From Chitinophaga pinensis (GTDB lineage Bacteria; Bacteroidota; Bacteroidia; Chitinophagales; Chitinophagaceae), in assembly GCA_945862385.1 (NCBI GenBank), contig CAMAXV010000001.1, positions 1-64,000 on the forward strand: 64,000 nt of DNA, in the 5' to 3' direction. The notes beneath the pieces are model-generated. The model ran no database searches and was not told the DNA's origin. It saw only the letters and a program-made list of their open reading frames with translations. Each line of letters begins with the position of its first letter. Positions within the stretch are counted from its first letter, which is position 1. Below, piece after piece: positions 1 through 64,000 of this stretch. The position numbers were made by a program, and so were the translations under genes.

Positions 1-83
1 CAGATTTCCTTGACAGTCCTGCCTGTCTCCTGAGTTCTCAAAATCGACACAATCTGTGCCTCTGAAAAATTCTTCTTTTTCAT
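1..83 (-). CDS. IS3-family transposase OrfA, 5' part only (runs off the window)
   Basis: Reading leftwards from the ATG at 81-83, the first 27 codons give MKKKNFSEAQIVSILRTQET followed by GRTVKEI. This is the typical start of the small helix-turn-helix OrfA of IS3-family elements, whose other members begin with similar K-F-(S/T)-E-X-Q-I-V sequences. The rest of OrfA and the OrfB integrase would lie left of the window. OrfA binds the element ends and, after frameshifting, forms the OrfAB transposase. Family assignment rests on this short stretch plus the terminal sequence at 126-149. Whether the element is intact cannot be judged. Confidence 0.8.
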   Translation of the reverse strand, partial: MKKKNFSEAQIVSILRTQETGRTVKEI

Positions 84-125
84 GTTTAAACCATTTAAGT
101 TAGAAAATATTCTCTAAATCCGAAT

Positions 126-149
126 GGTCTAATTTTGGGGAACCTTACA
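126..149 (-). mobile_element. Probable terminal inverted repeat of the IS3-family element
   Basis: On the minus strand the sequence begins TGTAAGGTTCCCCAAAATTA and continues GACC. It lies 43 bp upstream of the OrfA start. A TG start followed by a run of C and AAAA-TTAGAC is typical of IS3-family ends, so the element boundary is placed at about 149. The partner end and any target-site duplication lie outside the window. Confidence 0.6.
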
Positions 150-233
150 ATCAGCGTTTAGATAAACAAAGAGTAAAATGAAGGGTGCTAAAAGTTTCAT
201 AAAGATAAAATCTTACATTATTGAAGAAATAGT

Positions 234-1325
234 TTAATTGCTTATCATTAATTCCATCAACTTATAGTTAACGTAATAAGTTGTTCTTCCAATTTTTTGT
301 GGCTTTACAATGCCCGCTGCTGTTAGTTTTTTTAACCAGGTTGATGCTGTTTGTCTGTGTGCGATCTCTCTATTTACCAGTAACTCAATTTTGAGATAGG
401 GTAAGGTGAACATTAATTGCAGTAATTCGTGGCTGAATGATGATCCCAATACTTCTTTCATCTTTATTTCATAGTCTTCCTTAATCGAAAGTAGCGCTTT
501 TATTTTTTTAGTGGTAAGCTGCGTTGTTTCAATTAGTGCTGTGAGTATATACATTATCCAGTCGTTCCAATTGTCTTTCTCTGTTAAACTACGTAACAAT
601 TGATAGTATTCTGTTTTGTATCTTATAATGTATGAACTTAAGTAAAGTACAGGCTGTGACAAAAGTTCTTGCTGTACCAGGTACAATGCATTTATTATTC
701 TTCCTGTTCTTCCGTTGCCATCGGCAAATGGATGAATGGCTTCAAACTGATAGTGTATGAATGCCATTTTTACCAATGGATCTACCGCAGATAAATCAGT
801 GTCGTTAATGAACTGTTCCAAGGCGGAAAGTTTTTCTCTTAAAACATCCTCACAGCAAGGCGGTGTAAAAATTACTTCTCCATTTATTGCATTCTTTAAT
901 GCCGTGCCAGGTGTATTTCTGATACCTGATTTATTTTGTTTAATGGTTTGTACAATTTCAACCATTGTATTGGTAAGCAACAAATTTTGTTGAGCTTTCA
1001 TTTTTTCAAGGCCTACATATAAAGCCTCTCTATAGCTCAATACTTCTTTTGCTGCATGATTGGCTGTAGATTCTTCTGTTGCCGCTTTATACAATTCATC
1101 CTGAGTAGTCACAATATTTTCAATTGCTGAGCTATCCTTACTTTCTTGAAGAACGATCGTGTTAATCAGTAATTGAGGATCTGGTAGGGAAGCACAAAGG
1201 CCGTTTAGTTCGCCTAAATGCCGGTAAGCCCTTGCTAGATGCCTCAATATTTCAGGAGACTCCGTAAACCCTATTGGTGGCAGATTAGGTAATTCATTAA
1301 AGGGAGAATTTTTGTTGTATGCCAT
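234..1325 (-). CDS. Fic family AMPylase with N-terminal inhibitory helix
   Basis: A 363-residue Fic protein. The catalytic loop HPFADGNGRTGR is at residues 198-209 and matches HxFx(D/E)GNGRxxR completely, so it should transfer AMP (or a related moiety) from a nucleotide to protein hydroxyls. SSAIEN at residues 65-70 fits the [S/T]xxxE[G/N] inhibitory motif, with Glu69 expected to obstruct ATP. This makes it a class II Fic protein of the Shewanella SoFic type (Fic_N, Fic, C-terminal winged helix). The C-terminus (about 290-363) reads as a winged helix, consistent with DNA binding. The gene is AT-rich compared with the metabolic genes to its right and sits between an IS end and a toxin remnant, suggesting horizontal acquisition. 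It starts at the ATG at 1323-1325. Confidence 0.93.
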   Translation of the reverse strand: MAYNKNSPFNELPNLPPIGFTESPEILRHLARAYRHLGELNGLCASLPDPQLLINTIVLQESKDSSAIENIVTTQDELYKAATEESTANHAAKEVLSYREALYVGLEKMKAQQNLLLTNTMVEIVQTIKQNKSGIRNTPGTALKNAINGEVIFTPPCCEDVLREKLSALEQFINDTDLSAVDPLVKMAFIHYQFEAIHPFADGNGRTGRIINALYLVQQELLSQPVLYLSSYIIRYKTEYYQLLRSLTEKDNWNDWIMYILTALIETTQLTTKKIKALLSIKEDYEIKMKEVLGSSFSHELLQLMFTLPYLKIELLVNREIAHRQTASTWLKKLTAAGIVKPQKIGRTTYYVNYKLMELMISN

Positions 1326-1417
1326 GATGATGAATTTTACTTCTATTTTCGCTATCAGCCATTTTTATTGGCTTCCAGTTCAACATCAATTTTATTTAAT
1401 GATGAAAATACGTCATA

Positions 1418-1449
1418 ATTTCGACATTAAAAAATTATTATGTCGAAAT
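1418..1449. promoter_or_regulatory. Inverted repeat upstream of the Fic gene, possible operator
   Basis: AATTTCGACAT (1418-1427 region) and ATGTCGAAAT (1440-1449) form arms of about ten bases around an A/T-rich centre. The repeat lies about 93 bp upstream of the Fic start and just beyond the stop of the toxin remnant, so it could be a repressor site or a weak hairpin. The Fic protein has its own C-terminal winged helix and is a candidate binder. This is inference only. Confidence 0.4.
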
Positions 1450-1474
1450 ACACCACTATAGACCCTCACCACTT

Positions 1475-1642
1475 TTACTCATAATGAAACCTGCATTTGG
1501 CAATTTGTATTTCATCTTCAACAACCCTGTAATTCAATCGATGCTCTTCATCAATTCGTCTGGACCAAAAGCCGGCATAATTTAACTTCAATGATTCTGC
1601 TTTGCCAACACCTTCAAACGGATGACGTGCAAGTTTCCCAAT
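1475..1642 (-). pseudogene. Truncated YoeB/Txe-type toxin (C-terminal part)
   Basis: The reading frame ends with RHPFEGVGKAESLK, then GFWSRRIDEEHRLNYRV, and finally AKCRFHYE. This is the C-terminal two thirds of the YoeB/Txe mRNA-interferase family, including the GFWSRRI and EHRL segments and the terminal C-R-(Y/F)-H-Y catalytic region. The N-terminal 30 or so residues are absent. Upstream of about 1642 the frame turns into unrelated sequence overlapping the start of the ROK gene, and no YefM-type antitoxin is present. I read it as a decayed toxin-antitoxin locus cut at its 5' end. An in-frame ATG at 1685-1687 could still give a chimeric product of about 70 residues, so complete inactivity is not proven. 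Confidence 0.75.
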
Positions 1643-1685
1643 TGTGTATGGAAATTCGATAATTTTATCGTATATTATAATAACC

Positions 1686-2576
1686 ATGCACATCGGCATA
1701 GACCTTGGCGGAACGCGTATTAAAGCAGTAGCCATTAACTCAATGGGCGAAATACTTGAGCAAAGCTATACACCCACAGATGATGGTGATGATCACCGCT
1801 GGAAACAATCGGTTGCAGCTGCGGTAAGCGGACTGATGCAAAAAACAGGCAGTACGCGGGCAGTAGTGGGCATTTCTGCACCGGGATTGCCCAACAGCAC
1901 CAACGATTGTATCGCCTTCATGCCGGGCAGGATGCAGGGTCTGGAAAATTTCAACTGGTCAGCACACCTCAATCAGCCTGCTTATGTGCTGAATGATGCG
2001 GTTGCAGCTCTGATGGCAGAAGCACGATTCGGTGCCTGCAAACAAGCAAAACACGCAGTGATGCTGACGCTCGGAACAGGAGTTGGCGGCGCAATCCTGA
2101 TCGATGGCAAACCCTATCAGGGTGCTTTCAGTAAAGCTGGTCATATCGGTCACATGGTGATCGACCATGCAGGCGACAATGATGTTACCGGTATGCCAGG
2201 TAGTCTGGAAGAATGCATCGGGAACTGTACCATAGCAAAAAGATCTGCGGGCAGATTCACTTCCACCAGAGACCTCCTGGATGCCGCTGCAGCCGGAGAC
2301 ACGGATGCGGCTGAAATCTGGCTGAAGTCGGTCAGGCAACTGGCGATCGGACTGGCATCCATCACCAATATCCTTTCTCCTGAAGTGATTGTATTGGGTG
2401 GAGGTATCACTGAAGCTGGTGATACGCTCTTCCAGCCATTGGCAACATTTATGGATCAATACGAGTGGCGCGCCGGCGGAAATAGCACTCGTATCGTAAA
2501 AGCAAGCTATGGCGACATGGCTGGTGCCATCGGCGCAGCATCATTCGCACTATCAAAACAGGAAAATGAATCATAA
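1686..2576 (+). CDS. ROK family sugar kinase-like protein
   Basis: A 296-residue actin-like ATPase of the ROK family. The N-terminus MHIGIDLGGTRIKAV contains the phosphate-1 motif; LNDAVAAL carries the likely catalytic Asp; TLGTGVGGAILIDG is the phosphate-2 loop and GHIGH follows. The usual zinc-binding CxCGxxGCxE stretch is replaced by TGMPGSLEECIGN, so the structural zinc site is changed or lost. The ATG at 1686 is chosen over an upstream in-frame start because homology begins at once. The last 11 bases overlap the next gene, implying translational coupling with the Rieske oxygenase. The substrate is not known; ROK members phosphorylate glucose, ManNAc, fructose and related sugars. Confidence 0.88.
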   Translation: MHIGIDLGGTRIKAVAINSMGEILEQSYTPTDDGDDHRWKQSVAAAVSGLMQKTGSTRAVVGISAPGLPNSTNDCIAFMPGRMQGLENFNWSAHLNQPAYVLNDAVAALMAEARFGACKQAKHAVMLTLGTGVGGAILIDGKPYQGAFSKAGHIGHMVIDHAGDNDVTGMPGSLEECIGNCTIAKRSAGRFTSTRDLLDAAAAGDTDAAEIWLKSVRQLAIGLASITNILSPEVIVLGGGITEAGDTLFQPLATFMDQYEWRAGGNSTRIVKASYGDMAGAIGAASFALSKQENES

Positions 2577-3762
2577 AATTTCCATACAAGACCTGATTGG
2601 CCGATACCGTTCCGGTTACAGCCTCGAACAGGATTTCTATACCAATCAGGAAGTCTTCGATGCTGAGTTTGAACACATCTGGAAAACACAGTGGATCTAT
2701 GCCGGAAATGCATGTGCCATTCCAAAAGCAGGTGACTACTTTCTCTACCGTATCCTGAAGGAAGATATCATTCTGATCCGAGATAATAATGGTGAAATCC
2801 ATGCGCATTACAATTCCTGTACCCACAGGGGTTCTGCCCTCTGCCATGAACAAAAAGGTCATGCTGCGAAATTGGTTTGTCCCTACCACCAGTGGGTGTT
2901 CGACAAGGACGGAACCCTGCTGAATGCCCGCATGATGCCTGAAGATTTCTGTCGCGAAGATTTCAACCTGCGTTCAGTTCAGGTAAATGTTACAGGAGGA
3001 TTGATCTTCATTTGTCTGGCAGACAATCCGCCCGACTTCACTCCAATACATGATGCACTGGGCCCCTACCTCCAACCCTTCCTTCTCAATAACGCCAGAG
3101 TGGCTGCTCAGAAAAACTACACATTGATATGTAACTGGAAACTGGTGGCAGAAAATTTCCGGGAATGCTACCATTGTGGTGGTGCGCATCCTGAATATTG
3201 CAATGCTGTGATTGGTGCCAATCTCCGCGAAGACACGTCAACGCTCACAGCAGCAAAAGCGGCTGGCTGGAAAGAAAAAGGACTGGCAACAACGCTGGTA
3301 GAAGTTGAAGGCGATCATACGAGCTATGCAGTCAGGTACCCGCTCAGACCAGGTGTTGAAAGCTACAGCATCGACGGGAAAAGGGTTTCTATACCGATGG
3401 GGAAACATACTGATTATGATGCAGGCGTGGTGGGACTTGTCAACTACCCTAACATGTGGGTAGATGCAGTAAGTGATTATGTGTGGATCATGCGCGTAAC
3501 CCCTGTCTCACCATACGTAACAGAACTTGAATTCTACTGGCTGGTGGATGAAAAAGCGGTTGAGGGAAAAGATTATCACCTCGATAAACTAACTGAATTC
3601 TGGGAAGTAACCGGAGATCAGGACGGACAATTGTGTGAAAACAATTACCGCGGCATTCAAACATCAGGTTACCAACCCGGCCCCTACGCCCCGGTTGAAG
3701 ATCAGGTGGTTAATTTCGTGGACTGGTACGTAAGAAAATTGCAAGCAGGATTGCAACCATAA
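2566..3762 (+). CDS. Rieske-type ring-hydroxylating oxygenase alpha subunit, quaternary-amine-like
   Basis: A 398-residue oxygenase. The Rieske [2Fe-2S] ligands are in CTHRG (C85, H87) and CPYHQW (C105, H108). The mononuclear iron site is in ENFRECYHCGGAHPE, with H203 and H208 as iron ligands and Glu200 in the position bridging to the Rieske centre of the next subunit. A Glu there, in E-C-Y-H-C, is the pattern I associate with carnitine, glycine-betaine and choline monooxygenases; aromatic dioxygenases use Asp. A quaternary amine or similar substrate is therefore plausible but inferred. The start at 2566 overlaps the ROK gene. No reductase gene is adjacent. The 3' end overlaps the convergent MFS gene by 53 bp. 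Confidence 0.88.
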   Translation: MNHKISIQDLIGRYRSGYSLEQDFYTNQEVFDAEFEHIWKTQWIYAGNACAIPKAGDYFLYRILKEDIILIRDNNGEIHAHYNSCTHRGSALCHEQKGHAAKLVCPYHQWVFDKDGTLLNARMMPEDFCREDFNLRSVQVNVTGGLIFICLADNPPDFTPIHDALGPYLQPFLLNNARVAAQKNYTLICNWKLVAENFRECYHCGGAHPEYCNAVIGANLREDTSTLTAAKAAGWKEKGLATTLVEVEGDHTSYAVRYPLRPGVESYSIDGKRVSIPMGKHTDYDAGVVGLVNYPNMWVDAVSDYVWIMRVTPVSPYVTELEFYWLVDEKAVEGKDYHLDKLTEFWEVTGDQDGQLCENNYRGIQTSGYQPGPYAPVEDQVVNFVDWYVRKLQAGLQP

Positions 3763-4852
3763 AAACAATCAAACCATTCAGCAGGAAGATTTGTCCGTAC
3801 GGCATGGCTTTGTCAGCCAAAAAGCCCGTCCAGTAATTCCCTGCAATAGCCCCTAAACCATAATAGGCTGCATACAGCAGAGACTGACCCGTGGCCATCC
3901 ATTTTGCATCCACCAGTTTGCTGACATATTCCACACAGGCCACCCAGAACAGCGACCAGGAAATACCATGCAGCAATTCAATGGGGATAGCCATTTCCGG
4001 CTTACTCACAAAAGCATAAAGCAATAACCGCAGCGACAATACAAGCACCGTCAAAATCAGTGTCATTCTGGTGCCGAATCGCAACATAATCCTTGCTGAA
4101 AAATAAAAGAACGGCAATTCGCAGAGTCCCTGCAAAGACAGTCCATACCCCACAAGTGTTGCGGAAGCACCGTTGCCTTTCATGTAGAGTGAGTAGAAGT
4201 TCCAGATCGCTGTGCCGCCCGTGGAAATGAGCACTACAGCCAGCAAAAGGAACAATAACTGCTTATTTTTTAAGAGCTGAGTAGATCCGGTATAACCTGC
4301 CGATTCAGATGGCAGTATCACATCTTGCTTTGGAAGAAACAAAGTCAGCAGGGCCACACCTGCCATGCTGATGAAAGAAATAACAAACACCATCCCTATC
4401 TGAGAACCATCAATTACTTTGCCGGTGATAATACCCGTCACTGCCCATCCCAGCGCTCCTGCAACCCTCAATGTACCATAGGAAAAAGCAGGGTCTTTAG
4501 CAGCCAGCTGGAGTGAAAGGCTGTCGAATACCGGCTGGATGGTATTGTAGAAAACAGACATGACAATGGTTACTGCCATCAACCAAAGGAACCCTCCCTG
4601 CATCAGGTAGCCCAGGTAACTGAAAGCTGACAACGTTGAAGCAAGTAACAGGATTTTCCGAAACCCGAAACGGTCAGCAAGCGTTCCAGTGAGTGGCTGA
4701 ACCAGGAACATCATCAGGGGTGTTATGCTCAGCACGACACTGGTTTGGATACCAGTCAGCCCTCGGGAAATGCAGAAGTCTGCCATCACAGGCAGCCACG
4801 AAGCCGTACAGCAAAAGACCAGAAAATAAAGGAGCCTGAGCAGGTTTCCCAC
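3710..4852 (-). CDS. MFS transporter, LacY/nucleoside-symporter-like subgroup
   Basis: A 380-residue polytopic membrane protein with about twelve hydrophobic segments. The loop between TM2 and TM3, GTLADRFGFRK, is the characteristic MFS signature (G-x-x-x-D-R-x-G-x-[RK]-[RK]). The overall pattern resembles the MFS_1-like group (3-phenylpropionate/nucleoside/sugar permeases). It converges on the Rieske oxygenase gene with a 53-bp 3' overlap and may import that enzyme's substrate, but this is only positional inference. Confidence 0.88.
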   Translation of the reverse strand: MGNLLRLLYFLVFCCTASWLPVMADFCISRGLTGIQTSVVLSITPLMMFLVQPLTGTLADRFGFRKILLLASTLSAFSYLGYLMQGGFLWLMAVTIVMSVFYNTIQPVFDSLSLQLAAKDPAFSYGTLRVAGALGWAVTGIITGKVIDGSQIGMVFVISFISMAGVALLTLFLPKQDVILPSESAGYTGSTQLLKNKQLLFLLLAVVLISTGGTAIWNFYSLYMKGNGASATLVGYGLSLQGLCELPFFYFSARIMLRFGTRMTLILTVLVLSLRLLLYAFVSKPEMAIPIELLHGISWSLFWVACVEYVSKLVDAKWMATGQSLLYAAYYGLGAIAGNYWTGFLADKAMPYGQIFLLNGLIVFMVAILLAIFLRTSPRN

Positions 4853-4916
4853 AGCAGTAGATTATTATTGATAGAACAAAAAAATCAAGAGTAAAAAACT
4901 CGTTTTAAGGCATTAT

Positions 4917-4936
4917 GCTATTAAAATTTTAATAGC
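4917..4936. repeat. Perfect 20-bp AT-rich palindrome
   Basis: GCTATTAAAATTTTAATAGC reads identically on both strands. It lies just outside the left boundary box of the repeat element at 4942-5174 and repeats part of its box (GCTATT plus A run). The element's right end contains ATTAAAATTTTAAATAGCAC, so this may be a remnant or duplicated end. A regulatory role for the MFS gene starting at 4852 is also possible. Confidence 0.5.
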
Positions 4937-4941
4937 ACTAA

Positions 4942-5174
4942 CGTGTTGTGCTATTAAATACTTGAATAATTCCCCTCCTGTCCAGGAGGGGTGGCACGAA
5001 TGAGTCTGCACCTTCGGTGCAGATGAATGAGCTTGCCTGCCGAAGGCAGGTGACGGGGTGGTGGATTTTAAAATTTGATTCCACCACCCCGCCTCAACAA
5101 ACTCACTTCGTTCATTTGTCTCGGCACCCCTCCTGTCCAGGAGGGGAATTATTAAAATTTTAAATAGCACCACG
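4942..5174 (+). repeat. MITE-like nested palindromic repeat, full copy 1
   Basis: This fills the gap of more than 300 bases between the MFS and NagB genes. From left to right it holds an end box CGTGTTGTGCTATTAAA (4942-4958); the palindrome CCCCTCCTGTCCAGGAGGGG; a small hairpin CTGCACCTTCGGTGCAG; a second hairpin CCTGCCGAAGGCAGG; a large inverted pair GGGGTGGTGGA / TCCACCACCCC; the CCCCTCC palindrome again; and an inverted end box ending near 5174. A second copy in the opposite orientation is at about 54823-55029, and a minimal form is at 12488-12570. It is non-coding; the apparent open frame through it is an artefact of the repeat. Confidence 0.85.
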
Positions 5175-5214
5175 CATCACTTTTAACTGTTTCAATTCAC
5201 AGAGGCATTATCTA

Positions 5215-5943
5215 TTAAGGTTTTAGCAGCACTCCTGCGGCAGCATCCACCATGATAAAGCCCTGTTCATGCAGTTGCATGACACTGGCCGGGAAGGAAT
5301 CGGTGACCGGTCCCTCCACTGCCTGCTGAACAACAGCAGCCTTCGCATTGCCATTCGCCAGCAACAAAACTTTCCGTGAATTGAGCAGGTGTCCGAATCC
5401 CAGGGTAATGCCATATTTCAGCTCCATGGGTTGATCGAAATATTTTTGTCCGACTGAAGCCGTAATCTCATCCAATTCCCGCACATGGGCTTTGAGTTCA
5501 AACGATGATCCCGGTTCGTTGAAGCCGATATGTCCGTTCATGCCGATGCCCACAATCATCAGGTCAATCCCACCCTTTGCAGCGATGAGCGCATCCATGC
5601 TTTGGCACTCTTGTTGCAGATCTGCTGCCAGGGCATTGAAGAGGTGGTATCTTGATGCATCCAGGTTAAGCGGACCAAAAATCCGCTCCTGAAAATCGTA
5701 ATGACAGCTGCCACGCAGTTCCGAAGGAACACCCACCCATTCATCCAGTCCGATGAAAAAAAACTGATCGGTATTTACACCCTGTTCTAGAGCCAATATA
5801 GCCAACTGCTCACACGCACCCCTGGGAGAATTACCAGAAGCCATGCAAATGACTGCATCGGGTTTCTGTTTGAACAGATCAGCTATTTCCTGTGCAGCAG
5901 CCCGATCCAGATCCAGAGCTGTTTCAAATATCCTGACTTTCAT
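5215..5943 (-). CDS. nagB: Glucosamine-6-phosphate deaminase/isomerase family (NagB-like)
   Basis: A 242-residue member of the glucosamine-6-phosphate isomerase/6-phosphogluconolactonase superfamily. Visible motifs are ASGNSPRG (phosphate binding), FIGLDEWVGV with the catalytic Asp (D67), and VGIGMNGHIGFNEP with His138 and Glu143. The Asn before Gly-His is the NGHIGFNEP variant seen in Bacillus-type NagB enzymes, so it is not a defect. The reaction is glucosamine-6-phosphate to fructose-6-phosphate plus ammonia, in the cytoplasm. The ATG at 5941-5943 is chosen because the family's N-terminus begins at MKVRIF; the longer frame adds 23 unrelated residues. No nagA lies next to it. Confidence 0.85.
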   Translation of the reverse strand: MKVRIFETALDLDRAAAQEIADLFKQKPDAVICMASGNSPRGACEQLAILALEQGVNTDQFFFIGLDEWVGVPSELRGSCHYDFQERIFGPLNLDASRYHLFNALAADLQQECQSMDALIAAKGGIDLMIVGIGMNGHIGFNEPGSSFELKAHVRELDEITASVGQKYFDQPMELKYGITLGFGHLLNSRKVLLLANGNAKAAVVQQAVEGPVTDSFPASVMQLHEQGFIMVDAAAGVLLKP

Positions 5944-6014
5944 ATTTTTTTCTTTGGAGTTCAAGATAGATAAAAACCTGTTGGATTTTTGAAATAACCC
6001 TATAAATTGCACTT

Positions 6015-7145
6015 ATGAAGCATTTATTGGTATCATTTTCATTGCTTTTCTTATTGAGTTGTTCGAATAAAGAAAATGGGGGCCCCGAAATTTATGAAGC
6101 AGGTTTTAAAATAATTCAAACGAAGGATACTACAAGAATTTACAAACAAAATACAGATACCTCAGACTATTTGCATTACAGACCACTCGATATAGATGTT
6201 TGGTATCCGGCAACTGTATCTCCAGGTGACACTTCGCTCTATTTTAGAGATATTCTGGGGTTGTTAGAAAATAGAGCGAATTACTATACAGCCTCTAATC
6301 TTGGAAATGGGATAACGCAACAAATTGCTCACTATTTTAGTCAGACCCTGAATTGTTCTGATTCAACCAAGGTTTTAAATTTCAGGACAGCAAGTCATAA
6401 AAATGCAAATCCAGTTGACAGAAAGTTTCCACTTGTTATCTATCTTTCTGCATTCAACGGCATGAGTTATGAAAATTTTAATTTGTTTGAAGAATTAGCA
6501 AAAAAAGGATTTGTTGTAGCTTCAATAAGTTCCATTGGAAGGTTTCCAGGTGATATGACAATGCAAAATGAAGACCTTATGGAGCAAGTGTATGATGCGA
6601 TTGCAGCCTTGGAAAATCTGAAAGGAAATTCAAATATTGATTTTACTAAAATTGGTATAATCGGATATAGTTGGGGCGGACTTTCAGGCTCAATTGCAGC
6701 AAGTAAAATTTCAAATGTCAGCTGTTTGGTTTCTCTTGATGGTTCAGAGTTTCATCATTATGGCAAAGAGAAAGAAGAAAATGCAAATTTTGAAGACATA
6801 AAAAACGGTACAAATTTTAAAAACCTAAGCCTGTCCGTTCCATATCTAAGATTAGAAAGCTCGCCTGTAACAAAAGAAGAAGACTCCATTTATAATTTCA
6901 CAAAGAACCTTTCTTCTGAAAGATATCTGTTTAGCGTCGATTCAGTACAACATGAAGACTTTAGTTGCCTGCCACAACTTGTAAAATTATCGGGTGGTTG
7001 TGAACCAAACCATCATTTTAAAACCATATCGAAACTAGCAATATGTTTCCTGGAAGAAAAACTGAAAAAGGGTAACTCTTTTACAAAAGCCATTAAGGCG
7101 GAATTGAAAAATAATACGATTCGGAAAAATACATTCATGGAATAA
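6015..7145 (+). CDS. Alpha/beta-hydrolase lipoprotein (dienelactone hydrolase / PAF-acetylhydrolase-like)
   Basis: A 376-residue protein with a lipoprotein signal (LLFLLSC lipobox, Cys16). The nucleophile elbow GYSWGG at about residue 219 fits GxSxG, with Ser the likely nucleophile. LDIDVWYPA and PLVIYLSAF before it resemble PAF-acetylhydrolase or dienelactone-hydrolase folds. The His in DSVQHEDF may complete the triad. The gene is clearly more AT-rich than the nagB and PIG-L genes on either side, suggesting separate origin. Its start lies 71 bp from the divergent nagB start, so they may share a promoter region. Substrate unknown. Confidence 0.75.
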   Translation: MKHLLVSFSLLFLLSCSNKENGGPEIYEAGFKIIQTKDTTRIYKQNTDTSDYLHYRPLDIDVWYPATVSPGDTSLYFRDILGLLENRANYYTASNLGNGITQQIAHYFSQTLNCSDSTKVLNFRTASHKNANPVDRKFPLVIYLSAFNGMSYENFNLFEELAKKGFVVASISSIGRFPGDMTMQNEDLMEQVYDAIAALENLKGNSNIDFTKIGIIGYSWGGLSGSIAASKISNVSCLVSLDGSEFHHYGKEKEENANFEDIKNGTNFKNLSLSVPYLRLESSPVTKEEDSIYNFTKNLSSERYLFSVDSVQHEDFSCLPQLVKLSGGCEPNHHFKTISKLAICFLEEKLKKGNSFTKAIKAELKNNTIRKNTFME

Positions 7146-7238
7146 TTCTAAGTGGCGTTTTTAAATTTTAGTTCTGGCACTGCACTTTTATTAAAAGAAT
7201 GGTTTTTGCAGTAACTTAACGGAACAAACTATGCCATC

Positions 7239-8135
7239 ATGAAAATCAAATTCACTTCGCTGGTGTTGCTCACAAGCGTATGCCTGTTATGCACCCTGAC
7301 TATTCACGCACAAAACACCAATGGAAAAAGCAGAATAATTGTAATCGGAGCTCATCCTGATGATTGCGACAGCGATGCGGGTGGTACTGCCACACTCCTG
7401 GCAGCTATGGGTCATGCCGTCAAATTTGTGGCAGTCACCAATGGTGATGCCGGCCATCACCTGATTCAGGGAAAACAATTGGCTGAGCGCCGTTACAAGG
7501 AAACCCAGGAAGTGGCCCGCCGGCTGGGTGTTACCTATGATGTGCTCGACAATCACGATGGCATGTTGCTGCCCAACCTTGAAGTAAGGCTGCAGATCAT
7601 ACGCAAAATCCGCGAATGGAATGCAGATGTAGTCATCGCTCCCAGGCCCAATGATTATCACCCCGATCACCGCTATACAGGCGTGCTGGTGCAGGATGCA
7701 GCCTACATGGTGGCAGTACCCAATATCGCCTATGATGTTCCGGCATTGAGAAAAAATCCGATTTTCCTTTACACGGCCGACCATTTTCAACGTCCCAATC
7801 CTTTCCGTCCTGATATTGCCATAGACATCAGCAGCGTCTTCGAAAAAAAGATATCTGCACTCGATGCGCACGAATCACAATTTTATGAGTGGATGCCCTG
7901 GATTGGCCATTATGAGCAGGAAGTACCTGCAGGCAAGGAAGCCCGGTTCAAGTGGCTCGTAAGTCGCTACTCCTCACCGATGAAAGCGGACGTACGGGCG
8001 GCATTGGAAAAATGGTATGGGAAAGACAAAGCTGAAAAAGCCAGCTTCGCAGAAGCATTTGAAATCTGTGAATACGGCACCCAGCCTTCCGAAACCCAGA
8101 TCAGGCAATTGTTTCCCATGCTCCAAAAAAACTGA
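7239..8135 (+). CDS. Exported PIG-L family (LmbE-like) deacetylase
   Basis: A 298-residue protein with an N-terminal signal peptide ending near HAQN. The zinc motif AHPDD is at residues 38-42 and the second metal/catalytic motif HPDHR at 141-145, as in LmbE/PIG-L N-acetylglucosaminyl deacetylases. The probable role is removal of acyl groups from an amino-sugar conjugate outside the cytoplasm. It is followed after two bases by a CBM9-like secreted protein, which indicates an operon and suggests a carbohydrate substrate. The exact substrate cannot be read from sequence. Confidence 0.9.
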   Translation: MKIKFTSLVLLTSVCLLCTLTIHAQNTNGKSRIIVIGAHPDDCDSDAGGTATLLAAMGHAVKFVAVTNGDAGHHLIQGKQLAERRYKETQEVARRLGVTYDVLDNHDGMLLPNLEVRLQIIRKIREWNADVVIAPRPNDYHPDHRYTGVLVQDAAYMVAVPNIAYDVPALRKNPIFLYTADHFQRPNPFRPDIAIDISSVFEKKISALDAHESQFYEWMPWIGHYEQEVPAGKEARFKWLVSRYSSPMKADVRAALEKWYGKDKAEKASFAEAFEICEYGTQPSETQIRQLFPMLQKN

Positions 8136-8137
8136 TC

Positions 8138-8842
8138 ATGCACAATAGATTTCAACGGATCACCCTGATGCTCATCTATATTATCACGCTCAATATTACC
8201 CGGGCAGAAGACAGTACAATCCTGCACATCAGGAAGTCAAACGACTTTGAAGTAAACGGAAAGGGAACGGCAAAAGAATGGAGCAATACAGAATGGTTTA
8301 CGCTCACCAAGCGAAAAGGCAATGTTTCCTATCAGACCAAATGTAAAATGCTCTACTCCGAAACAGGTGTGTATTGCCTGTTCGACAGTGAAGATAACCG
8401 CATCACGGCTACCATGAAAAATGACTTCGATGACATCTACAATGAAGATGTGGTGGAGGTTTTCTTTTGGACCGATGAGAGTTCACCGATTTATTTTGAG
8501 TATGAACTTTCTCCCAACAATGTGGAACTGCCCATCCTCGTACCCAACTACGATGGTAAATTCTTCGGCTGGAGACCCTGGCATTATGAAGGCGATAAAA
8601 AAACCCGGAGAGGTGCCCATATCCGTAAAAAAGGGGAACAGGTGCTGGGCTGGACGGCCGAATTCTTTATTCCATTCAAACTACTGAATCCCCTGCAAAA
8701 TGTACCTGCCATTGGGGGTACCCGCTGGAGGGCGAACTTTTACCGTATCGATTATGACAACGGCAGTGCACAATGGTCTTGGAGGCCCACCCGTAAGAAT
8801 TTTCACGACTATAAAAGTTTCGGGACAATCGTCTTTGACTGA
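8138..8842 (+). CDS. Secreted carbohydrate-binding-module-9-like protein
   Basis: A 234-residue protein with an N-terminal hydrophobic export signal (MLIYIITLNITRA). The segment from FEVNGKGTAKEWSNTEWF, followed later by NEDVVEVFFWTDE and FEYELSPNN, matches the CBM9-like/DOMON beta-sandwich family of Bacteroidota (D-G-x-x-x-x-x-W start, V-E-v-f central strand). It probably binds sugars and lacks catalytic residues I can recognise. It begins two bases after the PIG-L gene, so the two are co-transcribed and possibly act on the same glycan. Confidence 0.75.
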   Translation: MHNRFQRITLMLIYIITLNITRAEDSTILHIRKSNDFEVNGKGTAKEWSNTEWFTLTKRKGNVSYQTKCKMLYSETGVYCLFDSEDNRITATMKNDFDDIYNEDVVEVFFWTDESSPIYFEYELSPNNVELPILVPNYDGKFFGWRPWHYEGDKKTRRGAHIRKKGEQVLGWTAEFFIPFKLLNPLQNVPAIGGTRWRANFYRIDYDNGSAQWSWRPTRKNFHDYKSFGTIVFD

Positions 8843-8847
8843 AAAGA

Positions 8848-8865
8848 ATTCAGGGATACCTGAAT
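8848..8865 (+). terminator. Hairpin after the PIG-L/CBM9 operon
   Basis: ATTCAGG / CCTGAAT form a perfect seven-base stem around a four-base loop, five bases after the CBM9 stop codon. The following sequence is only moderately T-rich (CATTATTT), so it may be a weak intrinsic terminator or a 3'-stabilising hairpin. Confidence 0.5.
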
Positions 8866-8899
8866 CATTATTTCCTGCATAGATTTTAAAGCCTGCTTC

Positions 8900-8946
8900 A
8901 CTGATTATACTTAACATTTGCAAGGCTTATGCTAAGTATAATCAGT
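8900..8946. promoter_or_regulatory. 14-bp perfect inverted repeat upstream of the glucarate dehydratase-like gene
   Basis: ACTGATTATACTTA (8900-8913) and TAAGTATAATCAGT (8933-8946) are exact reverse complements separated by 19 bases. The site is about 100 bp upstream of the start at 9044 with no gene between. Its length and perfection suggest an operator for a sugar-acid-responsive regulator, or a stable hairpin in the leader. No regulator gene is adjacent. Confidence 0.5.
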
Positions 8947-9043
8947 AGTTCTGTATAAATATTCAGGATTATTGATTAAGAATAATTCTTTGAGATCAAA
9001 TAGCCTTTATATTGCCAAACATTTTACGCTTCAACAGATTGTC

Positions 9044-10348
9044 ATGCTATCAAAAAAAGGTCCTCGTATCAGAGAGATATACATCACCCCCATTGCAGTG
9101 ACTGATCCGCCATTGCTGAATGCAGCCGGACTTCATGCCCCCTACGCGCTAAGAACTGTTCTTGAACTTGTTACGGAAGATGGCATTTCAGGCATCAGTG
9201 AAATACCCGGCAATGCCGATGTGGATGCAGCCCTCGAATCCTCGAGAGACCTGCTGATGGGGCAGGATGTTTTTCAACTTAATACGATCAGAAGATTACT
9301 CATAGAAAGATTCGGAACAGACAGCTCCGCAGACCGTGGTCTGGCTCCCTGGGATCAGCGGAAACTGGTTCACATCTTCAGTGCTGTGGAAGTGGCGTGC
9401 ATGGATATCATCGGTAAGGTTACCCATAAACCCATCGTTGACCTGCTTGGAGGTAAGATGCGCGATGCCGTTCCCTTTTCTGCTTACCTTTTCTACAAAT
9501 ATGCAGGAGCAGGGGGTGAACTGGGTTTTGGCAAAGACGAACAGGCAACAGGCTGGGCAGCAGCGAGGCAGGAAAGTGCCCTGGACCCTGAAGGCATTGT
9601 GGCACAGGCGAAAGCGATGTGCGAGTCATTCGGATTTCAAAGCATCAAACTGAAGGGTGGTGTATTTGAACCGCGACAAGAAGTGGATGCCATCATTGCA
9701 CTGCACAAGGCATTTGGTGCGGACGTTCCACTGCGGATTGATCCCAATGCATTGTGGACTGTTGATACAGCTATTCTGTATGGCAAGGAGATGGAACCCT
9801 ATCTCGAATACCTGGAAGACCCTGTGAGGGGGCAGGAGAATATGGCAATCGTAAGAAAAGCCCTCAAAACACCACTGGCCACCAATATGTGTACCACATC
9901 ATTTGATGAAATCCCGTCCAGTATTACATTGGGCTCTGAAGACATCATCCTCAGCGACCATCATTTCTGGGGCGGTCTCCGTGCATCCATGACCCTGGCT
10001 GGGATCTGCAGTACCTTTAAAAGGGGATTGTCCATGCATTCCAACAGCCATCTTGGCATTTCCCTGGCAGCCATGGTTCACCTGGGGGCGGCACTGCCTT
10101 CGATGGATTATGCACTGGACACACACTATCCCTGGCAGTCTGATGAAATCATCACCCAAGGCAGATTCAGATTTGAAGATGGCGCAGTCCAGGTTCCCTC
10201 TGAACCGGGATTGGGGGTTGAGCTGGACAGGCAGGCACTGAAAAAACTGCATGAGAACTACCTGGCATGCGGACTGAAAAAACGTGATGATGAAATTGAA
10301 ATGCAGAAGGTCATACCTGGCTGGAAGTTTAAATCTGTTCGCTGGTAA
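9044..10348 (+). CDS. Glucarate dehydratase-like enolase-superfamily enzyme
   Basis: A 434-residue member of the mandelate racemase/enolase superfamily, close in length and motifs to D-glucarate dehydratase (GudD). It shows KLKGG with Lys202 and Lys204 (general base), metal ligands RIDPN (D233), LEDP (E258) and TNMC (N281), and the His-Asp dyad in LSDHHFWGG (D305) and SNSHLGIS (H336). GudD carries the same SNSHLGIS segment. Expected reaction: dehydration of D-glucarate or a related aldarate to 5-keto-4-deoxyglucarate. The ATG at 9044 is preferred because the family's start P-R-I-x-E follows at once; the longer frame adds 24 unrelated residues. No downstream aldolase or dehydratase is nearby. 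Confidence 0.85.
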   Translation: MLSKKGPRIREIYITPIAVTDPPLLNAAGLHAPYALRTVLELVTEDGISGISEIPGNADVDAALESSRDLLMGQDVFQLNTIRRLLIERFGTDSSADRGLAPWDQRKLVHIFSAVEVACMDIIGKVTHKPIVDLLGGKMRDAVPFSAYLFYKYAGAGGELGFGKDEQATGWAAARQESALDPEGIVAQAKAMCESFGFQSIKLKGGVFEPRQEVDAIIALHKAFGADVPLRIDPNALWTVDTAILYGKEMEPYLEYLEDPVRGQENMAIVRKALKTPLATNMCTTSFDEIPSSITLGSEDIILSDHHFWGGLRASMTLAGICSTFKRGLSMHSNSHLGISLAAMVHLGAALPSMDYALDTHYPWQSDEIITQGRFRFEDGAVQVPSEPGLGVELDRQALKKLHENYLACGLKKRDDEIEMQKVIPGWKFKSVRW

Positions 10349-10407
10349 TAAACCTTGTGTTTCAAATCCCAAAGACAGCTTGCTGCAATGTCTGCGATGC
10401 CCATAGA

Positions 10408-12450
10408 CTATTCTCCCGGGTGATAGACCCTTTTGGCAGTTGCCAGAACCTTGACCTTGTCAAGCGTCATGGGTTTTGTTTGCTGGTTCAGGAACAAGGG
10501 CACCTGGTCATCAAAATGCGGACTCCCAGGCTTGGATGAAGCGCCATACGTATTTACAGTTTCTATGACAGGCAGTCCGTTTTTCGGAAAGCGAACCATC
10601 GCCACATAGGCATCGCCACCTGTTATTTTTCTTGTTAGGTCTTTCTGTGCTACACTCCATTCCGGAGCCAGCAGATCAGGCAAACCGGGAGCTGGCAATG
10701 ATTTTTCTCCCCGTACAAGCTTCTGCATATCTCCAAGTCTGAGATCTGTGCTGCCGTAATTTTTGATCATGGTTTGTTTCACCTTTTCCAATACCTGTTC
10801 ACATTCCTTCCTTGTCAGCGTCTGCGGGTCTTTGCCTCGGTAAGCAGCACTTACAATTTCATAAACCATCAAAAAAGCTCCCGCTCCCTTGCTGTCAGCA
10901 TCACCCCTTTTGTCCCAACCCTGCAGGTTACGCAAGAGTGTATCAAAAGCTGGATAATCTGCCGGCTTCATGAGAAACAAAGTATCAACTCCGTAGAGAT
11001 AGTGCAGTTGTGCCGGTAACTGCCTGTCAAATTTGATTTTATAGAAAGTCTTGAAATCAATTTTCCCTTCAGGCATAAGCTCCTGAAAACGCATGCTTCT
11101 GTTATTCTGGTTGCTATCCCAGCTATCCTGAGGAGGAAAACTTCCTTGTTTCAGGTTGTAAGCCGGAGAGGTTGCAGAAAAGGATGAATGATTGGTATTG
11201 TAGAGGTATCCACTACCCGGATTAACATATTGCGGTAACTCTTTAATACCCCTGAAGCTTGTCCAGAGTGTGGCTGAAGTATTGCCCTGAACAGTTTTCC
11301 GCCAGTTGTACTCCGGGGATGGATTACGCACCGGCATCAGCGCATTGTTGATGTAAAAGATGGTATCGTAACGGTCAGCATACATGATGTTGAACATGGA
11401 TAAGCCCTGCATACTGATGGCCTCGTAAAACTGGGTAAAGTTCTTCGCCCTGTTCATTTTATACCACTGCTCCAGGGCCCTGATTTCCATATTGGCCCCT
11501 AAGCGGATGGCAAATACACCCTGATCATTTTTCATGGTGGCCCCGTATTTACTCCAGAAGAGATCCCTGCTAACCGGTATGGGAACACCCTTAATCTGCA
11601 ACCTGACCTTCTTTTTTTCCAACTCCACCCATGCGCCGTCAAACAAATACTGGTCGTTATTTTTGGGGTTCATCTGCAACTGAAAAACATCCACACGATC
11701 ACAGTAGTTCACAGTATGCGCCCAGCCCAGGTGTTCATTCACACCATGCAGGATACACGGACCACCCGCAAGGAGTCCGCCTAAAGCATTCCAGCCTTCC
11801 TCACTACTCACATGGGCTTCATAGAAGGCTTCCGGGCCTTCATTGGGCTGATGGGCATTAATAGCCAGAAATGCCTCTCCTGATGTTGTTTTAGAAGGAT
11901 GGATGGCAATCGCATTGGAGCCTTTTTTATCGTAATCAATAACCGGACTAACTTTATTTCCATAGATGGCAGCCAGTGCCCTGTCGCCACCATTGAAGAC
12001 TGTCAGGGCCAGCACGGAAGAGGCAATATATTCCTTCAGGGTCAATGGGAAGAGGTCTTTGTGCAATACTTCCTCCGGATGTTTGGCAGCGTAATCGTTG
12101 AGACCCTGTACATAGCCGGTTATAAGCCTGATAAATTCAGGCGAAAGGGTATGCCATTTTTCCTCGGTGATTTCCCGGCATCGGAACAGTGCGAAGGCGT
12201 AGTCTCCCGCCACGCCATCCATACCATAAACCCTGCCCATCAAGGCTTTGGCAGGCAGAGCAACCCTTTGCAGGCTGTTGAAATCATCTTCTGCATGTGC
12301 CCAAGCTAATCCGTAAGACACTTCAGGATCTGTCTTGGCAAAAATATGCGGAACCCCAAAGCTGTCTCGTGCAATGGTTACAGCAGCAGGATTGATTTGT
12401 GCGGATAGAAAAGCCGGAAGTGGGAGCAGGATAATCAGAATCAGCCTCAT
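10408..12450 (-). CDS. Penicillin acylase family (Ntn-hydrolase) exported amidohydrolase
   Basis: A 680-residue precursor with a signal peptide (ends near FLSAQ). ARDSFGVPHIFA and YGLAWAHAEDD near the N-terminus are typical of the alpha chain of penicillin/acyl-homoserine-lactone acylases. GSNAIAIHPSKT contains Ser178, the expected N-terminal nucleophile exposed when the beta chain is cut; NAHQP follows as in the family. The substrate could be an N-acyl amide, beta-lactam or acyl-homoserine lactone. The ATG at 12448-12450 is chosen because it starts the signal peptide. It converges with the glucarate dehydratase-like gene. Confidence 0.9.
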   Translation of the reverse strand: MRLILIILLPLPAFLSAQINPAAVTIARDSFGVPHIFAKTDPEVSYGLAWAHAEDDFNSLQRVALPAKALMGRVYGMDGVAGDYAFALFRCREITEEKWHTLSPEFIRLITGYVQGLNDYAAKHPEEVLHKDLFPLTLKEYIASSVLALTVFNGGDRALAAIYGNKVSPVIDYDKKGSNAIAIHPSKTTSGEAFLAINAHQPNEGPEAFYEAHVSSEEGWNALGGLLAGGPCILHGVNEHLGWAHTVNYCDRVDVFQLQMNPKNNDQYLFDGAWVELEKKKVRLQIKGVPIPVSRDLFWSKYGATMKNDQGVFAIRLGANMEIRALEQWYKMNRAKNFTQFYEAISMQGLSMFNIMYADRYDTIFYINNALMPVRNPSPEYNWRKTVQGNTSATLWTSFRGIKELPQYVNPGSGYLYNTNHSSFSATSPAYNLKQGSFPPQDSWDSNQNNRSMRFQELMPEGKIDFKTFYKIKFDRQLPAQLHYLYGVDTLFLMKPADYPAFDTLLRNLQGWDKRGDADSKGAGAFLMVYEIVSAAYRGKDPQTLTRKECEQVLEKVKQTMIKNYGSTDLRLGDMQKLVRGEKSLPAPGLPDLLAPEWSVAQKDLTRKITGGDAYVAMVRFPKNGLPVIETVNTYGASSKPGSPHFDDQVPLFLNQQTKPMTLDKVKVLATAKRVYHPGE

Positions 12451-12487
12451 GCGAAAAATTTCATTAAAATTAAGGTAATAAACTACC

Positions 12488-12570
12488 AACGTCTTGTGAT
12501 ATTGAAAAACATATAATTCCCCTCCTGGCCAGGAGGGGAATGAGTAAAATGCTTAACAGCACAACTCGTT
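12488..12570. repeat. Minimal copy of the MITE-like repeat
   Basis: This holds the central palindrome TTCCCCTCCTGGCCAGGAGG plus GGAA (12517-12540). It is flanked by a left box AACGTCTTGTGATATT (12488-12503) and an inverted right box CTTAACAGCACAACTCG (from about 12552). The boxes match those of the full copy at 4942-5174 (AACGTGTTGTGCTATT), but the 140-bp interior is missing, so this looks like a one-palindrome relative. It lies between two minus-strand genes and could act as a terminator for the Gfo/Idh/MocA gene. Confidence 0.7.
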
Positions 12571-12631
12571 AAAATCCAATTTAACAATATAGTGATTTTT
12601 TGCGACTTTAACAAATCTATTCAGCTGATTA

Positions 12632-13609
12632 TTAGCCATTTACGGCCTGCTCCATCACCTGAAGACTGACCATCGCTTCTTCCAGTGAACAGGGATTGTC
12701 AGCTTTGCCGAGGAAATAGTCAACTACACGCGTGATCATCGGTTGCTGGATATGCTGGGGATGCTGGAAGGAAAGCAAGTCTGCACCCGCATCCGTAACC
12801 ACACGTACTTCATTGCCGAAGAAAGGAAACTGGATGTACCCATTTTCTCCGATAAGCTGACAACTATCCTCACGCAGGATAGCCGGCATACTGAAATTCC
12901 AGCTCCCCTGAAATTGAATATCTCCTGGAAGCTGAAACTGACAGACAACCGCATCTTCTGCGGGGTATAAGCCAGCCTGATTGGCAGATAAACCTGCTGA
13001 AAGCATAGGCATTCCAAAAATATACTGGATGATATCAAGCTGATGCGGTGCGAGGTCGTAAAAGTAGCCACCACCGGCAAATTCCGGTTGCACCCGCCAG
13101 TTGCTGGCATGCTGCGCTGCATTAACGTGATCATCAGGTTTAAACATGGCCAGTTTGATAAGCTTAATCCTGCCAACCCGGTTACTCCTGACCATTTCAG
13201 CAATTTCATTGAACATGGGCAAAGCCCTGCGGTAGTGCGCAACCACAACTTTTCCACCCAACCGGTTACAGGCTTCTGCCATGCGCCCCACCGAGGCTAC
13301 GTTCAGCGAAACAGGTTTTTCAACATACACCATTTTACCATTTTCAAGTGCAGCAAGTGTATACTCCTCGTGAAATTTCGGAGGCGTAGCAATATAAACG
13401 GCATTGATTTCAGGATCATTAATCAAAGCTGCAGCATCATTGTACCAAACCGGAACCTGATGCCGTTTTGCATAATCTTCAGCCAATGCGGCATCCCTGC
13501 GCATTACGGCATGCAGACGTGAACCCGGAACCTTGTTGAATGCTGGTCCGCTTTTCATTTCCGTAACATTACCACATCCGATGATGCCCCAGGTGATTGT
13601 CTTTTCCAT
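12632..13609 (-). CDS. Gfo/Idh/MocA family NAD(P)-dependent oxidoreductase
   Basis: A 325-residue cytoplasmic enzyme. WGIIGCGNVTE at residues 7-17 is the Rossmann dinucleotide loop, and VYVEKPVSLN contains the EKP motif whose Lys is catalytic in the family. The C-terminal half is the substrate-binding alpha/beta domain, with DLAPHQLD supplying the conserved His. Members oxidise or reduce sugars and cyclitols; the exact substrate is not evident. It is divergently transcribed from the WYL regulator, which starts 151 bp away and may control it. Confidence 0.92.
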   Translation of the reverse strand: MEKTITWGIIGCGNVTEMKSGPAFNKVPGSRLHAVMRRDAALAEDYAKRHQVPVWYNDAAALINDPEINAVYIATPPKFHEEYTLAALENGKMVYVEKPVSLNVASVGRMAEACNRLGGKVVVAHYRRALPMFNEIAEMVRSNRVGRIKLIKLAMFKPDDHVNAAQHASNWRVQPEFAGGGYFYDLAPHQLDIIQYIFGMPMLSAGLSANQAGLYPAEDAVVCQFQLPGDIQFQGSWNFSMPAILREDSCQLIGENGYIQFPFFGNEVRVVTDAGADLLSFQHPQHIQQPMITRVVDYFLGKADNPCSLEEAMVSLQVMEQAVNG

Positions 13610-13613
13610 AGCC

Positions 13614-13643
13614 TAAATTTACGCAATTCAAGATTCTTCAAAA
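13614..13643 (-). promoter_or_regulatory. Candidate Bacteroidota promoter for the Gfo/Idh/MocA gene
   Basis: On the minus strand TTTTG (13639-13643) is followed 17 bases later by TAAATTTA (13614-13621), one mismatch from the -7 consensus TAnnTTTG. The start codon is five bases further on, implying a very short or absent leader. Confidence 0.4.
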
Positions 13644-13743
13644 GCATTCTTTACTGATTTGTAATGTGAGCATAATTGAATCCACTACCCCTGGCCAGGC
13701 CTGTCCACTGTGGCGGAACGGGAGTTTTAGCAGGAGATTATTG

Positions 13744-13751
13744 TAACTTTG
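13744..13751 (+). promoter_or_regulatory. Candidate -7 promoter element for the WYL gene
   Basis: TAACTTTG matches the Bacteroidota -7 consensus TAnnTTTG exactly, and TTTT lies about 19 bases upstream in the -33 region. The ATG at 13761 is only nine bases downstream, so the leader would be a few bases. This supports the ATG over the TTG within the promoter element. Confidence 0.5.
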
Positions 13752-13760
13752 AAACAGACT

Positions 13761-14768
13761 ATGCCAAAAAACAAATCTGCTGCAATTCGGTTCAGGATTA
13801 TTGACCAGTGTATCAACAACAAAAGACACCGGTTTCCATCACTTGAATTCATGGCAGATCGATGCAGTGAGTTGCTCCATACTGATGTATCCACATCATC
13901 CATTGAAAAAGACATAGCAATCATGAAAAAGCCTGAACCAGTGGGTTTCAGTGCACCCATCGCCTATTCCAAAACTGAAAAAGGTTACTATTATACTGAA
14001 GCAGGGTTTTCTATTTCTGAGCTGAGCCTGGCTGAAGAGGAATGGAACGCACTTCGATTTTCAGCCCAGTTGCTTTTCCAATACCGCGAGGTTCCAATTT
14101 TCTCTGATTTCAGAAATGCCATCGAGAGGATCAATACCCGTTTCGCACTTGGATTGGATACTGATGAACCTGAGGTAAACAGGTTTGTACAGTTTGAGAC
14201 ATCCAATGCTTCAAACGGACAATTGTGGATCGACCTGATCTTTTCAGCAATCCGCACCAGGCGGGCATTGGTGTTCAAATATGAGAATATCTACAAGAAA
14301 AAAATCAGTGCATACCAGCTTGACCCTTACCTACTCCGTGAACACCGCAACCGCTGGTACATGATTGGGTGGAGCGAGGAGAGGCAGGACTACCTTACGT
14401 TTGCACTCGACAGGATTATTGAATTAAACGTCACTGATAACCCCCAAAAACTAAAAAAGGATTTTCATTCGGGCGAATTTTTTCAACATGCAACAGGTAT
14501 TATGGAAGGCACCGGTAAGCCCGTTAAAGTGGAGCTGGTGGTAAAAGGACCTGCAGCCAAACTGCTACAGCTGGAACCTTTGCATCAATCGCAGGTACTG
14601 ATGAGCCAGAAAGGTGATGTAATCAAACTGAGCCTGAATGTTCTTGTGAATGAGGAATTCATGTTGCGTTTACTCGGATTAGGTCCGGCATGTAAAGTCA
14701 TCAAACCCGCATCACTGCAGGCTTCCATCAAATCCATGATAAACGGGATGCTCGAAAATTACAAATAA
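13761..14768 (+). CDS. WYL-domain transcriptional regulator
   Basis: A 335-residue protein. The N-terminal 60 residues (IRFRIIDQCINNKRHRFPSL onwards) form a winged helix-turn-helix, and the middle and C-terminal part (HRNRWYMIGW and following) is a WYL domain, a ligand-sensing fold often tied to nucleic-acid fragments or cyclic nucleotides. The W-Y-M variant is common in Bacteroidota. It diverges from the Gfo/Idh/MocA gene and is a paralogue of the WYL protein at 51674-52681. Its target is unknown; autoregulation and control of the divergent oxidoreductase are the simplest guesses. Confidence 0.88.
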   Translation: MPKNKSAAIRFRIIDQCINNKRHRFPSLEFMADRCSELLHTDVSTSSIEKDIAIMKKPEPVGFSAPIAYSKTEKGYYYTEAGFSISELSLAEEEWNALRFSAQLLFQYREVPIFSDFRNAIERINTRFALGLDTDEPEVNRFVQFETSNASNGQLWIDLIFSAIRTRRALVFKYENIYKKKISAYQLDPYLLREHRNRWYMIGWSEERQDYLTFALDRIIELNVTDNPQKLKKDFHSGEFFQHATGIMEGTGKPVKVELVVKGPAAKLLQLEPLHQSQVLMSQKGDVIKLSLNVLVNEEFMLRLLGLGPACKVIKPASLQASIKSMINGMLENYK

Positions 14769-14779
14769 AAGGTTGGCTG

Positions 14780-15115
14780 TCAGGCAACTGAAAGTTTAAC
14801 ATGGATACGCTGCGCAGGGTGCACAGCAAAATTATAAGGCCTGATCTGCAGGGAATCCAGCTTAATATCCTGATCAGCATACATAAGCGCAATCCTTTCA
14901 AGCAGGTTTATGGGCACAAATGATTTTCCTGAAGTATCTAGCGGGGAAATAGCCGTGAACACCTTATCTCCTCCCTTCAATACAAAAGAAAGGTAAGGTT
15001 TGTTGAGCTGGTTTATTGGCCGCTCCGCCCAAGCTTTCACCACTTTAAGGTCCCTGAAAGAAAAGGCCTTTTCCATCAGAAATTCAGGTCTGCTGCCATT
15101 GATCATTACTTTCAT
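14780..15115 (-). CDS. Hypothetical protein, 111 residues
   Basis: I do not recognise this family. It has no signal peptide or membrane segment. It begins MKVMINGSRPEFLMEKAF and has a mixed alpha/beta composition with a conserved-looking middle (LNKPYLSFVLKGGDKVFTAI). Codon use fits the neighbours and it does not overlap other genes, so it is probably real. It converges with the WYL gene (11-bp gap) and diverges from the 64-residue gene at 15231. Confidence 0.6.
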   Translation of the reverse strand: MKVMINGSRPEFLMEKAFSFRDLKVVKAWAERPINQLNKPYLSFVLKGGDKVFTAISPLDTSGKSFVPINLLERIALMYADQDIKLDSLQIRPYNFAVHPAQRIHVKLSVA

Positions 15116-15157
15116 GATTATCTATTTCAGCAAACCTAAAAGGCCAGGGCAGAAGGT

Positions 15158-15200
15158 ATTGGAGGACTGAAATATTTTTTACTCCTCCAATAGATGGAGG
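15158..15200 (+). promoter_or_regulatory. Two mutually exclusive hairpins between divergent small genes
   Basis: ATTGGAGGA (15158-15166) pairs with TCCTCCAAT (15183-15191); the latter overlaps CCTCCA, which can instead pair with TGGAGG (15184-15200). Only one structure can form at a time. The site is 31 bp upstream of the 64-residue gene, so it could be a leader switch, or one hairpin may just be a terminator-like structure without function. Confidence 0.35.
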
Positions 15201-15230
15201 TGCTGAAAGTTAGTTTCGGAAAAAATAAAT

Positions 15231-15425
15231 ATGAAGAAATATCTCACAGCATTGATTGCCATGGACAACAAGGAAGGGAAACTTGCAAAATTTGCCGGGC
15301 CAGTAATTGAAGCAGAATCTTTTGAAGCAGCACAAACATGGTGTAACCTGCATGCCCGCTACCTGATTGTTGAACAGGAAATCAGCGTCATCAAAACCTG
15401 GGAACAACTGGCATCAGCCAACTAG
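15231..15425 (+). CDS. Hypothetical small protein, 64 residues
   Basis: It starts MKKYLTALIAMDNKEGKLAK and contains AESFEAAQTWCNLHARYLIV. Small soluble proteins with this alpha/beta pattern and a tryptophan-cysteine segment occur in Bacteroidota and phages, but I cannot name the family. Good codon use and isolated position support it. TAGTTTCG about 17 bases upstream resembles a -7 element with one mismatch. It converges with the large cytochrome gene. Confidence 0.6.
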   Translation: MKKYLTALIAMDNKEGKLAKFAGPVIEAESFEAAQTWCNLHARYLIVEQEISVIKTWEQLASAN

Positions 15426-15472
15426 CCGAAAGACTCAGTTGAATGGTAAGCCATCAGCCGGTTTACGTGTAG

Positions 15473-18400
15473 TTAACCCTTTTTTTTGAGCTCAAGCAGA
15501 TAAGCCAGCAGGTCAGATAATTCCTGATTGCCCATGGCCTCATGCAGGCCTTCAGGCATCATAGACTGTTTGAGCTGCTGCATGGATTTGACGTCTGCTG
15601 TTTTGATGCGTTGAACTGCACCTCCGGGATATTTAAGGTCGATATCCGTTTCGGTTTTACTGGAGATGATGCCGGTTAAGGAACTACCGTCTTTCATCTG
15701 TAACGTCCATCCCTCATAACCAAAACTGATACCTTCATTGGGTTGTACAATTGCTTTGAGCATTCCATCCCTGTCATATTTGGAACCGATTTCAGTAAGT
15801 TTAGGTCCAAAGTCAAAACCGTCATTATTAACCTTGTGACATACTGCACACTGGCTGGCAAAAACCAGTTTACCTTTGGAAGGGATTCCCTTGAAAGACG
15901 CCAGTGATGAAACGGTGGGAAGCACCTTCACTTCTTCAGGCTTTTCAACTTTTTTGGGCAGATAGGATTGTGCTTCAGTGCGTATAGACTTCATCCATGC
16001 ACCACTCACACTGTTAACTACATCTGGAATTAATTCATCTGGAACAGATTTCGACCTCAGCAGCTGCAATACACGCTGTTCGCCTTCACTGCTTCTTCCA
16101 AGCCTTGATGCAGCATATTTCCGTACTTCCACAGGAAACTGATCAGAAAAAGCCACAGATTGAATCAGGTTAACAGACTTTGACGTACCTACTCCACCCA
16201 ATGCGAGGATAATCGATTTAATTTTAGCTGAATCTGACCCTTCAAGCACATTCAAAATCAATTTTTCTGCATTAAACTGAAACAGTGCCCGAACGGCACT
16301 CCTCCCAAGGTCATTACCGGCTTGTTTGATTCCGAGCTCAAGCAGCCTGGGACTCTCAGAAGTTAAATTGAATTTGAGTACGAAATCAAGATAACCCCGG
16401 GTTCCTTCCAGAGAACGTAAAACATTTTCAAGTGCATACATGGCAACAGCAGACATCCGCACAGGCTTTTCAGGTAGAGCAAATAAAGCCAGCTGATTGA
16501 CAAGTACATCCTGACCACCATTGGACTCCATTAGTTTAATAAGTGCGGTGTATTTTGCCGTGCCATTATTGAAATGAAATGCCCTGAAATACCGCAGTCT
16601 ATGCCTAATATCCACTGAAGCATCCCCGGCCAAACCTGTGAGAAATGGAATTGACTCATCCGTTCTTGCCCGCCAGACTATATCAGTGCCTGCGGCAGTT
16701 GTAACCGGATCCTTAACTTTTTGAAGATAGGCAGAAAAGAATGCATCCCATTGTGCGTCAGCACCGATACCTAGTGCTTCCAGGTACCACCGGTCCCTGC
16801 CATCATGCTGCAGCGCGAGGTCCGTCCACAGACCCGGAGCCTCCGGAGCGGGATGATGATGCAATGCCAGCGCACATTCACGCCGCACCTGAATATCCCT
16901 GTCTTTCTTCAATACCTTTATGATGGGAATAACATCCTGGCCAATACGCAAAGCGCCTCTGATTGCCAGTATACGGATACGCGGACTGGCATCCTTCATA
17001 GCCTGCCCAATATACTTGCCTGCGTTTTTCTGATCAGCAGTAATCATTGCCCAGAATGCCCTGGCACGCATGGTTGAATTGCCACCTGCCTTCCAGATTT
17101 GCTCAAGCTGAGGCATGGCACTTTTCCCAAATCCCTGAATGGCTTCAAAGGCTTTAAACCTCACAGCCAGATTAGGATTCTGCAATGCATTTACGGCGCC
17201 TACCGGTGTTGAGCAATCGAGCTTGGGCATTACATATCGTCTACTTTCCGCGGTTGTTACTCTGTAAATTCTACCCCTCACCTGGTCACCTGCCTGATGT
17301 CCACCTACGCCCGGATCGTACCAATCGGCTACAATCAATGAACCATCTGGTGCCACACAAACATCAGCCGGCCTGAACCATTTATCGCGGTCGCCCTTCA
17401 GCATATTAATCACCCCTGCTGAATAACCTGCACCACTTTTGGTTGTGGTATATGCCCGAACCACATTCGGACCTGCATCGCAATGGATAAGCTGCTGACG
17501 GAATGCCTCCGGTAAAAGATTACCCTCATAAACCAGTATACCTGTTGGAGAACCCGCACCGGTCTGCAACATATTGGGGATCACTCCCGGATCATTGAGG
17601 TGCCAGTGTCTGAATGGAATGGAGTCTTCACGGTTGGCACGGTTCGATTGCCATCCGGCGCCAGTCATCTCATCCGTATAACCATAGTTTCCATAGGGCA
17701 TCACATAGTTTATGCGCGTGCCCTTGTTGCCATCATCATCATTATCACTCTGCCAGAGGGTTCCATAACTATCTACAGCCACTTCATAGGGATTCCTGAA
17801 ATTATCCCCCAAACATTCCACCTGAGAGCCATCCGGATTGCATCGGAAAACCATGCCCTGTTTATATTTCTTCGGACCAATCTCATCTCCATCCTGATCA
17901 CGCACCACAGCACCATTTTTATCTTTTAAAGTGGTTCCACTGTTACCAAAATTGAAATATAATTTACCATCCGGACCAAATGTAAAAGCATGTACGCCAT
18001 GGTCATGCTGCTCCCCTTCAATACCCTGAAACATAATCTCCTTCCTGTCTGCCACATCATCTCCGTTGTCATCATAAAAATTCCAGACATATGGACTTTG
18101 AGAGACAATAACCCTGTTACCAAGCACTGCAATGCCAAGAGGGGCATTGAGTTCCGGACCCTGATAAAAAACTTTTGCAGTATCTGAAACACCATCTTCA
18201 TTCAGGTCTTCCAGGATTACGATACGGTCTCCTGAGGCACGGGTAGGATTTCCGTTAATGGCAGGTCTGTAGTTGTACGCTTCTGTTACCCAGATTCTAC
18301 CCCGGTCATCCACATCAATATTCGTGGGATTCTGGAGCATTGGTTCAGCAGCTATAAGCTGCACTTCAAGACCATATGCCACATCGAGCCCCTGCAAAGC

Positions 18401-18550
18401 ATTCGAAGGAATCCTTTTCATGGCATCCGTAATGGTGTCATTAACTGACCGACCAGACTGCATCATTCCCGGAGGTATAGTGTAGCCAAGCAGTAATATT
18501 GTAATAAACAGTGTTGCAAAAGAAATTGCCGGGATATATCTTTTATTCAT
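15473..18550 (-). CDS. PVC-type heme-binding dehydrogenase/cytochrome c protein
   Basis: A 1025-residue exported protein with an N-terminal membrane anchor or signal (ISFATLFITILLLGY). It has three parts: a beta-propeller of the membrane-bound dehydrogenase/PVC type (about 45-420), an alpha-helical HEAT-like region (about 430-850), and a C-terminal cytochrome c domain with the heme site CAVCH at about residue 900 and a distal Met in QSMMPEGL. Such proteins are thought to oxidise sugars or related substrates in the periplasm and pass electrons to cytochrome c. It is the last gene of a minus-strand set with two phosphatase-superfamily genes (36-bp gap to PhoD). A 974-residue relative is at 59686-62610. 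Confidence 0.88.
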   Translation of the reverse strand: MNKRYIPAISFATLFITILLLGYTIPPGMMQSGRSVNDTITDAMKRIPSNALQGLDVAYGLEVQLIAAEPMLQNPTNIDVDDRGRIWVTEAYNYRPAINGNPTRASGDRIVILEDLNEDGVSDTAKVFYQGPELNAPLGIAVLGNRVIVSQSPYVWNFYDDNGDDVADRKEIMFQGIEGEQHDHGVHAFTFGPDGKLYFNFGNSGTTLKDKNGAVVRDQDGDEIGPKKYKQGMVFRCNPDGSQVECLGDNFRNPYEVAVDSYGTLWQSDNDDDGNKGTRINYVMPYGNYGYTDEMTGAGWQSNRANREDSIPFRHWHLNDPGVIPNMLQTGAGSPTGILVYEGNLLPEAFRQQLIHCDAGPNVVRAYTTTKSGAGYSAGVINMLKGDRDKWFRPADVCVAPDGSLIVADWYDPGVGGHQAGDQVRGRIYRVTTAESRRYVMPKLDCSTPVGAVNALQNPNLAVRFKAFEAIQGFGKSAMPQLEQIWKAGGNSTMRARAFWAMITADQKNAGKYIGQAMKDASPRIRILAIRGALRIGQDVIPIIKVLKKDRDIQVRRECALALHHHPAPEAPGLWTDLALQHDGRDRWYLEALGIGADAQWDAFFSAYLQKVKDPVTTAAGTDIVWRARTDESIPFLTGLAGDASVDIRHRLRYFRAFHFNNGTAKYTALIKLMESNGGQDVLVNQLALFALPEKPVRMSAVAMYALENVLRSLEGTRGYLDFVLKFNLTSESPRLLELGIKQAGNDLGRSAVRALFQFNAEKLILNVLEGSDSAKIKSIILALGGVGTSKSVNLIQSVAFSDQFPVEVRKYAASRLGRSSEGEQRVLQLLRSKSVPDELIPDVVNSVSGAWMKSIRTEAQSYLPKKVEKPEEVKVLPTVSSLASFKGIPSKGKLVFASQCAVCHKVNNDGFDFGPKLTEIGSKYDRDGMLKAIVQPNEGISFGYEGWTLQMKDGSSLTGIISSKTETDIDLKYPGGAVQRIKTADVKSMQQLKQSMMPEGLHEAMGNQELSDLLAYLLELKKKG

Positions 18551-18586
18551 CAGAGGGATGGTGTTGGTCTTACTATGTGAAAGAGA

Positions 18587-19618
18587 TTACTTGTTCAAAT
18601 CAAGTGGAAATTTCGCAAAAACAGCATTATTATTTCCTTGTATTTCTACACTGACTTTAGGTTTTTTTCCACTCCAGTCGATGTGAATAACGCCAAAGTT
18701 CTTCTGTGCAACGAGCTTGCCTGTCCGGTTTGCATTGGGTTCCTCCCTGTATGCAGGCCACGTGTGGGTCATACCACTGGAAGTAATATCATACAGCGGA
18801 TATTTCATGCCGGGTAATTGCAGGGAAGATAGTTCAGCAATGTGCCGGTCTCCACTGATGACAAAAACGCCCTCCTGGCCTGAAGCTGCAACAAGGTCAT
18901 AAAAGCGTTGCTGAGCCGAAGGAAAGTTGGCCCATTTCTCAAAACGGTGATCGGATGCAATGAGTTGAATGCTCGAATTGATGATGGTGATGGCGGCCTT
19001 ACTGCGGAGTTCATTTTCCAGCCATTGCCATTGTGCTTCGCCGAGAATATCCCTGCCCGGAATGCGTTTATACCGGCTTTCTGATTGTCCGTTTGCATTG
19101 GTATAGGTTTCCCTTTCCAACGCATCACGAAAATATCGGGTATCGAGGTTGATGACCTTGACCTGCCTGCCTTGTGGACCATAGATCATGCTGCTGTATC
19201 CCCCCTCTCTTTTCCTGATAGCATCCGCTGCAGGAATACCAAGAAAATCAAGCAGGATATCCCGGCTCTCCCTTCGGCGCTCATACTCACTACCACCATC
19301 ATTCAATCCATAATCATGATCATCATACACGCCAGTAACGGCTGCATATGACAATAATTCACGGTATCCCGGCTGATTTTTCTGGACATCATATTTGTGC
19401 CTGAGGGTATCCATATTGTATGTATCACCATATACAATATCTCCTCCCCATATCCAGAGCTGAGGCCTGACAGCATTGACTTCCTTCCAGAGTTTAGGTT
19501 GCACATACTGATTATCACATGAGCCAAAAGCAATCGCAGTGAGGGGTTTTTTCTGCGCCTGGATGCAGGTGAGCATACCAACTGCAAGAGTGAATAGCAT
19601 GAAGTGTTTGCGCATCAT
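18587..19618 (-). CDS. PhoD-like alkaline phosphatase/phosphodiesterase
   Basis: About 343 residues with a signal peptide (LAVGMLTCIQAQ). AFGSCDNQ, WGGDIVYGD and YDDHDYGLNDGG carry the metal ligands typical of the PhoD-like metallophosphatase family; SGDRHIAEL near the C-terminus supplies further His and Asp ligands. It acts outside the cytoplasm on phosphoesters. The start at 19616-19618 is chosen just before the signal peptide; an upstream frame adds seven residues. It lies between another alkaline-phosphatase superfamily gene and the PVC-type cytochrome gene, all on the minus strand. Confidence 0.9.
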   Translation of the reverse strand: MMRKHFMLFTLAVGMLTCIQAQKKPLTAIAFGSCDNQYVQPKLWKEVNAVRPQLWIWGGDIVYGDTYNMDTLRHKYDVQKNQPGYRELLSYAAVTGVYDDHDYGLNDGGSEYERRRESRDILLDFLGIPAADAIRKREGGYSSMIYGPQGRQVKVINLDTRYFRDALERETYTNANGQSESRYKRIPGRDILGEAQWQWLENELRSKAAITIINSSIQLIASDHRFEKWANFPSAQQRFYDLVAASGQEGVFVISGDRHIAELSSLQLPGMKYPLYDITSSGMTHTWPAYREEPNANRTGKLVAQKNFGVIHIDWSGKKPKVSVEIQGNNNAVFAKFPLDLNK

Positions 19619-19679
19619 TGAAGTGAGTATATTTAACAAGTTATTACTTTAAAGGCAAACGATATTATCTTCAATCATA

Positions 19680-20924
19680 TTACTTCGTTTTCAACCAGAC
19701 ATTGGCACTGTTATACCTTCCTTTCAACACAATTCTAACCCAGGGAGAACCAAAAGAATCATTAAAAGACATTTTTCCTTTTGCTGACTGGACTGATTTG
19801 ATTTTGCTGTATTGGCTTGATGATTCGTGGAAGGGGTCATCAGACGGGGCTGCGAAAAGTTGAAGTTTCTCGCTGTTATGTGATTTCCAGTTTAATTCAA
19901 TTTCCTTGCCCGATTTTACAGCGCTTAAGTCAGATATGGAAAGCGGACCTATCAGAGATTGACCATCCAGTTCCCGCTCCACCCATTCAGGTAATTGCAG
20001 TTGAAGATGCCTTGCAACTGTTGGAAAAATATCAACAACTGCAGGCATCGAAGGTTTTTTAAATTCGTTACCCAGTTTTTTATTGCTGATGATCCAGGTG
20101 GTACGTTCACGGTCAGACTGTCCCCCATGGTCTTTACCGCTGATGCTGTCTCGGCCATGGTCTGTGGTGATGATAATCATCCAGTCTTCTGCAAACTGCT
20201 GCTCTCTGAAGGCTACAGCTGCTGCTACCCTGGCAACCTGGCGGTCAAGCAAATTAATAGCTTCGTATTGCTGACGACTGTCTCCATAACGATGTCCCAT
20301 ATCATCTGTGTATTCCAGATAAACCCAGGAAAGATCGGGTCCCTGCTTTCGAATGACAGCGTCTGCTTCCGAAACCACACGTTCATCGATGAGCTGGATG
20401 TAAGCGGCATCCGCATCATGCGGATAGGTGATGGTATCGTGTTCATACCCATCTGCTGTAAAATCGATTTTTATGCCGCCGGTTGCCGCCAAACCCTCGC
20501 CCACCAGTTTGGTTCTGTTATCGAGCCACGTTGAAAAAATCCCTGTTGTTTTTTCTGGATGCACCGACTTCATTACCCTGAAAAGGGTGGGATACCTGTA
20601 GCTCGGTGCGGCGATGTCATTGTCCCATACCTGGTGTTTATTGGCCCAGGTGCCCGTCAGCAGACTATTATATCCTACGGCTGAGATGGTAGGCGACTGA
20701 GAATAGCCTCCCCGTTCTCCTCCTACATAAGCCCTGGTGTAGGTAGCCTGTGCTGCAAGGGCATGCATCGCGGGTGCCGGATGCTTTTCCAGTACATCAG
20801 CCGGAATACCATCTGCAATGATAAAAATGGCTTTGGGTATACGCTGGGCAAAGCTCTCAGGAGGTACAAGGAGATGGAAACCAGCAAGAAGAAAAGCGCA
20901 TAAATGTGCCCGCATGCCAAACAA
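19680..20924 (-). CDS. Alkaline phosphatase-superfamily enzyme (type I phosphodiesterase/nucleotide pyrophosphatase-like)
   Basis: A 414-residue exported protein (signal ends near SFAQ). AIFIIADGIPAD is the first metal site; SQSPTISAVGYNSLLTG holds the nucleophile region (Ser or Thr); the YTDDMGHRYG and TTDHGRDSISGKDHGG segments supply the remaining Asp and His metal ligands, the pattern of nucleotide pyrophosphatase/phosphodiesterases. It is the first gene of a three-gene minus-strand group with PhoD (61-bp gap) and the PVC-type cytochrome. An intrinsic terminator at 20959-20992 separates it from the gene upstream. Confidence 0.88.
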   Translation of the reverse strand: MFGMRAHLCAFLLAGFHLLVPPESFAQRIPKAIFIIADGIPADVLEKHPAPAMHALAAQATYTRAYVGGERGGYSQSPTISAVGYNSLLTGTWANKHQVWDNDIAAPSYRYPTLFRVMKSVHPEKTTGIFSTWLDNRTKLVGEGLAATGGIKIDFTADGYEHDTITYPHDADAAYIQLIDERVVSEADAVIRKQGPDLSWVYLEYTDDMGHRYGDSRQQYEAINLLDRQVARVAAAVAFREQQFAEDWMIIITTDHGRDSISGKDHGGQSDRERTTWIISNKKLGNEFKKPSMPAVVDIFPTVARHLQLQLPEWVERELDGQSLIGPLSISDLSAVKSGKEIELNWKSHNSEKLQLFAAPSDDPFHESSSQYSKIKSVQSAKGKMSFNDSFGSPWVRIVLKGRYNSANVWLKTK

Positions 20925-20958
20925 TTTGCGGGCAATTTATCATGTTATGCTGACATCC

Positions 20959-20992
20959 CAAATAAAAAAGAAAAGGCGGTATTACTACCGCC
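20959..20992 (-). terminator. Intrinsic terminator of the CstB-like gene
   Basis: GGCGGTA and TACCGCC form a seven-base stem with loop TTAC (20975-20992). On the minus strand it is followed by TTTTCTTTTTTATT, a good U-tract. It lies 28 bp beyond the stop of the gene at 21020. Confidence 0.85.
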
Positions 20993-21019
20993 AGTTCCCT
21001 TTTTCAACAACGCGCTTCT

Positions 21020-22441
21020 TTAAAGCATGGTAGATGGACATACATAATCAGATACTTCAAAATGTCCTGACTCTTTGAGGGCCTTAAAGCCTCCCTGAAC
21101 ATCCACGAGGTTTTCAAATCCCCTTGCCTTCAGGGTGGATATGAAGATCATGGAACGGTATCCACCTGCACAATGTACAAAGTATGTTTTGCTGCGGTCA
21201 ATCTGAGCCATGCTGTCGTTGATGAAATCCAACGGCGCATTTTCAGCACCAATCAGATGTTCACTGAAGTACTCAGACTTCTTCCGCACATCAAGGATGT
21301 TGAGTTGGTTGTTTGCATCTTTGAGTTCAGCCAATTGAGCTGCTGATATGGATTTGATTTCGTCCAGCTCCCTGCCGGCTGCTTTCCAGGCATCAATTCC
21401 GCCCTTCAGGTATCCTATTGTAAAATCATACCCCACCCTGGCCAGCCTTATAACTGCTTCTTCTTCCCTGCCTTCGTCGGTTACCAACAGAATTTCCTGT
21501 TTGATGTCCGGAATCATGGCACCTACCCATGGTGCGAAGCTGCCATCGATACCGATATTGATTGAGTTTGGAATGAATCCTTTTGCGAAATCCTGAGCTG
21601 TACGGGTATCCAGAATGAGTGCACCGGTTTCATTGGCTGCAGCTTCAAAAGCAGCCGGACTCAGCGCATGATGCCCCCTTTCCAGTACTTTGTCGATACT
21701 GTCATAACCCTGAATATTCATCAGCACATTCAGCGGAAAATATCCGGGAGGTGCAACGAGTCCTTCCAGCACTGCCTTTTTGAACTCCTCTCTGGTAAGC
21801 GCGGGATCCAGTGCGTAATTTGTTTGTTTTTGATGACCAAGGGTGTCTGTAGTTTCCTTGCTCATATTTTTACCACAGGCACTGCCAGCACCATGAGCAG
21901 GGTATACGATGATTTCATCAGACAATGGCATGATTTTATTGCGCAGTGAATCATAGAGATGACCGGCAAGGATATCTTCTGTGAGTTCAGCCTTCACTTT
22001 CTGAGCCAGATCAGGACGGCCCACATCTCCGATAAAGAGGGTGTCGCCGCTGAAAAGTGCTGTTTCCTTTCCTTTTTCATCTATCAAAAGATAACAAGTG
22101 CTTTCCATGGTATGACCGGGTGTATGCAATACCTTAATCTGGATATTACCCAGCTGTAACAGTTCACCATCTTTTGCACTATGAATGTCAAATGCCGGGG
22201 CTGCATTTGGTCCGTATACAATTTTAGCACCTGTTTTTTGAGCCAGGTCTATGTGACCGGATACAAAATCAGCATGAAAATGTGTTTCAAGTACATATTT
22301 TATTTGGGCACCATCTGCTTCTGCTTTACGGATATATGGTTCAACTTCACGTAACGGGTCGATGATGGCAGCTTCACCATTGCTCTCAATGTAATAAGCT
22401 CCCTGGGCAAGACATCCGGTGTAAATCTGTTCTACTTTCAT
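21020..22441 (-). CDS. CstB-like persulfide dioxygenase-rhodanese fusion
   Basis: A 473-residue three-domain enzyme. The N-terminal metallo-beta-lactamase fold (about 1-250) carries THFHADFVSGH (H54, H56, D58, H63) and FSGDTLFIGDVG, as in ETHE1-type persulfide dioxygenases. A first rhodanese domain (about 265-355) has LLVTDEGRE where a catalytic Cys would be, so it is probably inactive. A second rhodanese domain (about 375-470) has the active loop HCAGGYRS. This MBL/pseudo-rhodanese/rhodanese order is that of Staphylococcus CstB, which oxidises low-molecular-weight persulfides to thiosulfate. No csoR/cstR repressor lies nearby. The ATG at 22439-22441 starts the MBL fold. Confidence 0.88.
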   Translation of the reverse strand: MKVEQIYTGCLAQGAYYIESNGEAAIIDPLREVEPYIRKAEADGAQIKYVLETHFHADFVSGHIDLAQKTGAKIVYGPNAAPAFDIHSAKDGELLQLGNIQIKVLHTPGHTMESTCYLLIDEKGKETALFSGDTLFIGDVGRPDLAQKVKAELTEDILAGHLYDSLRNKIMPLSDEIIVYPAHGAGSACGKNMSKETTDTLGHQKQTNYALDPALTREEFKKAVLEGLVAPPGYFPLNVLMNIQGYDSIDKVLERGHHALSPAAFEAAANETGALILDTRTAQDFAKGFIPNSINIGIDGSFAPWVGAMIPDIKQEILLVTDEGREEEAVIRLARVGYDFTIGYLKGGIDAWKAAGRELDEIKSISAAQLAELKDANNQLNILDVRKKSEYFSEHLIGAENAPLDFINDSMAQIDRSKTYFVHCAGGYRSMIFISTLKARGFENLVDVQGGFKALKESGHFEVSDYVCPSTML

Positions 22442-22570
22442 GGTTTTATTATTAGGGTTGAATGATAGATTGACAATACAAAGTTGATGCTTTTGATTAT
22501 TGTAACAGGTGACTAAAATCACTTAACAGATCATTGATTCCAAATGCCTGAAATTTTACCTTGTGTACAG

Positions 22571-23188
22571 ATGAAAACGAGTAATACCATCAATTTTACA
22601 GAGCTGAATGTAAACCGCATTCAGGCACTCACTGATGCTGTATTTGCTATAGTCATTACTATTCTCTCGCTCTCTCTTGTTGTTCCCCCAGGCGAAGATG
22701 ATGAAGGATTAAAAAGATTCATGTGGGATCAGATTATCCCAAAATTATTCATCTTCTTCCTGGGTTTTATCGTAGTGGGTGCTTTTTGGGTAGACACCCA
22801 CTTCAACCACCACCACATGGTGAAAACGAATATATTCAGCATCTGGCTCAACATCATCTTTCTGATGTTCGTCTGCCTCATCCCTTTTTCGTCTGGCTTC
22901 CTCGCTAATTACCTGAAAAAACCCATGAGCCTGGTTGTTTACAGCATCAACCTGATCATGGTAAGCATCATACACCTGGCCATGCTAATCTATGCCTGGG
23001 AGAAAAAATTCATTGATCCTACTGTAGATAAAGTGCTTTACAGCAACATGTGTTGGCGCATCATCCTGCCTACTGTTGTGTATATCGCTATTATTCCACT
23101 GGCCTTTCTGAAAAACAGCTGGGTGGTATATCTCTTTCTTGCACCCCTGTTTTTCCAGATTCTGTTCGGTCGGGCTAAAAGAAAATGA
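22571..23188 (+). CDS. TMEM175-family (DUF1211) potassium channel-like protein
   Basis: About 205 residues with six hydrophobic segments. RIQALTDAVFAIVITILSLSL in the first helix is close to the TMEM175 pore motif R-x-x-x-[FL]-[ST]-D-x-[VA]-F-A-I-x-x-T; FFLGFIVVGAFWVDTHFNHH corresponds to the conserved F/W/H segment after TM3. Bacterial TMEM175 proteins form tetrameric K+-selective channels. The ATG at 22571 is preferred over one nine codons upstream because homology follows it. It is divergent from the CstB-like gene. Confidence 0.85.
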   Translation: MKTSNTINFTELNVNRIQALTDAVFAIVITILSLSLVVPPGEDDEGLKRFMWDQIIPKLFIFFLGFIVVGAFWVDTHFNHHHMVKTNIFSIWLNIIFLMFVCLIPFSSGFLANYLKKPMSLVVYSINLIMVSIIHLAMLIYAWEKKFIDPTVDKVLYSNMCWRIILPTVVYIAIIPLAFLKNSWVVYLFLAPLFFQILFGRAKRK

Positions 23189-23239
23189 AGCTGCGCAGAG
23201 TTGGAATTTTCACGTTAACTTTAGGCAAACGAATGCTGG

Positions 23240-24598
23240 ATGAACAACTCACGCCGTAGTTTCCTGCGCAATAGCGCTTCTTTGTTGGCCCTTGCTTCTT
23301 TGCAATCCGGGAGACTGCAACACTGGCAATTTGAAAAGAAAAGAAGGGTTGCACTTATCGGCACCGGGTGGTATGGAAAAAGCGATTTATTCCGGTTGAT
23401 GCAGGTTGCACCAGTGGATGTGGTGGGATTGTGTGATCCGGATAAAAATCAGCTTAAAAACGCCGCATCACTCATTGGTGAGAGGCTTGGCAGCAATAAG
23501 GAAATCGCAACCTACGGGGATTACAGACAATTGCTGAAAAATGAACAACCGGAAATTGTGCTCATCGGCTCTCCTGATCACTGGCATGCGTTGCAGGCAA
23601 TAGAATCGATTCAATCCGGTGCACATGTCTACCTGCAAAAACCAATCAGTGTGGATGTGATGGAAGGAGAAGCCATCCTTGCGGCAGCCAGAAAATACAA
23701 CAAAACTGTACAAGTAGGCACGCAACGGAGAAGCACGCCACACCTGGTGGAGGCCAAAAGAAGATTCGTTGATAGCGGTATGCTCGGTAAAGTGCACCAT
23801 GCTGAGATGAACTGCTATTACCATATGCGTAACAACAGCAATCCACCGCTGCAGGAAATACCCGATTACCTTGATTATGAGATGTGGACTGGTCCCGCTC
23901 CCCTCAGACCTTATGACGGACTGCCTCACAGGGGTTGGTGGCGTGCCTTTATGGAATATGGCAATGGCATCATGGGCGATATGTGCATACACATGTTTGA
24001 TACAGTGAGATGGATGCTTGACCTGGGCTGGCCTGAAAAAATCAGTTCAACTGGAGGAATTTATGGAAGTAGTCCGGGTAAAAGCAACATAGCCGATTCG
24101 CAAACTGCCATTTTTGAATACAACAAACTAAACTGTGTTTGGCAGCATCGTACCTGGGGAACATCTGCCGACCCGGAATATCCATGGGCTTTTAAGATCT
24201 ATGGCGAAAACGGAACCCTTTGTGGCAGCACCATGCGCTATGATTTCATCCCATCCGGAAAAGGTGAAAAAATCCATGGTGATGTTTTGTTTGAGCGGGA
24301 AAAATATCCTGAAGACCTGCGTGAGAAAGACATAGAACTCTTTGCTGCACCAGCTACCCGGGCACACATGCAGAATTTCCTGTCAGCCATTGACAACAAA
24401 TCCAGACCTGTGGCGGATATCGAAGAGGGACATATTTCCACTGCATCATGCATCCTTGCAAACATATCCATGAAGCTCGGCAGGCCACTGCAATATGATC
24501 CTGTCAATAAAATTGTGAAAGGTGATCCGGAAGCAACTGCCTTATTGAAACGCAGCTACCGCTCACCCTGGCAGCATCCTGACTATCAGAAAATTTGA
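23240..24598 (+). CDS. Tat-exported Gfo/Idh/MocA family oxidoreductase
   Basis: A 452-residue protein starting with a twin-arginine signal (RRSFLRNSASLLALASL), so it is exported folded, presumably with bound NAD(P). RVALIGTGWYGKSDL is the Rossmann loop and YLQKPISVDV the catalytic KP motif (Q replaces the usual E). The GIMGDMCIHMFD segment provides the conserved His. Bacteroidota commonly carry such periplasmic members, some acting as glycoside hydrolases by transient NAD-dependent oxidation. It converges with the SMP-30 gene. Confidence 0.9.
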   Translation: MNNSRRSFLRNSASLLALASLQSGRLQHWQFEKKRRVALIGTGWYGKSDLFRLMQVAPVDVVGLCDPDKNQLKNAASLIGERLGSNKEIATYGDYRQLLKNEQPEIVLIGSPDHWHALQAIESIQSGAHVYLQKPISVDVMEGEAILAAARKYNKTVQVGTQRRSTPHLVEAKRRFVDSGMLGKVHHAEMNCYYHMRNNSNPPLQEIPDYLDYEMWTGPAPLRPYDGLPHRGWWRAFMEYGNGIMGDMCIHMFDTVRWMLDLGWPEKISSTGGIYGSSPGKSNIADSQTAIFEYNKLNCVWQHRTWGTSADPEYPWAFKIYGENGTLCGSTMRYDFIPSGKGEKIHGDVLFEREKYPEDLREKDIELFAAPATRAHMQNFLSAIDNKSRPVADIEEGHISTASCILANISMKLGRPLQYDPVNKIVKGDPEATALLKRSYRSPWQHPDYQKI

Positions 24599-24613
24599 GT
24601 TAGGCTAGCCTCT

Positions 24614-25615
24614 TCATTTGCGCATGACTATCCGAAGCACATGCATGTCTGCTGTAATGAACAATGTTTTTCCATCAGGCGTAAGCGCCACATTGCTGCA
24701 GGCTTCGGGTATTTTAATCCTGGCCAGCAATTTGCCGGAGGCATTGAAAACAAAAACACCACCCGGACCAGTAGCAAAAATGTTTCCATCTGCATCTACC
24801 TTTAATCCGTCCGGACCACCCTTCACTCCTTCACCCTGAAAAGGCCGCGCATCAAGCAATAAACGCGGATTTGTAAGGCTATCCTTTTCATCCAGGTCAT
24901 ACAAATACCAGAAAGCTTTAGGTCCGTCTGAATTGGCTACAAGTAAAGTTTTTTCATTGTTGATCAGTGCAATTCCATTCGGACGTGTGATCGAATCTGT
25001 AAGGAGACTGACCTGCCCATTGCTCAATTTGAATACACCCTGAAATGGCAATTCTTTTTCAGGATCATCCACATAGCCTTCCAGTCCGTAAGGAGGGTCT
25101 GTAAAAAAGAGATCTCCATTACTCCGGAAAGTTGCGTCGTTAGGACTGTTGAGCCGCTTGCCTTCGAAGCTGGCAGCCAGCATGGTGAATTTCGGTTTCG
25201 GGGAATCGATTGCGGCTTCCATGACAGCCATTTGCCTGTTTCCATGCTGACAAAGAACCAGCTGGCCAGCAGTATTGAGTAACAATCCATTGGATCCCAG
25301 CTCACCAGCCCTCAGTTTAATTCCCGTGTATCCGGCACTGTCGAGGTATACCCCTGCACCATCTTTGGCAGTCCATTTGTAAATTTTATTCCGCGGAATA
25401 TCAGAATAAAGCAGCATGGATTGCTTTTCTAACCAAAGCGGACCTTCCGTCCATTCATGACCGGTTGCGATGATTTCTATGGGTGCTGATGTGTCCAGTA
25501 TAGTCAGGGCTTCCGCATCATAGATTTCAATGGAGCCGATGGAGGATAGTTTTGGGGAGGTATGCTTGCAGGCCAACGTAAAGATAAGCATGCTAAAGAC
25601 AAATAAATATCGCAT
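24614..25615 (-). CDS. SMP-30/gluconolactonase-like beta-propeller lipoprotein
   Basis: A 333-residue protein with a lipoprotein signal (LIFTLAC lipobox). EGPLW, NSPNDATF and GGPDGLKVDADGNIFATGPGG are diagnostic of the SMP-30/gluconolactonase/LRE six-bladed propeller, with a metal bound by Glu, Asn and Asp. It probably hydrolyses a sugar lactone. It converges with the exported Gfo/Idh/MocA gene (15-bp gap), which could produce a lactone, giving a plausible two-step oxidation and hydrolysis pair. The ATG at 25613-25615 begins the signal peptide. Confidence 0.9.
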   Translation of the reverse strand: MRYLFVFSMLIFTLACKHTSPKLSSIGSIEIYDAEALTILDTSAPIEIIATGHEWTEGPLWLEKQSMLLYSDIPRNKIYKWTAKDGAGVYLDSAGYTGIKLRAGELGSNGLLLNTAGQLVLCQHGNRQMAVMEAAIDSPKPKFTMLAASFEGKRLNSPNDATFRSNGDLFFTDPPYGLEGYVDDPEKELPFQGVFKLSNGQVSLLTDSITRPNGIALINNEKTLLVANSDGPKAFWYLYDLDEKDSLTNPRLLLDARPFQGEGVKGGPDGLKVDADGNIFATGPGGVFVFNASGKLLARIKIPEACSNVALTPDGKTLFITADMHVLRIVMRK

Positions 25616-25661
25616 GATTTCAATTTGATTGTGAATCAATTTACGATAAAATTTTGCTTTT

Positions 25662-26852
25662 CTATTTCATTTCAGGACGCCAATAGTATTGGGACAAGCA
25701 TTTCTTTTCAGGCTGAGTGATGCCGGCATAAAATGATTTGAGACGATCACGGTAGATATTGAAATCGAACTGCTCCAGAAACAAATCGCGTAACGTTTTT
25801 CCTGGAAATGCAACTTGTTTGTCACGGAACCTGCAGATCAGGTTTACAAACCCAGCGAGGTCATTGTATTCCAGATCAAAGCCCAGTTTGTATTTTCTGG
25901 AGAGCTCAACGGCATCAATCAGCTGGCTTGACAATACAACTGGTGTACCCACCATCAGGCTATCGTAAAATTTGGTAGGGATGGCATAGGTATGATTTTT
26001 CAACGATGGATCATAAAATAGCGGAACAAATGCCGAGTTCCGCATCACCCAAAGGGCTTTTTTGTAAGGAATCTTGCCTAGATAAGATACATTTTGCTGC
26101 AATTTGAAGAATTCAACATCATCTGTATTACGCATATTTCCAGCCACTACAAAATGTACGCCAGGTAAGTTCATCCTGATGGTGTCGAAGAGCATGGATT
26201 TTCCCCTGGCATCAGAAAAATACCCTATGATAGGTATAATTATACTATTAGACGGAATACCCAATTCAGACCTGATATCTTGGTTGGGGATTTCATCTAT
26301 TGCGTCGCCTGTTGAATTCGGAACAACAAAATACTTGTACTTTTTGATGCGAAACATGCCATAATGTCTGAAATACTGGAAATCGGGGAAAATTATACGG
26401 TCAGCTAACTGAATGAAAACATTGTCTATGAATTGTAAAACCCAAGAAAGCAATCGATTGATTTTAAAACATACAGCAAAATAATCCCTAGGATCATAAA
26501 TGACTATGCACTTTTTATCAAAGAAATATTTATACGCAAGGGCAGGCAATATGGTATAAAAATAAAAAGCAACAATATATTTTGGCTTGTTTTGCCTGAT
26601 CTTCGAGAATAACCAAAACTGAAATAAAATGGTGATGCCAAAAACCTGCAACGAGCGTGGTGGAGCAGAATGGTGATAAGCCTCCTTTTCGATGTTCCGG
26701 TAAAAATCATCATCTTGATTCTGCTTCATGCCGTTTCTAGGCCAATACAAGAACCTGATTTCAGGAAAAATTTCACGCCCTGCGTCAAGAACCCTTCTGG
26801 CAGCAGTGGTAGCATCGTAATCGTTTGGAAAGAGGAAAAGGGTCATAGACAT
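25662..26852 (-). CDS. Glycosyltransferase, GT-B fold (GT4-like)
   Basis: A 396-residue soluble or membrane-associated protein. It has an N-terminal Rossmann-like half and, near the C-terminus, IPIIGYFSDARGKS, LGKIPYKKALWVMRNSAFV and YAIPTKFYDSLMVGTPVV. The last resembles the donor-binding loop of GT4 enzymes (P-x-K-x-x-E-x-x-x-x-G-x-P), with Asp in place of Glu. Lower GC and the lack of other polysaccharide genes suggest an isolated acquired gene. Donor and acceptor unknown. Confidence 0.75.
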   Translation of the reverse strand: MSMTLFLFPNDYDATTAARRVLDAGREIFPEIRFLYWPRNGMKQNQDDDFYRNIEKEAYHHSAPPRSLQVFGITILFQFWLFSKIRQNKPKYIVAFYFYTILPALAYKYFFDKKCIVIYDPRDYFAVCFKINRLLSWVLQFIDNVFIQLADRIIFPDFQYFRHYGMFRIKKYKYFVVPNSTGDAIDEIPNQDIRSELGIPSNSIIIPIIGYFSDARGKSMLFDTIRMNLPGVHFVVAGNMRNTDDVEFFKLQQNVSYLGKIPYKKALWVMRNSAFVPLFYDPSLKNHTYAIPTKFYDSLMVGTPVVLSSQLIDAVELSRKYKLGFDLEYNDLAGFVNLICRFRDKQVAFPGKTLRDLFLEQFDFNIYRDRLKSFYAGITQPEKKCLSQYYWRPEMK

Positions 26853-26958
26853 ATTGGAATTAGACGTAATTTATGTATTAAAGTTTAAACATTACGAAAA
26901 TTAGATGCCTAAATCAATGAATTACATGTTTTTACGTATACAAAAATTATTTAAAATC

Positions 26959-27000
26959 AAATAACCCGGGGTATGTTAGCGTACTCTCCCCCGGGTTATT
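26959..27000 (-). terminator. Intrinsic terminator downstream of the first subtilisin gene
   Basis: AATAACCCGGG and CCCGGGTTATT are reverse complements with an 18-20 base loop. The stem is GC-rich and ends in A/T on both sides, so it can work in both directions. It lies 16 bp beyond the stop at 27017. Confidence 0.75.
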
Positions 27001-27016
27001 GTATTCATTAGGTTGC

Positions 27017-28891
27017 TTATCTTGTAGTTGTAAAACGCCTGGATCTTGACCATGCACTGGTAGTGGAACCATTGACGGCCTGAACCCTCCAGTAGAATGT
27101 TCTTCTGGAAGCCAGTGCGGTGGTGATTGCCAGTGATGTAGCTGACACTCCTGATTGATTGACTACGAGTGCAGTGAATTTTGAATTCGTGGATACCTGT
27201 ACATTATACCTTGTGGCACCTGCAGAAGCTGTCCAGGTAAGTGTCGGTGTCCTACTCACATTGGAAGCCCTGCCTGCCGGTGAAACCAATGTTGGAACAC
27301 TTACGGTTGTTACTGGAGGAGGTACAACTGCAGCCAGTGTTGTAAAGAAGAACGTTGCAGACCAAAGACTTGTACCACTTGCGTTTGTAGCACTCACTCT
27401 CCAGTAATAAACGGTGTTATTGGCCAGTCCGCTCAGCGCTTTTGATACAGATGTAAGTCCGTTAAAATTCTGCACTGCAGCAGTAAAATTTGAAGTAGTT
27501 GAAACCTGTAAATTATAGCTTGTTGCTCCTGAAGCTGCGTTCCAGGTCAGTGTGGGCGTAAGGCTTTGGTTGACAGTAGCACTTGCAGGTGCAAGCAGTA
27601 CTGGAGCTGAAGGAACCGGAACAGCAGGTGGCGGAGGGGGAGTGACGCCATAATTTACTTGCAGGAGCAAATTTGGCGTACCGGCAGGTACTAATGTGAT
27701 GCGAGAAGCAACAGCCTTACTTTTCAAACCAGTCTGAACCTGATCAGGGGTAGAACCCGGGAAAGACTCTAAGTAAAGAGCAGCTGCACCAGCAACATGC
27801 GGTGTTGCCATTGATGTTCCGGAAATGGTGTTAATATCATTCACCCCTGTATGCCAGGCTGATACGATTGCAGATCCGGGAGCGAGCAAATCGATACCGG
27901 CTCCGAAATTAGAGAAGCTTGATAATTCATCCGTCTTTGTTGTAGAACCTACTGTTATGGCTTCTGCAACCCTGGCAGGAGATGCAGTAGACACATCTGA
28001 TGTGGCATTACCGCCCGCAAGACACATTACTATCCCATCTGCAATGGCTTTTCTTACGGCATCATCCAAAACTGCAGATACACCGCCACCGAGAGACATA
28101 TTTCCTACTGCAGGCTTTGTAGTGTGATGAGCGATAGCCCATTCTATTCCCGCAATAATTTGTGCATAAGAACCGCTGCCGAACTGGTCAAGCACTTTTA
28201 CCGGAATAATGCTGATACCTTTGGCGACCCCGTAACGTGTGCCGCCTAAGGAACCCGCAACATGTGTTCCATGTCCGTTATCATCAGCCGGAGAAGCACC
28301 AACCGTAATGGTATTATAACCAACCTGGACCCTACCTGTGAATTCGTTATGGTCGAGTTTCAGACCTGTATCAAAAATATAAGCATCAACAGTAGATCCT
28401 GTTGAAGCGTAAGTATAAGAACCACTTAATGGATTATCTGACTGGTCAATGCGGTCCAGTCCCCATGGTGCTGTAAATTGCGTGGCACTCATTGTTGCAA
28501 TCTGATCTTGTTCAATGTATTTCACACGGGGATCTCTGCGCATTTTTTCAACAGCTGCCGGAGAGAGATGTGATGTAAACCCTTTTACTGCATGTTTGAA
28601 GCTCTTGCCCTTTTTGCTACCAGATTCACCACAAACGCGGTCAGATTCAGCATCTACTTCTGTTTCTTTCACATCATCATTGAACACAACGATGTATGCA
28701 TCACTCAGTGCGGGCGGAACATTGTTTTTCTTGTAAACCGGTGCAATGTGTTCTTCTGAGAATCCTTCTTTCAATGTGAGGTTCTGCTTGGTAAACTGAA
28801 CATCAGGTTTGGAACAACCGGCTAAGATTAGGGCTAAAGCAGAAAGCGTGGAAAATGATTTGCTGATACGGGACAGGAATTGGTTTTGCAT
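27017..28891 (-). CDS. S8 subtilisin-like lipoprotein peptidase with two FN3-like modules
   Basis: A 624-residue precursor. It starts with a lipoprotein signal (ALILAGC, Cys26), then an I9-type propeptide (about 60-130: AYIVVFNDDVKE and KYIEQDQIA), then a proteinase-K-like S8 domain with triad D174 (IFDTG), H207 (GHGTHVAG) and S360 (GTSMATPHVAG). A proline-rich linker leads to two C-terminal fibronectin-III-like modules (about 435-620) ending in RRFTTTR. It is surface-anchored or periplasmic. It is the third member of a tandem family with the genes at 29172 and 31939, each preceded by its own spacer. Confidence 0.95.
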   Translation of the reverse strand: MQNQFLSRISKSFSTLSALALILAGCSKPDVQFTKQNLTLKEGFSEEHIAPVYKKNNVPPALSDAYIVVFNDDVKETEVDAESDRVCGESGSKKGKSFKHAVKGFTSHLSPAAVEKMRRDPRVKYIEQDQIATMSATQFTAPWGLDRIDQSDNPLSGSYTYASTGSTVDAYIFDTGLKLDHNEFTGRVQVGYNTITVGASPADDNGHGTHVAGSLGGTRYGVAKGISIIPVKVLDQFGSGSYAQIIAGIEWAIAHHTTKPAVGNMSLGGGVSAVLDDAVRKAIADGIVMCLAGGNATSDVSTASPARVAEAITVGSTTKTDELSSFSNFGAGIDLLAPGSAIVSAWHTGVNDINTISGTSMATPHVAGAAALYLESFPGSTPDQVQTGLKSKAVASRITLVPAGTPNLLLQVNYGVTPPPPPAVPVPSAPVLLAPASATVNQSLTPTLTWNAASGATSYNLQVSTTSNFTAAVQNFNGLTSVSKALSGLANNTVYYWRVSATNASGTSLWSATFFFTTLAAVVPPPVTTVSVPTLVSPAGRASNVSRTPTLTWTASAGATRYNVQVSTNSKFTALVVNQSGVSATSLAITTALASRRTFYWRVQAVNGSTTSAWSRSRRFTTTR

Positions 28892-29109
28892 TAGTTTGGT
28901 TTTTGGTATTGGAATGGTGGGGTATTTTCAATGGATGAAATGTATCCCAACATATAAAATGTAGGCAAGACCTATTTATTGTATGATAATGAGCGCTGTG
29001 CATGCTTTTAAAGATTCTTTAACAGCGTAAACCAGCAGATTGAGTATTAATACGTATTCCCATATGTGAAAACACATAATTCATAATGTTGTATGATTTG
29101 ACGTACCAG

Positions 29110-29146
29110 CAATAAAATAAAAAAAGGCTGCCCTTTTGGGCAGCCT
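29110..29146 (-). terminator. Intrinsic terminator of the second subtilisin gene
   Basis: AGGCTGCCC/TTTT/GGGCAGCCT (29125-29146) is a nine-base GC-rich stem. On the minus strand it is followed by TTTTTTATTTTATT. It lies 26 bp past the stop of the gene at 29172. Confidence 0.9.
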
Positions 29147-29171
29147 GCTTGAACGATTGCAGTTGGTTTGG

Positions 29172-31886
29172 TTACCTGGCGGTAGTGAATCTTATTGCTG
29201 TGGACCATGGTCCGGTTAAACCATTGTTAATAGCCCTTACTCTCCAATAATACTGGGTTCTTCCTGCCAGTGCAGCAGCTACTGTATATGTAGATTGATC
29301 TAGATTTATTTCATTAATCACTGTTGTTGTGAAAGCATTTGAATTAGATACCTGCAACTGATAGCTGGTTATTCCTTGAACTGCATTCCAGGTCAATACC
29401 GGAGTTCTGGATACCCCGGTTGCCCTGTCTGCTGGAAGCTGCAATACGGGGGCGTTCAGTGTTAAGGATGGGGGTGTGACCACTGCCGCTGATGTAGTAA
29501 AAGCGTGAGGAGTGGACCACTGACTGGTACCTGTACTGGTAATTGTGCTGATTCTCCAGTAGTAGGTATCTCCAAAGGCTAGTCCAGAAATGGGCTGACT
29601 GGTTGCACTCAGGTTATTCAATGTCAGCAGAACTGTAGTAAATGCAGGATTATCAGAAAACTGGAGATTATATCCAGTTGCATTCGTTACAGGCGACCAG
29701 CTGAGTGTTAGGTTTTGAGATTGGTTTACAGCACCATTGGCAGGTAAGGATAAGACGGGAGCAACTGCAGAATTTACTGTTGTGGTGAATGAATTTGCGG
29801 TAGACCAAGCACTTACGCCAGATGCAGCAGATGCCCTTATTCTCCAGTAGTAAGTAGCCCCATAACCTAATCCTGAGATTGGCTGACGGTTTTGGGTCAA
29901 TCCGTTGAGTGTTAAAATTATCTTACTGAAATCAGGCTTATCTGAAAACTGAAGATCATAGCCAGTAGCTGTATTTACAGGATTCCATGTCAGCGTAAGT
30001 AATGTTGGCTGATTGGTGGCCCCTGTTGCGGGTGAAACCAATACCGGCGCTGAAACAGTATTCAATGCTGTTGTAAAAGAAGAAGCAACTGACCAGGTTC
30101 CTGTTGCACCTGCAATATTCGCTCTTATTCTCCAGTAATAAGTTGCTCCAAAACCCAGTCCTGAGATAGGCTGACGGGTTTGTGTAAGTCCGTTCAGAGT
30201 CAGCAAAACCTTACTAAAATCAGCATTGTCAGAAAACTGAAGATCATAAGAAGCTGCTCCGTTTACAGGATTCCATGTAAGGCTTAGTAGCGTAGGCTGG
30301 TTTGTTGCACCTGAAACAGGAGTAGATAATATAGGTGCTGCTACAGTATTCAATGCTGTGGTAAAGGAAGCAGGTGTTGACCAAAGTCCGGAACCTGCAG
30401 CATTATTTGCCCTTATCCTCCAGTAGTAGGTTGCTCCGAATCCCAATCCTGAAATAGGCTGCCTCGTTTGCTTTAAACCATTCAGGGTGAGTAAAACAGT
30501 ACTGAAATCTGCTTTATCTGAAAACTGTAAGTCATACGACAGTGCGCCAATACTGGTATTCCAGCTCAGTGATAGAGCCTGTGGTAAATCAACTGATGCA
30601 GTTTCAGGTGATGTGAGAACAGGTGCTCCCGGTAACGGGGGTGCATTAAAATTCACCTGTAAAAGTAAATTTGCTGTTGCAGCAGGCACTTCTGTTATTT
30701 CATCCGCTACTGCAAAACTTTTTAAACCAAGCTGTACCTGTTCCGGTGTAGATCCAGGAAATTTTTCTAAATAAAGTGCAGCGGCACCAGTAACATGTGG
30801 TGAAGCCATCGAAGTTCCTGACATTACATTGATATCGTTTATACCTGTGTGCCATGCAGATGTGATACTTGAACCAGGAGCCAGTATATCTACTTCCGGA
30901 CCAAAATTTGAAAAAGCTGACCATTGATCGGTATTGGTTACAGACCCTACTGTGATGGCCTCTGTTACCCTGCCTGGTGAAGTGTTTGCTGTAGCTTCAG
31001 CATTATTCCCAGCTGCAACAGAAATGACTATGCCATCAGCAATGGCTCTTCTGATAGCTTCGTCAAGTGAAACTGCTAGTGCACCACTTATTGATACATT
31101 ACCTACAGCTGGTTTTGATGTGTGATTTGAGATGGCCCAATCAAGTCCTGCAATAATCTGGGTAAATGTGCCGGTTCCGAATCTATCCAACACTTTGACA
31201 GGAATCAAGTTAATTGCTTTTGCAACACCATAACGCGAACCTCCAACCACTCCTGCAACATGTGTGCCATGTCCATTATCATCATCTGGAGCTGCACCTG
31301 CAGTAATTGCATTGAATCCGGGTCTTATTCTTCCTGTAAATTCATTGTGGTCAGGTTTGATACCTGTATCAAAAATATATGCGTCGACTGTAGATCCGGT
31401 TGTTTCGTATGTGAATGAACCGCTCAATGGAGCTGATACCTGATCAATCCTGTCTAATCCCCATGGTGCCGTAAATTGTGTACCGCTGATTTTCATTACC
31501 TGATCCTGCTCTACATATTTTACATTTGGTTCTTTCCTTACATTATCCAAGTCCTCTGCAGTAAGCTGAATTGTGAAGCCTTTCAAAGCATACCGAAAGG
31601 TCTTATCTTTTTGGGAAGACAGCAACTTTGTAATTTTATCTGATTCAAAATCAAGATCTTTCCAATCGACATTATCTTTGAGTACAACCACATAGTAAGC
31701 ACTAAGCGGAGGTGTTCCTGTTCCATTACTACTAAACAACGGCGCAAGTCCATCTTCCCCTTCTTCAAGGGTAAAATTCTTCTTGACAAATGATTCCTGT
31801 TCTTTCTTACATCCACCCAACAACATCACAACAGAGAGAATTACGAACATCGCTGTGTGAACTCCAAATGTTAAATTTCTTCCCAT
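29172..31886 (-). CDS. S8 subtilisin-like lipoprotein peptidase with five FN3-like modules
   Basis: A 904-residue precursor of the same design as its neighbours: lipobox LLGGC, I9-like propeptide (AYYVVVLKDN, VKYVEQDQV), S8 domain with IFDTG (Asp), GHGTHVAG (His) and GTSMASPHVTG (Ser), then five FN3-like modules of about 96 residues. Three of these are nearly identical (SYDLQFSD, LTLNGLTQTRQPISGLGFG), so the array has probably grown or been homogenised recently by recombination. The modules likely bind glycans or protein or act as stalks. Its own terminator at 29110-29146 suggests separate transcription from the 27017 gene. Confidence 0.95.
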   Translation of the reverse strand: MGRNLTFGVHTAMFVILSVVMLLGGCKKEQESFVKKNFTLEEGEDGLAPLFSSNGTGTPPLSAYYVVVLKDNVDWKDLDFESDKITKLLSSQKDKTFRYALKGFTIQLTAEDLDNVRKEPNVKYVEQDQVMKISGTQFTAPWGLDRIDQVSAPLSGSFTYETTGSTVDAYIFDTGIKPDHNEFTGRIRPGFNAITAGAAPDDDNGHGTHVAGVVGGSRYGVAKAINLIPVKVLDRFGTGTFTQIIAGLDWAISNHTSKPAVGNVSISGALAVSLDEAIRRAIADGIVISVAAGNNAEATANTSPGRVTEAITVGSVTNTDQWSAFSNFGPEVDILAPGSSITSAWHTGINDINVMSGTSMASPHVTGAAALYLEKFPGSTPEQVQLGLKSFAVADEITEVPAATANLLLQVNFNAPPLPGAPVLTSPETASVDLPQALSLSWNTSIGALSYDLQFSDKADFSTVLLTLNGLKQTRQPISGLGFGATYYWRIRANNAAGSGLWSTPASFTTALNTVAAPILSTPVSGATNQPTLLSLTWNPVNGAASYDLQFSDNADFSKVLLTLNGLTQTRQPISGLGFGATYYWRIRANIAGATGTWSVASSFTTALNTVSAPVLVSPATGATNQPTLLTLTWNPVNTATGYDLQFSDKPDFSKIILTLNGLTQNRQPISGLGYGATYYWRIRASAASGVSAWSTANSFTTTVNSAVAPVLSLPANGAVNQSQNLTLSWSPVTNATGYNLQFSDNPAFTTVLLTLNNLSATSQPISGLAFGDTYYWRISTITSTGTSQWSTPHAFTTSAAVVTPPSLTLNAPVLQLPADRATGVSRTPVLTWNAVQGITSYQLQVSNSNAFTTTVINEINLDQSTYTVAAALAGRTQYYWRVRAINNGLTGPWSTAIRFTTAR
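29478..30635 (-). repeat. 288-bp tandem DNA repeats encoding FN3-like modules
   Basis: Within the 29172 gene the same segments recur at a 288-bp interval; for example, the CTCCAGTA(G/A)TA stretch is near 29835, 30125 and 30413. This corresponds to 96-residue modules. The central copies are most similar and the outer ones have diverged. The length is a multiple of three, so copy-number change would keep the frame. Confidence 0.85.
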
Positions 31887-31938
31887 AACTATGTGATTTT
31901 ATTTGTTGGTGTTATGACAAGGGGAAGTTTTAAGGGTT

Positions 31939-33774
31939 TTATCTGGTTGTATACTGTCTGGTAGCAGACCATACTCCCGCTCCGGAAGCATTGACTGCGC
32001 GAACACGCCAGTAGTATCTCGTTCTTGCACCTAGTGCAGGAGAAATAGTCACATTTCTTGCTGTGATTCCATTTCTGCTGTATGCAATTGTTGCAAAAGT
32101 GTTTACAAGTGACACCTGCACTTCATAGGTTGTAGCCCTGGCTGCCGCTCCCCAGGAAAGCCTGGTTGCTGTCAATTGATTGGTTGCGTTATTTCTTGGA
32201 GAACTTAAAGAAGGTGCAGCTGGTAATGCCAGTGGTGCCCTGGTGGTGAAGCTGCGTGCAGCAGACCATGCACTGGTTCCTGCGGTATTGGTAGCACTGA
32301 CTCTCCAGTAGTAAACTGTACTATTAGACAGGCCAGTTAATGCACGGGAGGTTGCGGTTAATCCGTTCAGGTCTACAAGTGTTGTTGCGAATGTTGAGGA
32401 TGTAGACACCTGCAGGTTATAGGATGAAGCACCCGTGGATGCCGCCCAGCTTAGTGTAGGAGTAAGTGACTGGTTGGTTGCATTGGCAGCCGGCGAAGAA
32501 AGCACAGGCACTGCAGGTGCAGGAACAGGTGGTACTACACCGAAATTTATTTGCAGCAATTCATTCACAGTTCCTGCAGGAACTCCGCTGATTCGGTTTA
32601 CAGCTGCAAAACTTTTAAGGGCGGCCTGAACCTGGGATGTGGTTGCACCCGGACTGTATTCCAGGTACAAAGCTGCAGAACCTGCCACGTGTGGTGATGC
32701 CATTGATGTACCTGAAAGGGAAGCCGTTGCCGTATTGCTTGTAAAATAAGCTGAAGTAACAGCGGATCCCGGAGCAAGGATATCAACAAGCGCACCACGG
32801 TTAGAATAAGTGGCCAAGGCGTCTGTTCTGGTTGTAGCACCTACTGTGATTGCTTCAGGCGTACTTGCCGGCGAATAATTGGCTGCACTGAGTCCATTAT
32901 TACCTGCAGCAACACACATGATGATACCATCTGCAATGGCTCTTCTAACTGCGTCATTTAAGGCAGCTGAAACACCCCCACCGAGAGACATGTTGCCAAC
33001 AGCAGGTCGTGTTGTATGATTTGCAACTGCCCAGTCGATACCGGCAATTATTTGTGCATAGGTACCTGAACCCAGGTTATTCAATACTTTAACGGGTATC
33101 AGGGTAACGCCTTTAGCAACACCATATGTTGTTCCCCCAACTGTTCCTGCAACATGGGTACCATGTCCCTGGTCGTCATTGGCAGTAGCAGTGGTATTAA
33201 TGGCGTTGTAACCGCTTCCCAACCTGCCTGAGAACTCTGCATGATCAAGTCTGATGCCTGTATCAAAAATATAGGCATCTACAGCAGAACCATTTGTGTT
33301 GTAGGTGTATGTAGTACTTAGAGGAAGTGAGTTTTGGTCAATGCGATCCAATCCCCACGTTGCACCATTCTGGGTTGCTACAATTGTTGCAATTTGATTT
33401 TGTTCAATATATTTTACTTTCGGGTTGCGGCGCATTTCTTCAATTGCCGCCGGCGTCAATTTTGAACTGAACCCTTTCAGTGCATGCTTGTAAGTTCTAT
33501 CGCGTGTCACTTTTGCAGAACCACACATCCGCTCAGACTCTCCATCCACTTCATTTTCATTGACATCATCATTGAAAACAACAATATAACTATCTTCCAG
33601 TCCGGGTTGAACCTTGGTGCTTTTATAAACAGGTGCAATACCATCTTCCTGGAGGGCATTGTCTAACAAAAACTTCTGCTTTACTGTCTGACCAGCTTCT
33701 TTTGAACAAGATACTGCTAGTAACAACATAAGAAGAGAAACAGAAAAAAAACGGGAAATGTTTGGAGTGTGCAT
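31939..33774 (-). CDS. S8 subtilisin-like lipoprotein peptidase with two FN3-like modules
   Basis: A 611-residue precursor, closest to the 27017 gene product: lipobox LLAVSC, I9-like propeptide (SYIVVFNDDVNENEVD, KYIEQNQIA), S8 domain with IFDTG, GHGTHVAG and GTSMASPHVAG triad motifs, a Pro/Ala linker, and two FN3-like modules ending in RQYTTR. The three paralogues lie head to tail over 6.8 kb. The shared C-terminal ending (R-x-[FY]-T-T-x-R) does not match the usual type IX secretion signal I know, so the export route after lipidation is unclear. Confidence 0.95.
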   Translation of the reverse strand: MHTPNISRFFSVSLLMLLLAVSCSKEAGQTVKQKFLLDNALQEDGIAPVYKSTKVQPGLEDSYIVVFNDDVNENEVDGESERMCGSAKVTRDRTYKHALKGFSSKLTPAAIEEMRRNPKVKYIEQNQIATIVATQNGATWGLDRIDQNSLPLSTTYTYNTNGSAVDAYIFDTGIRLDHAEFSGRLGSGYNAINTTATANDDQGHGTHVAGTVGGTTYGVAKGVTLIPVKVLNNLGSGTYAQIIAGIDWAVANHTTRPAVGNMSLGGGVSAALNDAVRRAIADGIIMCVAAGNNGLSAANYSPASTPEAITVGATTRTDALATYSNRGALVDILAPGSAVTSAYFTSNTATASLSGTSMASPHVAGSAALYLEYSPGATTSQVQAALKSFAAVNRISGVPAGTVNELLQINFGVVPPVPAPAVPVLSSPAANATNQSLTPTLSWAASTGASSYNLQVSTSSTFATTLVDLNGLTATSRALTGLSNSTVYYWRVSATNTAGTSAWSAARSFTTRAPLALPAAPSLSSPRNNATNQLTATRLSWGAAARATTYEVQVSLVNTFATIAYSRNGITARNVTISPALGARTRYYWRVRAVNASGAGVWSATRQYTTR

Positions 33775-34009
33775 GTTAAGCGTTATTTGGTTACGAGATC
33801 AATTTAAACAATTAATCCGATTGTGGCTTAACATGGAATAAGGAAGGAACTATTAATACAAATTTACTCATTCCTGAAGGAAAATGCAATATCAATTACA
33901 TAAATATTTGCAATAATGATATTGATTTTGTATATATTACTGATTGATTACAACCCCTCCTATCAATCTTAAAGTAAGTGCTTGATAATAAGTGCATTGC
34001 GAAACATTG

Positions 34010-34579
34010 TCAGGCTCGGGAACGCTTCATCCGGATTGGACCGTACCAAAGCCAGAAGCCGGTGATAGTAAAAACAAGTAGTGCAACACCCATCAGGGTA
34101 GTATAAATAAGTTTAAAAGTTCCGGAAGTACCCAGATAATAGTCGATAACGGAGCCGTCGTGGACTTTCTCAATATAATCAGAACGCCTTGCTTCCACAT
34201 ACAACAATTTGCCTGTGGCGCCATCGAGCTGGAGGCCTGTAAAATGATCACTGAAGAGGAACTTAACCATGCCTTTATCCTTGCGGATATCAATCCTGTC
34301 TAACGTAACCGACAAGCTGGGTGAAACGGAATCCCGCAGGTAATTACAGGCCAGGATATGGAGAGTGTCTACCGGAAGCCAATCTTTCAGGTCTGTTGAG
34401 GTACCGGCATAGGACTTGGCCATGATATAACCGCCACTGTTTTTTTTCCAGCCAAGCAGGAGACCGGTAACAGAAACAACAAAAAAGAAAATGAAAAGGA
34501 ATGCCCCTGTTAGCCTGTGCACCTTTCGGAATATCCTTAAGACTTTCGCCTGTCCCTGCCTGCTTTTTTGTTCGGTCAT
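34010..34579 (-). CDS. PepSY-associated transmembrane protein
   Basis: A 189-residue membrane protein: a cytoplasmic N-terminus, one TM helix at about 25-45 (TGAFLFIFFFVVSVTGLLLG), a periplasmic PepSY-like region (FLFSDHFTGLQLDGATGKLLYVEARRSDYIEKVHDGS), and a second TM helix near 158-178 ending in FWLWYGP. H-x-x-x-G at the first helix and G-x-W-L-W-Y at the second are typical of the PepSY-associated TM family, often linked to iron or heme uptake or reduction. It precedes no other gene on its strand and may be separate from the GLPGLI pair upstream. Confidence 0.85.
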   Translation of the reverse strand: MTEQKSRQGQAKVLRIFRKVHRLTGAFLFIFFFVVSVTGLLLGWKKNSGGYIMAKSYAGTSTDLKDWLPVDTLHILACNYLRDSVSPSLSVTLDRIDIRKDKGMVKFLFSDHFTGLQLDGATGKLLYVEARRSDYIEKVHDGSVIDYYLGTSGTFKLIYTTLMGVALLVFTITGFWLWYGPIRMKRSRA

Positions 34580-34642
34580 GCGTAAAATTAAGCAGATTTA
34601 GTGCAAAAACCGGCTAAAACCCTTAGACCGGTATACCCAAAA

Positions 34643-35404
34643 CTATAGTATACTATTCCACCTCAGGAGGCCGGCAAATTTACCCCAATCGTTTACGCCT
34701 TTATCAATATCTGCCTGCACTTTCCGGCGTGTGACAAATTTGGGTTTATTCTCCAGCGGGAAATTAACTGTTGACATCTGGTTTGCTGATTCCAGACGGG
34801 TAGCAAAAAGGGTCATGTGCAAACGTGGAACAGCAATTCCCAGGATCATGCCTGGTAATCCATTGAAATTATTAGGACCACCCTTTACAAGTATCTCATC
34901 CGTATAAAAAGCGACAACTACAACGGAATCCCCTATTTTGGTCAACGCTTTCTTACAAATAAATCCTGCAATCTCCCTTACTTCGCCAGTAATTTTCCAC
35001 TCGTACTTTTGAAGACTGTCTTTAACGAGGTAATTGTTTTCAAAGACACCCAAACGCATGGTTGTTGTGCTGTCATCAAAATGATGCGCAGTATAATTCT
35101 TCATATCTGGCTGTGTTCCCATCAGCATGTATTTATTTTCCGGAACCTCTTTTTCTAGTCTGAATAAAGAACCAGTGGGATTAAATTCCAATGTATAATT
35201 ATCTGTCACTATCCGTGGATATGCCTTCTTCATTTCCTCCATAAATACATTATCACTGCCATCAATCAGAGATTCTAAGAGTGTAACCTGGGCAGTCTTT
35301 TTTTCAAAAGTAATCCGACCGCTGGAAATAAATGTCTGCTGTGCAGACAAAGGCTTAACAGCAAATAAAAACAGCATCCAAAAAATACAATTGATCTTAA
35401 TCAT
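34643..35404 (-). CDS. GLPGLI family exported protein
   Basis: A 253-residue protein with a signal peptide (FLFAVKPLSAQQ). The NFNGLPGMILGI segment is the family's namesake motif (GLPGLI in most members), and WKITGEVREIAGFICKKA is the other conserved block (K-x-I-x-G-y-x-C-x-K-A). The function of the family is not established, but it is usually encoded beside the outer-membrane beta-barrel protein seen here. The gap between the two genes is 8 bp, so they form an operon. Confidence 0.93.
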   Translation of the reverse strand: MIKINCIFWMLFLFAVKPLSAQQTFISSGRITFEKKTAQVTLLESLIDGSDNVFMEEMKKAYPRIVTDNYTLEFNPTGSLFRLEKEVPENKYMLMGTQPDMKNYTAHHFDDSTTTMRLGVFENNYLVKDSLQKYEWKITGEVREIAGFICKKALTKIGDSVVVVAFYTDEILVKGGPNNFNGLPGMILGIAVPRLHMTLFATRLESANQMSTVNFPLENKPKFVTRRKVQADIDKGVNDWGKFAGLLRWNSIL

Positions 35405-35412
35405 ATCTGATT

Positions 35413-38190
35413 TTATTTGCTCGCAGTTGCGGCTGATTTATTCTTAAAATTATATACAACGCCTAACAACACATATCTCCTGATTGTATTGTTTATGCTC
35501 TCTGAAATGAAGTTGCTTGTGATATTCCGGGAGATGTCGGCATTTTTATTAAACAAATCAAATACACTAACTTTTATTTCGAGTGCATCATTTTTTGTAA
35601 CGACTTTTCTGAAAGTCGGACTGAATAAAAACACATGCTGGCTTTGCGCAAAAGCAGCTGACTTCCCGTAGAAACGGGCATCGGCATTGAGGTCGATATA
35701 GGTCTTGATTTTCTTGAACTTCATGGATAAGCTGCCATACCCATTGAGACTGAAATATTTTGTGGGGAAAGACGACTGAATACTTGACAGGGACTGATTC
35801 TGACTGGCATTGACAGAAGCATAAAAACTGTACCAGCGTTCTCCCCAGTAATTCAGGTTAATCGAAAAGTTATTTGATCGGTTATCGTTGGTATTTTTTA
35901 TGCCATTGATGAAATTGATGTACCTGTTGAAATTATGACTGACAGAAAAACCGGCATGAATTCCTTTAAAGACTTCCATGTCATAAGTGAAATCTGCATT
36001 GTAATCGAAGATGCCATCAGCATTCACAAATTTCGAAATTGTTTTTCCATCAACACTTACTTCATTACTGCCGGTTATGGCACCAGAAGTATTTGATATA
36101 TTTCCACTCAATGAAATATACCTGCTTTTCAATACTTTGAAATCACTGAACCTGAAATTAACTCTATTGGTAAACCCTTGCACAAGTTCACTGTTTCCGA
36201 TATTGATTCGCAGGGGATCAGTGTTGTCTATCAGTGGCTGAATCTGCTGCAAAGTAGGATTGACTGGCGAACCATTGTAAGTAATATTTAAATTCCGTTG
36301 CTGCCTTGGTTTATATGTAAAAGAAAATGTTGGAAGGAAATTGGTGAAAGCAATAGCCCTTGACTCATAGGTTTCTACATCCTTGGTGCGGTAGTTAACC
36401 TTACCCAGACCAGCTCCTAAAACAAAATTCACTTTCTTTTCTGCAAAGCGGTAGCTCAATGAACCATTGTTATTGAGTGTATTGAAAATGAAATGATTGC
36501 TCAGGGAATCAACCTGATTCTTATAAGAACCAGATCCATCTTTTGCGAAAGTATTGCGAACAGCATCATTGCTACCTGTTGCCAGTCCGTACCTGAATAT
36601 CAAAAACGATTTTTTGGAAAGTGGCTCAGTATAAATGGCAGCAGCATTAACCACAGACTTTTCCTGTTCAGCTGTTTTTACCTGGTCTGTTATCTCTATC
36701 CTGTCTGGCACACCATTCGAATAGAATGTATTTTCCGCATTCAATTTTCCATCCTGCGCAGTATTGTTAAAATCAAGGTCTGCGGTAAAACTGATACTTC
36801 TTCCTGCCTTGGCCATTTTTTTCCTGTAGGTCAAACTGGCAACTGCCGATTTTTCATCTTCCTGATTGGATAAACTTCTTTTTGAAGCATTCACCAAAGT
36901 AGACCCATTCAGTAAGGATTGTCCTTCGAAATCTGAGGCGGAAGATTTCAGCACCTGACGACCCTTTAAAATCAATTTGAATAAACCTGTACTATCTGTT
37001 CCCCATTCGCTGGTACTGTTAAACTTGTACCGTTTTTTATCCATGTTTTTAACACTGGAAGTATTGTTGTCTATGGAGAAACCATCCAGCAGACTTCTTG
37101 TAAAGGACTGCCCTGTAACATCTGTCTGCAAGCGCTGAAACTGTGCTGCATTGGAAGCCGAAACTTTTCCCCACTTATCGCCATAAAAGATACCAGCAGT
37201 TTGTTGCCTGGGGAGACCAGTATTATCCATGAAGTCTTCATCACCCTGGTTCATGATCATCATGCCTCCATCTTCAAGTATTTCAGTAACGGTATTTCCA
37301 CCACCGTTGAAATCTCTGTCTTCGTCCCAATTCAGTCCGTTAAACTTTGTATTTGAGGAAGTCAAATAGGATGAAACTTTTCTTTTCCCTTTGAAAGCAC
37401 TGGCCATCACTTTACTGTCCAGGTACTGGTTAAAATTCGAATTCACTTCTGCTTTTCCAAAAAATCCTTTTTTACTTTCCTCTTTAATCTGGAGGTTAAT
37501 GGTTTTTGTTCTTTCGCCGTCTTCAATACCCGTAAAAGCAGCCTGATCAGATTTTTTATCGAACAGTTGCACTTTTTCAACGGCATCAGCTCGAAGATTT
37601 TTGGTGACTACTGCCGGATCATCGCTGAAGAACTCTTCCCCATCAACGAGAATCTTCTGAACCTTTTCGCCCTGGGCAATGATTTCACCTTTTGCGTTGA
37701 TCTGAAAACCGGGCATTTTACGAAGCAGTTCCTGAACATCGGCATTGGGCGTAACCTTAAAACTATCAGCAACAAATTCGGTAGTATCTCCTTTGATACG
37801 GATAGCTGAGGAAGGAGATTTGATAATGATTTCCTTCAGCAGGTAAAACGCAGAGATCAGGGGGATTTGTCCCAGTTCAGCATGCTTATCCAATTCTAAA
37901 ACAGCTACGTAATCAGCATACTTTGGATACGAAACCTGCAGGATATACTTCCCTGTCAATTGAGGAGGAATCGTAAACTTACCGGAAGGGTCAGTCCGAA
38001 CTGCTGCCTGCAAAACTGAGTCAGCTGCCCGCAACAGTATAACACTCGCCTGCCAGACATTCTTTTTCTCAACTGTATCAGTAATTTGTCCGCTTACGCT
38101 GAAACGATTTTGAGCAGTGGCATTGGAAAGTGAGAAAAAGAAGGAAACCAGCCATAAAATGGTCCGGAACGTTGTATTTGAGGGAAGCAT
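35413..38190 (-). CDS. Outer-membrane beta-barrel protein with carboxypeptidase-regulatory and plug-like domains
   Basis: About 925 residues with a signal peptide (SFFFSLSNATAQ). After it comes a CarboxypepD_reg-like domain (FSVSGQITDTVEK), then a TonB-receptor plug-like region (VQELLRKMPGFQINAKGEI, KILVDGEEFF, AVEKVQLFDKKSDQAAFTG) and a large OMP_b-brl_3-type barrel ending VVYNFKNKSAATASK. It probably exports, imports or assembles a peptide or small ligand at the outer membrane together with its GLPGLI partner. The ATG at 38188-38190 is chosen because the signal peptide follows. Confidence 0.9.
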   Translation of the reverse strand: MLPSNTTFRTILWLVSFFFSLSNATAQNRFSVSGQITDTVEKKNVWQASVILLRAADSVLQAAVRTDPSGKFTIPPQLTGKYILQVSYPKYADYVAVLELDKHAELGQIPLISAFYLLKEIIIKSPSSAIRIKGDTTEFVADSFKVTPNADVQELLRKMPGFQINAKGEIIAQGEKVQKILVDGEEFFSDDPAVVTKNLRADAVEKVQLFDKKSDQAAFTGIEDGERTKTINLQIKEESKKGFFGKAEVNSNFNQYLDSKVMASAFKGKRKVSSYLTSSNTKFNGLNWDEDRDFNGGGNTVTEILEDGGMMIMNQGDEDFMDNTGLPRQQTAGIFYGDKWGKVSASNAAQFQRLQTDVTGQSFTRSLLDGFSIDNNTSSVKNMDKKRYKFNSTSEWGTDSTGLFKLILKGRQVLKSSASDFEGQSLLNGSTLVNASKRSLSNQEDEKSAVASLTYRKKMAKAGRSISFTADLDFNNTAQDGKLNAENTFYSNGVPDRIEITDQVKTAEQEKSVVNAAAIYTEPLSKKSFLIFRYGLATGSNDAVRNTFAKDGSGSYKNQVDSLSNHFIFNTLNNNGSLSYRFAEKKVNFVLGAGLGKVNYRTKDVETYESRAIAFTNFLPTFSFTYKPRQQRNLNITYNGSPVNPTLQQIQPLIDNTDPLRINIGNSELVQGFTNRVNFRFSDFKVLKSRYISLSGNISNTSGAITGSNEVSVDGKTISKFVNADGIFDYNADFTYDMEVFKGIHAGFSVSHNFNRYINFINGIKNTNDNRSNNFSINLNYWGERWYSFYASVNASQNQSLSSIQSSFPTKYFSLNGYGSLSMKFKKIKTYIDLNADARFYGKSAAFAQSQHVFLFSPTFRKVVTKNDALEIKVSVFDLFNKNADISRNITSNFISESINNTIRRYVLLGVVYNFKNKSAATASK

Positions 38191-38364
38191 TGGCTTTATT
38201 TGGGTGTGCAAGATAGACATACGCCGATGGCAGGCATCCAAAGGATATGTTAACAATCATGGAAAAAAGGGGTGATAATTTCGAAAAAATAAAAAAAAAG
38301 TAACCTACACAAAAGAAAACAGCAGGATTGTCGTTATACGGAATACCATTCAAAAAGAACACCC

Positions 38365-38802
38365 ATGATACCAAACGCGATTACCGAACTCGGCTTTGAG
38401 CCCACAGAGTGCCTCAGTACACTGTATGTGACATCCGGTAGAAACCAGTTTGTTGCTGGTTTGTTCAACCGCAACAATCAGTTGTACATTGCCATCAGGT
38501 GTGGCAGAAACAAATACCTGATGGTTCCAATCAGGGAAAAACAAATTGATGCATTGCTACGCGGACAAACATCGTTGATGGGAATTATAAAAGGTGCAGA
38601 TGAGATGTATGCAATACCAGAATACAAGACTGTACATGGAATCAGGGTTCGGCTGGCGTTGAAATTATTTTATCAGGCAACATTCGGACAAATCAAGACT
38701 ATTCCCAATGCATTTTATCAGTGGAATGAATATTACTTCAAGCGGGAAATGATTAAGCAAAATACCTATGCCCCTCGGGCAGCATACCTCACGATGGGGT
38801 AA
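38365..38802 (+). CDS. Hypothetical protein, paralogue of the 39867 gene
   Basis: A 145-residue soluble protein I cannot assign to a named family. It shares its whole length with the product at 39867-40277: ITELGFEPTECLSTLYV against IIENGFESIGLLSTMYI at the N-terminus, and GQIKTIPNAFYQWNEYYFKRE against GKIKTISNAFYLWNEYSFSRE near the C-terminus. No signal peptide or known catalytic motif is visible. The two copies flank a YceI gene. Predicted as mixed beta then alpha. Confidence 0.75.
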   Translation: MIPNAITELGFEPTECLSTLYVTSGRNQFVAGLFNRNNQLYIAIRCGRNKYLMVPIREKQIDALLRGQTSLMGIIKGADEMYAIPEYKTVHGIRVRLALKLFYQATFGQIKTIPNAFYQWNEYYFKREMIKQNTYAPRAAYLTMG

Positions 38803-38923
38803 TAGAATCATCAGCATACATACTGACGAACGTTATGGTTTCATATGACGGAAGGCATAGTAATCAGGCATTTACCAACAGTATCTTTACATCAGTTCAT
38901 CAACAAAGCGTGGGTTGAATAGG

Positions 38924-39043
38924 ATGCCAGATATACAGGTTTTAAAAGACTTAAACTGGACTCGCGAAAAATTGGAAGAAAAACCATCAGTTGACCCGGA
39001 CGATAAAATGATGAATCAGACATTGAATGCAGGCAGGAGGTAA
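38924..39043 (+). CDS. Possible 39-residue protein
   Basis: An ATG-initiated frame encoding MPDIQVLKDLNWTREKLEEK and then PSVDPDDKMMNQTLNAGRR. It is hydrophilic and helix-prone. It lies in the 344-bp gap between the 145-residue gene and YceI and is followed 30 bp later by a good plus-strand terminator, which indicates the region is transcribed. It could instead be untranslated 3' sequence. I know no homologue. Confidence 0.35.
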   Translation: MPDIQVLKDLNWTREKLEEKPSVDPDDKMMNQTLNAGRR

Positions 39044-39073
39044 ATACCCTGCACGTATTTGAAAGTCGGGGGA

Positions 39074-39103
39074 GGGTAAGGATTAATATTCTTACCCTTT
39101 TTT
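39074..39103 (+). terminator. Intrinsic terminator before YceI
   Basis: GGGTAAG and CTTACCC form a seven-base stem with a ten-base loop, followed by TTTTTT. It ends plus-strand transcription coming from the 38365 gene and the possible small gene at 38924. Confidence 0.85.
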
Positions 39104-39146
39104 CTTGACTTTTTTACTTTGCGCTAATCCACTTAAAATTGAATGT

Positions 39147-39683
39147 ATGCCACAGGTCAAATGGAGTCTCGACAGTTCCCACAGTAAAATTCATTTCATG
39201 GTTAAACACCTGATGATCAATAAGGTAACCGGGACGCTGGATGATTTCAGTATCCATGCCAGTTCGGATGACGAGCAGTTTGGGCACCTTCAGCTCTCTT
39301 TCATCGGAAAAATTAAAAGCCTCAATACCGGTAACCACCAGCGGGATATACATTTGAAAAGTCCGGATTTTTTTGATGGTGATCATCACCCCGAAATGAG
39401 ATTCATTTCCAGCAAGTTAAACAGCATGGATCATGCAGGCAATTTCACATTGCATGGCGACCTCACCATCAGGGATGTGACTGTAAATATTCCCGTTATT
39501 GTTGAATTCGGAGGAATTGCGAGGGATCCGGCGGGTGAAACCAAAGCTGGGTTCAGTATCAGTGCCAGTATAAACAGAAAGGATTTTGGGTTACACTGGA
39601 ATACCGCGCTTGATGGTGGCGGAGTTTTGGTAAGTGATGAGGTGAAGATTACAGGTGAAATTGAGCTGATCAGGGATAAGTGA
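39147..39683 (+). CDS. YceI family lipid-binding-like protein
   Basis: A 178-residue YceI-domain protein: VKWSLDSSHSKIHFMVKHLMI at the start, then GKIKSLNTGNHQRDIHLKSPDFFD and MRFISSKL, GNFTLHGDLTIRDVT in the middle, and DFGLHWNT near the end. These are the classic YceI blocks of a lipocalin-like barrel that binds isoprenoid lipids in characterised members. There is no signal peptide from the chosen ATG at 39147, so it appears cytoplasmic. An upstream frame would add 14 unrelated residues. It is flanked by two copies of an unknown family. Confidence 0.92.
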   Translation: MPQVKWSLDSSHSKIHFMVKHLMINKVTGTLDDFSIHASSDDEQFGHLQLSFIGKIKSLNTGNHQRDIHLKSPDFFDGDHHPEMRFISSKLNSMDHAGNFTLHGDLTIRDVTVNIPVIVEFGGIARDPAGETKAGFSISASINRKDFGLHWNTALDGGGVLVSDEVKITGEIELIRDK

Positions 39684-39866
39684 GAACAAATTAAAATTAG
39701 ATACTATATATAAATGCGTGAATAACATTGATGAAATTCAAATTTTACTCATTCAGGTAAACAAAATGATAAACGGCTTGTTAGTGGCAATGTTTTTCAT
39801 TAAATTTACCTCAGCGTAATGGAAATAAAATTTCACCCGCTGATGTTAGTCTTGTAAAAAATATTC

Positions 39867-40277
39867 ATGCCAGCTATTCCAAATATCATCATTGAAAACG
39901 GCTTTGAATCGATTGGTTTGTTGAGTACAATGTATATCAACAAGTCCACGCAGGATTTTTTTGCAGGGTTATATACAAAGGGAGACAGGCTTCAATTGGT
40001 GATACGTCTTGCTGAAGATGAACATATTTACATCGCAGTCAATGAGAAGCTTATTCTTGGATTATTTAAGGGTGAATACAGTTTACTGGAGCTTGTAAGA
40101 AATGCATCCAGGATCGATAGTATACCCAGTGATGAGCAAAGCACTGAAAAAAGAACAAGGTATATATTCAAAATGTTCTACCGCACCGCACTGGGCAAGA
40201 TCAAGACTATATCCAATGCTTTTTATTTGTGGAATGAATACAGTTTCAGTCGCGAGCTCAGGAAACACCTGGTGTGA
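39867..40277 (+). CDS. Hypothetical protein, paralogue of the 38365 gene
   Basis: A 136-residue relative of the protein at 38365-38802, with the same N-terminal (GFES then LLSTMYI) and C-terminal (IKTISNAFYLWNEYSF) signatures and similar length. Function unknown. The 3' end abuts a remnant of a nuclease-type transposase on the other strand at 40280-40403, so this may be the edge of an insertion or rearrangement. Confidence 0.75.
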   Translation: MPAIPNIIIENGFESIGLLSTMYINKSTQDFFAGLYTKGDRLQLVIRLAEDEHIYIAVNEKLILGLFKGEYSLLELVRNASRIDSIPSDEQSTEKRTRYIFKMFYRTALGKIKTISNAFYLWNEYSFSRELRKHLV

Positions 40278-40279
40278 GT

Positions 40280-40403
40280 TAGATTTCCTGAATTTTGGCA
40301 ATTCAATAAAAAACAGATGCATGCCTTCCATCCTGTTTGGGGGATCATTTTGATGGGTCAATTCATACTGGTGGATCCATTCAACCTTTTCCGGTTCTAT
40401 CAT
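40280..40403 (-). pseudogene. Remnant of an Rpn/PD-(D/E)XK nuclease-family transposase
   Basis: The minus-strand frame from 40403 reads KVEWIHQYELTHQNDPPNRM and then FFIELPKFRKS. The Y-E-L-x-D/H ... F-I-E-L-P-K-F-x-K pattern is the conserved middle part of the Rpn (recombination-promoting nuclease, TIGR01784) family found in many Bacteroidota. There is a stop codon 18 bases upstream of the ATG, and after K-S-N the frame runs into the convergent 39867 gene. The usual 300-residue gene is thus reduced to about 40 codons. The 228 bases to its right, up to 40631, show nothing else I recognise. Confidence 0.65.
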
Positions 40404-40631
40404 ATGATTTAGGAGGACTTAATAACACCTCTTAAAAAGGTGAAAATGACCAAAAAAATGGAGAATTTTCTGATTAATCCCGATGAAAATGCACAATTAA
40501 ATAGCCAATAATTTCAATATTAAAATTGATATTGATTTTAAGACTAAACCGTCCAAACATTTTCTTTCCTAAATTGCATTACTCGACTAGATCATTCAGT
40601 AAAACTCAAATACCATTATAAATATTTACGA

Positions 40632-42326
40632 GTGGGCTCTACATTAAAAGAAAAGCTAGATACTTTTTCACCAACCCTAATAGATAAGGCCAAACGCCTC
40701 AAGGTACGAGAGTGTGATGAAGAATCAAAAGGCAGTTTTGTTGCTTATGTTGATGAGGGCAATGATAGTTACGATGTCAAAGTAGTTGTGGGAAAGAAAA
40801 ATGAATTGATTGAAGAACAATGTGACTGTGGAAAGGGAAATAAAACCTGCATTCATGAGGTAGCCTTGATGTTATATTTAACATCGGCAAATCAAGCGAC
40901 CAAAACCAAAGGATCTGGTAAGAAGAAAATATCCCCTGCAGAAGCTGTATTAGAAAGTATAGATGTTGAAACATTGAAGGACTGGCTTTTGAACTTGTTT
41001 GAAAAGAACAAAGACATTGAATTGACATTTTTGACACTATTCAATAAAAATGAAAAGAAATATACTGCTGAAGATGCATTCAATCTTACGCTACAAGGTA
41101 GAAAAGCAGTATTGAAAAACAGGAGAAAGGCGGAAGTATCTGAAGTTCGGAAGATAGTGGCATTATGGAGCGATCTTCATTCCCCAATTCTTGAGGGTTA
41201 TTGGTCTAAACCAAGCGATGAATTGTCTTTTCAGGCATTTATGACTATACTTAGCTCAGTGACTGATCAGTTTCAAAGTATTGAAACCGGGAGTAAGGCC
41301 ATGCAGATTTACGTAAAAGAAATATTAAATAAAACCATTCCCCGTTTACTAAATAGAGAGGTTGAACAATGGAAATTCAGTGTTGGCAAATTTTTTGAAT
41401 TCATTCAGTTGAACAATATCCTGATCGCTGAATATGTAGTGCATTTCCTTTTAGACTTATCTGTTCTGTTGGATACACATAGAAAAATCTATATTGTTGA
41501 AAAGACACTGAAACAATATCAATCAATTAAAAACGCTGCATATTTCTTTCCGATTTCATTTCATTTGCGCATACTTAATTCCGTATCACAGGAAGTTGAA
41601 CTAGCAGATCAGATTGACACTTTTCAGCCTATTCAGTATCAAAATGACTATAACTTAAAATTGATTGATATCCTGATTGATAGAAAACACTATGACCGGG
41701 CAGAAAGAATAGCATTGGATCAAATCAAGAAAAATGTAAAGGAAGAATTCGACTACGTATATTACTTGCGCCTTCGAAAACTATACCTAGCTTCTCAGAA
41801 TTTCGAGCAATTTGAAATCATTTACCCAAAAATCTTCCTGTTAACTTTCAATTATGAGGAATTTCAGCTCTTGTATGAGCGTAAAGCAGGCGATGAAAAA
41901 AAGAATTGGGGAAAACAATGCTATCAAAAGGCATATAAAGCTGCTAAGGGAGCGAACGTTATAGCAGAGGTATTCTGTTTTACATATTTATACCACCATC
42001 AATTAATTGATAAAATGGTAGAACTGGTTAAAGAAACCAGAGATTGGGAAACAACCTATCGTTATTTTGAAGAAATGTATACGGAAAATGCTAACTTATT
42101 CCTTTACAACATGATTTACCGGTCAGATTTTTTTGCAATTTGGCACAACATATACGATACAGATGATGAATTGGATTTTTGTCATGTTATCATAGAAAAG
42201 ATTTATCCACGTTATCCTTTAGTTGATATTTATGCTGCGCTCAATGCAGTTGCTGTTGCGTTAAAGAAATACCAGAGGGGACGTTTCACAGAAATACTCC
42301 TTGATACAATTCGTCCGAAAAGATGA
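40632..42326 (+). CDS. SWIM zinc-finger protein
   Basis: A 564-residue protein starting at a GTG. Near the N-terminus CDCGKGNKTCIH (C64, C66, C73, H75) is a SWIM zinc finger (CxCx(n)CxH), a nucleic-acid or protein-binding module. The rest is long, helix-rich and repeat-like (TPR-like in character) without a helicase motif. In many bacteria a SWIM protein precedes a Snf2-type helicase; here the next gene is an unknown 412-residue protein instead. The 3' end is 61 bp before the partner's ATG. Low GC suggests transfer. The Snf2 partner could have been lost or be elsewhere. Confidence 0.8.
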   Translation: MGSTLKEKLDTFSPTLIDKAKRLKVRECDEESKGSFVAYVDEGNDSYDVKVVVGKKNELIEEQCDCGKGNKTCIHEVALMLYLTSANQATKTKGSGKKKISPAEAVLESIDVETLKDWLLNLFEKNKDIELTFLTLFNKNEKKYTAEDAFNLTLQGRKAVLKNRRKAEVSEVRKIVALWSDLHSPILEGYWSKPSDELSFQAFMTILSSVTDQFQSIETGSKAMQIYVKEILNKTIPRLLNREVEQWKFSVGKFFEFIQLNNILIAEYVVHFLLDLSVLLDTHRKIYIVEKTLKQYQSIKNAAYFFPISFHLRILNSVSQEVELADQIDTFQPIQYQNDYNLKLIDILIDRKHYDRAERIALDQIKKNVKEEFDYVYYLRLRKLYLASQNFEQFEIIYPKIFLLTFNYEEFQLLYERKAGDEKKNWGKQCYQKAYKAAKGANVIAEVFCFTYLYHHQLIDKMVELVKETRDWETTYRYFEEMYTENANLFLYNMIYRSDFFAIWHNIYDTDDELDFCHVIIEKIYPRYPLVDIYAALNAVAVALKKYQRGRFTEILLDTIRPKR

Positions 42327-42387
42327 GGTATCTTTAATAGAAAATATTCTTTTTATATATCCAACATTTGTTAGAAATATTAATATC

Positions 42388-43626
42388 ATGCCAAGGGATT
42401 ACAATTTGATCAGAGAGATTTGCAAGAGCCATTCCCATATCAGTGGAGTATTGATTGATGAAAAAATGATGTATTACGCTGATGAAAAAGAAAATTTAGG
42501 TAAAAAAATAAAAGCTAAACTGAAGTATTACGAGCATGTTACAAAATCATGGCCTGCATCATATATTAATTTTACCATTGCGCAATTAATTATTCACCAG
42601 ATTTTCAAAAGAGATGGCTTAATTCATAAATACATGAATCATGCTTTTGTAAAATCATTTTCAGAAGCAGATCAACAATTTCTAAAGGAACATCAGAAAA
42701 AACCATGGCGGTATGTATTTGCAAGTATTGTTTCAACCCCATCAGCTGATTTCTATGAAATGGAAGATGTCTTTTCAGAAGATCTTTTCCTGTTTTACTC
42801 TCCATCTTTAAAAGACACACTAAAAGAAACCACTCCAACCTTATGGTTACTTTTAATTGGGTACAATGGGCATTGTTGGCAGTCGTTTGGACTGAATATT
42901 CCACTCGCTAATGTGACCCCAGATGATATTTTTTATTTTGCAACGGAGATCAATCCAAGGATTGAAGATGAAGAGGATATCATTGACGACATGGACATCA
43001 ATCCTATACCTTATTTGATGTTGATGAACCTCGGAATTTCACCTATAATACATCACAAAGGCCACAAATTATCCCATTGGAGTGCAGAAAATCATGTAAC
43101 AAAATACAATTTTGATGCTTCTAAATTGAACCAGTCATTTTTCATTGCCTGGAATGCAGATGTGTTCGAATTAAAACTGAAACGGTATAATCAGTTTCCA
43201 CATTGTGCAGTTGCCTACTATGATGAAAGCAATAATATCTTATTTCGCTATGCATTTACAGAGCAAGGTTTTTCAAAATTAACACAGGCGTTGAATAAAA
43301 TGGGATTCAATCTGTTCGACGAAGCAGAAATAAATGTATCCTTTCACATGCATCAACTGCTAGAGTCCATGTTAAAAAAAGAAATCATAATGAATCCTTA
43401 TGATTCATTGTTTGAAAAAAATAATGATTCATCTTCATCAGATGAAGAGAATAAAGAGGAAGAGGAATTGATTAACCTCAGAAAATTCTTGGATGTTGCG
43501 ATTATTAGATACAACAACAATGAACCTGTGGATGTTGATTCAATTGCCGAACAATTAGGTGCCGACATTGAAATGGCCAGAAGAGTATGGAAAAGTTTTA
43601 GTGACACTTTGAAAAGAAAGAAATAA
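42388..43626 (+). CDS. Unknown partner of the SWIM protein, with C-terminal HTH-like region
   Basis: A 412-residue protein I do not recognise. It is acidic in places: a run of Asp, Glu and Ser (SSSSDEENKEEEEL) lies before a C-terminal 60 residues. That end (FLDVAIIRYNNNEPVDVDSI and onward to RRVWKSFSDTLKRKK) looks like a helix-turn-helix or small helical bundle. The middle contains WLLLIGYNGHCWQSFGLNI and PYLMLMNLGISPII. No signal peptide and no NTPase motif. The ATG at 42388 is chosen; an upstream TTG at 42301 would overlap the SWIM gene by 26 bp. Its tight linkage points to joint function with the SWIM protein. Confidence 0.7.
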   Translation: MPRDYNLIREICKSHSHISGVLIDEKMMYYADEKENLGKKIKAKLKYYEHVTKSWPASYINFTIAQLIIHQIFKRDGLIHKYMNHAFVKSFSEADQQFLKEHQKKPWRYVFASIVSTPSADFYEMEDVFSEDLFLFYSPSLKDTLKETTPTLWLLLIGYNGHCWQSFGLNIPLANVTPDDIFYFATEINPRIEDEEDIIDDMDINPIPYLMLMNLGISPIIHHKGHKLSHWSAENHVTKYNFDASKLNQSFFIAWNADVFELKLKRYNQFPHCAVAYYDESNNILFRYAFTEQGFSKLTQALNKMGFNLFDEAEINVSFHMHQLLESMLKKEIIMNPYDSLFEKNNDSSSSDEENKEEEELINLRKFLDVAIIRYNNNEPVDVDSIAEQLGADIEMARRVWKSFSDTLKRKK

Positions 43627-43644
43627 GTTGTTTGCTGTCTTTTT

Positions 43645-43661
43645 ATGGAATCTGATTCCAT
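43645..43661. promoter_or_regulatory. 17-bp palindrome before the AAA ATPase gene
   Basis: ATGGAATC and GATTCCAT are reverse complements around a single T. The sequence is followed by TTTTTTT, so as RNA it could also be a short intrinsic terminator (six-base stem, five-base loop) for the gene ending at 43626. It lies 9 bp upstream of a -7 promoter element, so it could equally be an operator. Confidence 0.5.
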
Positions 43662-43670
43662 TTTTTTCCG

Positions 43671-43678
43671 TATTTTTG
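43671..43678 (+). promoter_or_regulatory. Candidate -7 promoter element of the AAA ATPase gene
   Basis: TATTTTTG matches TAnnTTTG fully. The ATG is at 43683, only four bases later, so the transcript would be leaderless or nearly so. A -33 element would fall inside or next to the palindrome at 43645-43661, consistent with repression there. Confidence 0.5.
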
Positions 43679-43682
43679 GTTC

Positions 43683-44843
43683 ATGATACAAAGGATTGCT
43701 AAGACCAGGTTGGTTGAACTCGCTGGAAGGTTCAAGGCAGTTGCCATCACCGGCGCACGCCAGACAGGCAAGACAACATTGGTTAAGCAGGTATTCAAAA
43801 ACAAACCCTACGTATCATTGGAAAACCCGGATACCAGAAATTTTGCTTTGGATGATCCCCGTGGATTTTTAGCCTCTTATCCAAAAGGAGCTGTCCTGGA
43901 TGAGGTACAAAGGACTCCGGAGTTATTTTCCTATTTACAGGAAGTGCTAGACAATTCAAAAGAGAAAGGCTTGTTCATCCTGACAGGTTCAAATAATTTT
44001 TTACTCCAACAAAAGATCTCTCAAACACTCGCAGGAAGAATTGGCATCATGCACCTTTTACCTTTTTCGATGGCAGAACTAAAAAAAGCACGATTACTGC
44101 CAGAATCGGATGACGTACTGATGCTTAATGGCTTCTATCCTCCTGTATATGACCAACAGATACCGCCCCAGGACTGGTGTCCCAATTACATTCATACCTA
44201 CATAGAAAAAGATGTAAGGCAAATCAAAAACATTACTGATCTGATCACTTTTGAAAGATTTGTCAAACTCCTTGCGGGGAGATCTGCTCAGGAATTGAAT
44301 TACAGTTCAATTGCAGTGGAAACCGGAGTGGATGTAAAAACAATTCAGTCATGGATCGGCATTTTGGAAAGTAGTTTTATCATTCATCTGCTGAAGCCAC
44401 ACCATAAAAATTTCAACAAAACCATTGTCAAAAGACCCAAACTATACTTTTACGATTCAGCGCTTGTCTGTTATCTGTTAGGTATCAGAAATATAACACA
44501 GCTCCAAACCCACCCCCTGCGGGGGCATATATTTGAGGGCATGGTTGTAACAGAGCTGATCAAAAAAAGAACTAACCTCGGATTAGACAGTAACCTCTAT
44601 TATTGGCGAGATAAAACAGGACATGAAATTGACGTTATCATTGACCAGGGCGATATATTGATCCCTTTAGAAATCAAATCCGGAATGACATTAAATAATG
44701 ATTTTTTCAAAAACATCAATTATTGGCAAGAACACAGTGGCAGTTCCAAATCAATATTACTTTACACTGGTCATCAAACACAGCATAGAAGTGATGGAAA
44801 AAAAATCATGAACTGGAGGGAATTGATAAATTTAGATCTATAA
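43683..44843 (+). CDS. AAA ATPase with DUF4143 C-terminal domain
   Basis: A 386-residue protein of the AAA_14/DUF4143 family. Walker A is GARQTGKT (residues 24-31), Walker B is in GAVLDEVQR (about 69-77), and sensor I is in FILTGSNNF. The C-terminal DUF4143 domain contains YYWRDKTGHEIDVIIDQGDI followed by LIPLEIKSG. The E-x-D ... E-x-K pattern resembles a PD-(D/E)XK nuclease core. These ATPases are common in variable genome regions; their role is unknown. It is a single gene with its own promoter, ending one base before the convergent 44845 gene. Confidence 0.93.
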   Translation: MIQRIAKTRLVELAGRFKAVAITGARQTGKTTLVKQVFKNKPYVSLENPDTRNFALDDPRGFLASYPKGAVLDEVQRTPELFSYLQEVLDNSKEKGLFILTGSNNFLLQQKISQTLAGRIGIMHLLPFSMAELKKARLLPESDDVLMLNGFYPPVYDQQIPPQDWCPNYIHTYIEKDVRQIKNITDLITFERFVKLLAGRSAQELNYSSIAVETGVDVKTIQSWIGILESSFIIHLLKPHHKNFNKTIVKRPKLYFYDSALVCYLLGIRNITQLQTHPLRGHIFEGMVVTELIKKRTNLGLDSNLYYWRDKTGHEIDVIIDQGDILIPLEIKSGMTLNNDFFKNINYWQEHSGSSKSILLYTGHQTQHRSDGKKIMNWRELINLDL

Positions 44844-44844
44844 T

Positions 44845-45411
44845 TTATTCGTTAAGTAAGATTACATGCTGATCCCAGAATTCCTTACAATCCTTGTATA
44901 ATGCAGGTTTCATGCCATGATGCGGCATCGGCATTGCATGATCACCAGGAAATGCTGTAATCAATTTTAATCCTCGCTTTAACGGCTTGAGTATAATCAT
45001 AAAATGAGGTGTTGAGGGAAGTTCATTAACAAGCAGATGCTGAACAAGATAACCTCTGTTTCGCTTTAAAAATATATTGTTCTGTTGTTGTATGGTCAGG
45101 CTGTCAAGAGGAATGACTGCATTTGTTCCACAACCATTTGGAAACGAAGATAGATCTGCTGTAGCAACTATTCTGATATTGCCATTTGCTTCAGTCAGTG
45201 TTTCATATTTTCCATCTTTAAGACGAGTTGCAAGTGATTCCAGATCATTCGCAAATTCAGGAAAAAATCTGGAGCCGAGAGTTGACAGTTGTAACTGAAT
45301 CTTCTCCTCACTGATTCCCACTGAACGCAGCTTGTCGATTGTGGATACACCTGGCTCCAGGAGATGGAGTAAGAAATGGATATGAGCGTAAGTATCAAAT
45401 ATAAATTCCAA
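44845..45411 (-). CDS. Hypothetical protein, 188 residues
   Basis: I do not recognise this protein. It starts MEFIFDTYAHIHFLLHLLEP and has a C-terminal half with HFMIILKPLKRGLKLITAFPG and HAMPMPHHGMKPALYKDC. The His- and Pro-rich end is unusual for an ordinary cytoplasmic enzyme and somewhat recalls secreted or toxin-like nuclease domains, but that is only an impression. No signal peptide. It converges with the AAA ATPase gene and is divergent from the large helicase gene (104-bp gap). Confidence 0.6.
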   Translation of the reverse strand: MEFIFDTYAHIHFLLHLLEPGVSTIDKLRSVGISEEKIQLQLSTLGSRFFPEFANDLESLATRLKDGKYETLTEANGNIRIVATADLSSFPNGCGTNAVIPLDSLTIQQQNNIFLKRNRGYLVQHLLVNELPSTPHFMIILKPLKRGLKLITAFPGDHAMPMPHHGMKPALYKDCKEFWDQHVILLNE

Positions 45412-45515
45412 TTGGCTTTAACTTTTAGAAATTATTAATCTCATTTAAAATTATTAAAATAGATGGAAACAATTTTCCCCCACCCTTCGTATCTTACCTC
45501 AAATAGAAAAACACT

Positions 45516-48500
45516 ATGCGTCCAGCGTCTCCGCGTTTCCTGGAAACCCTCAAAAACAAACTGTCCTTTGGGAGCACCCGCACCATTCTCCTGAACTGCC
45601 TGCCTGCCAGAAGCGCCTCCCGTCTGGCCATCAACGACATCGACCTGCTGAAAAAGGATTTCTCCTCCTCCTTCGTAGAACAACTCTGCACGGTACCGGA
45701 CTTCGATATCAAAATACCGGTTACTTTCAAGACGCCTAAAACAACGGATGCGCCGCATGTTAAACAGGCGATCGAAGAGGAAAACACCAAAAAATCCAAA
45801 ATAGAAAGGAAACTGGTCAACATCAAATACGACCACGACGACATCCTCAAGGAACAGGGTATCGAGACCTTCGGCTTCGGTTTTCCTATCCTCGTCAGAC
45901 GAGATCCTTCAGACCCCACAAGCATCATCGTTGCGCCTTTACTGATCTGGCCGCTGGACCTCAAACAGGAATTTGACCGCAGCAAAACCTGGACCATCTC
46001 CCGGAAATCAGAAAAAGGGATTCAGGTGAATGAAGCCCTGCGTGCCTTCCTGAAATCAGAACAGCAGGTGGAGATGCCCTCCCTGCCGGAATCGGTAACG
46101 GATGATGGACTTGTTGATAAAACAGAACTGGAAACCTTTATCCAATCTCTGAAGGAAAAACTCTACATCAGTAATTCTGGCATGCACCAGTGGAACTACC
46201 TGGATGTTATCCCGGAACGAATCGACCTGCAAAAGGAAATACTTGGACAATCAAGGATCATCTTCAGCGGTGTATTTGGCATCTACAAAAGTCAGAAACA
46301 AAGCCTAATCAACGACCTGAGTGAAATGATCCGGATGATGGAATTATCCACTGACAACGACAATGGCGACACCTCCTTTCCGCTGGAATGGTCGCATGCC
46401 ACAACACCCATACAGGTTGATCCGAGTCAGCATAGCGTATTGCGCTCACTGATTAAAAAGGATAAAATTGTCATTCAGGGCCCTCCGGGAACTGGTAAAA
46501 GTCAGACCCTCACGGCCATCATCGCTGCAGCCTTGTCTGATCGCAAGAAAGTACTCGTAGTCTGCGAAAAACGCACAGCCCTTGAAGTCATCCGGCAGAA
46601 TATGATGAAGCGATATCCCTTTCTCGACAGGTCTATCGCCCTCATCGAAGATGTGGCTTCAGACAGAAATACCCTTGTTAAAAAAGCCAGGGAAAGAGAA
46701 ACCCAACCGGAAAAAGTAAAGATGGCCATGGGTATGGTGGCGGATTTCAAACGCCAAAACGCACAATTTGAATCGCTCATCGCTGCTACGGATGAACGTT
46801 ATACGCAATTGCTGGAACCCATAACAGCTGATCAGCGCTGGATGGATGCCGTTGCTGAATGGCTTTCCCTGGAAGTGCAAGCAGAACAACTTCCGGAACT
46901 GGAATGGATGGCCGAAAAAGTATCGAAACTGGGCATACCTGGAGATTATACTACTGTTGGCAGCGAGTTGGCTGTATTGAATAAACTGCATGATCTTACT
47001 GCAGCAAAACGCTCAACTTTTCTCAGGCTATTCAATCCGCTATTATCGCCTCAAGCCTTACTGGCTGTTCCGAAAAAAATCAGGTCGCTTAGTTTTGAAA
47101 TCTCCCTGATACTCAAAGACCTGGAAGAACTTTTGTCCAACTGCCTGCAAAACATCAACCAGTTTGCCCATCTTGAAACGGATGGGCTCCTGCAATTGGC
47201 TGATGAACTGAGTAATAATATCAAAACAACATCCACAGACCTCGCTGATCCGTCTCGGGTATCCCTGATGGAACACATCGTACTGCTGTTCAATAAAAAC
47301 CGCTCTAACATTCTCTTCGCTTCGAAGGAAGTCAAACGCTTACAGGATGTCATTCAGGAAGAATACAATGCTATAACTGGTTCTGAAAACACGATAACAG
47401 AGGCATCGCTGCTGGCTGATAAAATCAAGACGGAAAAAGAGTCTTTAACCAAGCTCATCATCGATACTGAATGTAGCATCAATACTCTGAATGACAAACA
47501 TGCAAGCCCGGAAGAAATAACAGCCTGGGAAAAAAGCAATGAAGCCTGGCAGTCCATCTGCAATGAACTCCGTGAAATCTATCCATCTACGGTAGCCGAC
47601 TGTTCCAGTTTGCCACTCCGTGAGAAACAAAACTGCTGGCATGCACTCAGGGATTTCATCAATGCACAATTGGCTGATGAAACAGCAGTGCTGCATTACA
47701 TCAATTGGAAAGTGGCTTTCCTGAATAGCCCTGACTTCATGAAAGAATTGGTGAATCTTTTCAATGCCCGTCAAACGCAGGACTGGAGCCGAACCTGGCG
47801 CACGATTGAATTGTATACCCTGCTTTCAACAACTTACCAGGAGAAAAATTATCCGGAAAACGACCATCACCTGCATCAAATACTTTTACTGTGGCAAGAT
47901 ATGAACAGGAAGCAAGACGTCATGATCCACGATAATATCCATGTCTGGTTCAATGATGGATTGATGAAATATGAGCAGAGCAAATTGGGATTCAGGAAGC
48001 TCTTCAACCTGCGCGGCAACAACGGGGAATCAAGAAATTCACTGCGCCGCATCATCCATCAGCATCCGGATGCCTTTACCGATATGCATCCATTGGTATT
48101 GGCCAATCCCACTGCAGTGAGCACCCTGTTTCCTTTGGTTAATAACTTGTTCGACCTGGTCATTTTTGATGAAGCCAGTCAGCTCCGCATTGAAGACACT
48201 TTCAGCAGTTTGCTGAGAGGCAAAGCAGCCATCGTTTCAGGCGACAGCCAGCAGATGCCGCCTTCCAGTTATTTTGAAAGCAGTATGTCCATTCTTCAGC
48301 CAAGTGCCGATGAAGACGAGTATGAAGACGATCAGGAAAAACTGATGGAAGACCTGGAATTAGAAATGGCTAACCGGGAATCACTGCTGGAATGGGCTAT
48401 AGATGAGGGCTACGAGCAAACCTACCTCGACATGCACTACCGTTCCAGACATCCCGACCTGATTGAATTCTCCAACACCTGCTTTTACGGATCCAGGTTG

Positions 48501-49457
48501 ATTCCCATGCCAGGATCTGTTGAAAGTGCACCCATTAATTTCAGGCAGGTAAACGGACTTTATGAATCTCGCATGAACCTGAAAGAAGCCCAGGAAGTGA
48601 TTAGGATTCTGCGAGAAGAAATTCCAACCGGAAAAACAGTCGGCATTGCCACTTTCAATCTCGTACAACGAAATCTTATCCTCGATTTAATCAATAAGCT
48701 GAGGTATGAGGATGGCCGTTTTCATGAGCAGATGACTGCACTCGATCAACTCGGATTTTTTGTCAAGAACCTCGAAAACATTCAGGGTGATGAGCGAGAC
48801 ATCATCATCATTTCCACCACATTCGGACTGCGAAAGGATGGTAGTTTTAAGATGGCGTTTGGTCCGATCGGACAAAAAAACGGATACCGCTTACTCAATG
48901 TAATCATCACCAGGGCCAGGGAAAAAATTTACATGCTCACTTCCATTCCAACTGAAAGACAGCAGGAGTTCAGGCAGTATCTGGAAAGCGACAAACGGGT
49001 AAGTGGCAAAACAGGTTTACTCGCTTACCTCATTTACTGCAGGCTTGTCAGCTCCGGGAACCACGAAGCCAAACAAGATTTACTGAAAGAAATCCGAAAC
49101 AATATTGCCGGAAACAATGAGGCTACGCAACGCAAGGAAACAGAAGCACCTTTTGAACAGCAGGTTGCGCAATGCATCAGTAAACATTATGGTGTTGAAA
49201 GTGTGTCGATGAAACATCCCTGCGGCGGTTTCATCATAGATATTCAATTCACACACCCCGAAACCGGCAAGCGATTCGCGATAGCCACTGATGGTTCCGC
49301 TTATCACAGTGATATATTGTTCTGGCACAATGATGCCTACCGGCAGGAGCAACTGGAAAAAGAAGGATACCATTTCATCAGACTCTGGTCAGCCGTCTGG
49401 TGGAGCAATAGAATCGGAGAAGAGCAAAAGTTGATGGAGGTTTTGACAGATATTTAA
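45516..49457 (+). CDS. SF1 (Upf1-like) helicase with DUF4011-like N-terminus and C-terminal Vsr/MTES_1575-like nuclease
   Basis: A 1313-residue protein. Residues 1-250 resemble DUF4011 (FLETLKNKLSFGSTRTILLN; GFGFPILVRRD then PLLIWPLDL). Helicase motifs: I, GPPGTGKSQT (about 322); II, VIFDEASQL (about 881); III, VSGDSQQMPP; V, ENIQGDERDIIIIS; VI, LNVIITRARE. About 560 residues between motifs I and II form a long helical, coiled-coil-rich insert. The last 100 residues (PFEQQVAQCISKHYG, FIIDIQF, ATDGSAYHSD, YRQEQLEKEGYHFIRLWSAVWW) fit the Vsr-like MTES_1575 endonuclease fold; the first acidic residue before the Asp-Gly appears as Ala. The order is close to the DUF4011-helicase-Vsr (Hhe) defence protein. 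It is encoded as a single gene. Confidence 0.85.
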   Translation: MRPASPRFLETLKNKLSFGSTRTILLNCLPARSASRLAINDIDLLKKDFSSSFVEQLCTVPDFDIKIPVTFKTPKTTDAPHVKQAIEEENTKKSKIERKLVNIKYDHDDILKEQGIETFGFGFPILVRRDPSDPTSIIVAPLLIWPLDLKQEFDRSKTWTISRKSEKGIQVNEALRAFLKSEQQVEMPSLPESVTDDGLVDKTELETFIQSLKEKLYISNSGMHQWNYLDVIPERIDLQKEILGQSRIIFSGVFGIYKSQKQSLINDLSEMIRMMELSTDNDNGDTSFPLEWSHATTPIQVDPSQHSVLRSLIKKDKIVIQGPPGTGKSQTLTAIIAAALSDRKKVLVVCEKRTALEVIRQNMMKRYPFLDRSIALIEDVASDRNTLVKKARERETQPEKVKMAMGMVADFKRQNAQFESLIAATDERYTQLLEPITADQRWMDAVAEWLSLEVQAEQLPELEWMAEKVSKLGIPGDYTTVGSELAVLNKLHDLTAAKRSTFLRLFNPLLSPQALLAVPKKIRSLSFEISLILKDLEELLSNCLQNINQFAHLETDGLLQLADELSNNIKTTSTDLADPSRVSLMEHIVLLFNKNRSNILFASKEVKRLQDVIQEEYNAITGSENTITEASLLADKIKTEKESLTKLIIDTECSINTLNDKHASPEEITAWEKSNEAWQSICNELREIYPSTVADCSSLPLREKQNCWHALRDFINAQLADETAVLHYINWKVAFLNSPDFMKELVNLFNARQTQDWSRTWRTIELYTLLSTTYQEKNYPENDHHLHQILLLWQDMNRKQDVMIHDNIHVWFNDGLMKYEQSKLGFRKLFNLRGNNGESRNSLRRIIHQHPDAFTDMHPLVLANPTAVSTLFPLVNNLFDLVIFDEASQLRIEDTFSSLLRGKAAIVSGDSQQMPPSSYFESSMSILQPSADEDEYEDDQEKLMEDLELEMANRESLLEWAIDEGYEQTYLDMHYRSRHPDLIEFSNTCFYGSRLIPMPGSVESAPINFRQVNGLYESRMNLKEAQEVIRILREEIPTGKTVGIATFNLVQRNLILDLINKLRYEDGRFHEQMTALDQLGFFVKNLENIQGDERDIIIISTTFGLRKDGSFKMAFGPIGQKNGYRLLNVIITRAREKIYMLTSIPTERQQEFRQYLESDKRVSGKTGLLAYLIYCRLVSSGNHEAKQDLLKEIRNNIAGNNEATQRKETEAPFEQQVAQCISKHYGVESVSMKHPCGGFIIDIQFTHPETGKRFAIATDGSAYHSDILFWHNDAYRQEQLEKEGYHFIRLWSAVWWSNRIGEEQKLMEVLTDI

Positions 49458-49657
49458 TGTATAATTTTTGGTTCCAGTTCAACTTTTAAGGAGAACAATA
49501 ATAGAATTAATTTTTATTAGGTGGGAAATCAAATTACAAACTTTGAGAGCTGCCAAAATACAAATAAAACAATCGTTTGGGAATGCAGCCTTAATTTACA
49601 TGAATAAGGATAATTTAAACTGGATATCTGAAATGCTTGTCAAATACTAAGTCCGGA

Positions 49658-50002
49658 TTACTTTTTGGAAGCACTGATCATTGAATCCATCCATTCAGCA
49701 AGTTCTGGCAGATTCTCTACCACTGTGTTCCAGACAATTTCGAGATCGACACCAAAATAATGATGAATCAGTCGATCCCTCATACCGGAAATTTCTTTCC
49801 ATTGAACTAATGGGAATTGTGACTTAAAATCAGGTGGAATTTTTTTAGATGCTTCGCCTATAATTTCTAAACTTCTGACGATAGCTCTATTTAAAATACC
49901 ATCATTAAAAAAATTATCAAAATCTTTTCCTTGGGTTTGTATAATGCAAAAGTCAACCTCCTGCTTAATATGATGGAGAAACTCAGTTAACGATGGTTGC
50001 AT
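49658..50002 (-). CDS. HepT-like (DUF86) HEPN toxin
   Basis: A 114-residue all-helical protein. SGMRDRLIHHYFGVD is the HEPN RNase motif (R-x4-6-H, followed by Y) of HepT/DUF86. RAIVRSLEIIGEA is the other conserved helix. HepT cleaves RNA and is neutralised when MntA AMPylates the Tyr next to the motif. Its gene overlaps the upstream MntA-like gene by 20 bp, as usual for this toxin-antitoxin pair. Confidence 0.9.
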   Translation of the reverse strand: MQPSLTEFLHHIKQEVDFCIIQTQGKDFDNFFNDGILNRAIVRSLEIIGEASKKIPPDFKSQFPLVQWKEISGMRDRLIHHYFGVDLEIVWNTVVENLPELAEWMDSMISASKK

Positions 50003-50300
50003 ATTGAACCTCTTTCAGAATATGTGGACCAATATAGGGACTTAAAGATTCCTTTGTTATCAACTCAACCTTTCTGCCCATGAGTTCTTCAAGAAATTCC
50101 CCTAAACCAACAAGATTATGAATATTTTTTGCTCCTTTAGAAAAATGAACGAGAAAGTCAATATCAGAGGAATCAGTCTGCTCGTCCCTAATAAAAGACC
50201 CGAAAAGACCTATCTTCTCAACACCAAACCCAATTAGACGGTTTTGATTTTCCTCAAGGAGGCAGAAAATAACGCTCTTATCTAGTGAGGTGAGTTGCAT
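49983..50300 (-). CDS. MntA-like minimal nucleotidyltransferase (antitoxin)
   Basis: A 105-residue nucleotidyltransferase. GLFGSFIRDEQTDSSDIDFLVHF contains the G-S-F/x-R ... S-D-I-D catalytic block, and KVELITKESLS carries the third acidic residue. It is the antitoxin of the HepT/MntA module and inactivates the HEPN partner by adding AMP. A sequence TAATTTAG a few bases upstream of its start (minus strand) resembles a -7 element. Confidence 0.9.
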   Translation of the reverse strand: MQLTSLDKSVIFCLLEENQNRLIGFGVEKIGLFGSFIRDEQTDSSDIDFLVHFSKGAKNIHNLVGLGEFLEELMGRKVELITKESLSPYIGPHILKEVQYATIVN

Positions 50301-50484
50301 AAGCTAAATTACGAATTTTCGGAGGTTCTGATACACTTTTAAATTGGAAATAAAATACATATAATGGCAAATTAATTAACCAATCCTCTTCTATATAATC
50401 TGATAGGGAAGTTCGTATACGGTTTTGAAGGGTCGTGACTTAATATTTCTCCCTCTTTTAACCCCACTTTTACGAATACTTCTT

Positions 50485-50492
50485 TAGATTTG
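50485..50492 (+). promoter_or_regulatory. Candidate -7 promoter element of the small repeat-protein gene
   Basis: TAGATTTG matches the consensus TAnnTTTG exactly and lies 20 bp upstream of the ATG at 50513. No convincing -33 box could be placed at the usual distance. Confidence 0.5.
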
Positions 50493-50512
50493 ATAGCGTA
50501 AAACACCAAAAC

Positions 50513-50872
50513 ATGAAAACACTGCTTACATCCATTCTGGTACTGCTCAGCTATTGTACCTACAGTCAATGCTACATCTCCACCTATTCGGGAAACCAGC
50601 GGGTACTCAAGGTGGATGGCGATTATGTCTACACTTATTCGGGTAACCAGCGTCAGTACAAATTCGATGGGGAATACCTGGTGACCTACAATACCTACAA
50701 ACGGTTGCTGAAATTCGACGGACAATACATCATCCAATACAGCACCAACAAGCGCCTGGCAAAGATGCAGGGGGAATACCTGATAGAATACAATGGCAAC
50801 AAAAGAATAGCCAAGCTGGACTGTCCGGGTGCACGCAGTGCTATGGCCGCTACAGCCTATTTCTTCCTCTAA
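50513..50872 (+). CDS. Small secreted protein made of five 17-residue repeats
   Basis: A 119-residue protein with a signal peptide (LLTSILVLLSYCTYS). The mature part is almost entirely five imperfect 17-residue units of the form Y-x-x-x-Y-S-G-N-Q/K-R-x-x-K-x-D-G-E: YISTYSGNQRVLKVDGD, YVYTYSGNQRQYKFDGE, YLVTYNTYKRLLKFDGQ, YIIQYSTNKRLAKMQGE, and a last partial unit. Such Tyr-rich short beta-type repeats resemble WG or MORN-like folds but do not fit either exactly. Secreted; function unknown. Its 3' end overlaps the convergent nucleotidyltransferase gene by four bases. Confidence 0.8.
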   Translation: MKTLLTSILVLLSYCTYSQCYISTYSGNQRVLKVDGDYVYTYSGNQRQYKFDGEYLVTYNTYKRLLKFDGQYIIQYSTNKRLAKMQGEYLIEYNGNKRIAKLDCPGARSAMAATAYFFL

Positions 50873-51174
50873 CTTTTCCTGTAAAATACCTTACCTACCC
50901 GCTCAATGTGAGCACTTAGATTAGGTGCATTCAAATTATCGAAATCTGATAAATCAACTTTATATGGAAAATTCAGATCTTCAATATCCTGCCAGATATT
51001 GCTCATGATTTTCCTGTTGATACCCTTGCCTTTAACAGTGATATCAATATCCGACCCATTCCTAAAATTTCCTTTTGCCCTGGAGCCATAAATAATGACC
51101 TCATCAACCTCATTATAGCGGCGAAAAACCTCCTGCAATCTATCAATGGTGCTATCGTTGAGTCCGAAATTCAC
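50869..51174 (-). CDS. Minimal nucleotidyltransferase (MNT family)
   Basis: A 101-residue protein with the nucleotidyltransferase core IIYGSRAKGNFRNGSDIDITVKG (GSRAKG and SDID) and a later acidic YKVDLSDFD strand. It pairs with the HI0074-type gene just upstream, overlapping it by four bases in the ATGA manner. The pair is the second MNT module in 2 kb but belongs to a different subtype from MntA/HepT. Confidence 0.92.
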   Translation of the reverse strand: MNFGLNDSTIDRLQEVFRRYNEVDEVIIYGSRAKGNFRNGSDIDITVKGKGINRKIMSNIWQDIEDLNFPYKVDLSDFDNLNAPNLSAHIERVGKVFYRKS

Positions 51175-51593
51175 AAAAACTGATTCATGGTTTGATAAAA
51201 TGTTCTGAGTAACCTGATATTGACTTTTACAATCTGTTCATAAGCCTCCGTTATAATCTGTGGATCATACGCATGAACTGTAATATTGCGTGTTTCAAGC
51301 ATGTCCATCCACGGTTGTCCTTCTTCAATTAACCCCTTCTGAAATGCTTCACGGGTTGCACTTCGTGAACCAACAATACCTGTCATCCCCTCATACTCCA
51401 AAAAGTCTTTCATCACCTTCCATGCCAGCTCATGTGTAAACTCAAAATACTGAATGATGCCTGCCCTTATCAGCTCGCGTTCGTCATTACGATAGGCTTC
51501 AACAGCCTGCTCCAGCTGTAATAACGCCTTGCCATAATTTTGAAACCGCTGTTTCCAGCGAATATCACCCTGCCTCTCGTCTGCCTGTGTCAT
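51171..51593 (-). CDS. HI0074-family nucleotidyltransferase partner (substrate-binding, HEPN-like fold)
   Basis: A 140-residue helical protein. IRWKQRFQNYGKALLQLEQ at the start, GIIQYFEFTHELAWKVMKDFLEYEG in the middle and MLETRNITVHAYD near the end are diagnostic of the HI0074-type partner of minimal nucleotidyltransferases. The R-N-x-T-x-H segment occupies the position of the HEPN catalytic motif. The ATG at 51591-51593 is used because the family start follows it; the longer frame adds 16 residues. Confidence 0.9.
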   Translation of the reverse strand: MTQADERQGDIRWKQRFQNYGKALLQLEQAVEAYRNDERELIRAGIIQYFEFTHELAWKVMKDFLEYEGMTGIVGSRSATREAFQKGLIEEGQPWMDMLETRNITVHAYDPQIITEAYEQIVKVNIRLLRTFYQTMNQFL

Positions 51594-51673
51594 GAAACAA
51601 AATTCACACTTTTTTGAAAATCCAACAGTGTTTTTTGACACAAATCAACCGTTTTAACACAGGATTTTGGCAG

Positions 51674-52681
51674 TTAACCGCCCTGATACTGGGCCAATGA
51701 TTGCTGAAGTGTCAACTTAATCTCCTCCTGCAAACTCACCGGTGAAAGCACCTTGCATTGGTCGCCAAAAGAAAGTACGAGATTTTTCAACTCTACCGTA
51801 TTAAAAACATACAGCGTTACTTCAATACCTTCATCAGTTTCGCGGAGAACCTTCATGGAAGCATGTAGCGGACTCTCCAAAATCAAAGAGGCAATGGTTT
51901 TCGAAAAAAACAAATGTATGAGCTCAGGCTGCAAGGAATGACTATGGAAAATCCCGAGCGAATGCTTAAAATAGCCATCAGCATTAAACTGACTATCATC
52001 CACATAAGGCTCATTACTGCTCTCGATCTGCTCAATGCGAAATAACTTAAACAGATTGGTGCGGCCACCCTCGCCGATTTCGCGGGCATGGGCTACCATA
52101 TACCATTTGTTGCGGTATTCTTTCAACATATACGGACTCACCGTGCGATTCTTCGTAGGCTGTCCGTATGGTTTATAACTGATCAGCAAACTCTTCCGCT
52201 GCATGATGGCCCTGTATAAAACATGCAGCCACTTCACCCCTGTGTCAGTCCCCTGTTCATCCACCTGAATGAGTCTCGCACTTACACCCTGTTGCATATT
52301 TCGCAATACTTTGCTGCCGGTAATGCGACTGAAAACGGCGTCAAACTGATTGAAAAATGGCGTTCCCCTGAAAATGGCAAAAGCATGTCTGGCCATCTCC
52401 ATCACATCCTTTTCATCATTGCTGAGCGAGAACTTATCTATGGAATCATCCGGATCAGCATACTTGTATTTCCCCTCCCTGCAGTTTATTTCCACCAGAT
52501 AAATATCCTGCATGCTTTCGAGGTCGTTACGGATGGTCCGGTCAGTCACAGGCTTCTTGCCATCCTCCTCCAACTGTTCATTGACGATATCTGCCATCTC
52601 CCTGATACTATGCCACCTTGGAGAACGAAGCAATTCGTTGAGGATTTTAAATCGCTGGTCATTGTTCTTGTTGATGGGCAT
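51674..52681 (-). CDS. WYL-domain transcriptional regulator
   Basis: A 335-residue protein with an N-terminal winged helix (FKILNELLRSPRWHSIREMA, TDRTIRNDLESMQ) and a WYL domain containing YRNKWYMVAHARE, followed by the C-terminal WCX-like region. WYL regulators often repress defence genes. It lies between the second MNT module and the phosphoesterase gene (divergent, 120-bp gap), so it might control either or both. The ATG at 52679-52681 is chosen by homology. It is paralogous to the regulator at 13761-14768. Confidence 0.9.
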   Translation of the reverse strand: MPINKNNDQRFKILNELLRSPRWHSIREMADIVNEQLEEDGKKPVTDRTIRNDLESMQDIYLVEINCREGKYKYADPDDSIDKFSLSNDEKDVMEMARHAFAIFRGTPFFNQFDAVFSRITGSKVLRNMQQGVSARLIQVDEQGTDTGVKWLHVLYRAIMQRKSLLISYKPYGQPTKNRTVSPYMLKEYRNKWYMVAHAREIGEGGRTNLFKLFRIEQIESSNEPYVDDSQFNADGYFKHSLGIFHSHSLQPELIHLFFSKTIASLILESPLHASMKVLRETDEGIEVTLYVFNTVELKNLVLSFGDQCKVLSPVSLQEEIKLTLQQSLAQYQGG

Positions 52682-52801
52682 GGTGCTTTTTTTCCAATAA
52701 CAAGTTATGTATTTTATGCTGCCCTTCATCACCATTCCTACTCAATTGCTACTTGAAAATAAATGGCTTAACTTGTGTAGTAATTTTTAAAAACACCAAC
52801 T

Positions 52802-53536
52802 TTGAAAACAGCCATCATCGGAGACGTTCACGGAAGACCATTCTGGAAAAAAGTAATCGACAGGGAATACAACGCCCAGCGATACATTTTTGTGGGTGAT
52901 TATTTCGACAATGTCAAGTACAATACTGATGAGCAGATCTACAACTTCCAGCACATCATTGCCTATAAAATGACACATCCTGAAAAGGAGGTGGTGATGC
53001 TGATTGGTAACCACGATTACCATTATTTTCCGGAAGTAGGCAACACCAATACCGCTGGCTATCAGGCAGAGAACGCATCCTCTCTGGAACTCGCCATCAA
53101 AACATTCCGCAAAGACCTCCAGGTATGCTACCAGTTTGATGATTTCCTGATCTCCCATGCCGGTGTCAGCAGTGTTTTCATGGACAATACCTTCGGTGCT
53201 GGCAACTGGACCTACGAAAATATTGCTGCTGACCTGAATAATCTGTTTAACACAGATCCCATGGCTTTTCGCTTCAATGGTACAGATCCCTCCGGCGATG
53301 ATCCGGAGCAGGGACCCATGTGGATCCGAACTGAAAGCCTTGTCAAAGCCAATAGGGATACCCTCGAATCAAAATGTATACAGATATTCGGTCATACCAA
53401 AATCGACCGCATTCACCGGATTGGAAAAATTACCAAGTCGAGGTACCAGCTCATAGACACCCTCGGCACAAGCGGTGAATACCTGGTTATTGAAGATGGC
53501 TCTATCCGCTACGACGCTGTAGATATCCACTTCTGA
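52802..53536 (+). CDS. Calcineurin-like metallophosphoesterase
   Basis: A 244-residue enzyme with all metal motifs in order: IIGDVHGR (residues 5-12), FVGDYFD, LIGNHDYHYF, ISHAGVS and FGHTKIDR. It should hydrolyse a phosphoester in the cytoplasm; protein phosphatase, nucleotide or RNA targets are possible. The start is a TTG; no ATG fits the family N-terminus, which begins K-x-A-I-I-G-D. It converges with the 53541 gene, with a four-base gap, and diverges from the WYL gene. Confidence 0.9.
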   Translation: MKTAIIGDVHGRPFWKKVIDREYNAQRYIFVGDYFDNVKYNTDEQIYNFQHIIAYKMTHPEKEVVMLIGNHDYHYFPEVGNTNTAGYQAENASSLELAIKTFRKDLQVCYQFDDFLISHAGVSSVFMDNTFGAGNWTYENIAADLNNLFNTDPMAFRFNGTDPSGDDPEQGPMWIRTESLVKANRDTLESKCIQIFGHTKIDRIHRIGKITKSRYQLIDTLGTSGEYLVIEDGSIRYDAVDIHF

Positions 53537-53540
53537 AAGC

Positions 53541-54671
53541 TTACAGCCCTTCCCTTGTCACCAGTGAACGGTCGAGCTGAATAAACTTCCTGGCGCCATT
53601 GGCTCCCTGTATGCAATAATGTGCTGCTAACTCATCACCCAAAGCGTTCACAAGCTTCCTTTTTATCCTGGAGATATTCTCACTCGCTGCATTGCCAGTC
53701 ACAGACACAAGGGTATCCACACGCTGCTGCATCTCTGCACGCGTTCCTGTTGTTGAGAACTGACTGTACAACTCAAATAAATCTGCCTTGAATTGCGGCA
53801 ATGCACCAATGGCAGCACCTTCAGGATGACTTAGAAAAAAAAGATAAAGCGCCTTTTCAGTAGGATTGAACCGAAGCTCAAGGTTGCCAAAATCGGTCAG
53901 CCAGATTCTTTTGTGTCTATCTATTCGCATCCTGCTGGGTGCACTATCCTGAAGAAAATTCTGACTGAGCAACATCTTCACCCGAAGCGATTCCATGATT
54001 GCACGTGCATGTTTGATGTACTGATCTGAAAGTCCGTTCCGCAAGGCCGTCATACAGGGTCTGCAAATGTCTGCCGTCCGCAACTTCAGGATGATCTCCT
54101 GTTTATCCATACACAGGTCATTCACACAACCAACTGGTTTCAGGTGAACGAGTTGTTGCATATCTTCCCTGTTCCGAAACATAAATTTCTGTAAAACCAG
54201 CGCCAAAACCTCATATGCGATCGGAAATGCAGAAGCGCTGTCGAGAAACTGTTCCCAGTCTGCTGTATGCACAAAGCCATCGTAAGGGTTTTCAGGATTA
54301 CCTGCAGAAAACCAGTTGTACTTATTGGATACAGGTGTGAGGAGAATCGCAAAAGCATCATCCGCAATTCCATGCTGCCTGCGGTATGTTGTACACTTAC
54401 TGAACAGCGTTTCCCAGGAAGCCGTATGATTAAATTCAGGTTTCCTGATGCTGTAATTCATATGGATGTGGATCTGGGGAGGCAATTTCTTTTTCCTGAA
54501 ATCATCAGGATTTCCAAAACTCCTGGGTACAATTTCATCATAAAAAAAATCAATGACAGAAGCTGGATCGCAGGTGAATGTCAATGGTCCGTCAATGGAC
54601 TGAAGGAGGTCCATCACCTGCGTGAAGACCTCCCTCGATAAACCACTGCTTTTAATCAGATTTATTTCCAT
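53541..54671 (-). CDS. Unknown cysteine-cluster protein with C-terminal winged-helix-like domain
   Basis: A 376-residue soluble protein. In the centre C182-x4-C187-x15-C203-x2-C206 (within GCVNDLCMDKQEIILKLRTA then DICRPC) looks like a zinc-binding cluster. The N-terminal half includes FAILLTPVSNKYNWFSAGN and FPIAYEVLALVL. The C-terminal 120 residues (KALYLFFLSHPEGAAIGALP to KFIQLDRSLVTR) resemble a winged-helix domain that I recall from uncharacterised Bacteroidota proteins. No catalytic motif is certain. It converges with the phosphoesterase gene. Three spaced GGAC(A/G)A-type sequences lie upstream of its start. Confidence 0.75.
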   Translation of the reverse strand: MEINLIKSSGLSREVFTQVMDLLQSIDGPLTFTCDPASVIDFFYDEIVPRSFGNPDDFRKKKLPPQIHIHMNYSIRKPEFNHTASWETLFSKCTTYRRQHGIADDAFAILLTPVSNKYNWFSAGNPENPYDGFVHTADWEQFLDSASAFPIAYEVLALVLQKFMFRNREDMQQLVHLKPVGCVNDLCMDKQEIILKLRTADICRPCMTALRNGLSDQYIKHARAIMESLRVKMLLSQNFLQDSAPSRMRIDRHKRIWLTDFGNLELRFNPTEKALYLFFLSHPEGAAIGALPQFKADLFELYSQFSTTGTRAEMQQRVDTLVSVTGNAASENISRIKRKLVNALGDELAAHYCIQGANGARKFIQLDRSLVTREGL

Positions 54672-54707
54672 GGTGTTTTTTAATTGTTCTGAACTAGCTT
54701 TTATAAA

Positions 54708-54819
54708 TGGACAAAAGTTGCACTATTATTCAATTACAGTATAAACTTTTTTAAGGACAAGTCAACCTATGCCAGGATTAATCATTAAACCTGTAAACTT
54801 TTTTTAGGACGAGTCACAC
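54708..54819. promoter_or_regulatory. Direct repeats upstream of the cysteine-cluster gene
   Basis: GTATAAACTTTTTTAAGGAC (from 54739) followed by AAGTCAAC, and GTAAACTTTTTTTAGGAC (from 54793) followed by GAGTCAC, are imperfect copies of about 27 bases spaced about 52 bp apart. A shorter third relative, TGGACAAAAGTTGCAC, is at 54708-54723. Regular spacing of five helical turns upstream of the minus-strand gene fits binding of a regulator such as the nearby WYL protein. This is inference. Confidence 0.45.
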
Positions 54820-54822
54820 TTA

Positions 54823-55029
54823 CTCCCCTCCTGGACAGGAGGGGTGCCGAGACAAACGAACGAAGTGAATTTGTTGAGGCGGGGTGGTGGAATCAGATTT
54901 CAAAATCCACCACCCCGTCACCTGCCTGCGGCAGGCAAGCTCATTCATCTGCACCTTCGGTGCAGACTCATTCGTGCCACCCCTCCTGTCCAGGAGGGGA
55001 ATTTTTCTAGTTTTTAATTGCACAATACG
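54823..55029 (-). repeat. MITE-like nested palindromic repeat, full copy 2 (inverted)
   Basis: This is the same element as 4942-5174 in the opposite orientation: CCCCTCCTGGACAGGAGGGG, the CCACCACCCC inverted pair, CCTGCCTGCGGCAGG, CTGCACCTTCGGTGCAG, and the final CCCCTCCTGTCCAGGAGGGG. Its right end box TTTTTAATTGCACAATACG (about 55011-55029) matches the reverse complement of copy 1's left box. The left box is poorly conserved. With the direct repeats it fills the 379-bp gap between the cysteine-cluster gene and the VWA gene; the open frame through it is spurious. Confidence 0.85.
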
Positions 55030-55050
55030 CATTAGATTGATACAATGGAA

Positions 55051-55680
55051 TTAAAACAAATCAGACAGGTCTTCACCCTTCATTTTTTTGTAGTTGTAGT
55101 CCCTTATGGAAGTGGAAACCCTGTTCCATATCTGTGTTTTAATCTTTCCTTTTTCAAAAGCGATGCTGTTGTTCCGTTTAATAGCCAAACGTTCTGCAAC
55201 ATCCACCGCATCGAGCGTTGCTCCCAGGTAGCTGAATGTCCAGCTGCCAGTTTCCTGCCTGCTTTCAATCATCCGCTTCACTTCAGGATGGGTAAAAGAT
55301 TTGGAACTGTTTTCATACCCGTCTGTGAGGATGATCATGACGACTGTTGTAGGCATTTCCATTTCAGCAGCAGCCTTCTTTTCGTCAATCAGTGCAATGG
55401 ATTTACCAACAGCATCCAGCAGGGCGGTACTGCCTGAAGGTACATAATTCTCCCTGTTCATCAAATACGCATCAGAGGGCGGCGCACAAACAAACTTGTG
55501 TTCCACACGTCCGTTGAAAGTGGTGAGTCCTACGACCATTTCCTGCTCCGGAAACTCTTCACCTAAGAGCCGGATACTGGCAATCTGTTCGTTGAACCCT
55601 TCGATTGTTCCTGGAATACAATCTGACATGGATCCACTCTTGTCTACTACAAGGTGGTAAATGGTCTTTTGCTTTTTCAT
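55051..55680 (-). CDS. Von Willebrand factor A domain protein
   Basis: A 209-residue protein that is essentially one VWA domain. The MIDAS is D13-K-S15-G-S17 in VVDKSGSMSD, with TTFNGRVEH, GSTALLDAVG (Thr ligand) and IILTDGYENSS (Asp ligand). No signal peptide or TM helix, so it is cytoplasmic. Stand-alone VWA proteins usually work with an AAA ATPase or an effector; none is adjacent, since repeat copy 2 lies on one side and the lysine operon on the other. The ATG at 55678-55680 begins the domain; the longer frame is rich in unlikely residues. The 279 bp to the next gene show nothing recognisable except a short CTTTCAACTCTCAACC stretch at about 55930. Confidence 0.9.
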   Translation of the reverse strand: MKKQKTIYHLVVDKSGSMSDCIPGTIEGFNEQIASIRLLGEEFPEQEMVVGLTTFNGRVEHKFVCAPPSDAYLMNRENYVPSGSTALLDAVGKSIALIDEKKAAAEMEMPTTVVMIILTDGYENSSKSFTHPEVKRMIESRQETGSWTFSYLGATLDAVDVAERLAIKRNNSIAFEKGKIKTQIWNRVSTSIRDYNYKKMKGEDLSDLF

Positions 55681-55959
55681 GGTGATGTTTTTTAAGTAAT
55701 TTGGCCAACAACGGCTTGACAATGCAATGGTAAGACGAAGTGAAAAGCGTTTGCATTTCCTGCAAGCTTGCAAAGTGGGCTGCAGGAGGATATTTCGAAA
55801 ATGTCGTAACTTCATGTAACTAAATTCCTTCCAGTGAACACCGACCTCGCCAGACAACGCTCCCTGCTCGCCTTCCTGCGGTCGGCCTGTTCGCACGTGC
55901 CATAACTATCAGCAGTTTTCCCTTCTATCCTTTCAACTCTCAACCTTTAATTTTTTCAC

Positions 55960-57015
55960 ATGAAAACGATACTCGTTTTTGGCATGGGGAAAGTGGGTAC
56001 CCTTGTAGGCATTTTACTGAACAAACGTTTTGCGGTAACTGGCTTCGACAAACAGACTCCCTCCCAGCATCCCGGCTTTGATTGCATTCAGGGTGATATC
56101 AATGACCTCACCCTGCTCGATAAAACCATTCCGCAATTTGATGCCGTTGTGTCCTGCATGCCCTATAACCTCAACCTGCCCATCGCCCGCATTGCCCATA
56201 GCCATGGGGTACATTATTTCGACCTCACCGAAGACGTGCCCACTACACAGGCCATCCTGGATATGGCTACTACTGCGAAAGGCGTAATGGCGCCGCAGTG
56301 CGGACTGGCACCCGGGCTAATTGGTATCATCGGTGCAGACCTCGCTAAACGTTTCACCAAACTGCGTGACATCGAACTGCGTGTAGGCGCATTGCCACGC
56401 TATCCCAACGGACTCCTGGCCTATTCCTTTACCTGGTCGCCGGCAGGTGTCATCAACGAATACATCAACGACGCAGAAGTGATCCACAACGGGGTAAGGA
56501 AGATGGTGCCTTCTTTAGACGGACTGGAAAGCATAAACATTGAAGGGCGCGATTATGAAGCCTTCAGTACTTCAGGCGGACTGGGAACGATGTGTGAAAC
56601 ATACGCCGGTAAGGTGGATACCCTCAACTACAAAACCATCCGCTATCCCGGGCACGCCAAACTCATGCGCTTCCTGCTCTATGAACTGATCCTGAAAGAC
56701 AAACGCGAACTGGTGGAAGAAATCCTCACCGAAGCCAAACCTCCAGTGGCTGAAGATGTTGTACTGGTATACGCTGTTGTGGAAGGATGGAAAGGTGATG
56801 CGTTGGCACGTGAAGAGTATTACCGCTCTTTTCAGCCCATCACGGTCAACGGCAGAACCTGGAGAGCCATTTCCTGGACTACCGCCGCATCCATAGCTGC
56901 AGTGGTAGAGATGGTGGCTGATGGCAAACTGCCGCAACAGGGATTCATCAAACAGGAAGAAATCAATTTCAATGCATTTCTGCAAACACAGAACGGACAA
57001 TTGTTTAACGCATAA
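55960..57015 (+). CDS. Lysine 6-dehydrogenase-like enzyme (saccharopine dehydrogenase family)
   Basis: A 351-residue NAD(P)-dependent enzyme: VFGMGKVGTLVG is the Rossmann loop, PQCGLAPGLIGII the conserved middle block, and EAFSTSGGLGTMCETY followed by LNYKTIRYPGHA the substrate region. These resemble Geobacillus lysine 6-dehydrogenase (E-A-F-H-T-S-G-G; Y-K-T-I-R-Y-R-G-H-A) more than true saccharopine dehydrogenase. Expected reaction: L-lysine to 2-aminoadipate 6-semialdehyde plus ammonia. First gene of a three-gene operon (10-bp gap to the next) with matching downstream steps, which supports the assignment. Confidence 0.82.
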   Translation: MKTILVFGMGKVGTLVGILLNKRFAVTGFDKQTPSQHPGFDCIQGDINDLTLLDKTIPQFDAVVSCMPYNLNLPIARIAHSHGVHYFDLTEDVPTTQAILDMATTAKGVMAPQCGLAPGLIGIIGADLAKRFTKLRDIELRVGALPRYPNGLLAYSFTWSPAGVINEYINDAEVIHNGVRKMVPSLDGLESINIEGRDYEAFSTSGGLGTMCETYAGKVDTLNYKTIRYPGHAKLMRFLLYELILKDKRELVEEILTEAKPPVAEDVVLVYAVVEGWKGDALAREEYYRSFQPITVNGRTWRAISWTTAASIAAVVEMVADGKLPQQGFIKQEEINFNAFLQTQNGQLFNA

Positions 57016-57025
57016 AAACTATACA

Positions 57026-57925
57026 ATGGAGAAGCTACAAGAACTGCAGATCGTCATGGATGCGCTGATGAGCGAATACAGTGCCCGGGTTCCGGATGTA
57101 ACAAAAATTGTGGATGCCATGATCAGTGAGGGTATGATTTCCAAAGCAACTGATATCCAGAACGACCATATCGCCTTCCGCACCCTGGGGGTTCCAAACC
57201 TGGGAATCAATTCACTTGAAAAGATTTTTCTCCACTACGGTTATACCAAAAGAGAACACCTCAACTTCGAATCCAAAAAACTCGATGCCTACTGGTATGC
57301 CCCGCCGGCACCACAATTTCCGCGTATTTTCATCAGCGAACTGCGGGTGCATGAACTGAGCGAAAAAGCTCAGGAAATACTAAAGTCATATACCCATGAA
57401 GTAAAAAATGATCCGGTAGACGACCTCAACCTGAATGATCCTAAAGCTGTGGGAGCATTTCTACAAACCGGTCTCTGGCGTCTGCCCACCATCGAAGACT
57501 ACAAGGCACTCCTCGCGGAATCTGAATACGCCTCCTGGGTTATCTACAACCGCTACTATCTTAACCATTACACCATCAGCCTGCACCACCTGCCTGAAGG
57601 ATACAATACCTGCGAACAGTTTAACGCTTTCCTGGAAAGCATTGGCATCAAACTGAACGACTCGGGCGGCAAGATCAAAACCAGTCCGGACGGACTTCTA
57701 AGCCAAAGCTCAACCGTTGCCCAGGTTATCGAGGCTCCGTTTGCAAACGGACAAACACTGCCCATCGCAGGCAGCTATGTAGAATTCGCAGAACGCAGGG
57801 TATTGCCTGAATTTGCGGATATCGAGCGGAAAGACCTGAAGCGGGAACACTTCAGGGATGGCTTTGAAGCCGGTAATGCAGACAAAATATTCGAAAGCAC
57901 CTTCACCTCTCAAATCAAAAAGTGA
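57026..57925 (+). CDS. DUF1338 2-oxoadipate dioxygenase/decarboxylase (HglS/YdcJ-like)
   Basis: A 299-residue member of the DUF1338 family, whose characterised members (Pseudomonas HglS and plant FLO7) convert 2-oxoadipate to D-2-hydroxyglutarate with loss of CO2, using Fe(II). The metal ligands fit H48 in NDHIAFRT, H181 in YLNHYTISLHH and E253 in AGSYVEFAERR. Ends three bases before the ALDH gene. The position between lysine dehydrogenase and an ALDH7-type enzyme makes lysine catabolism the clear context. The required 2-aminoadipate aminotransferase is not in the window. Confidence 0.88.
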   Translation: MEKLQELQIVMDALMSEYSARVPDVTKIVDAMISEGMISKATDIQNDHIAFRTLGVPNLGINSLEKIFLHYGYTKREHLNFESKKLDAYWYAPPAPQFPRIFISELRVHELSEKAQEILKSYTHEVKNDPVDDLNLNDPKAVGAFLQTGLWRLPTIEDYKALLAESEYASWVIYNRYYLNHYTISLHHLPEGYNTCEQFNAFLESIGIKLNDSGGKIKTSPDGLLSQSSTVAQVIEAPFANGQTLPIAGSYVEFAERRVLPEFADIERKDLKREHFRDGFEAGNADKIFESTFTSQIKK

Positions 57926-57928
57926 ACC

Positions 57929-59458
57929 ATGATCAAAGCGGCACTGGAATCTTTACACATCAAACAATTGAACGCGGGTATCTCAACAGGTACAAAACAT
58001 TGGAATGGTGGCGGAACGGAAATCTCTTCTATATCTCCGGTTGATGGCAGCATAATCGGAAAGACAAATCTCCCAACGGAATCAGATTACAATCAGGTTA
58101 TAGAAGCAGCCACAAAAGCGTTTCAGCACTGGCGGCAGGTGCCTGCTCCGCGGAGGGGCGAGATTGTGCGACTGATTGGCAACAGACTGAGAGAACACAA
58201 GGATGCGCTGGGCCGGCTGGTATCTTACGAGATGGGCAAAAGCCTGCAGGAAGGCTGGGGTGAGGTGCAGGAGATGATTGATATCTGCGATTTCGCTGTT
58301 GGTCTTTCCAGGCAGCTCTACGGACTCACCATGCACTCTGAAAGGCCTAACCACAGGATGTATGAGCAATACCATCCCCTCGGCGTAGTGGGCGTCATTT
58401 CGGCCTTCAATTTCCCGGTGGCGGTATGGTCGTGGAACGCCATGATCGCCTGGGTATGCGGCAATACCTGTGTTTGGAAACCCTCAGAAAAAGCACCGCT
58501 GTCAGCCATCGCCTGCCAGCATATTGTTGCCACTGTCTTTGATGAACATGGCATTCCCGAAGGCGTTTCATGTTTAATCACCGGAGATGCAGTAACGGGC
58601 AAAATGATGGCAGAAGACTCCCGTATACCCCTGCTCTCGGCAACGGGTTCCACCCGGATGGGTAAGGCAGTAGCTACCACAGTAGCTGAAAGACTAGGAA
58701 GGAGTCTGCTCGAATTGGGCGGTAACAACGCCATCATCATCACCCCGGAAGCAGACCTCAAACTGGTGGTTCCGGCAGTTGTATTTGGTGCTGTGGGAAC
58801 AGGCGGACAACGTTGCACCACCACACGTAGGTTGATTGTGCATGAAGCGGTTTATGAACAGGTGAAGGAAGTGCTGGTGAAAGCATACGGACAGCTCAGC
58901 ATCGGCAATCCACTGGAAGAAGGTGTGCATGTAGGTCCACTCATCGATCAGCATGCAGTCAGCGCTTTCAGCAAGGCTTTGGAACAGGCCGCTGAAGAGG
59001 GAGGCAGTCTGCTTGCAGGCGGACAAACACTTACAGGTGATCAATACCACTCTGGATGCTATGTGCAGCCGGCCATCGTGGAGATGCCTGCACAAAGTGC
59101 TGTTGTTCAGGAAGAAACCTTTGCCCCCATACTTTATCTCCTGCGTTATAAAACGCTTGATGAGGCCATTGCCATGCAGAATGCTGTTCCGCAGGGACTC
59201 TCTTCAGCCATCTTTACACGCAACCTGCTGGAAGCAGAACAATTCCTGTCTGCTGCAGGCTCAGACTGTGGTATTGCCAATGTAAACATCGGCACTTCAG
59301 GCGCAGAAATAGGGGGTGCTTTTGGAGGGGAGAAAGCAACCGGCGGAGGCCGCGAAAGTGGTTCCGACAGCTGGAAGGTTTATATGCGGAGACAAACCAA
59401 TACCATCAATTACGGCACAAGCCTTCCGCTGGCCCAGGGGATTAAGTTTGAGTTGTAA
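57929..59458 (+). CDS. 2-Aminoadipate-semialdehyde dehydrogenase, ALDH7 (antiquitin)-like
   Basis: A 509-residue aldehyde dehydrogenase. Catalytic Cys296 lies in GQRCTTTRR and Glu262 in LLELGGNNAI, the exact pattern of the ALDH7A1/AmaB group. Upstream blocks GVVGVISAFNFPVAVWSWN and WKPSEKAPL are typical ALDH. Expected reaction: 2-aminoadipate 6-semialdehyde to 2-aminoadipate with NAD(P)+. Third gene of the lysine operon. Followed by a pair of palindromic intergenic repeats. Confidence 0.92.
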   Translation: MIKAALESLHIKQLNAGISTGTKHWNGGGTEISSISPVDGSIIGKTNLPTESDYNQVIEAATKAFQHWRQVPAPRRGEIVRLIGNRLREHKDALGRLVSYEMGKSLQEGWGEVQEMIDICDFAVGLSRQLYGLTMHSERPNHRMYEQYHPLGVVGVISAFNFPVAVWSWNAMIAWVCGNTCVWKPSEKAPLSAIACQHIVATVFDEHGIPEGVSCLITGDAVTGKMMAEDSRIPLLSATGSTRMGKAVATTVAERLGRSLLELGGNNAIIITPEADLKLVVPAVVFGAVGTGGQRCTTTRRLIVHEAVYEQVKEVLVKAYGQLSIGNPLEEGVHVGPLIDQHAVSAFSKALEQAAEEGGSLLAGGQTLTGDQYHSGCYVQPAIVEMPAQSAVVQEETFAPILYLLRYKTLDEAIAMQNAVPQGLSSAIFTRNLLEAEQFLSAAGSDCGIANVNIGTSGAEIGGAFGGEKATGGGRESGSDSWKVYMRRQTNTINYGTSLPLAQGIKFEL

Positions 59459-59480
59459 AACAGCCAGGCACGAGGCACTA

Positions 59481-59666
59481 GGGACAAGTAAATAGTGGAT
59501 TAGTTAATAGTTGAGAGAGATAAGTTTAGGGTTGAAACGAATTCTCTCAACTATAAACTCTCAACTGTAGCTAAAGGCAGGGTACAAGTAAATAGTTGAG
59601 AGTGATAAGTTGAGGGTTGAGGCTAATTCTCTCAACTCTAAACTCTCAACTTCAGCCAATGGTAGG
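59481..59666. repeat. Two tandem copies of a CTCTCAACT-rich imperfect hairpin repeat
   Basis: Each unit of about 85-100 bp starts with G-G-(G/T)-A-C-A-A-G-T-A-A-A-T-A-G-T, has TTGAGAG on the left and CTCTCAACT, A-AACTCTCAACT on the right, and can fold into a long hairpin. Unit 1 is at about 59481-59580 and unit 2 at 59581-59666. A related hairpin is at 63398-63490. The pair lies between convergent genes and could terminate both. It is a non-coding, Bacteroidota-type intergenic repeat. Confidence 0.75.
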
Positions 59667-59685
59667 TAAACTCGTCCCTCTACCC

Positions 59686-62610
59686 TCACCCCTTCTGCAA
59701 AAACGCCAGGAGATCGGCCATCTGCTGGTGATTCAAACTGGTCTCCAGTCCCTCCATCATGAGTGAGCTGCCGAGGGAAGACATGCTTTCAATGTCACTG
59801 CGCTCCACCACCACTTCACGTCCTCCCTGCTGCCTGAGCACAACCTGACGGCTGTTTTCGGCATGCACGATTCCTATGTGTGTTTGTCCGGAGCGGGTGA
59901 CCAGCTTATGCTGAATGTAACGTGTATCCACAGCAGAATTGGGATCAAGAATTTCATGGAGGATAGCTTCACGGCTTTTGCGGTTGATTTCAGTGAGGGC
60001 TGGCCCAACTGCCTGTCCGATTTTACCATACTGATGACAGCTTGAACAGACTTGTGTGAACAGTTGCTGTCCGGCCTCAACCTTACCCGTCAACTGAAGG
60101 GCAGGCTGCATGGCAGCAATGGCTTCTTTCCTGTTCACCACACCTGCATCTGAGAACAATTTTTCAGCACGCTTGCGGGTCTTCATGTTATCCGTCCACC
60201 ACAACAACTGCCGGCGTCGTTCCAGGTCGAAATTCATTTCACCAATATTGATCATTCCCTTTTCCAGTCCGGTGAGCAGGGCATCATGGTTGGCCTCCAC
60301 ATAAATAAGCAGGTCGCTCGCATAGCGACGGATATACGGACCAAGGTCTTTCCATATGGCAAGGATTCGGTATCCTGTTTTGGGATCACCCTGTTCATAC
60401 AACTGGCGGAGTGCAGCTTCCTGCAGCTCAGGAGCTGCTTCCTTACCAAGACAAGCATAAAGAAGCGCTTCTCGTTCGCTAAAAGGCAGCAGGGAAACCA
60501 GTCGCAGATTCACCAGCCGTTGGCTGTCGGCCACCCCTTTGGCAAGGACACTATTCAGTGCTTCCCTGCTCATGGTGAGCTGTCTGGCAGTTGGAGGCAG
60601 TCCGAGCTTTGCACGCAACACCGATAGCACAGCCATCTCATCCACTGCTGCCTGGCGGTCAAGCTGATCGAGCAATATCTGGATGGCTTGACTGGCAGTA
60701 TTCCACTGTCGCTCTCCGAGGGCTTTGAGGACGGTCTGCCTGTCTGATGGTCTTTTTGCTTTTGCTACTTCACCCAAAACGATTTCAAGTTCTGTGGCAT
60801 TGTCGATTTGCAGGGTGAGGTTATGAAGGAGTTCCTCACTAAGCGGAGTATCCTGATTGAGCCGGTTTTGTAGCCATGTTACCGCAACGGGACTGGCAGC
60901 AAGGGTAAATGCGGCATTGTTCCAGCGGTCTGCCGGCAGCGTAGCTGCCGCATCAAGGGCAGCAAGGAGTTTAGAGGTGTCAGCATGCTGCATCACTGAC
61001 GCTGTTAATGCAGCCTGCATGCGCACCCGCTGATTATCGTCGGTCAGCCTGTTCATGACCAGCGAAACGACTGCTGTATTGGAAGGATCCCGTTCTGCTA
61101 TCTGCAGGGCGTTTTCACGAATGCCTGGATCAGCATCCTCAAGCGCGTTTTTCAGTTCTGTGGGACGAAGTTTGCCAGCCAGAGTCAGCTGCCAGAGCGC
61201 ATGCAATCGACCGAACACATCACTTTCTTTGAGCAGTGCATGCAGGGCTTCCTCATCAGTTGCAGCAAGTCCTTTTTCCAACAGAAGCCTGTGCGCTGTC
61301 ATTCTCACCCATTGATTGGGGTCACGGAGTGCCTGAACATCAGCCAGACTGCTGTTCCAGCTGATTACCGGCCGGCTTCGCCGGCCGGTACGGTGCAACC
61401 TGTAAATCCTGCCCTGATCCTTACCGGCATTCAGGTCAAGGCTGTCTTCAATCTCATCAGGTATCCATTCCGGATGTTCAATCACTTTGCGGTGCATATC
61501 AAGGATGTAAATGAGTCCGTCCGGACCAACCGTCATATTCACCGGACGAAAAGAGCGGTCTGCTGAAGCCAGTAATTCCTTCCCTTCCATAACCCTTGAA
61601 GCCGAAAAGGCTGCACCATTATTCTTGAGGCGGTCAGCATGAATCAGGTTCATCACCACATCCGCCACTAAAAGCGTATGGTCGAAGTCAGAACCATAAG
61701 CACCACCCCCGTAGTAAAGCGTGCCACAGGAACCGGAGAAATAACCAGATTGCTCGGGATGATTGACGCGGGTTTCCTGTTCACCAATGGGATAGATACG
61801 GGAAGTGCCATTTTCTTCATGATCGGAAATATTGGTCAGCGAATGGTGCAGGGTGAGTCTGGCGTCTTGCATGTATTTCCGGGGAAACACCAGCTGTGAA
61901 GCGTGTTCCAAGTTATGCGTTTCAAAAAATCTTCCGTAAGGATCCATAGCCAGTCCAAACCCTCCGGAAGATTCTCCGAGGGTTTCCATTTTTCGTGTCT
62001 TCAGGTCAATCACCAGGTCATTGCCTTCCATATTCAATACAGAGCTGGTGTCTCCCCACCAGTATGGCTTCCCAGAATTACCGCCATTCGCGATGTAAAT
62101 CCTTCCGTCCAGCCCGAGGGTAAGTCCGTTGAAATTATGCTGAAGATTGCCAATCTCAAAGCCACCCATCAACGTATCCCGCGTGTCGGCACGAAGGTCG
62201 CCATCCGTATCCCAGATATGCAAAAGATAGGGAGGTGCCGCAACTAGCAATCCCTCCCGGTAGGGCATGATAGAACTGGCCAGCTGCAGGCTATCTGCAT
62301 AAACTGCTGAGCTGTCGTACCGCCCATCTCTGTCATGATCAAACAACATGGAAACATAGCTCTGCTTGTCTTCCTGTGGGTATCCGGGCATCTGCAATAC
62401 ATACGCATGGCCTGAAGCATCAAATTCCAGGTCTACCGGATCATGGATCAATGGTTCCACTGCCACCTGTTCGAGCCAGAAATCATCAGCCAGTTGAAAA
62501 CCTTCCGGTGATTGGGGATTTTTTCCATTGCATGAATTCAATGCGTTAACAGTTATCAGCAGCCATGCTGACACCAAAACTGACCTTAACTGAAAATTAG
62601 TGTAAGGCAT
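59686..62610 (-). CDS. PVC-type heme-binding dehydrogenase/cytochrome c lipoprotein
   Basis: A 974-residue protein with a likely lipoprotein signal (NALNSCNGK). The beta-propeller part (LEFDASGHAYVLQMPGYP and onward to about 385) is followed by HEAT-like helices (about 390-830) and a C-terminal cytochrome c domain with CSSCH in QVCSSCHQYGKIG and distal Met in SLMMEGLET. It shares architecture with the 15473 protein (1025 residues) but the sequence has diverged well. Probably periplasmic oxidation of a sugar or related compound. It is divergent from the exported methyltransferase gene (69-bp gap). Confidence 0.88.
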   Translation of the reverse strand: MPYTNFQLRSVLVSAWLLITVNALNSCNGKNPQSPEGFQLADDFWLEQVAVEPLIHDPVDLEFDASGHAYVLQMPGYPQEDKQSYVSMLFDHDRDGRYDSSAVYADSLQLASSIMPYREGLLVAAPPYLLHIWDTDGDLRADTRDTLMGGFEIGNLQHNFNGLTLGLDGRIYIANGGNSGKPYWWGDTSSVLNMEGNDLVIDLKTRKMETLGESSGGFGLAMDPYGRFFETHNLEHASQLVFPRKYMQDARLTLHHSLTNISDHEENGTSRIYPIGEQETRVNHPEQSGYFSGSCGTLYYGGGAYGSDFDHTLLVADVVMNLIHADRLKNNGAAFSASRVMEGKELLASADRSFRPVNMTVGPDGLIYILDMHRKVIEHPEWIPDEIEDSLDLNAGKDQGRIYRLHRTGRRSRPVISWNSSLADVQALRDPNQWVRMTAHRLLLEKGLAATDEEALHALLKESDVFGRLHALWQLTLAGKLRPTELKNALEDADPGIRENALQIAERDPSNTAVVSLVMNRLTDDNQRVRMQAALTASVMQHADTSKLLAALDAAATLPADRWNNAAFTLAASPVAVTWLQNRLNQDTPLSEELLHNLTLQIDNATELEIVLGEVAKAKRPSDRQTVLKALGERQWNTASQAIQILLDQLDRQAAVDEMAVLSVLRAKLGLPPTARQLTMSREALNSVLAKGVADSQRLVNLRLVSLLPFSEREALLYACLGKEAAPELQEAALRQLYEQGDPKTGYRILAIWKDLGPYIRRYASDLLIYVEANHDALLTGLEKGMINIGEMNFDLERRRQLLWWTDNMKTRKRAEKLFSDAGVVNRKEAIAAMQPALQLTGKVEAGQQLFTQVCSSCHQYGKIGQAVGPALTEINRKSREAILHEILDPNSAVDTRYIQHKLVTRSGQTHIGIVHAENSRQVVLRQQGGREVVVERSDIESMSSLGSSLMMEGLETSLNHQQMADLLAFLQKG

Positions 62611-62679
62611 ATATAAACATTGAATAGGTTTAATTGTAATGTATCAGCAACACTTACCACGGTACACAGCTTAAATTTA

Positions 62680-63393
62680 ATGAAAATGTCAAAGCCATTA
62701 CATCTGTTGATCTGCATATTTACCTTTTTTGTCAGTAACCTTGCATTACAGGCTCAGGAAAAATATGTGCTCAAAAAAGGGGATCCTAACGGCATCGGGA
62801 AATGGTATATGGGCCGACAAATCGCGCAGGTGATGAGTCACTGGGGGATCGACTGGCTCGAAAGACCTGAACGGGAGATGGAAGAAAACACCAGTATGCT
62901 GATCAGCAACCTGGGTTTAAAAACCGGAATGACCATTGCAGACATCGGTGCCGGAAGTGGATACCATGTGGCGCTCATGGCTCCAAAGGTTGGTCAGGCC
63001 GGAAAGGTTTATGCCGTTGATGTGGAGCCCGAGATGATCCGTTTCATACAGGAACGTATCAAAATGGAAAAACTGAATAATGTGACCCCCGTGCTGGGCA
63101 CGGAACAATCGGTTAAACTTCCTGAATCATCAGTAGACCTGATGCTGCTGGTGGATGTTTACCACGAATTCGCTTATCCCTACGAAATGGCGCGGTCTAT
63201 GCTGGCTGCACTCAAACCAGGTGGCAGGTTGGTATTGGTGGAGTTCCGGACAGAAGACCCGTTGGTACCCATCAAAGAAATCCATAAAATGAGCCAACAG
63301 CAGGCCGTGAAGGAACTCAAGGCAGCAGGGTTCAAATTCACCAAAAACATAAGCAACCTCCCCTGGCAGCACTGTTTGGTTTTTGAAAAGTAA
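62680..63393 (+). CDS. Exported class I SAM-dependent methyltransferase
   Basis: A 237-residue protein with an apparent signal peptide (LLICIFTFFVSNLALQAQE). ADIGAGSGYHVALMA is motif I of class I methyltransferases, YAVDVEPEMI motif II, and VDLMLLVDVYHEFAYP motif IV. MGRQIAQVMSHWGIDWLER before the fold is a conserved lead-in seen in other secreted relatives. S-adenosylmethionine is not expected in the periplasm, so either the signal is uncleaved and the enzyme faces the cytoplasm, or the protein has changed role. The ATG at 62680 is used because it starts the signal. Confidence 0.82.
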   Translation: MKMSKPLHLLICIFTFFVSNLALQAQEKYVLKKGDPNGIGKWYMGRQIAQVMSHWGIDWLERPEREMEENTSMLISNLGLKTGMTIADIGAGSGYHVALMAPKVGQAGKVYAVDVEPEMIRFIQERIKMEKLNNVTPVLGTEQSVKLPESSVDLMLLVDVYHEFAYPYEMARSMLAALKPGGRLVLVEFRTEDPLVPIKEIHKMSQQQAVKELKAAGFKFTKNISNLPWQHCLVFEK

Positions 63394-63397
63394 AAAA

Positions 63398-63490
63398 GAG
63401 TTTAGTTGAGAGTTGAGCTTGCCTGCCTTCGGCAGGAGAGTTTAGTTTAGAGTTGAAAGATTATCTCTCAACTCTAAACGATCAACTATT
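63398..63490. repeat. CTCTCAACT-type hairpin repeat with inserted CCTGCC/GGCAGG hairpin
   Basis: It contains GTTGAGAGTTGAGC, then GCCTGCCTTCGGCAGG, then TTAGAGTTGAAAG and CTCTCAACTCTAAAC. It relates to the pair at 59481-59666. The internal GAGCTTGCCTGCC...GGCAGG hairpin is also present in the MITE-like elements at 4942-5174 and 54823-55029. It follows the methyltransferase gene by a few bases. Confidence 0.7.
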
Positions 63491-63619
63491 TAACAGCTTT
63501 GCTGTAAACATAGAGGTGCTATAAACTGGAAAATACTTCAACCAGCCGTTTTTTCCCCCACTCCAGCAATTGCACATTTCCTAACTTGCCATGCACCATC
63601 TTTGTAAAAACCGTGAGGA

Positions 63620-64000
63620 ATGAATAAACCGGAAGTTCAGGAATATGAGCGGGCTTTCAGCAGGCTGAATGCTGAACAGCAGGCAGCTGTGCTGGAAACG
63701 GAGGGACCGGTGATGGTAGTGGCCGGACCAGGTACGGGCAAGACGGAAGTACTTTGCATGCGCATTGGTAGAATTCTGCAGGTACAGGACTGCCATCCTT
63801 CCGGTATACTATGTCTGACCTTTTCAAGAGCGGCTGTAGAAAACATCCGCTTGCGGCTTCAAACTTTGATCGGAACTACTGCAAATCTGGTGGAAGTGCA
63901 TACTTTTCATTCTTTCAGTCACAAGCTCTTGAGAGAAAAGGGTGTAGGAATCCTGCGCAACAAAAAACTGATCAGCAGGGCACAACAATCCATGCTACTC
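63620..64000 (+). CDS. UvrD-type SF1 helicase, N-terminal part (continues past the window)
   Basis: The first 127 residues: LNAEQQAAVLETEGPVMVVA then GPGTGKTEVLCMRI is the Q motif and Walker A (motif I) of UvrD/Rep/PcrA helicases; GILCLTFSRAAVENIRLRL is motif Ia and HTFHSFSHKLL motif Ib. The ATG at 63620 follows GAGGAA, a possible ribosome site. The helicase type (UvrD, AddA or an accessory SF1 protein) cannot be settled without the rest. Confidence 0.9.
   Translation, partial: MNKPEVQEYERAFSRLNAEQQAAVLETEGPVMVVAGPGTGKTEVLCMRIGRILQVQDCHPSGILCLTFSRAAVENIRLRLQTLIGTTANLVEVHTFHSFSHKLLREKGVGILRNKKLISRAQQSMLL

Follow-up and report, generated by a model that had tools for sequence, protein, structure and literature searches.

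The gene under study lies on the forward strand of the window, the whole stretch of 64,000 nucleotides that was analysed, and its parts and neighbours are listed in Table 1. The ORF of 1313 codons is uninterrupted and occurs as a single copy genome-wide. The initial annotation had described a single-gene fusion of a DUF4011-like N-terminus, a split SF1 helicase and a Vsr/MTES_1575-like end, and this architecture is borne out by the intact ORF and by Pfam matches above the gathering cut-offs to DUF4011 (residues 82–179, 7.6e-10), AAA_11 (301–427, 4.2e-13), AAA_12 (955–1142, 2.8e-15) and MTES_1575 (1213–1310, 6.7e-17). The SF1 Upf1-like features of the protein, namely Walker A, DEAx and motifs V and VI, are all intact, and motif Ia is separated from motif II by about 520 residues. 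The long insert responsible for the split (about 430–840) had been taken as the sign of a divergent branch; we have dropped it as such a marker, because it is present across the whole superfamily, nuclease-less core relatives included. The DUF4011 domain is modelled with good confidence despite the absence of a PDB match. A fold match in the PDB was sought with the model of residues 1–300 (45516–46415) and by sequence search, and none was found. On the predicted model, this domain possibly represents an undescribed fold. Among solved structures, SMUBP-2/IGHMBP2 and Sen1/NAM7 are the best relatives for the helicase.

Table 1. Features of the helicase-nuclease gene and its neighbours, in window positions.
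Feature	Position	Strand	Remarks
AAA_14/DUF4143 ATPase, upstream	43683..44843	+	PADLOC candidate PDC-S01
Gene directly upstream of the helicase-nuclease	44845-45411	-	
Whole gene, DUF4011 – split SF1 helicase – MTES_1575 nuclease, 1313 aa	45516..49457	+	Intact ORF
N-terminal domain, residues 1–280, holding the DUF4011 match (82–179)	45516..46355	+	AlphaFold pLDDT 81.8; no PDB fold match
Walker A GPPGTGKS, residues 322–329	46479..46502	+	Invariant within the short branch
Variable insert splitting the helicase halves, residues 431–840	46806..48035	+	Fastest-evolving part
Walker B / motif II DEASQ, residues 885–889	48168..48182	+	
Helicase motifs V and VI (NLENIQGDERD ... LLNVIITRA), residues 1085–1137	48768..48926	+	
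EDxHD/Vsr-like nuclease domain, residues 1208–1313	49137..49454	+	E1214, D1242, H1264 and D1273 present
Codon 1257	49284..49286	+	Ala, versus Glu in every other EDxHD-intact relative examined
HepT-like and MNT toxin-antitoxin pair, downstream, convergent	49658..50300	-	
Second MNT / HepT-like (NTase_sub_bind) pair	50869..51641	-	
WYL-domain regulator	51674..52735	-	

Genes on the opposite strand flank the helicase-nuclease gene on both sides, in agreement with the proposal that it stands alone, and judged by this layout the gene is monocistronic. The MNT/HEPN modules and the WYL regulator reported nearby are indeed found downstream; the transposon remnants reported with them are not, as none was seen among the neighbouring genes tested. 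To the right of the locus lie lysine-pathway-like genes that are common to congeners, and the content to the left of these genes is unlike that of the window in every congener examined. The GC content falls from about 0.50 in the lysine-pathway-like genes to 0.35–0.45 around the helicase-nuclease gene. In the most AT-rich stretch (GC 0.35), two ORFs overlap at 40632–43626 on the forward strand. A SWIM-like zinc motif (CDCGKGNKTCIH) occurs in the first of them, both lack Pfam and PADLOC matches, and the second has relatives in three of the 61 genomes searched, its own included. Two small forward-strand ORFs at 38365–38802 and 39867–40277 resemble diverged paralogues of one another, and the former has no Pfam match.

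To place the protein among its relatives, homologues were gathered from about 1870 genomes plus genome contigs. A scan of the genome contigs with the single protein returned no relatives, and an alignment-based scan of the contigs recovered them. Contigs matched in the latter scan suggest Chitinophagales as the order and Saprospiraceae as family f19. A profile of the short proteins, built with the window protein included, gives more than 1250 bits for full-length members and less than 575 bits for other DUF4011 helicases. In trees from which the nuclease columns were left out, the short proteins cluster apart from PDC-S37-like and nuclease-less relatives; the window protein falls within this short branch and carries its N-terminal KLxxGNxRSIHLNALPGR-like signature. 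By profile and tree, therefore, the window protein is placed in a discrete Bacteroidota branch, of 1200–1600 aa, of the DUF4011 helicase superfamily. Walker A, DEASQ and motifs IV–VI are essentially invariant throughout the branch. The tree neighbours of the window protein are one protein from its own genus (G027, 49% identity), whose gene ends at a contig edge ahead of the nuclease domain, and three complete proteins from its own family (G234, G875 and G928, about 40%). The complete relatives in this clade retain the EDxHD site. The branch is present in two of 37 genomes of the genus and in 11 of 396 of the family. In Flammeovirga kamogawensis, a replicon of 640 kb (NZ_CP076130.1) also carries a relative of the short branch (35% over 78%), at 29179–32763. 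A separate DUF4011 helicase of 1052–1060 aa without a nuclease (L021 and L022, in genomes G039 and G060) has a gene order common to both genomes.

The nuclease end was compared with known folds and with its closest relatives. The AlphaFold model of residues 1196–1313 has a pLDDT of 85, and its best PDB matches are 3hrl (E 0.014) and I-Bth0305I, 3r3p (E 0.019), neither below 0.001; for these two the Foldseek probability is 1.00 and the TM-score 0.66–0.70 by target length, and a sequence profile search with the nuclease end also recovers 3hrl (1.9e-5). The Vsr-like fold that had been suggested thus stands as a model of Vsr/EDxHD type, although the PDB matches behind it are weak. I-Bth0305I is a representative of the EDxHD homing endonucleases (PMC3943268), and in Vsr the active site pairs residues D51 and H69 (PMC11879112). 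Assigned to EDxHD from the sequence and the predicted fold, the presumed tetrad of the window protein is complete. The first acidic nuclease residue had been reported as apparently replaced by alanine. The alanine in fact stands at E1257 of the 'IECDG' strand, the only changed residue among the strongly conserved acidic positions, and the metal-binding Asp, D1242, is kept, so a nuclease dead through loss of its first catalytic Asp is ruled out. No other EDxHD-intact protein examined in the branch has Ala at position 1257, and the adjacent residue is also altered in the window protein (C1258T). At positions highly conserved among 30 EDxHD-intact relatives, the window protein has changed 8 of 31 in the nuclease, versus 1 of 29 in sisters; for the second half of the helicase the figures are 7 of 104, versus 4–6 of 98 in sisters. 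With positions taken as independent, the excess in the nuclease gives p = 0.007 against the helicase and p = 0.03 against a sister. These differences make relaxed or altered selection on the window nuclease domain likely, with nuclease activity still possible.

Loss of the EDxHD site is a recurrent event in the branch. Of the 61 sequences that could be scored, 32 have the complete tetrad, eight have three of its four residues and 21 have lost it, and the tree needs at least six changes of state (seven under another criterion). Since the outgroups G054 and G050 have the full tetrad, loss is a likelier direction than gain; the likelier history is that the site was lost about six times while the helicase motifs persisted. 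In lineage g142, D1242 is replaced by Pro and E1257 by Phe, and the dead nuclease domain has a dN/dS of about 0.02–0.10, similar to that of the remaining protein. Thus, in at least one lineage selection still acts on a dead nuclease domain, which probably serves as a structural or nucleic-acid-binding part. The nuclease domain of family f20 evolves faster, with a dN/dS of 0.18–0.29 where measurable, near saturation. Two further arrangements were observed. In g182 (L074, L075 and L076) synteny is conserved and the C-terminus has no detectable nuclease domain; here the insert evolves fast (dN about 0.30) and the helicase is nearly fixed. Genome G337 carries two tandem family copies (L079:2008-11439), both with a degenerate nuclease, and an additional, separate copy with an intact EDxHD site (L097).

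The loci of the relatives differ in their surroundings. The nearest complete relative (G234, 40%) has a tyrosine integrase on one side and an hsdM-hsdS-hsdR type I restriction-modification operon on the other. Within a few genes of other nuclease-intact copies lie Avs4 (G664), SIR2-HerA and PDC-S02 (G200), a type IV restriction enzyme (L119) and DRT plus bSEFIR (L142). The nuclease-intact copy of G1082 has a JetA (Wadjet) gene directly downstream, and the remaining JetABCD genes appear to lie at the same locus as we read its ORFs. Defence neighbours within four genes are found at about six of 27 nuclease-intact loci versus one of 12 nuclease-lost loci; this locus-level contrast is not significant (p = 0.40) and was set aside. 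PADLOC matches to SspH/mad8 in the nuclease-lost set were discounted, their source being an FtsK.

Other members of the branch occupy resident positions. The gene is present in 11 of 13 genomes of family f20 and in all eight of genus g20, and its f20 flanking genes, which include a GMC oxidoreductase, an RRM protein and a hydrolase, are shared by three genera. Synteny is likewise conserved in g142, g147 and g182. Because g147 is fixed yet EDxHD-intact, nuclease loss and fixed position are imperfectly linked. Outside the branch, the nuclease-less relatives of G039 and G060 keep a constant place between core genes, and this helicase looks like a core gene. In P. aeruginosa, all isolates examined have a DUF4011 gene as a core flank of a defence hotspot (PMC10250203), so the superfamily includes core genes too. 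Conserved synteny with housekeeping repair genes had been named as the observation that would speak against a defence gene. Fixed positions among housekeeping genes do occur in several lineages, mostly with a dead nuclease, but the flanks are not repair genes, and such synteny is absent from the clade of the window protein itself.

We read the gene, with confidence barely above even, as a stand-alone, accessory and horizontally shuffled SF1 (Upf1/IGHMBP2-like) motor-nuclease acting against invading DNA, either phage or plasmid; for the window protein we infer the substrate, polarity, cleavage and phage protection. The N-terminal domain and the insert would recognize foreign DNA, or load onto it, at exposed single strands, ends or forks; the motor, driven by ATP, would translocate along this DNA and unwind it, and the C-terminal domain would nick or trim it. 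With the window nuclease probably under relaxed constraint, most of the work may already fall to the motor. A defence role is supported by the sporadic distribution and by the defence neighbourhoods of nuclease-intact relatives, and the Pfam domain matches, the solved helicase relatives, the integrase, restriction-modification and defence loci, the synteny that is not kept and the invariant helicase motifs all agree with the motor-nuclease reading. Against it stand the Hhe, PDC-S37 and ProA matches, which are at superfamily level, the fixation of the branch among housekeeping genes in several lineages, the low share of nuclease-intact loci with defence neighbours (about six of 27, versus one of 12 nuclease-lost loci), and the neighbours in the window, which are toxin-antitoxin-like and candidate defence genes rather than a proven system. 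Its main rival, which we hold to be rather unlikely, is a cellular Bacteroidota helicase for DNA or RNA maintenance (repair, fork or R-loop processing) that has been patchily lost and whose nuclease end is a nucleic-acid grip, not a cutter. Such a helicase would account for the fixed locus and synteny in several lineages (11 of 13 f20 genomes, three genera), for the absence of the nuclease site from most fixed lineages while the g142 domain keeps its low dN/dS (about 0.02–0.10), and for the constant place of the nuclease-less G039 and G060 genes between core genes; FASTKD4, in which a Vsr-like fold without nuclease activity binds RNA (PMC11879112), provides a precedent. It fits poorly with the sporadic occurrence in the clade of the window protein, where complete relatives retain the EDxHD site, and with the defence genes or integrase that are frequent neighbours of nuclease-intact members.

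Defence could also proceed without cutting, with a motor that displaces or blocks replication or transcription complexes of foreign origin and a window nuclease that is already inactive. E1257A, C1258T and the 8 of 31 changed nuclease positions (1 of 29 in sisters), next to an unaffected helicase, point in this direction, as does the independent loss of the EDxHD site on roughly six occasions; the complete presumed tetrad (E1214, D1242, H1264 and D1273) points away from it, and we judge this alternative improbable. That the gene is a decaying or neutral passenger would agree with the relaxed nuclease domain and the variable surrounding region, yet the full-length ORF, the intact helicase motifs and the 7 of 104 departures, versus 4 of 98 in sisters, make it very improbable. 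Beyond the function of the single protein, we tentatively consider, with rather less than even confidence, that a distinct Bacteroidota branch of defence-type DUF4011 helicase-nucleases lost the EDxHD site about six times, kept a strictly conserved helicase and was domesticated in several lineages to a motor whose pseudo-nuclease serves as a grip. The window protein would stand early on this path, with its four catalytic residues present but E1257 and other conserved nuclease positions already changed. If so, several nuclease-lost lineages would each hold a former defence enzyme turned fixed resident gene. Repeated loss of the nuclease site with the motor kept implies that the helicase alone carries a selected function. 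Mobile nuclease-intact and resident nuclease-dead copies form natural matched pairs that could separate defence from housekeeping.

Finally, we compared the window protein with named systems and solved structures. Hhe is a phage defence by its NCBIfam and PADLOC naming and by general knowledge, and to our knowledge no mechanism has been worked out for Hhe-like enzymes. Neither ProA, as an anti-phage protein, nor PDC-S37 was covered by any paper in the literature searched. The window protein reaches 315 bits with the NCBIfam Hhe model (NF042953; cut-off 2000) and 445 bits with the ProA model (NF058533; cut-off 1500), both below the cut-off; in PADLOC its best match is PDC-S37 (447 bits), with 227 bits for Hhe (PDLC02194). 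In calibration, G054 scores 1846 bits to PDC-S37 and 777 bits to PADLOC Hhe, and the nuclease-less G039 protein (1052 aa) scores 364 and 199 bits. As the latter scores almost as high as the window protein, the matches of the window protein are superfamily-level, and a profile match of a few hundred bits to Hhe or PDC-S37 does not identify a defence gene, given that a nuclease-less core helicase scores nearly equally. On these scores, the window protein is neither Hhe nor ProA nor PDC-S37 proper, and its kinship to them lies at the superfamily level. The likeness to Hhe proposed by the initial annotation therefore survives in domain order and in the single-gene layout, and only at superfamily level in sequence. 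Like the window protein, Hhe combines DUF4011, a split SF1 helicase with a long insert and a Vsr-like nuclease in one polypeptide; however, Hhe models are 1797–1911 long, versus 1313 aa, and an annotated plasmid Hhe shows 27.7% identity across 51%. The architecture of PDC-S37, a PADLOC candidate single-gene system, is identical to that of the window protein, whereas its high scorer G054 carries DUF3320 and sits outside the short branch. The ProA model (1903 positions) aligns to residues 438–1311. Among solved structures, the closest SF1 helicase core is that of IGHMBP2/SMUBP-2 (PDB 4b3f/4b3g), a cellular eukaryotic helicase that, unlike the window protein, has neither DUF4011 nor a nuclease end. 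The window nuclease differs from EDxHD/Vsr-type nucleases in forming the tail of a 1313-aa helicase and in missing E1257. With I-Bth0305I (3r3p) and the DUF559-like 3hrl it has in common the E, D, H and D residues, and its predicted fold matches theirs weakly.
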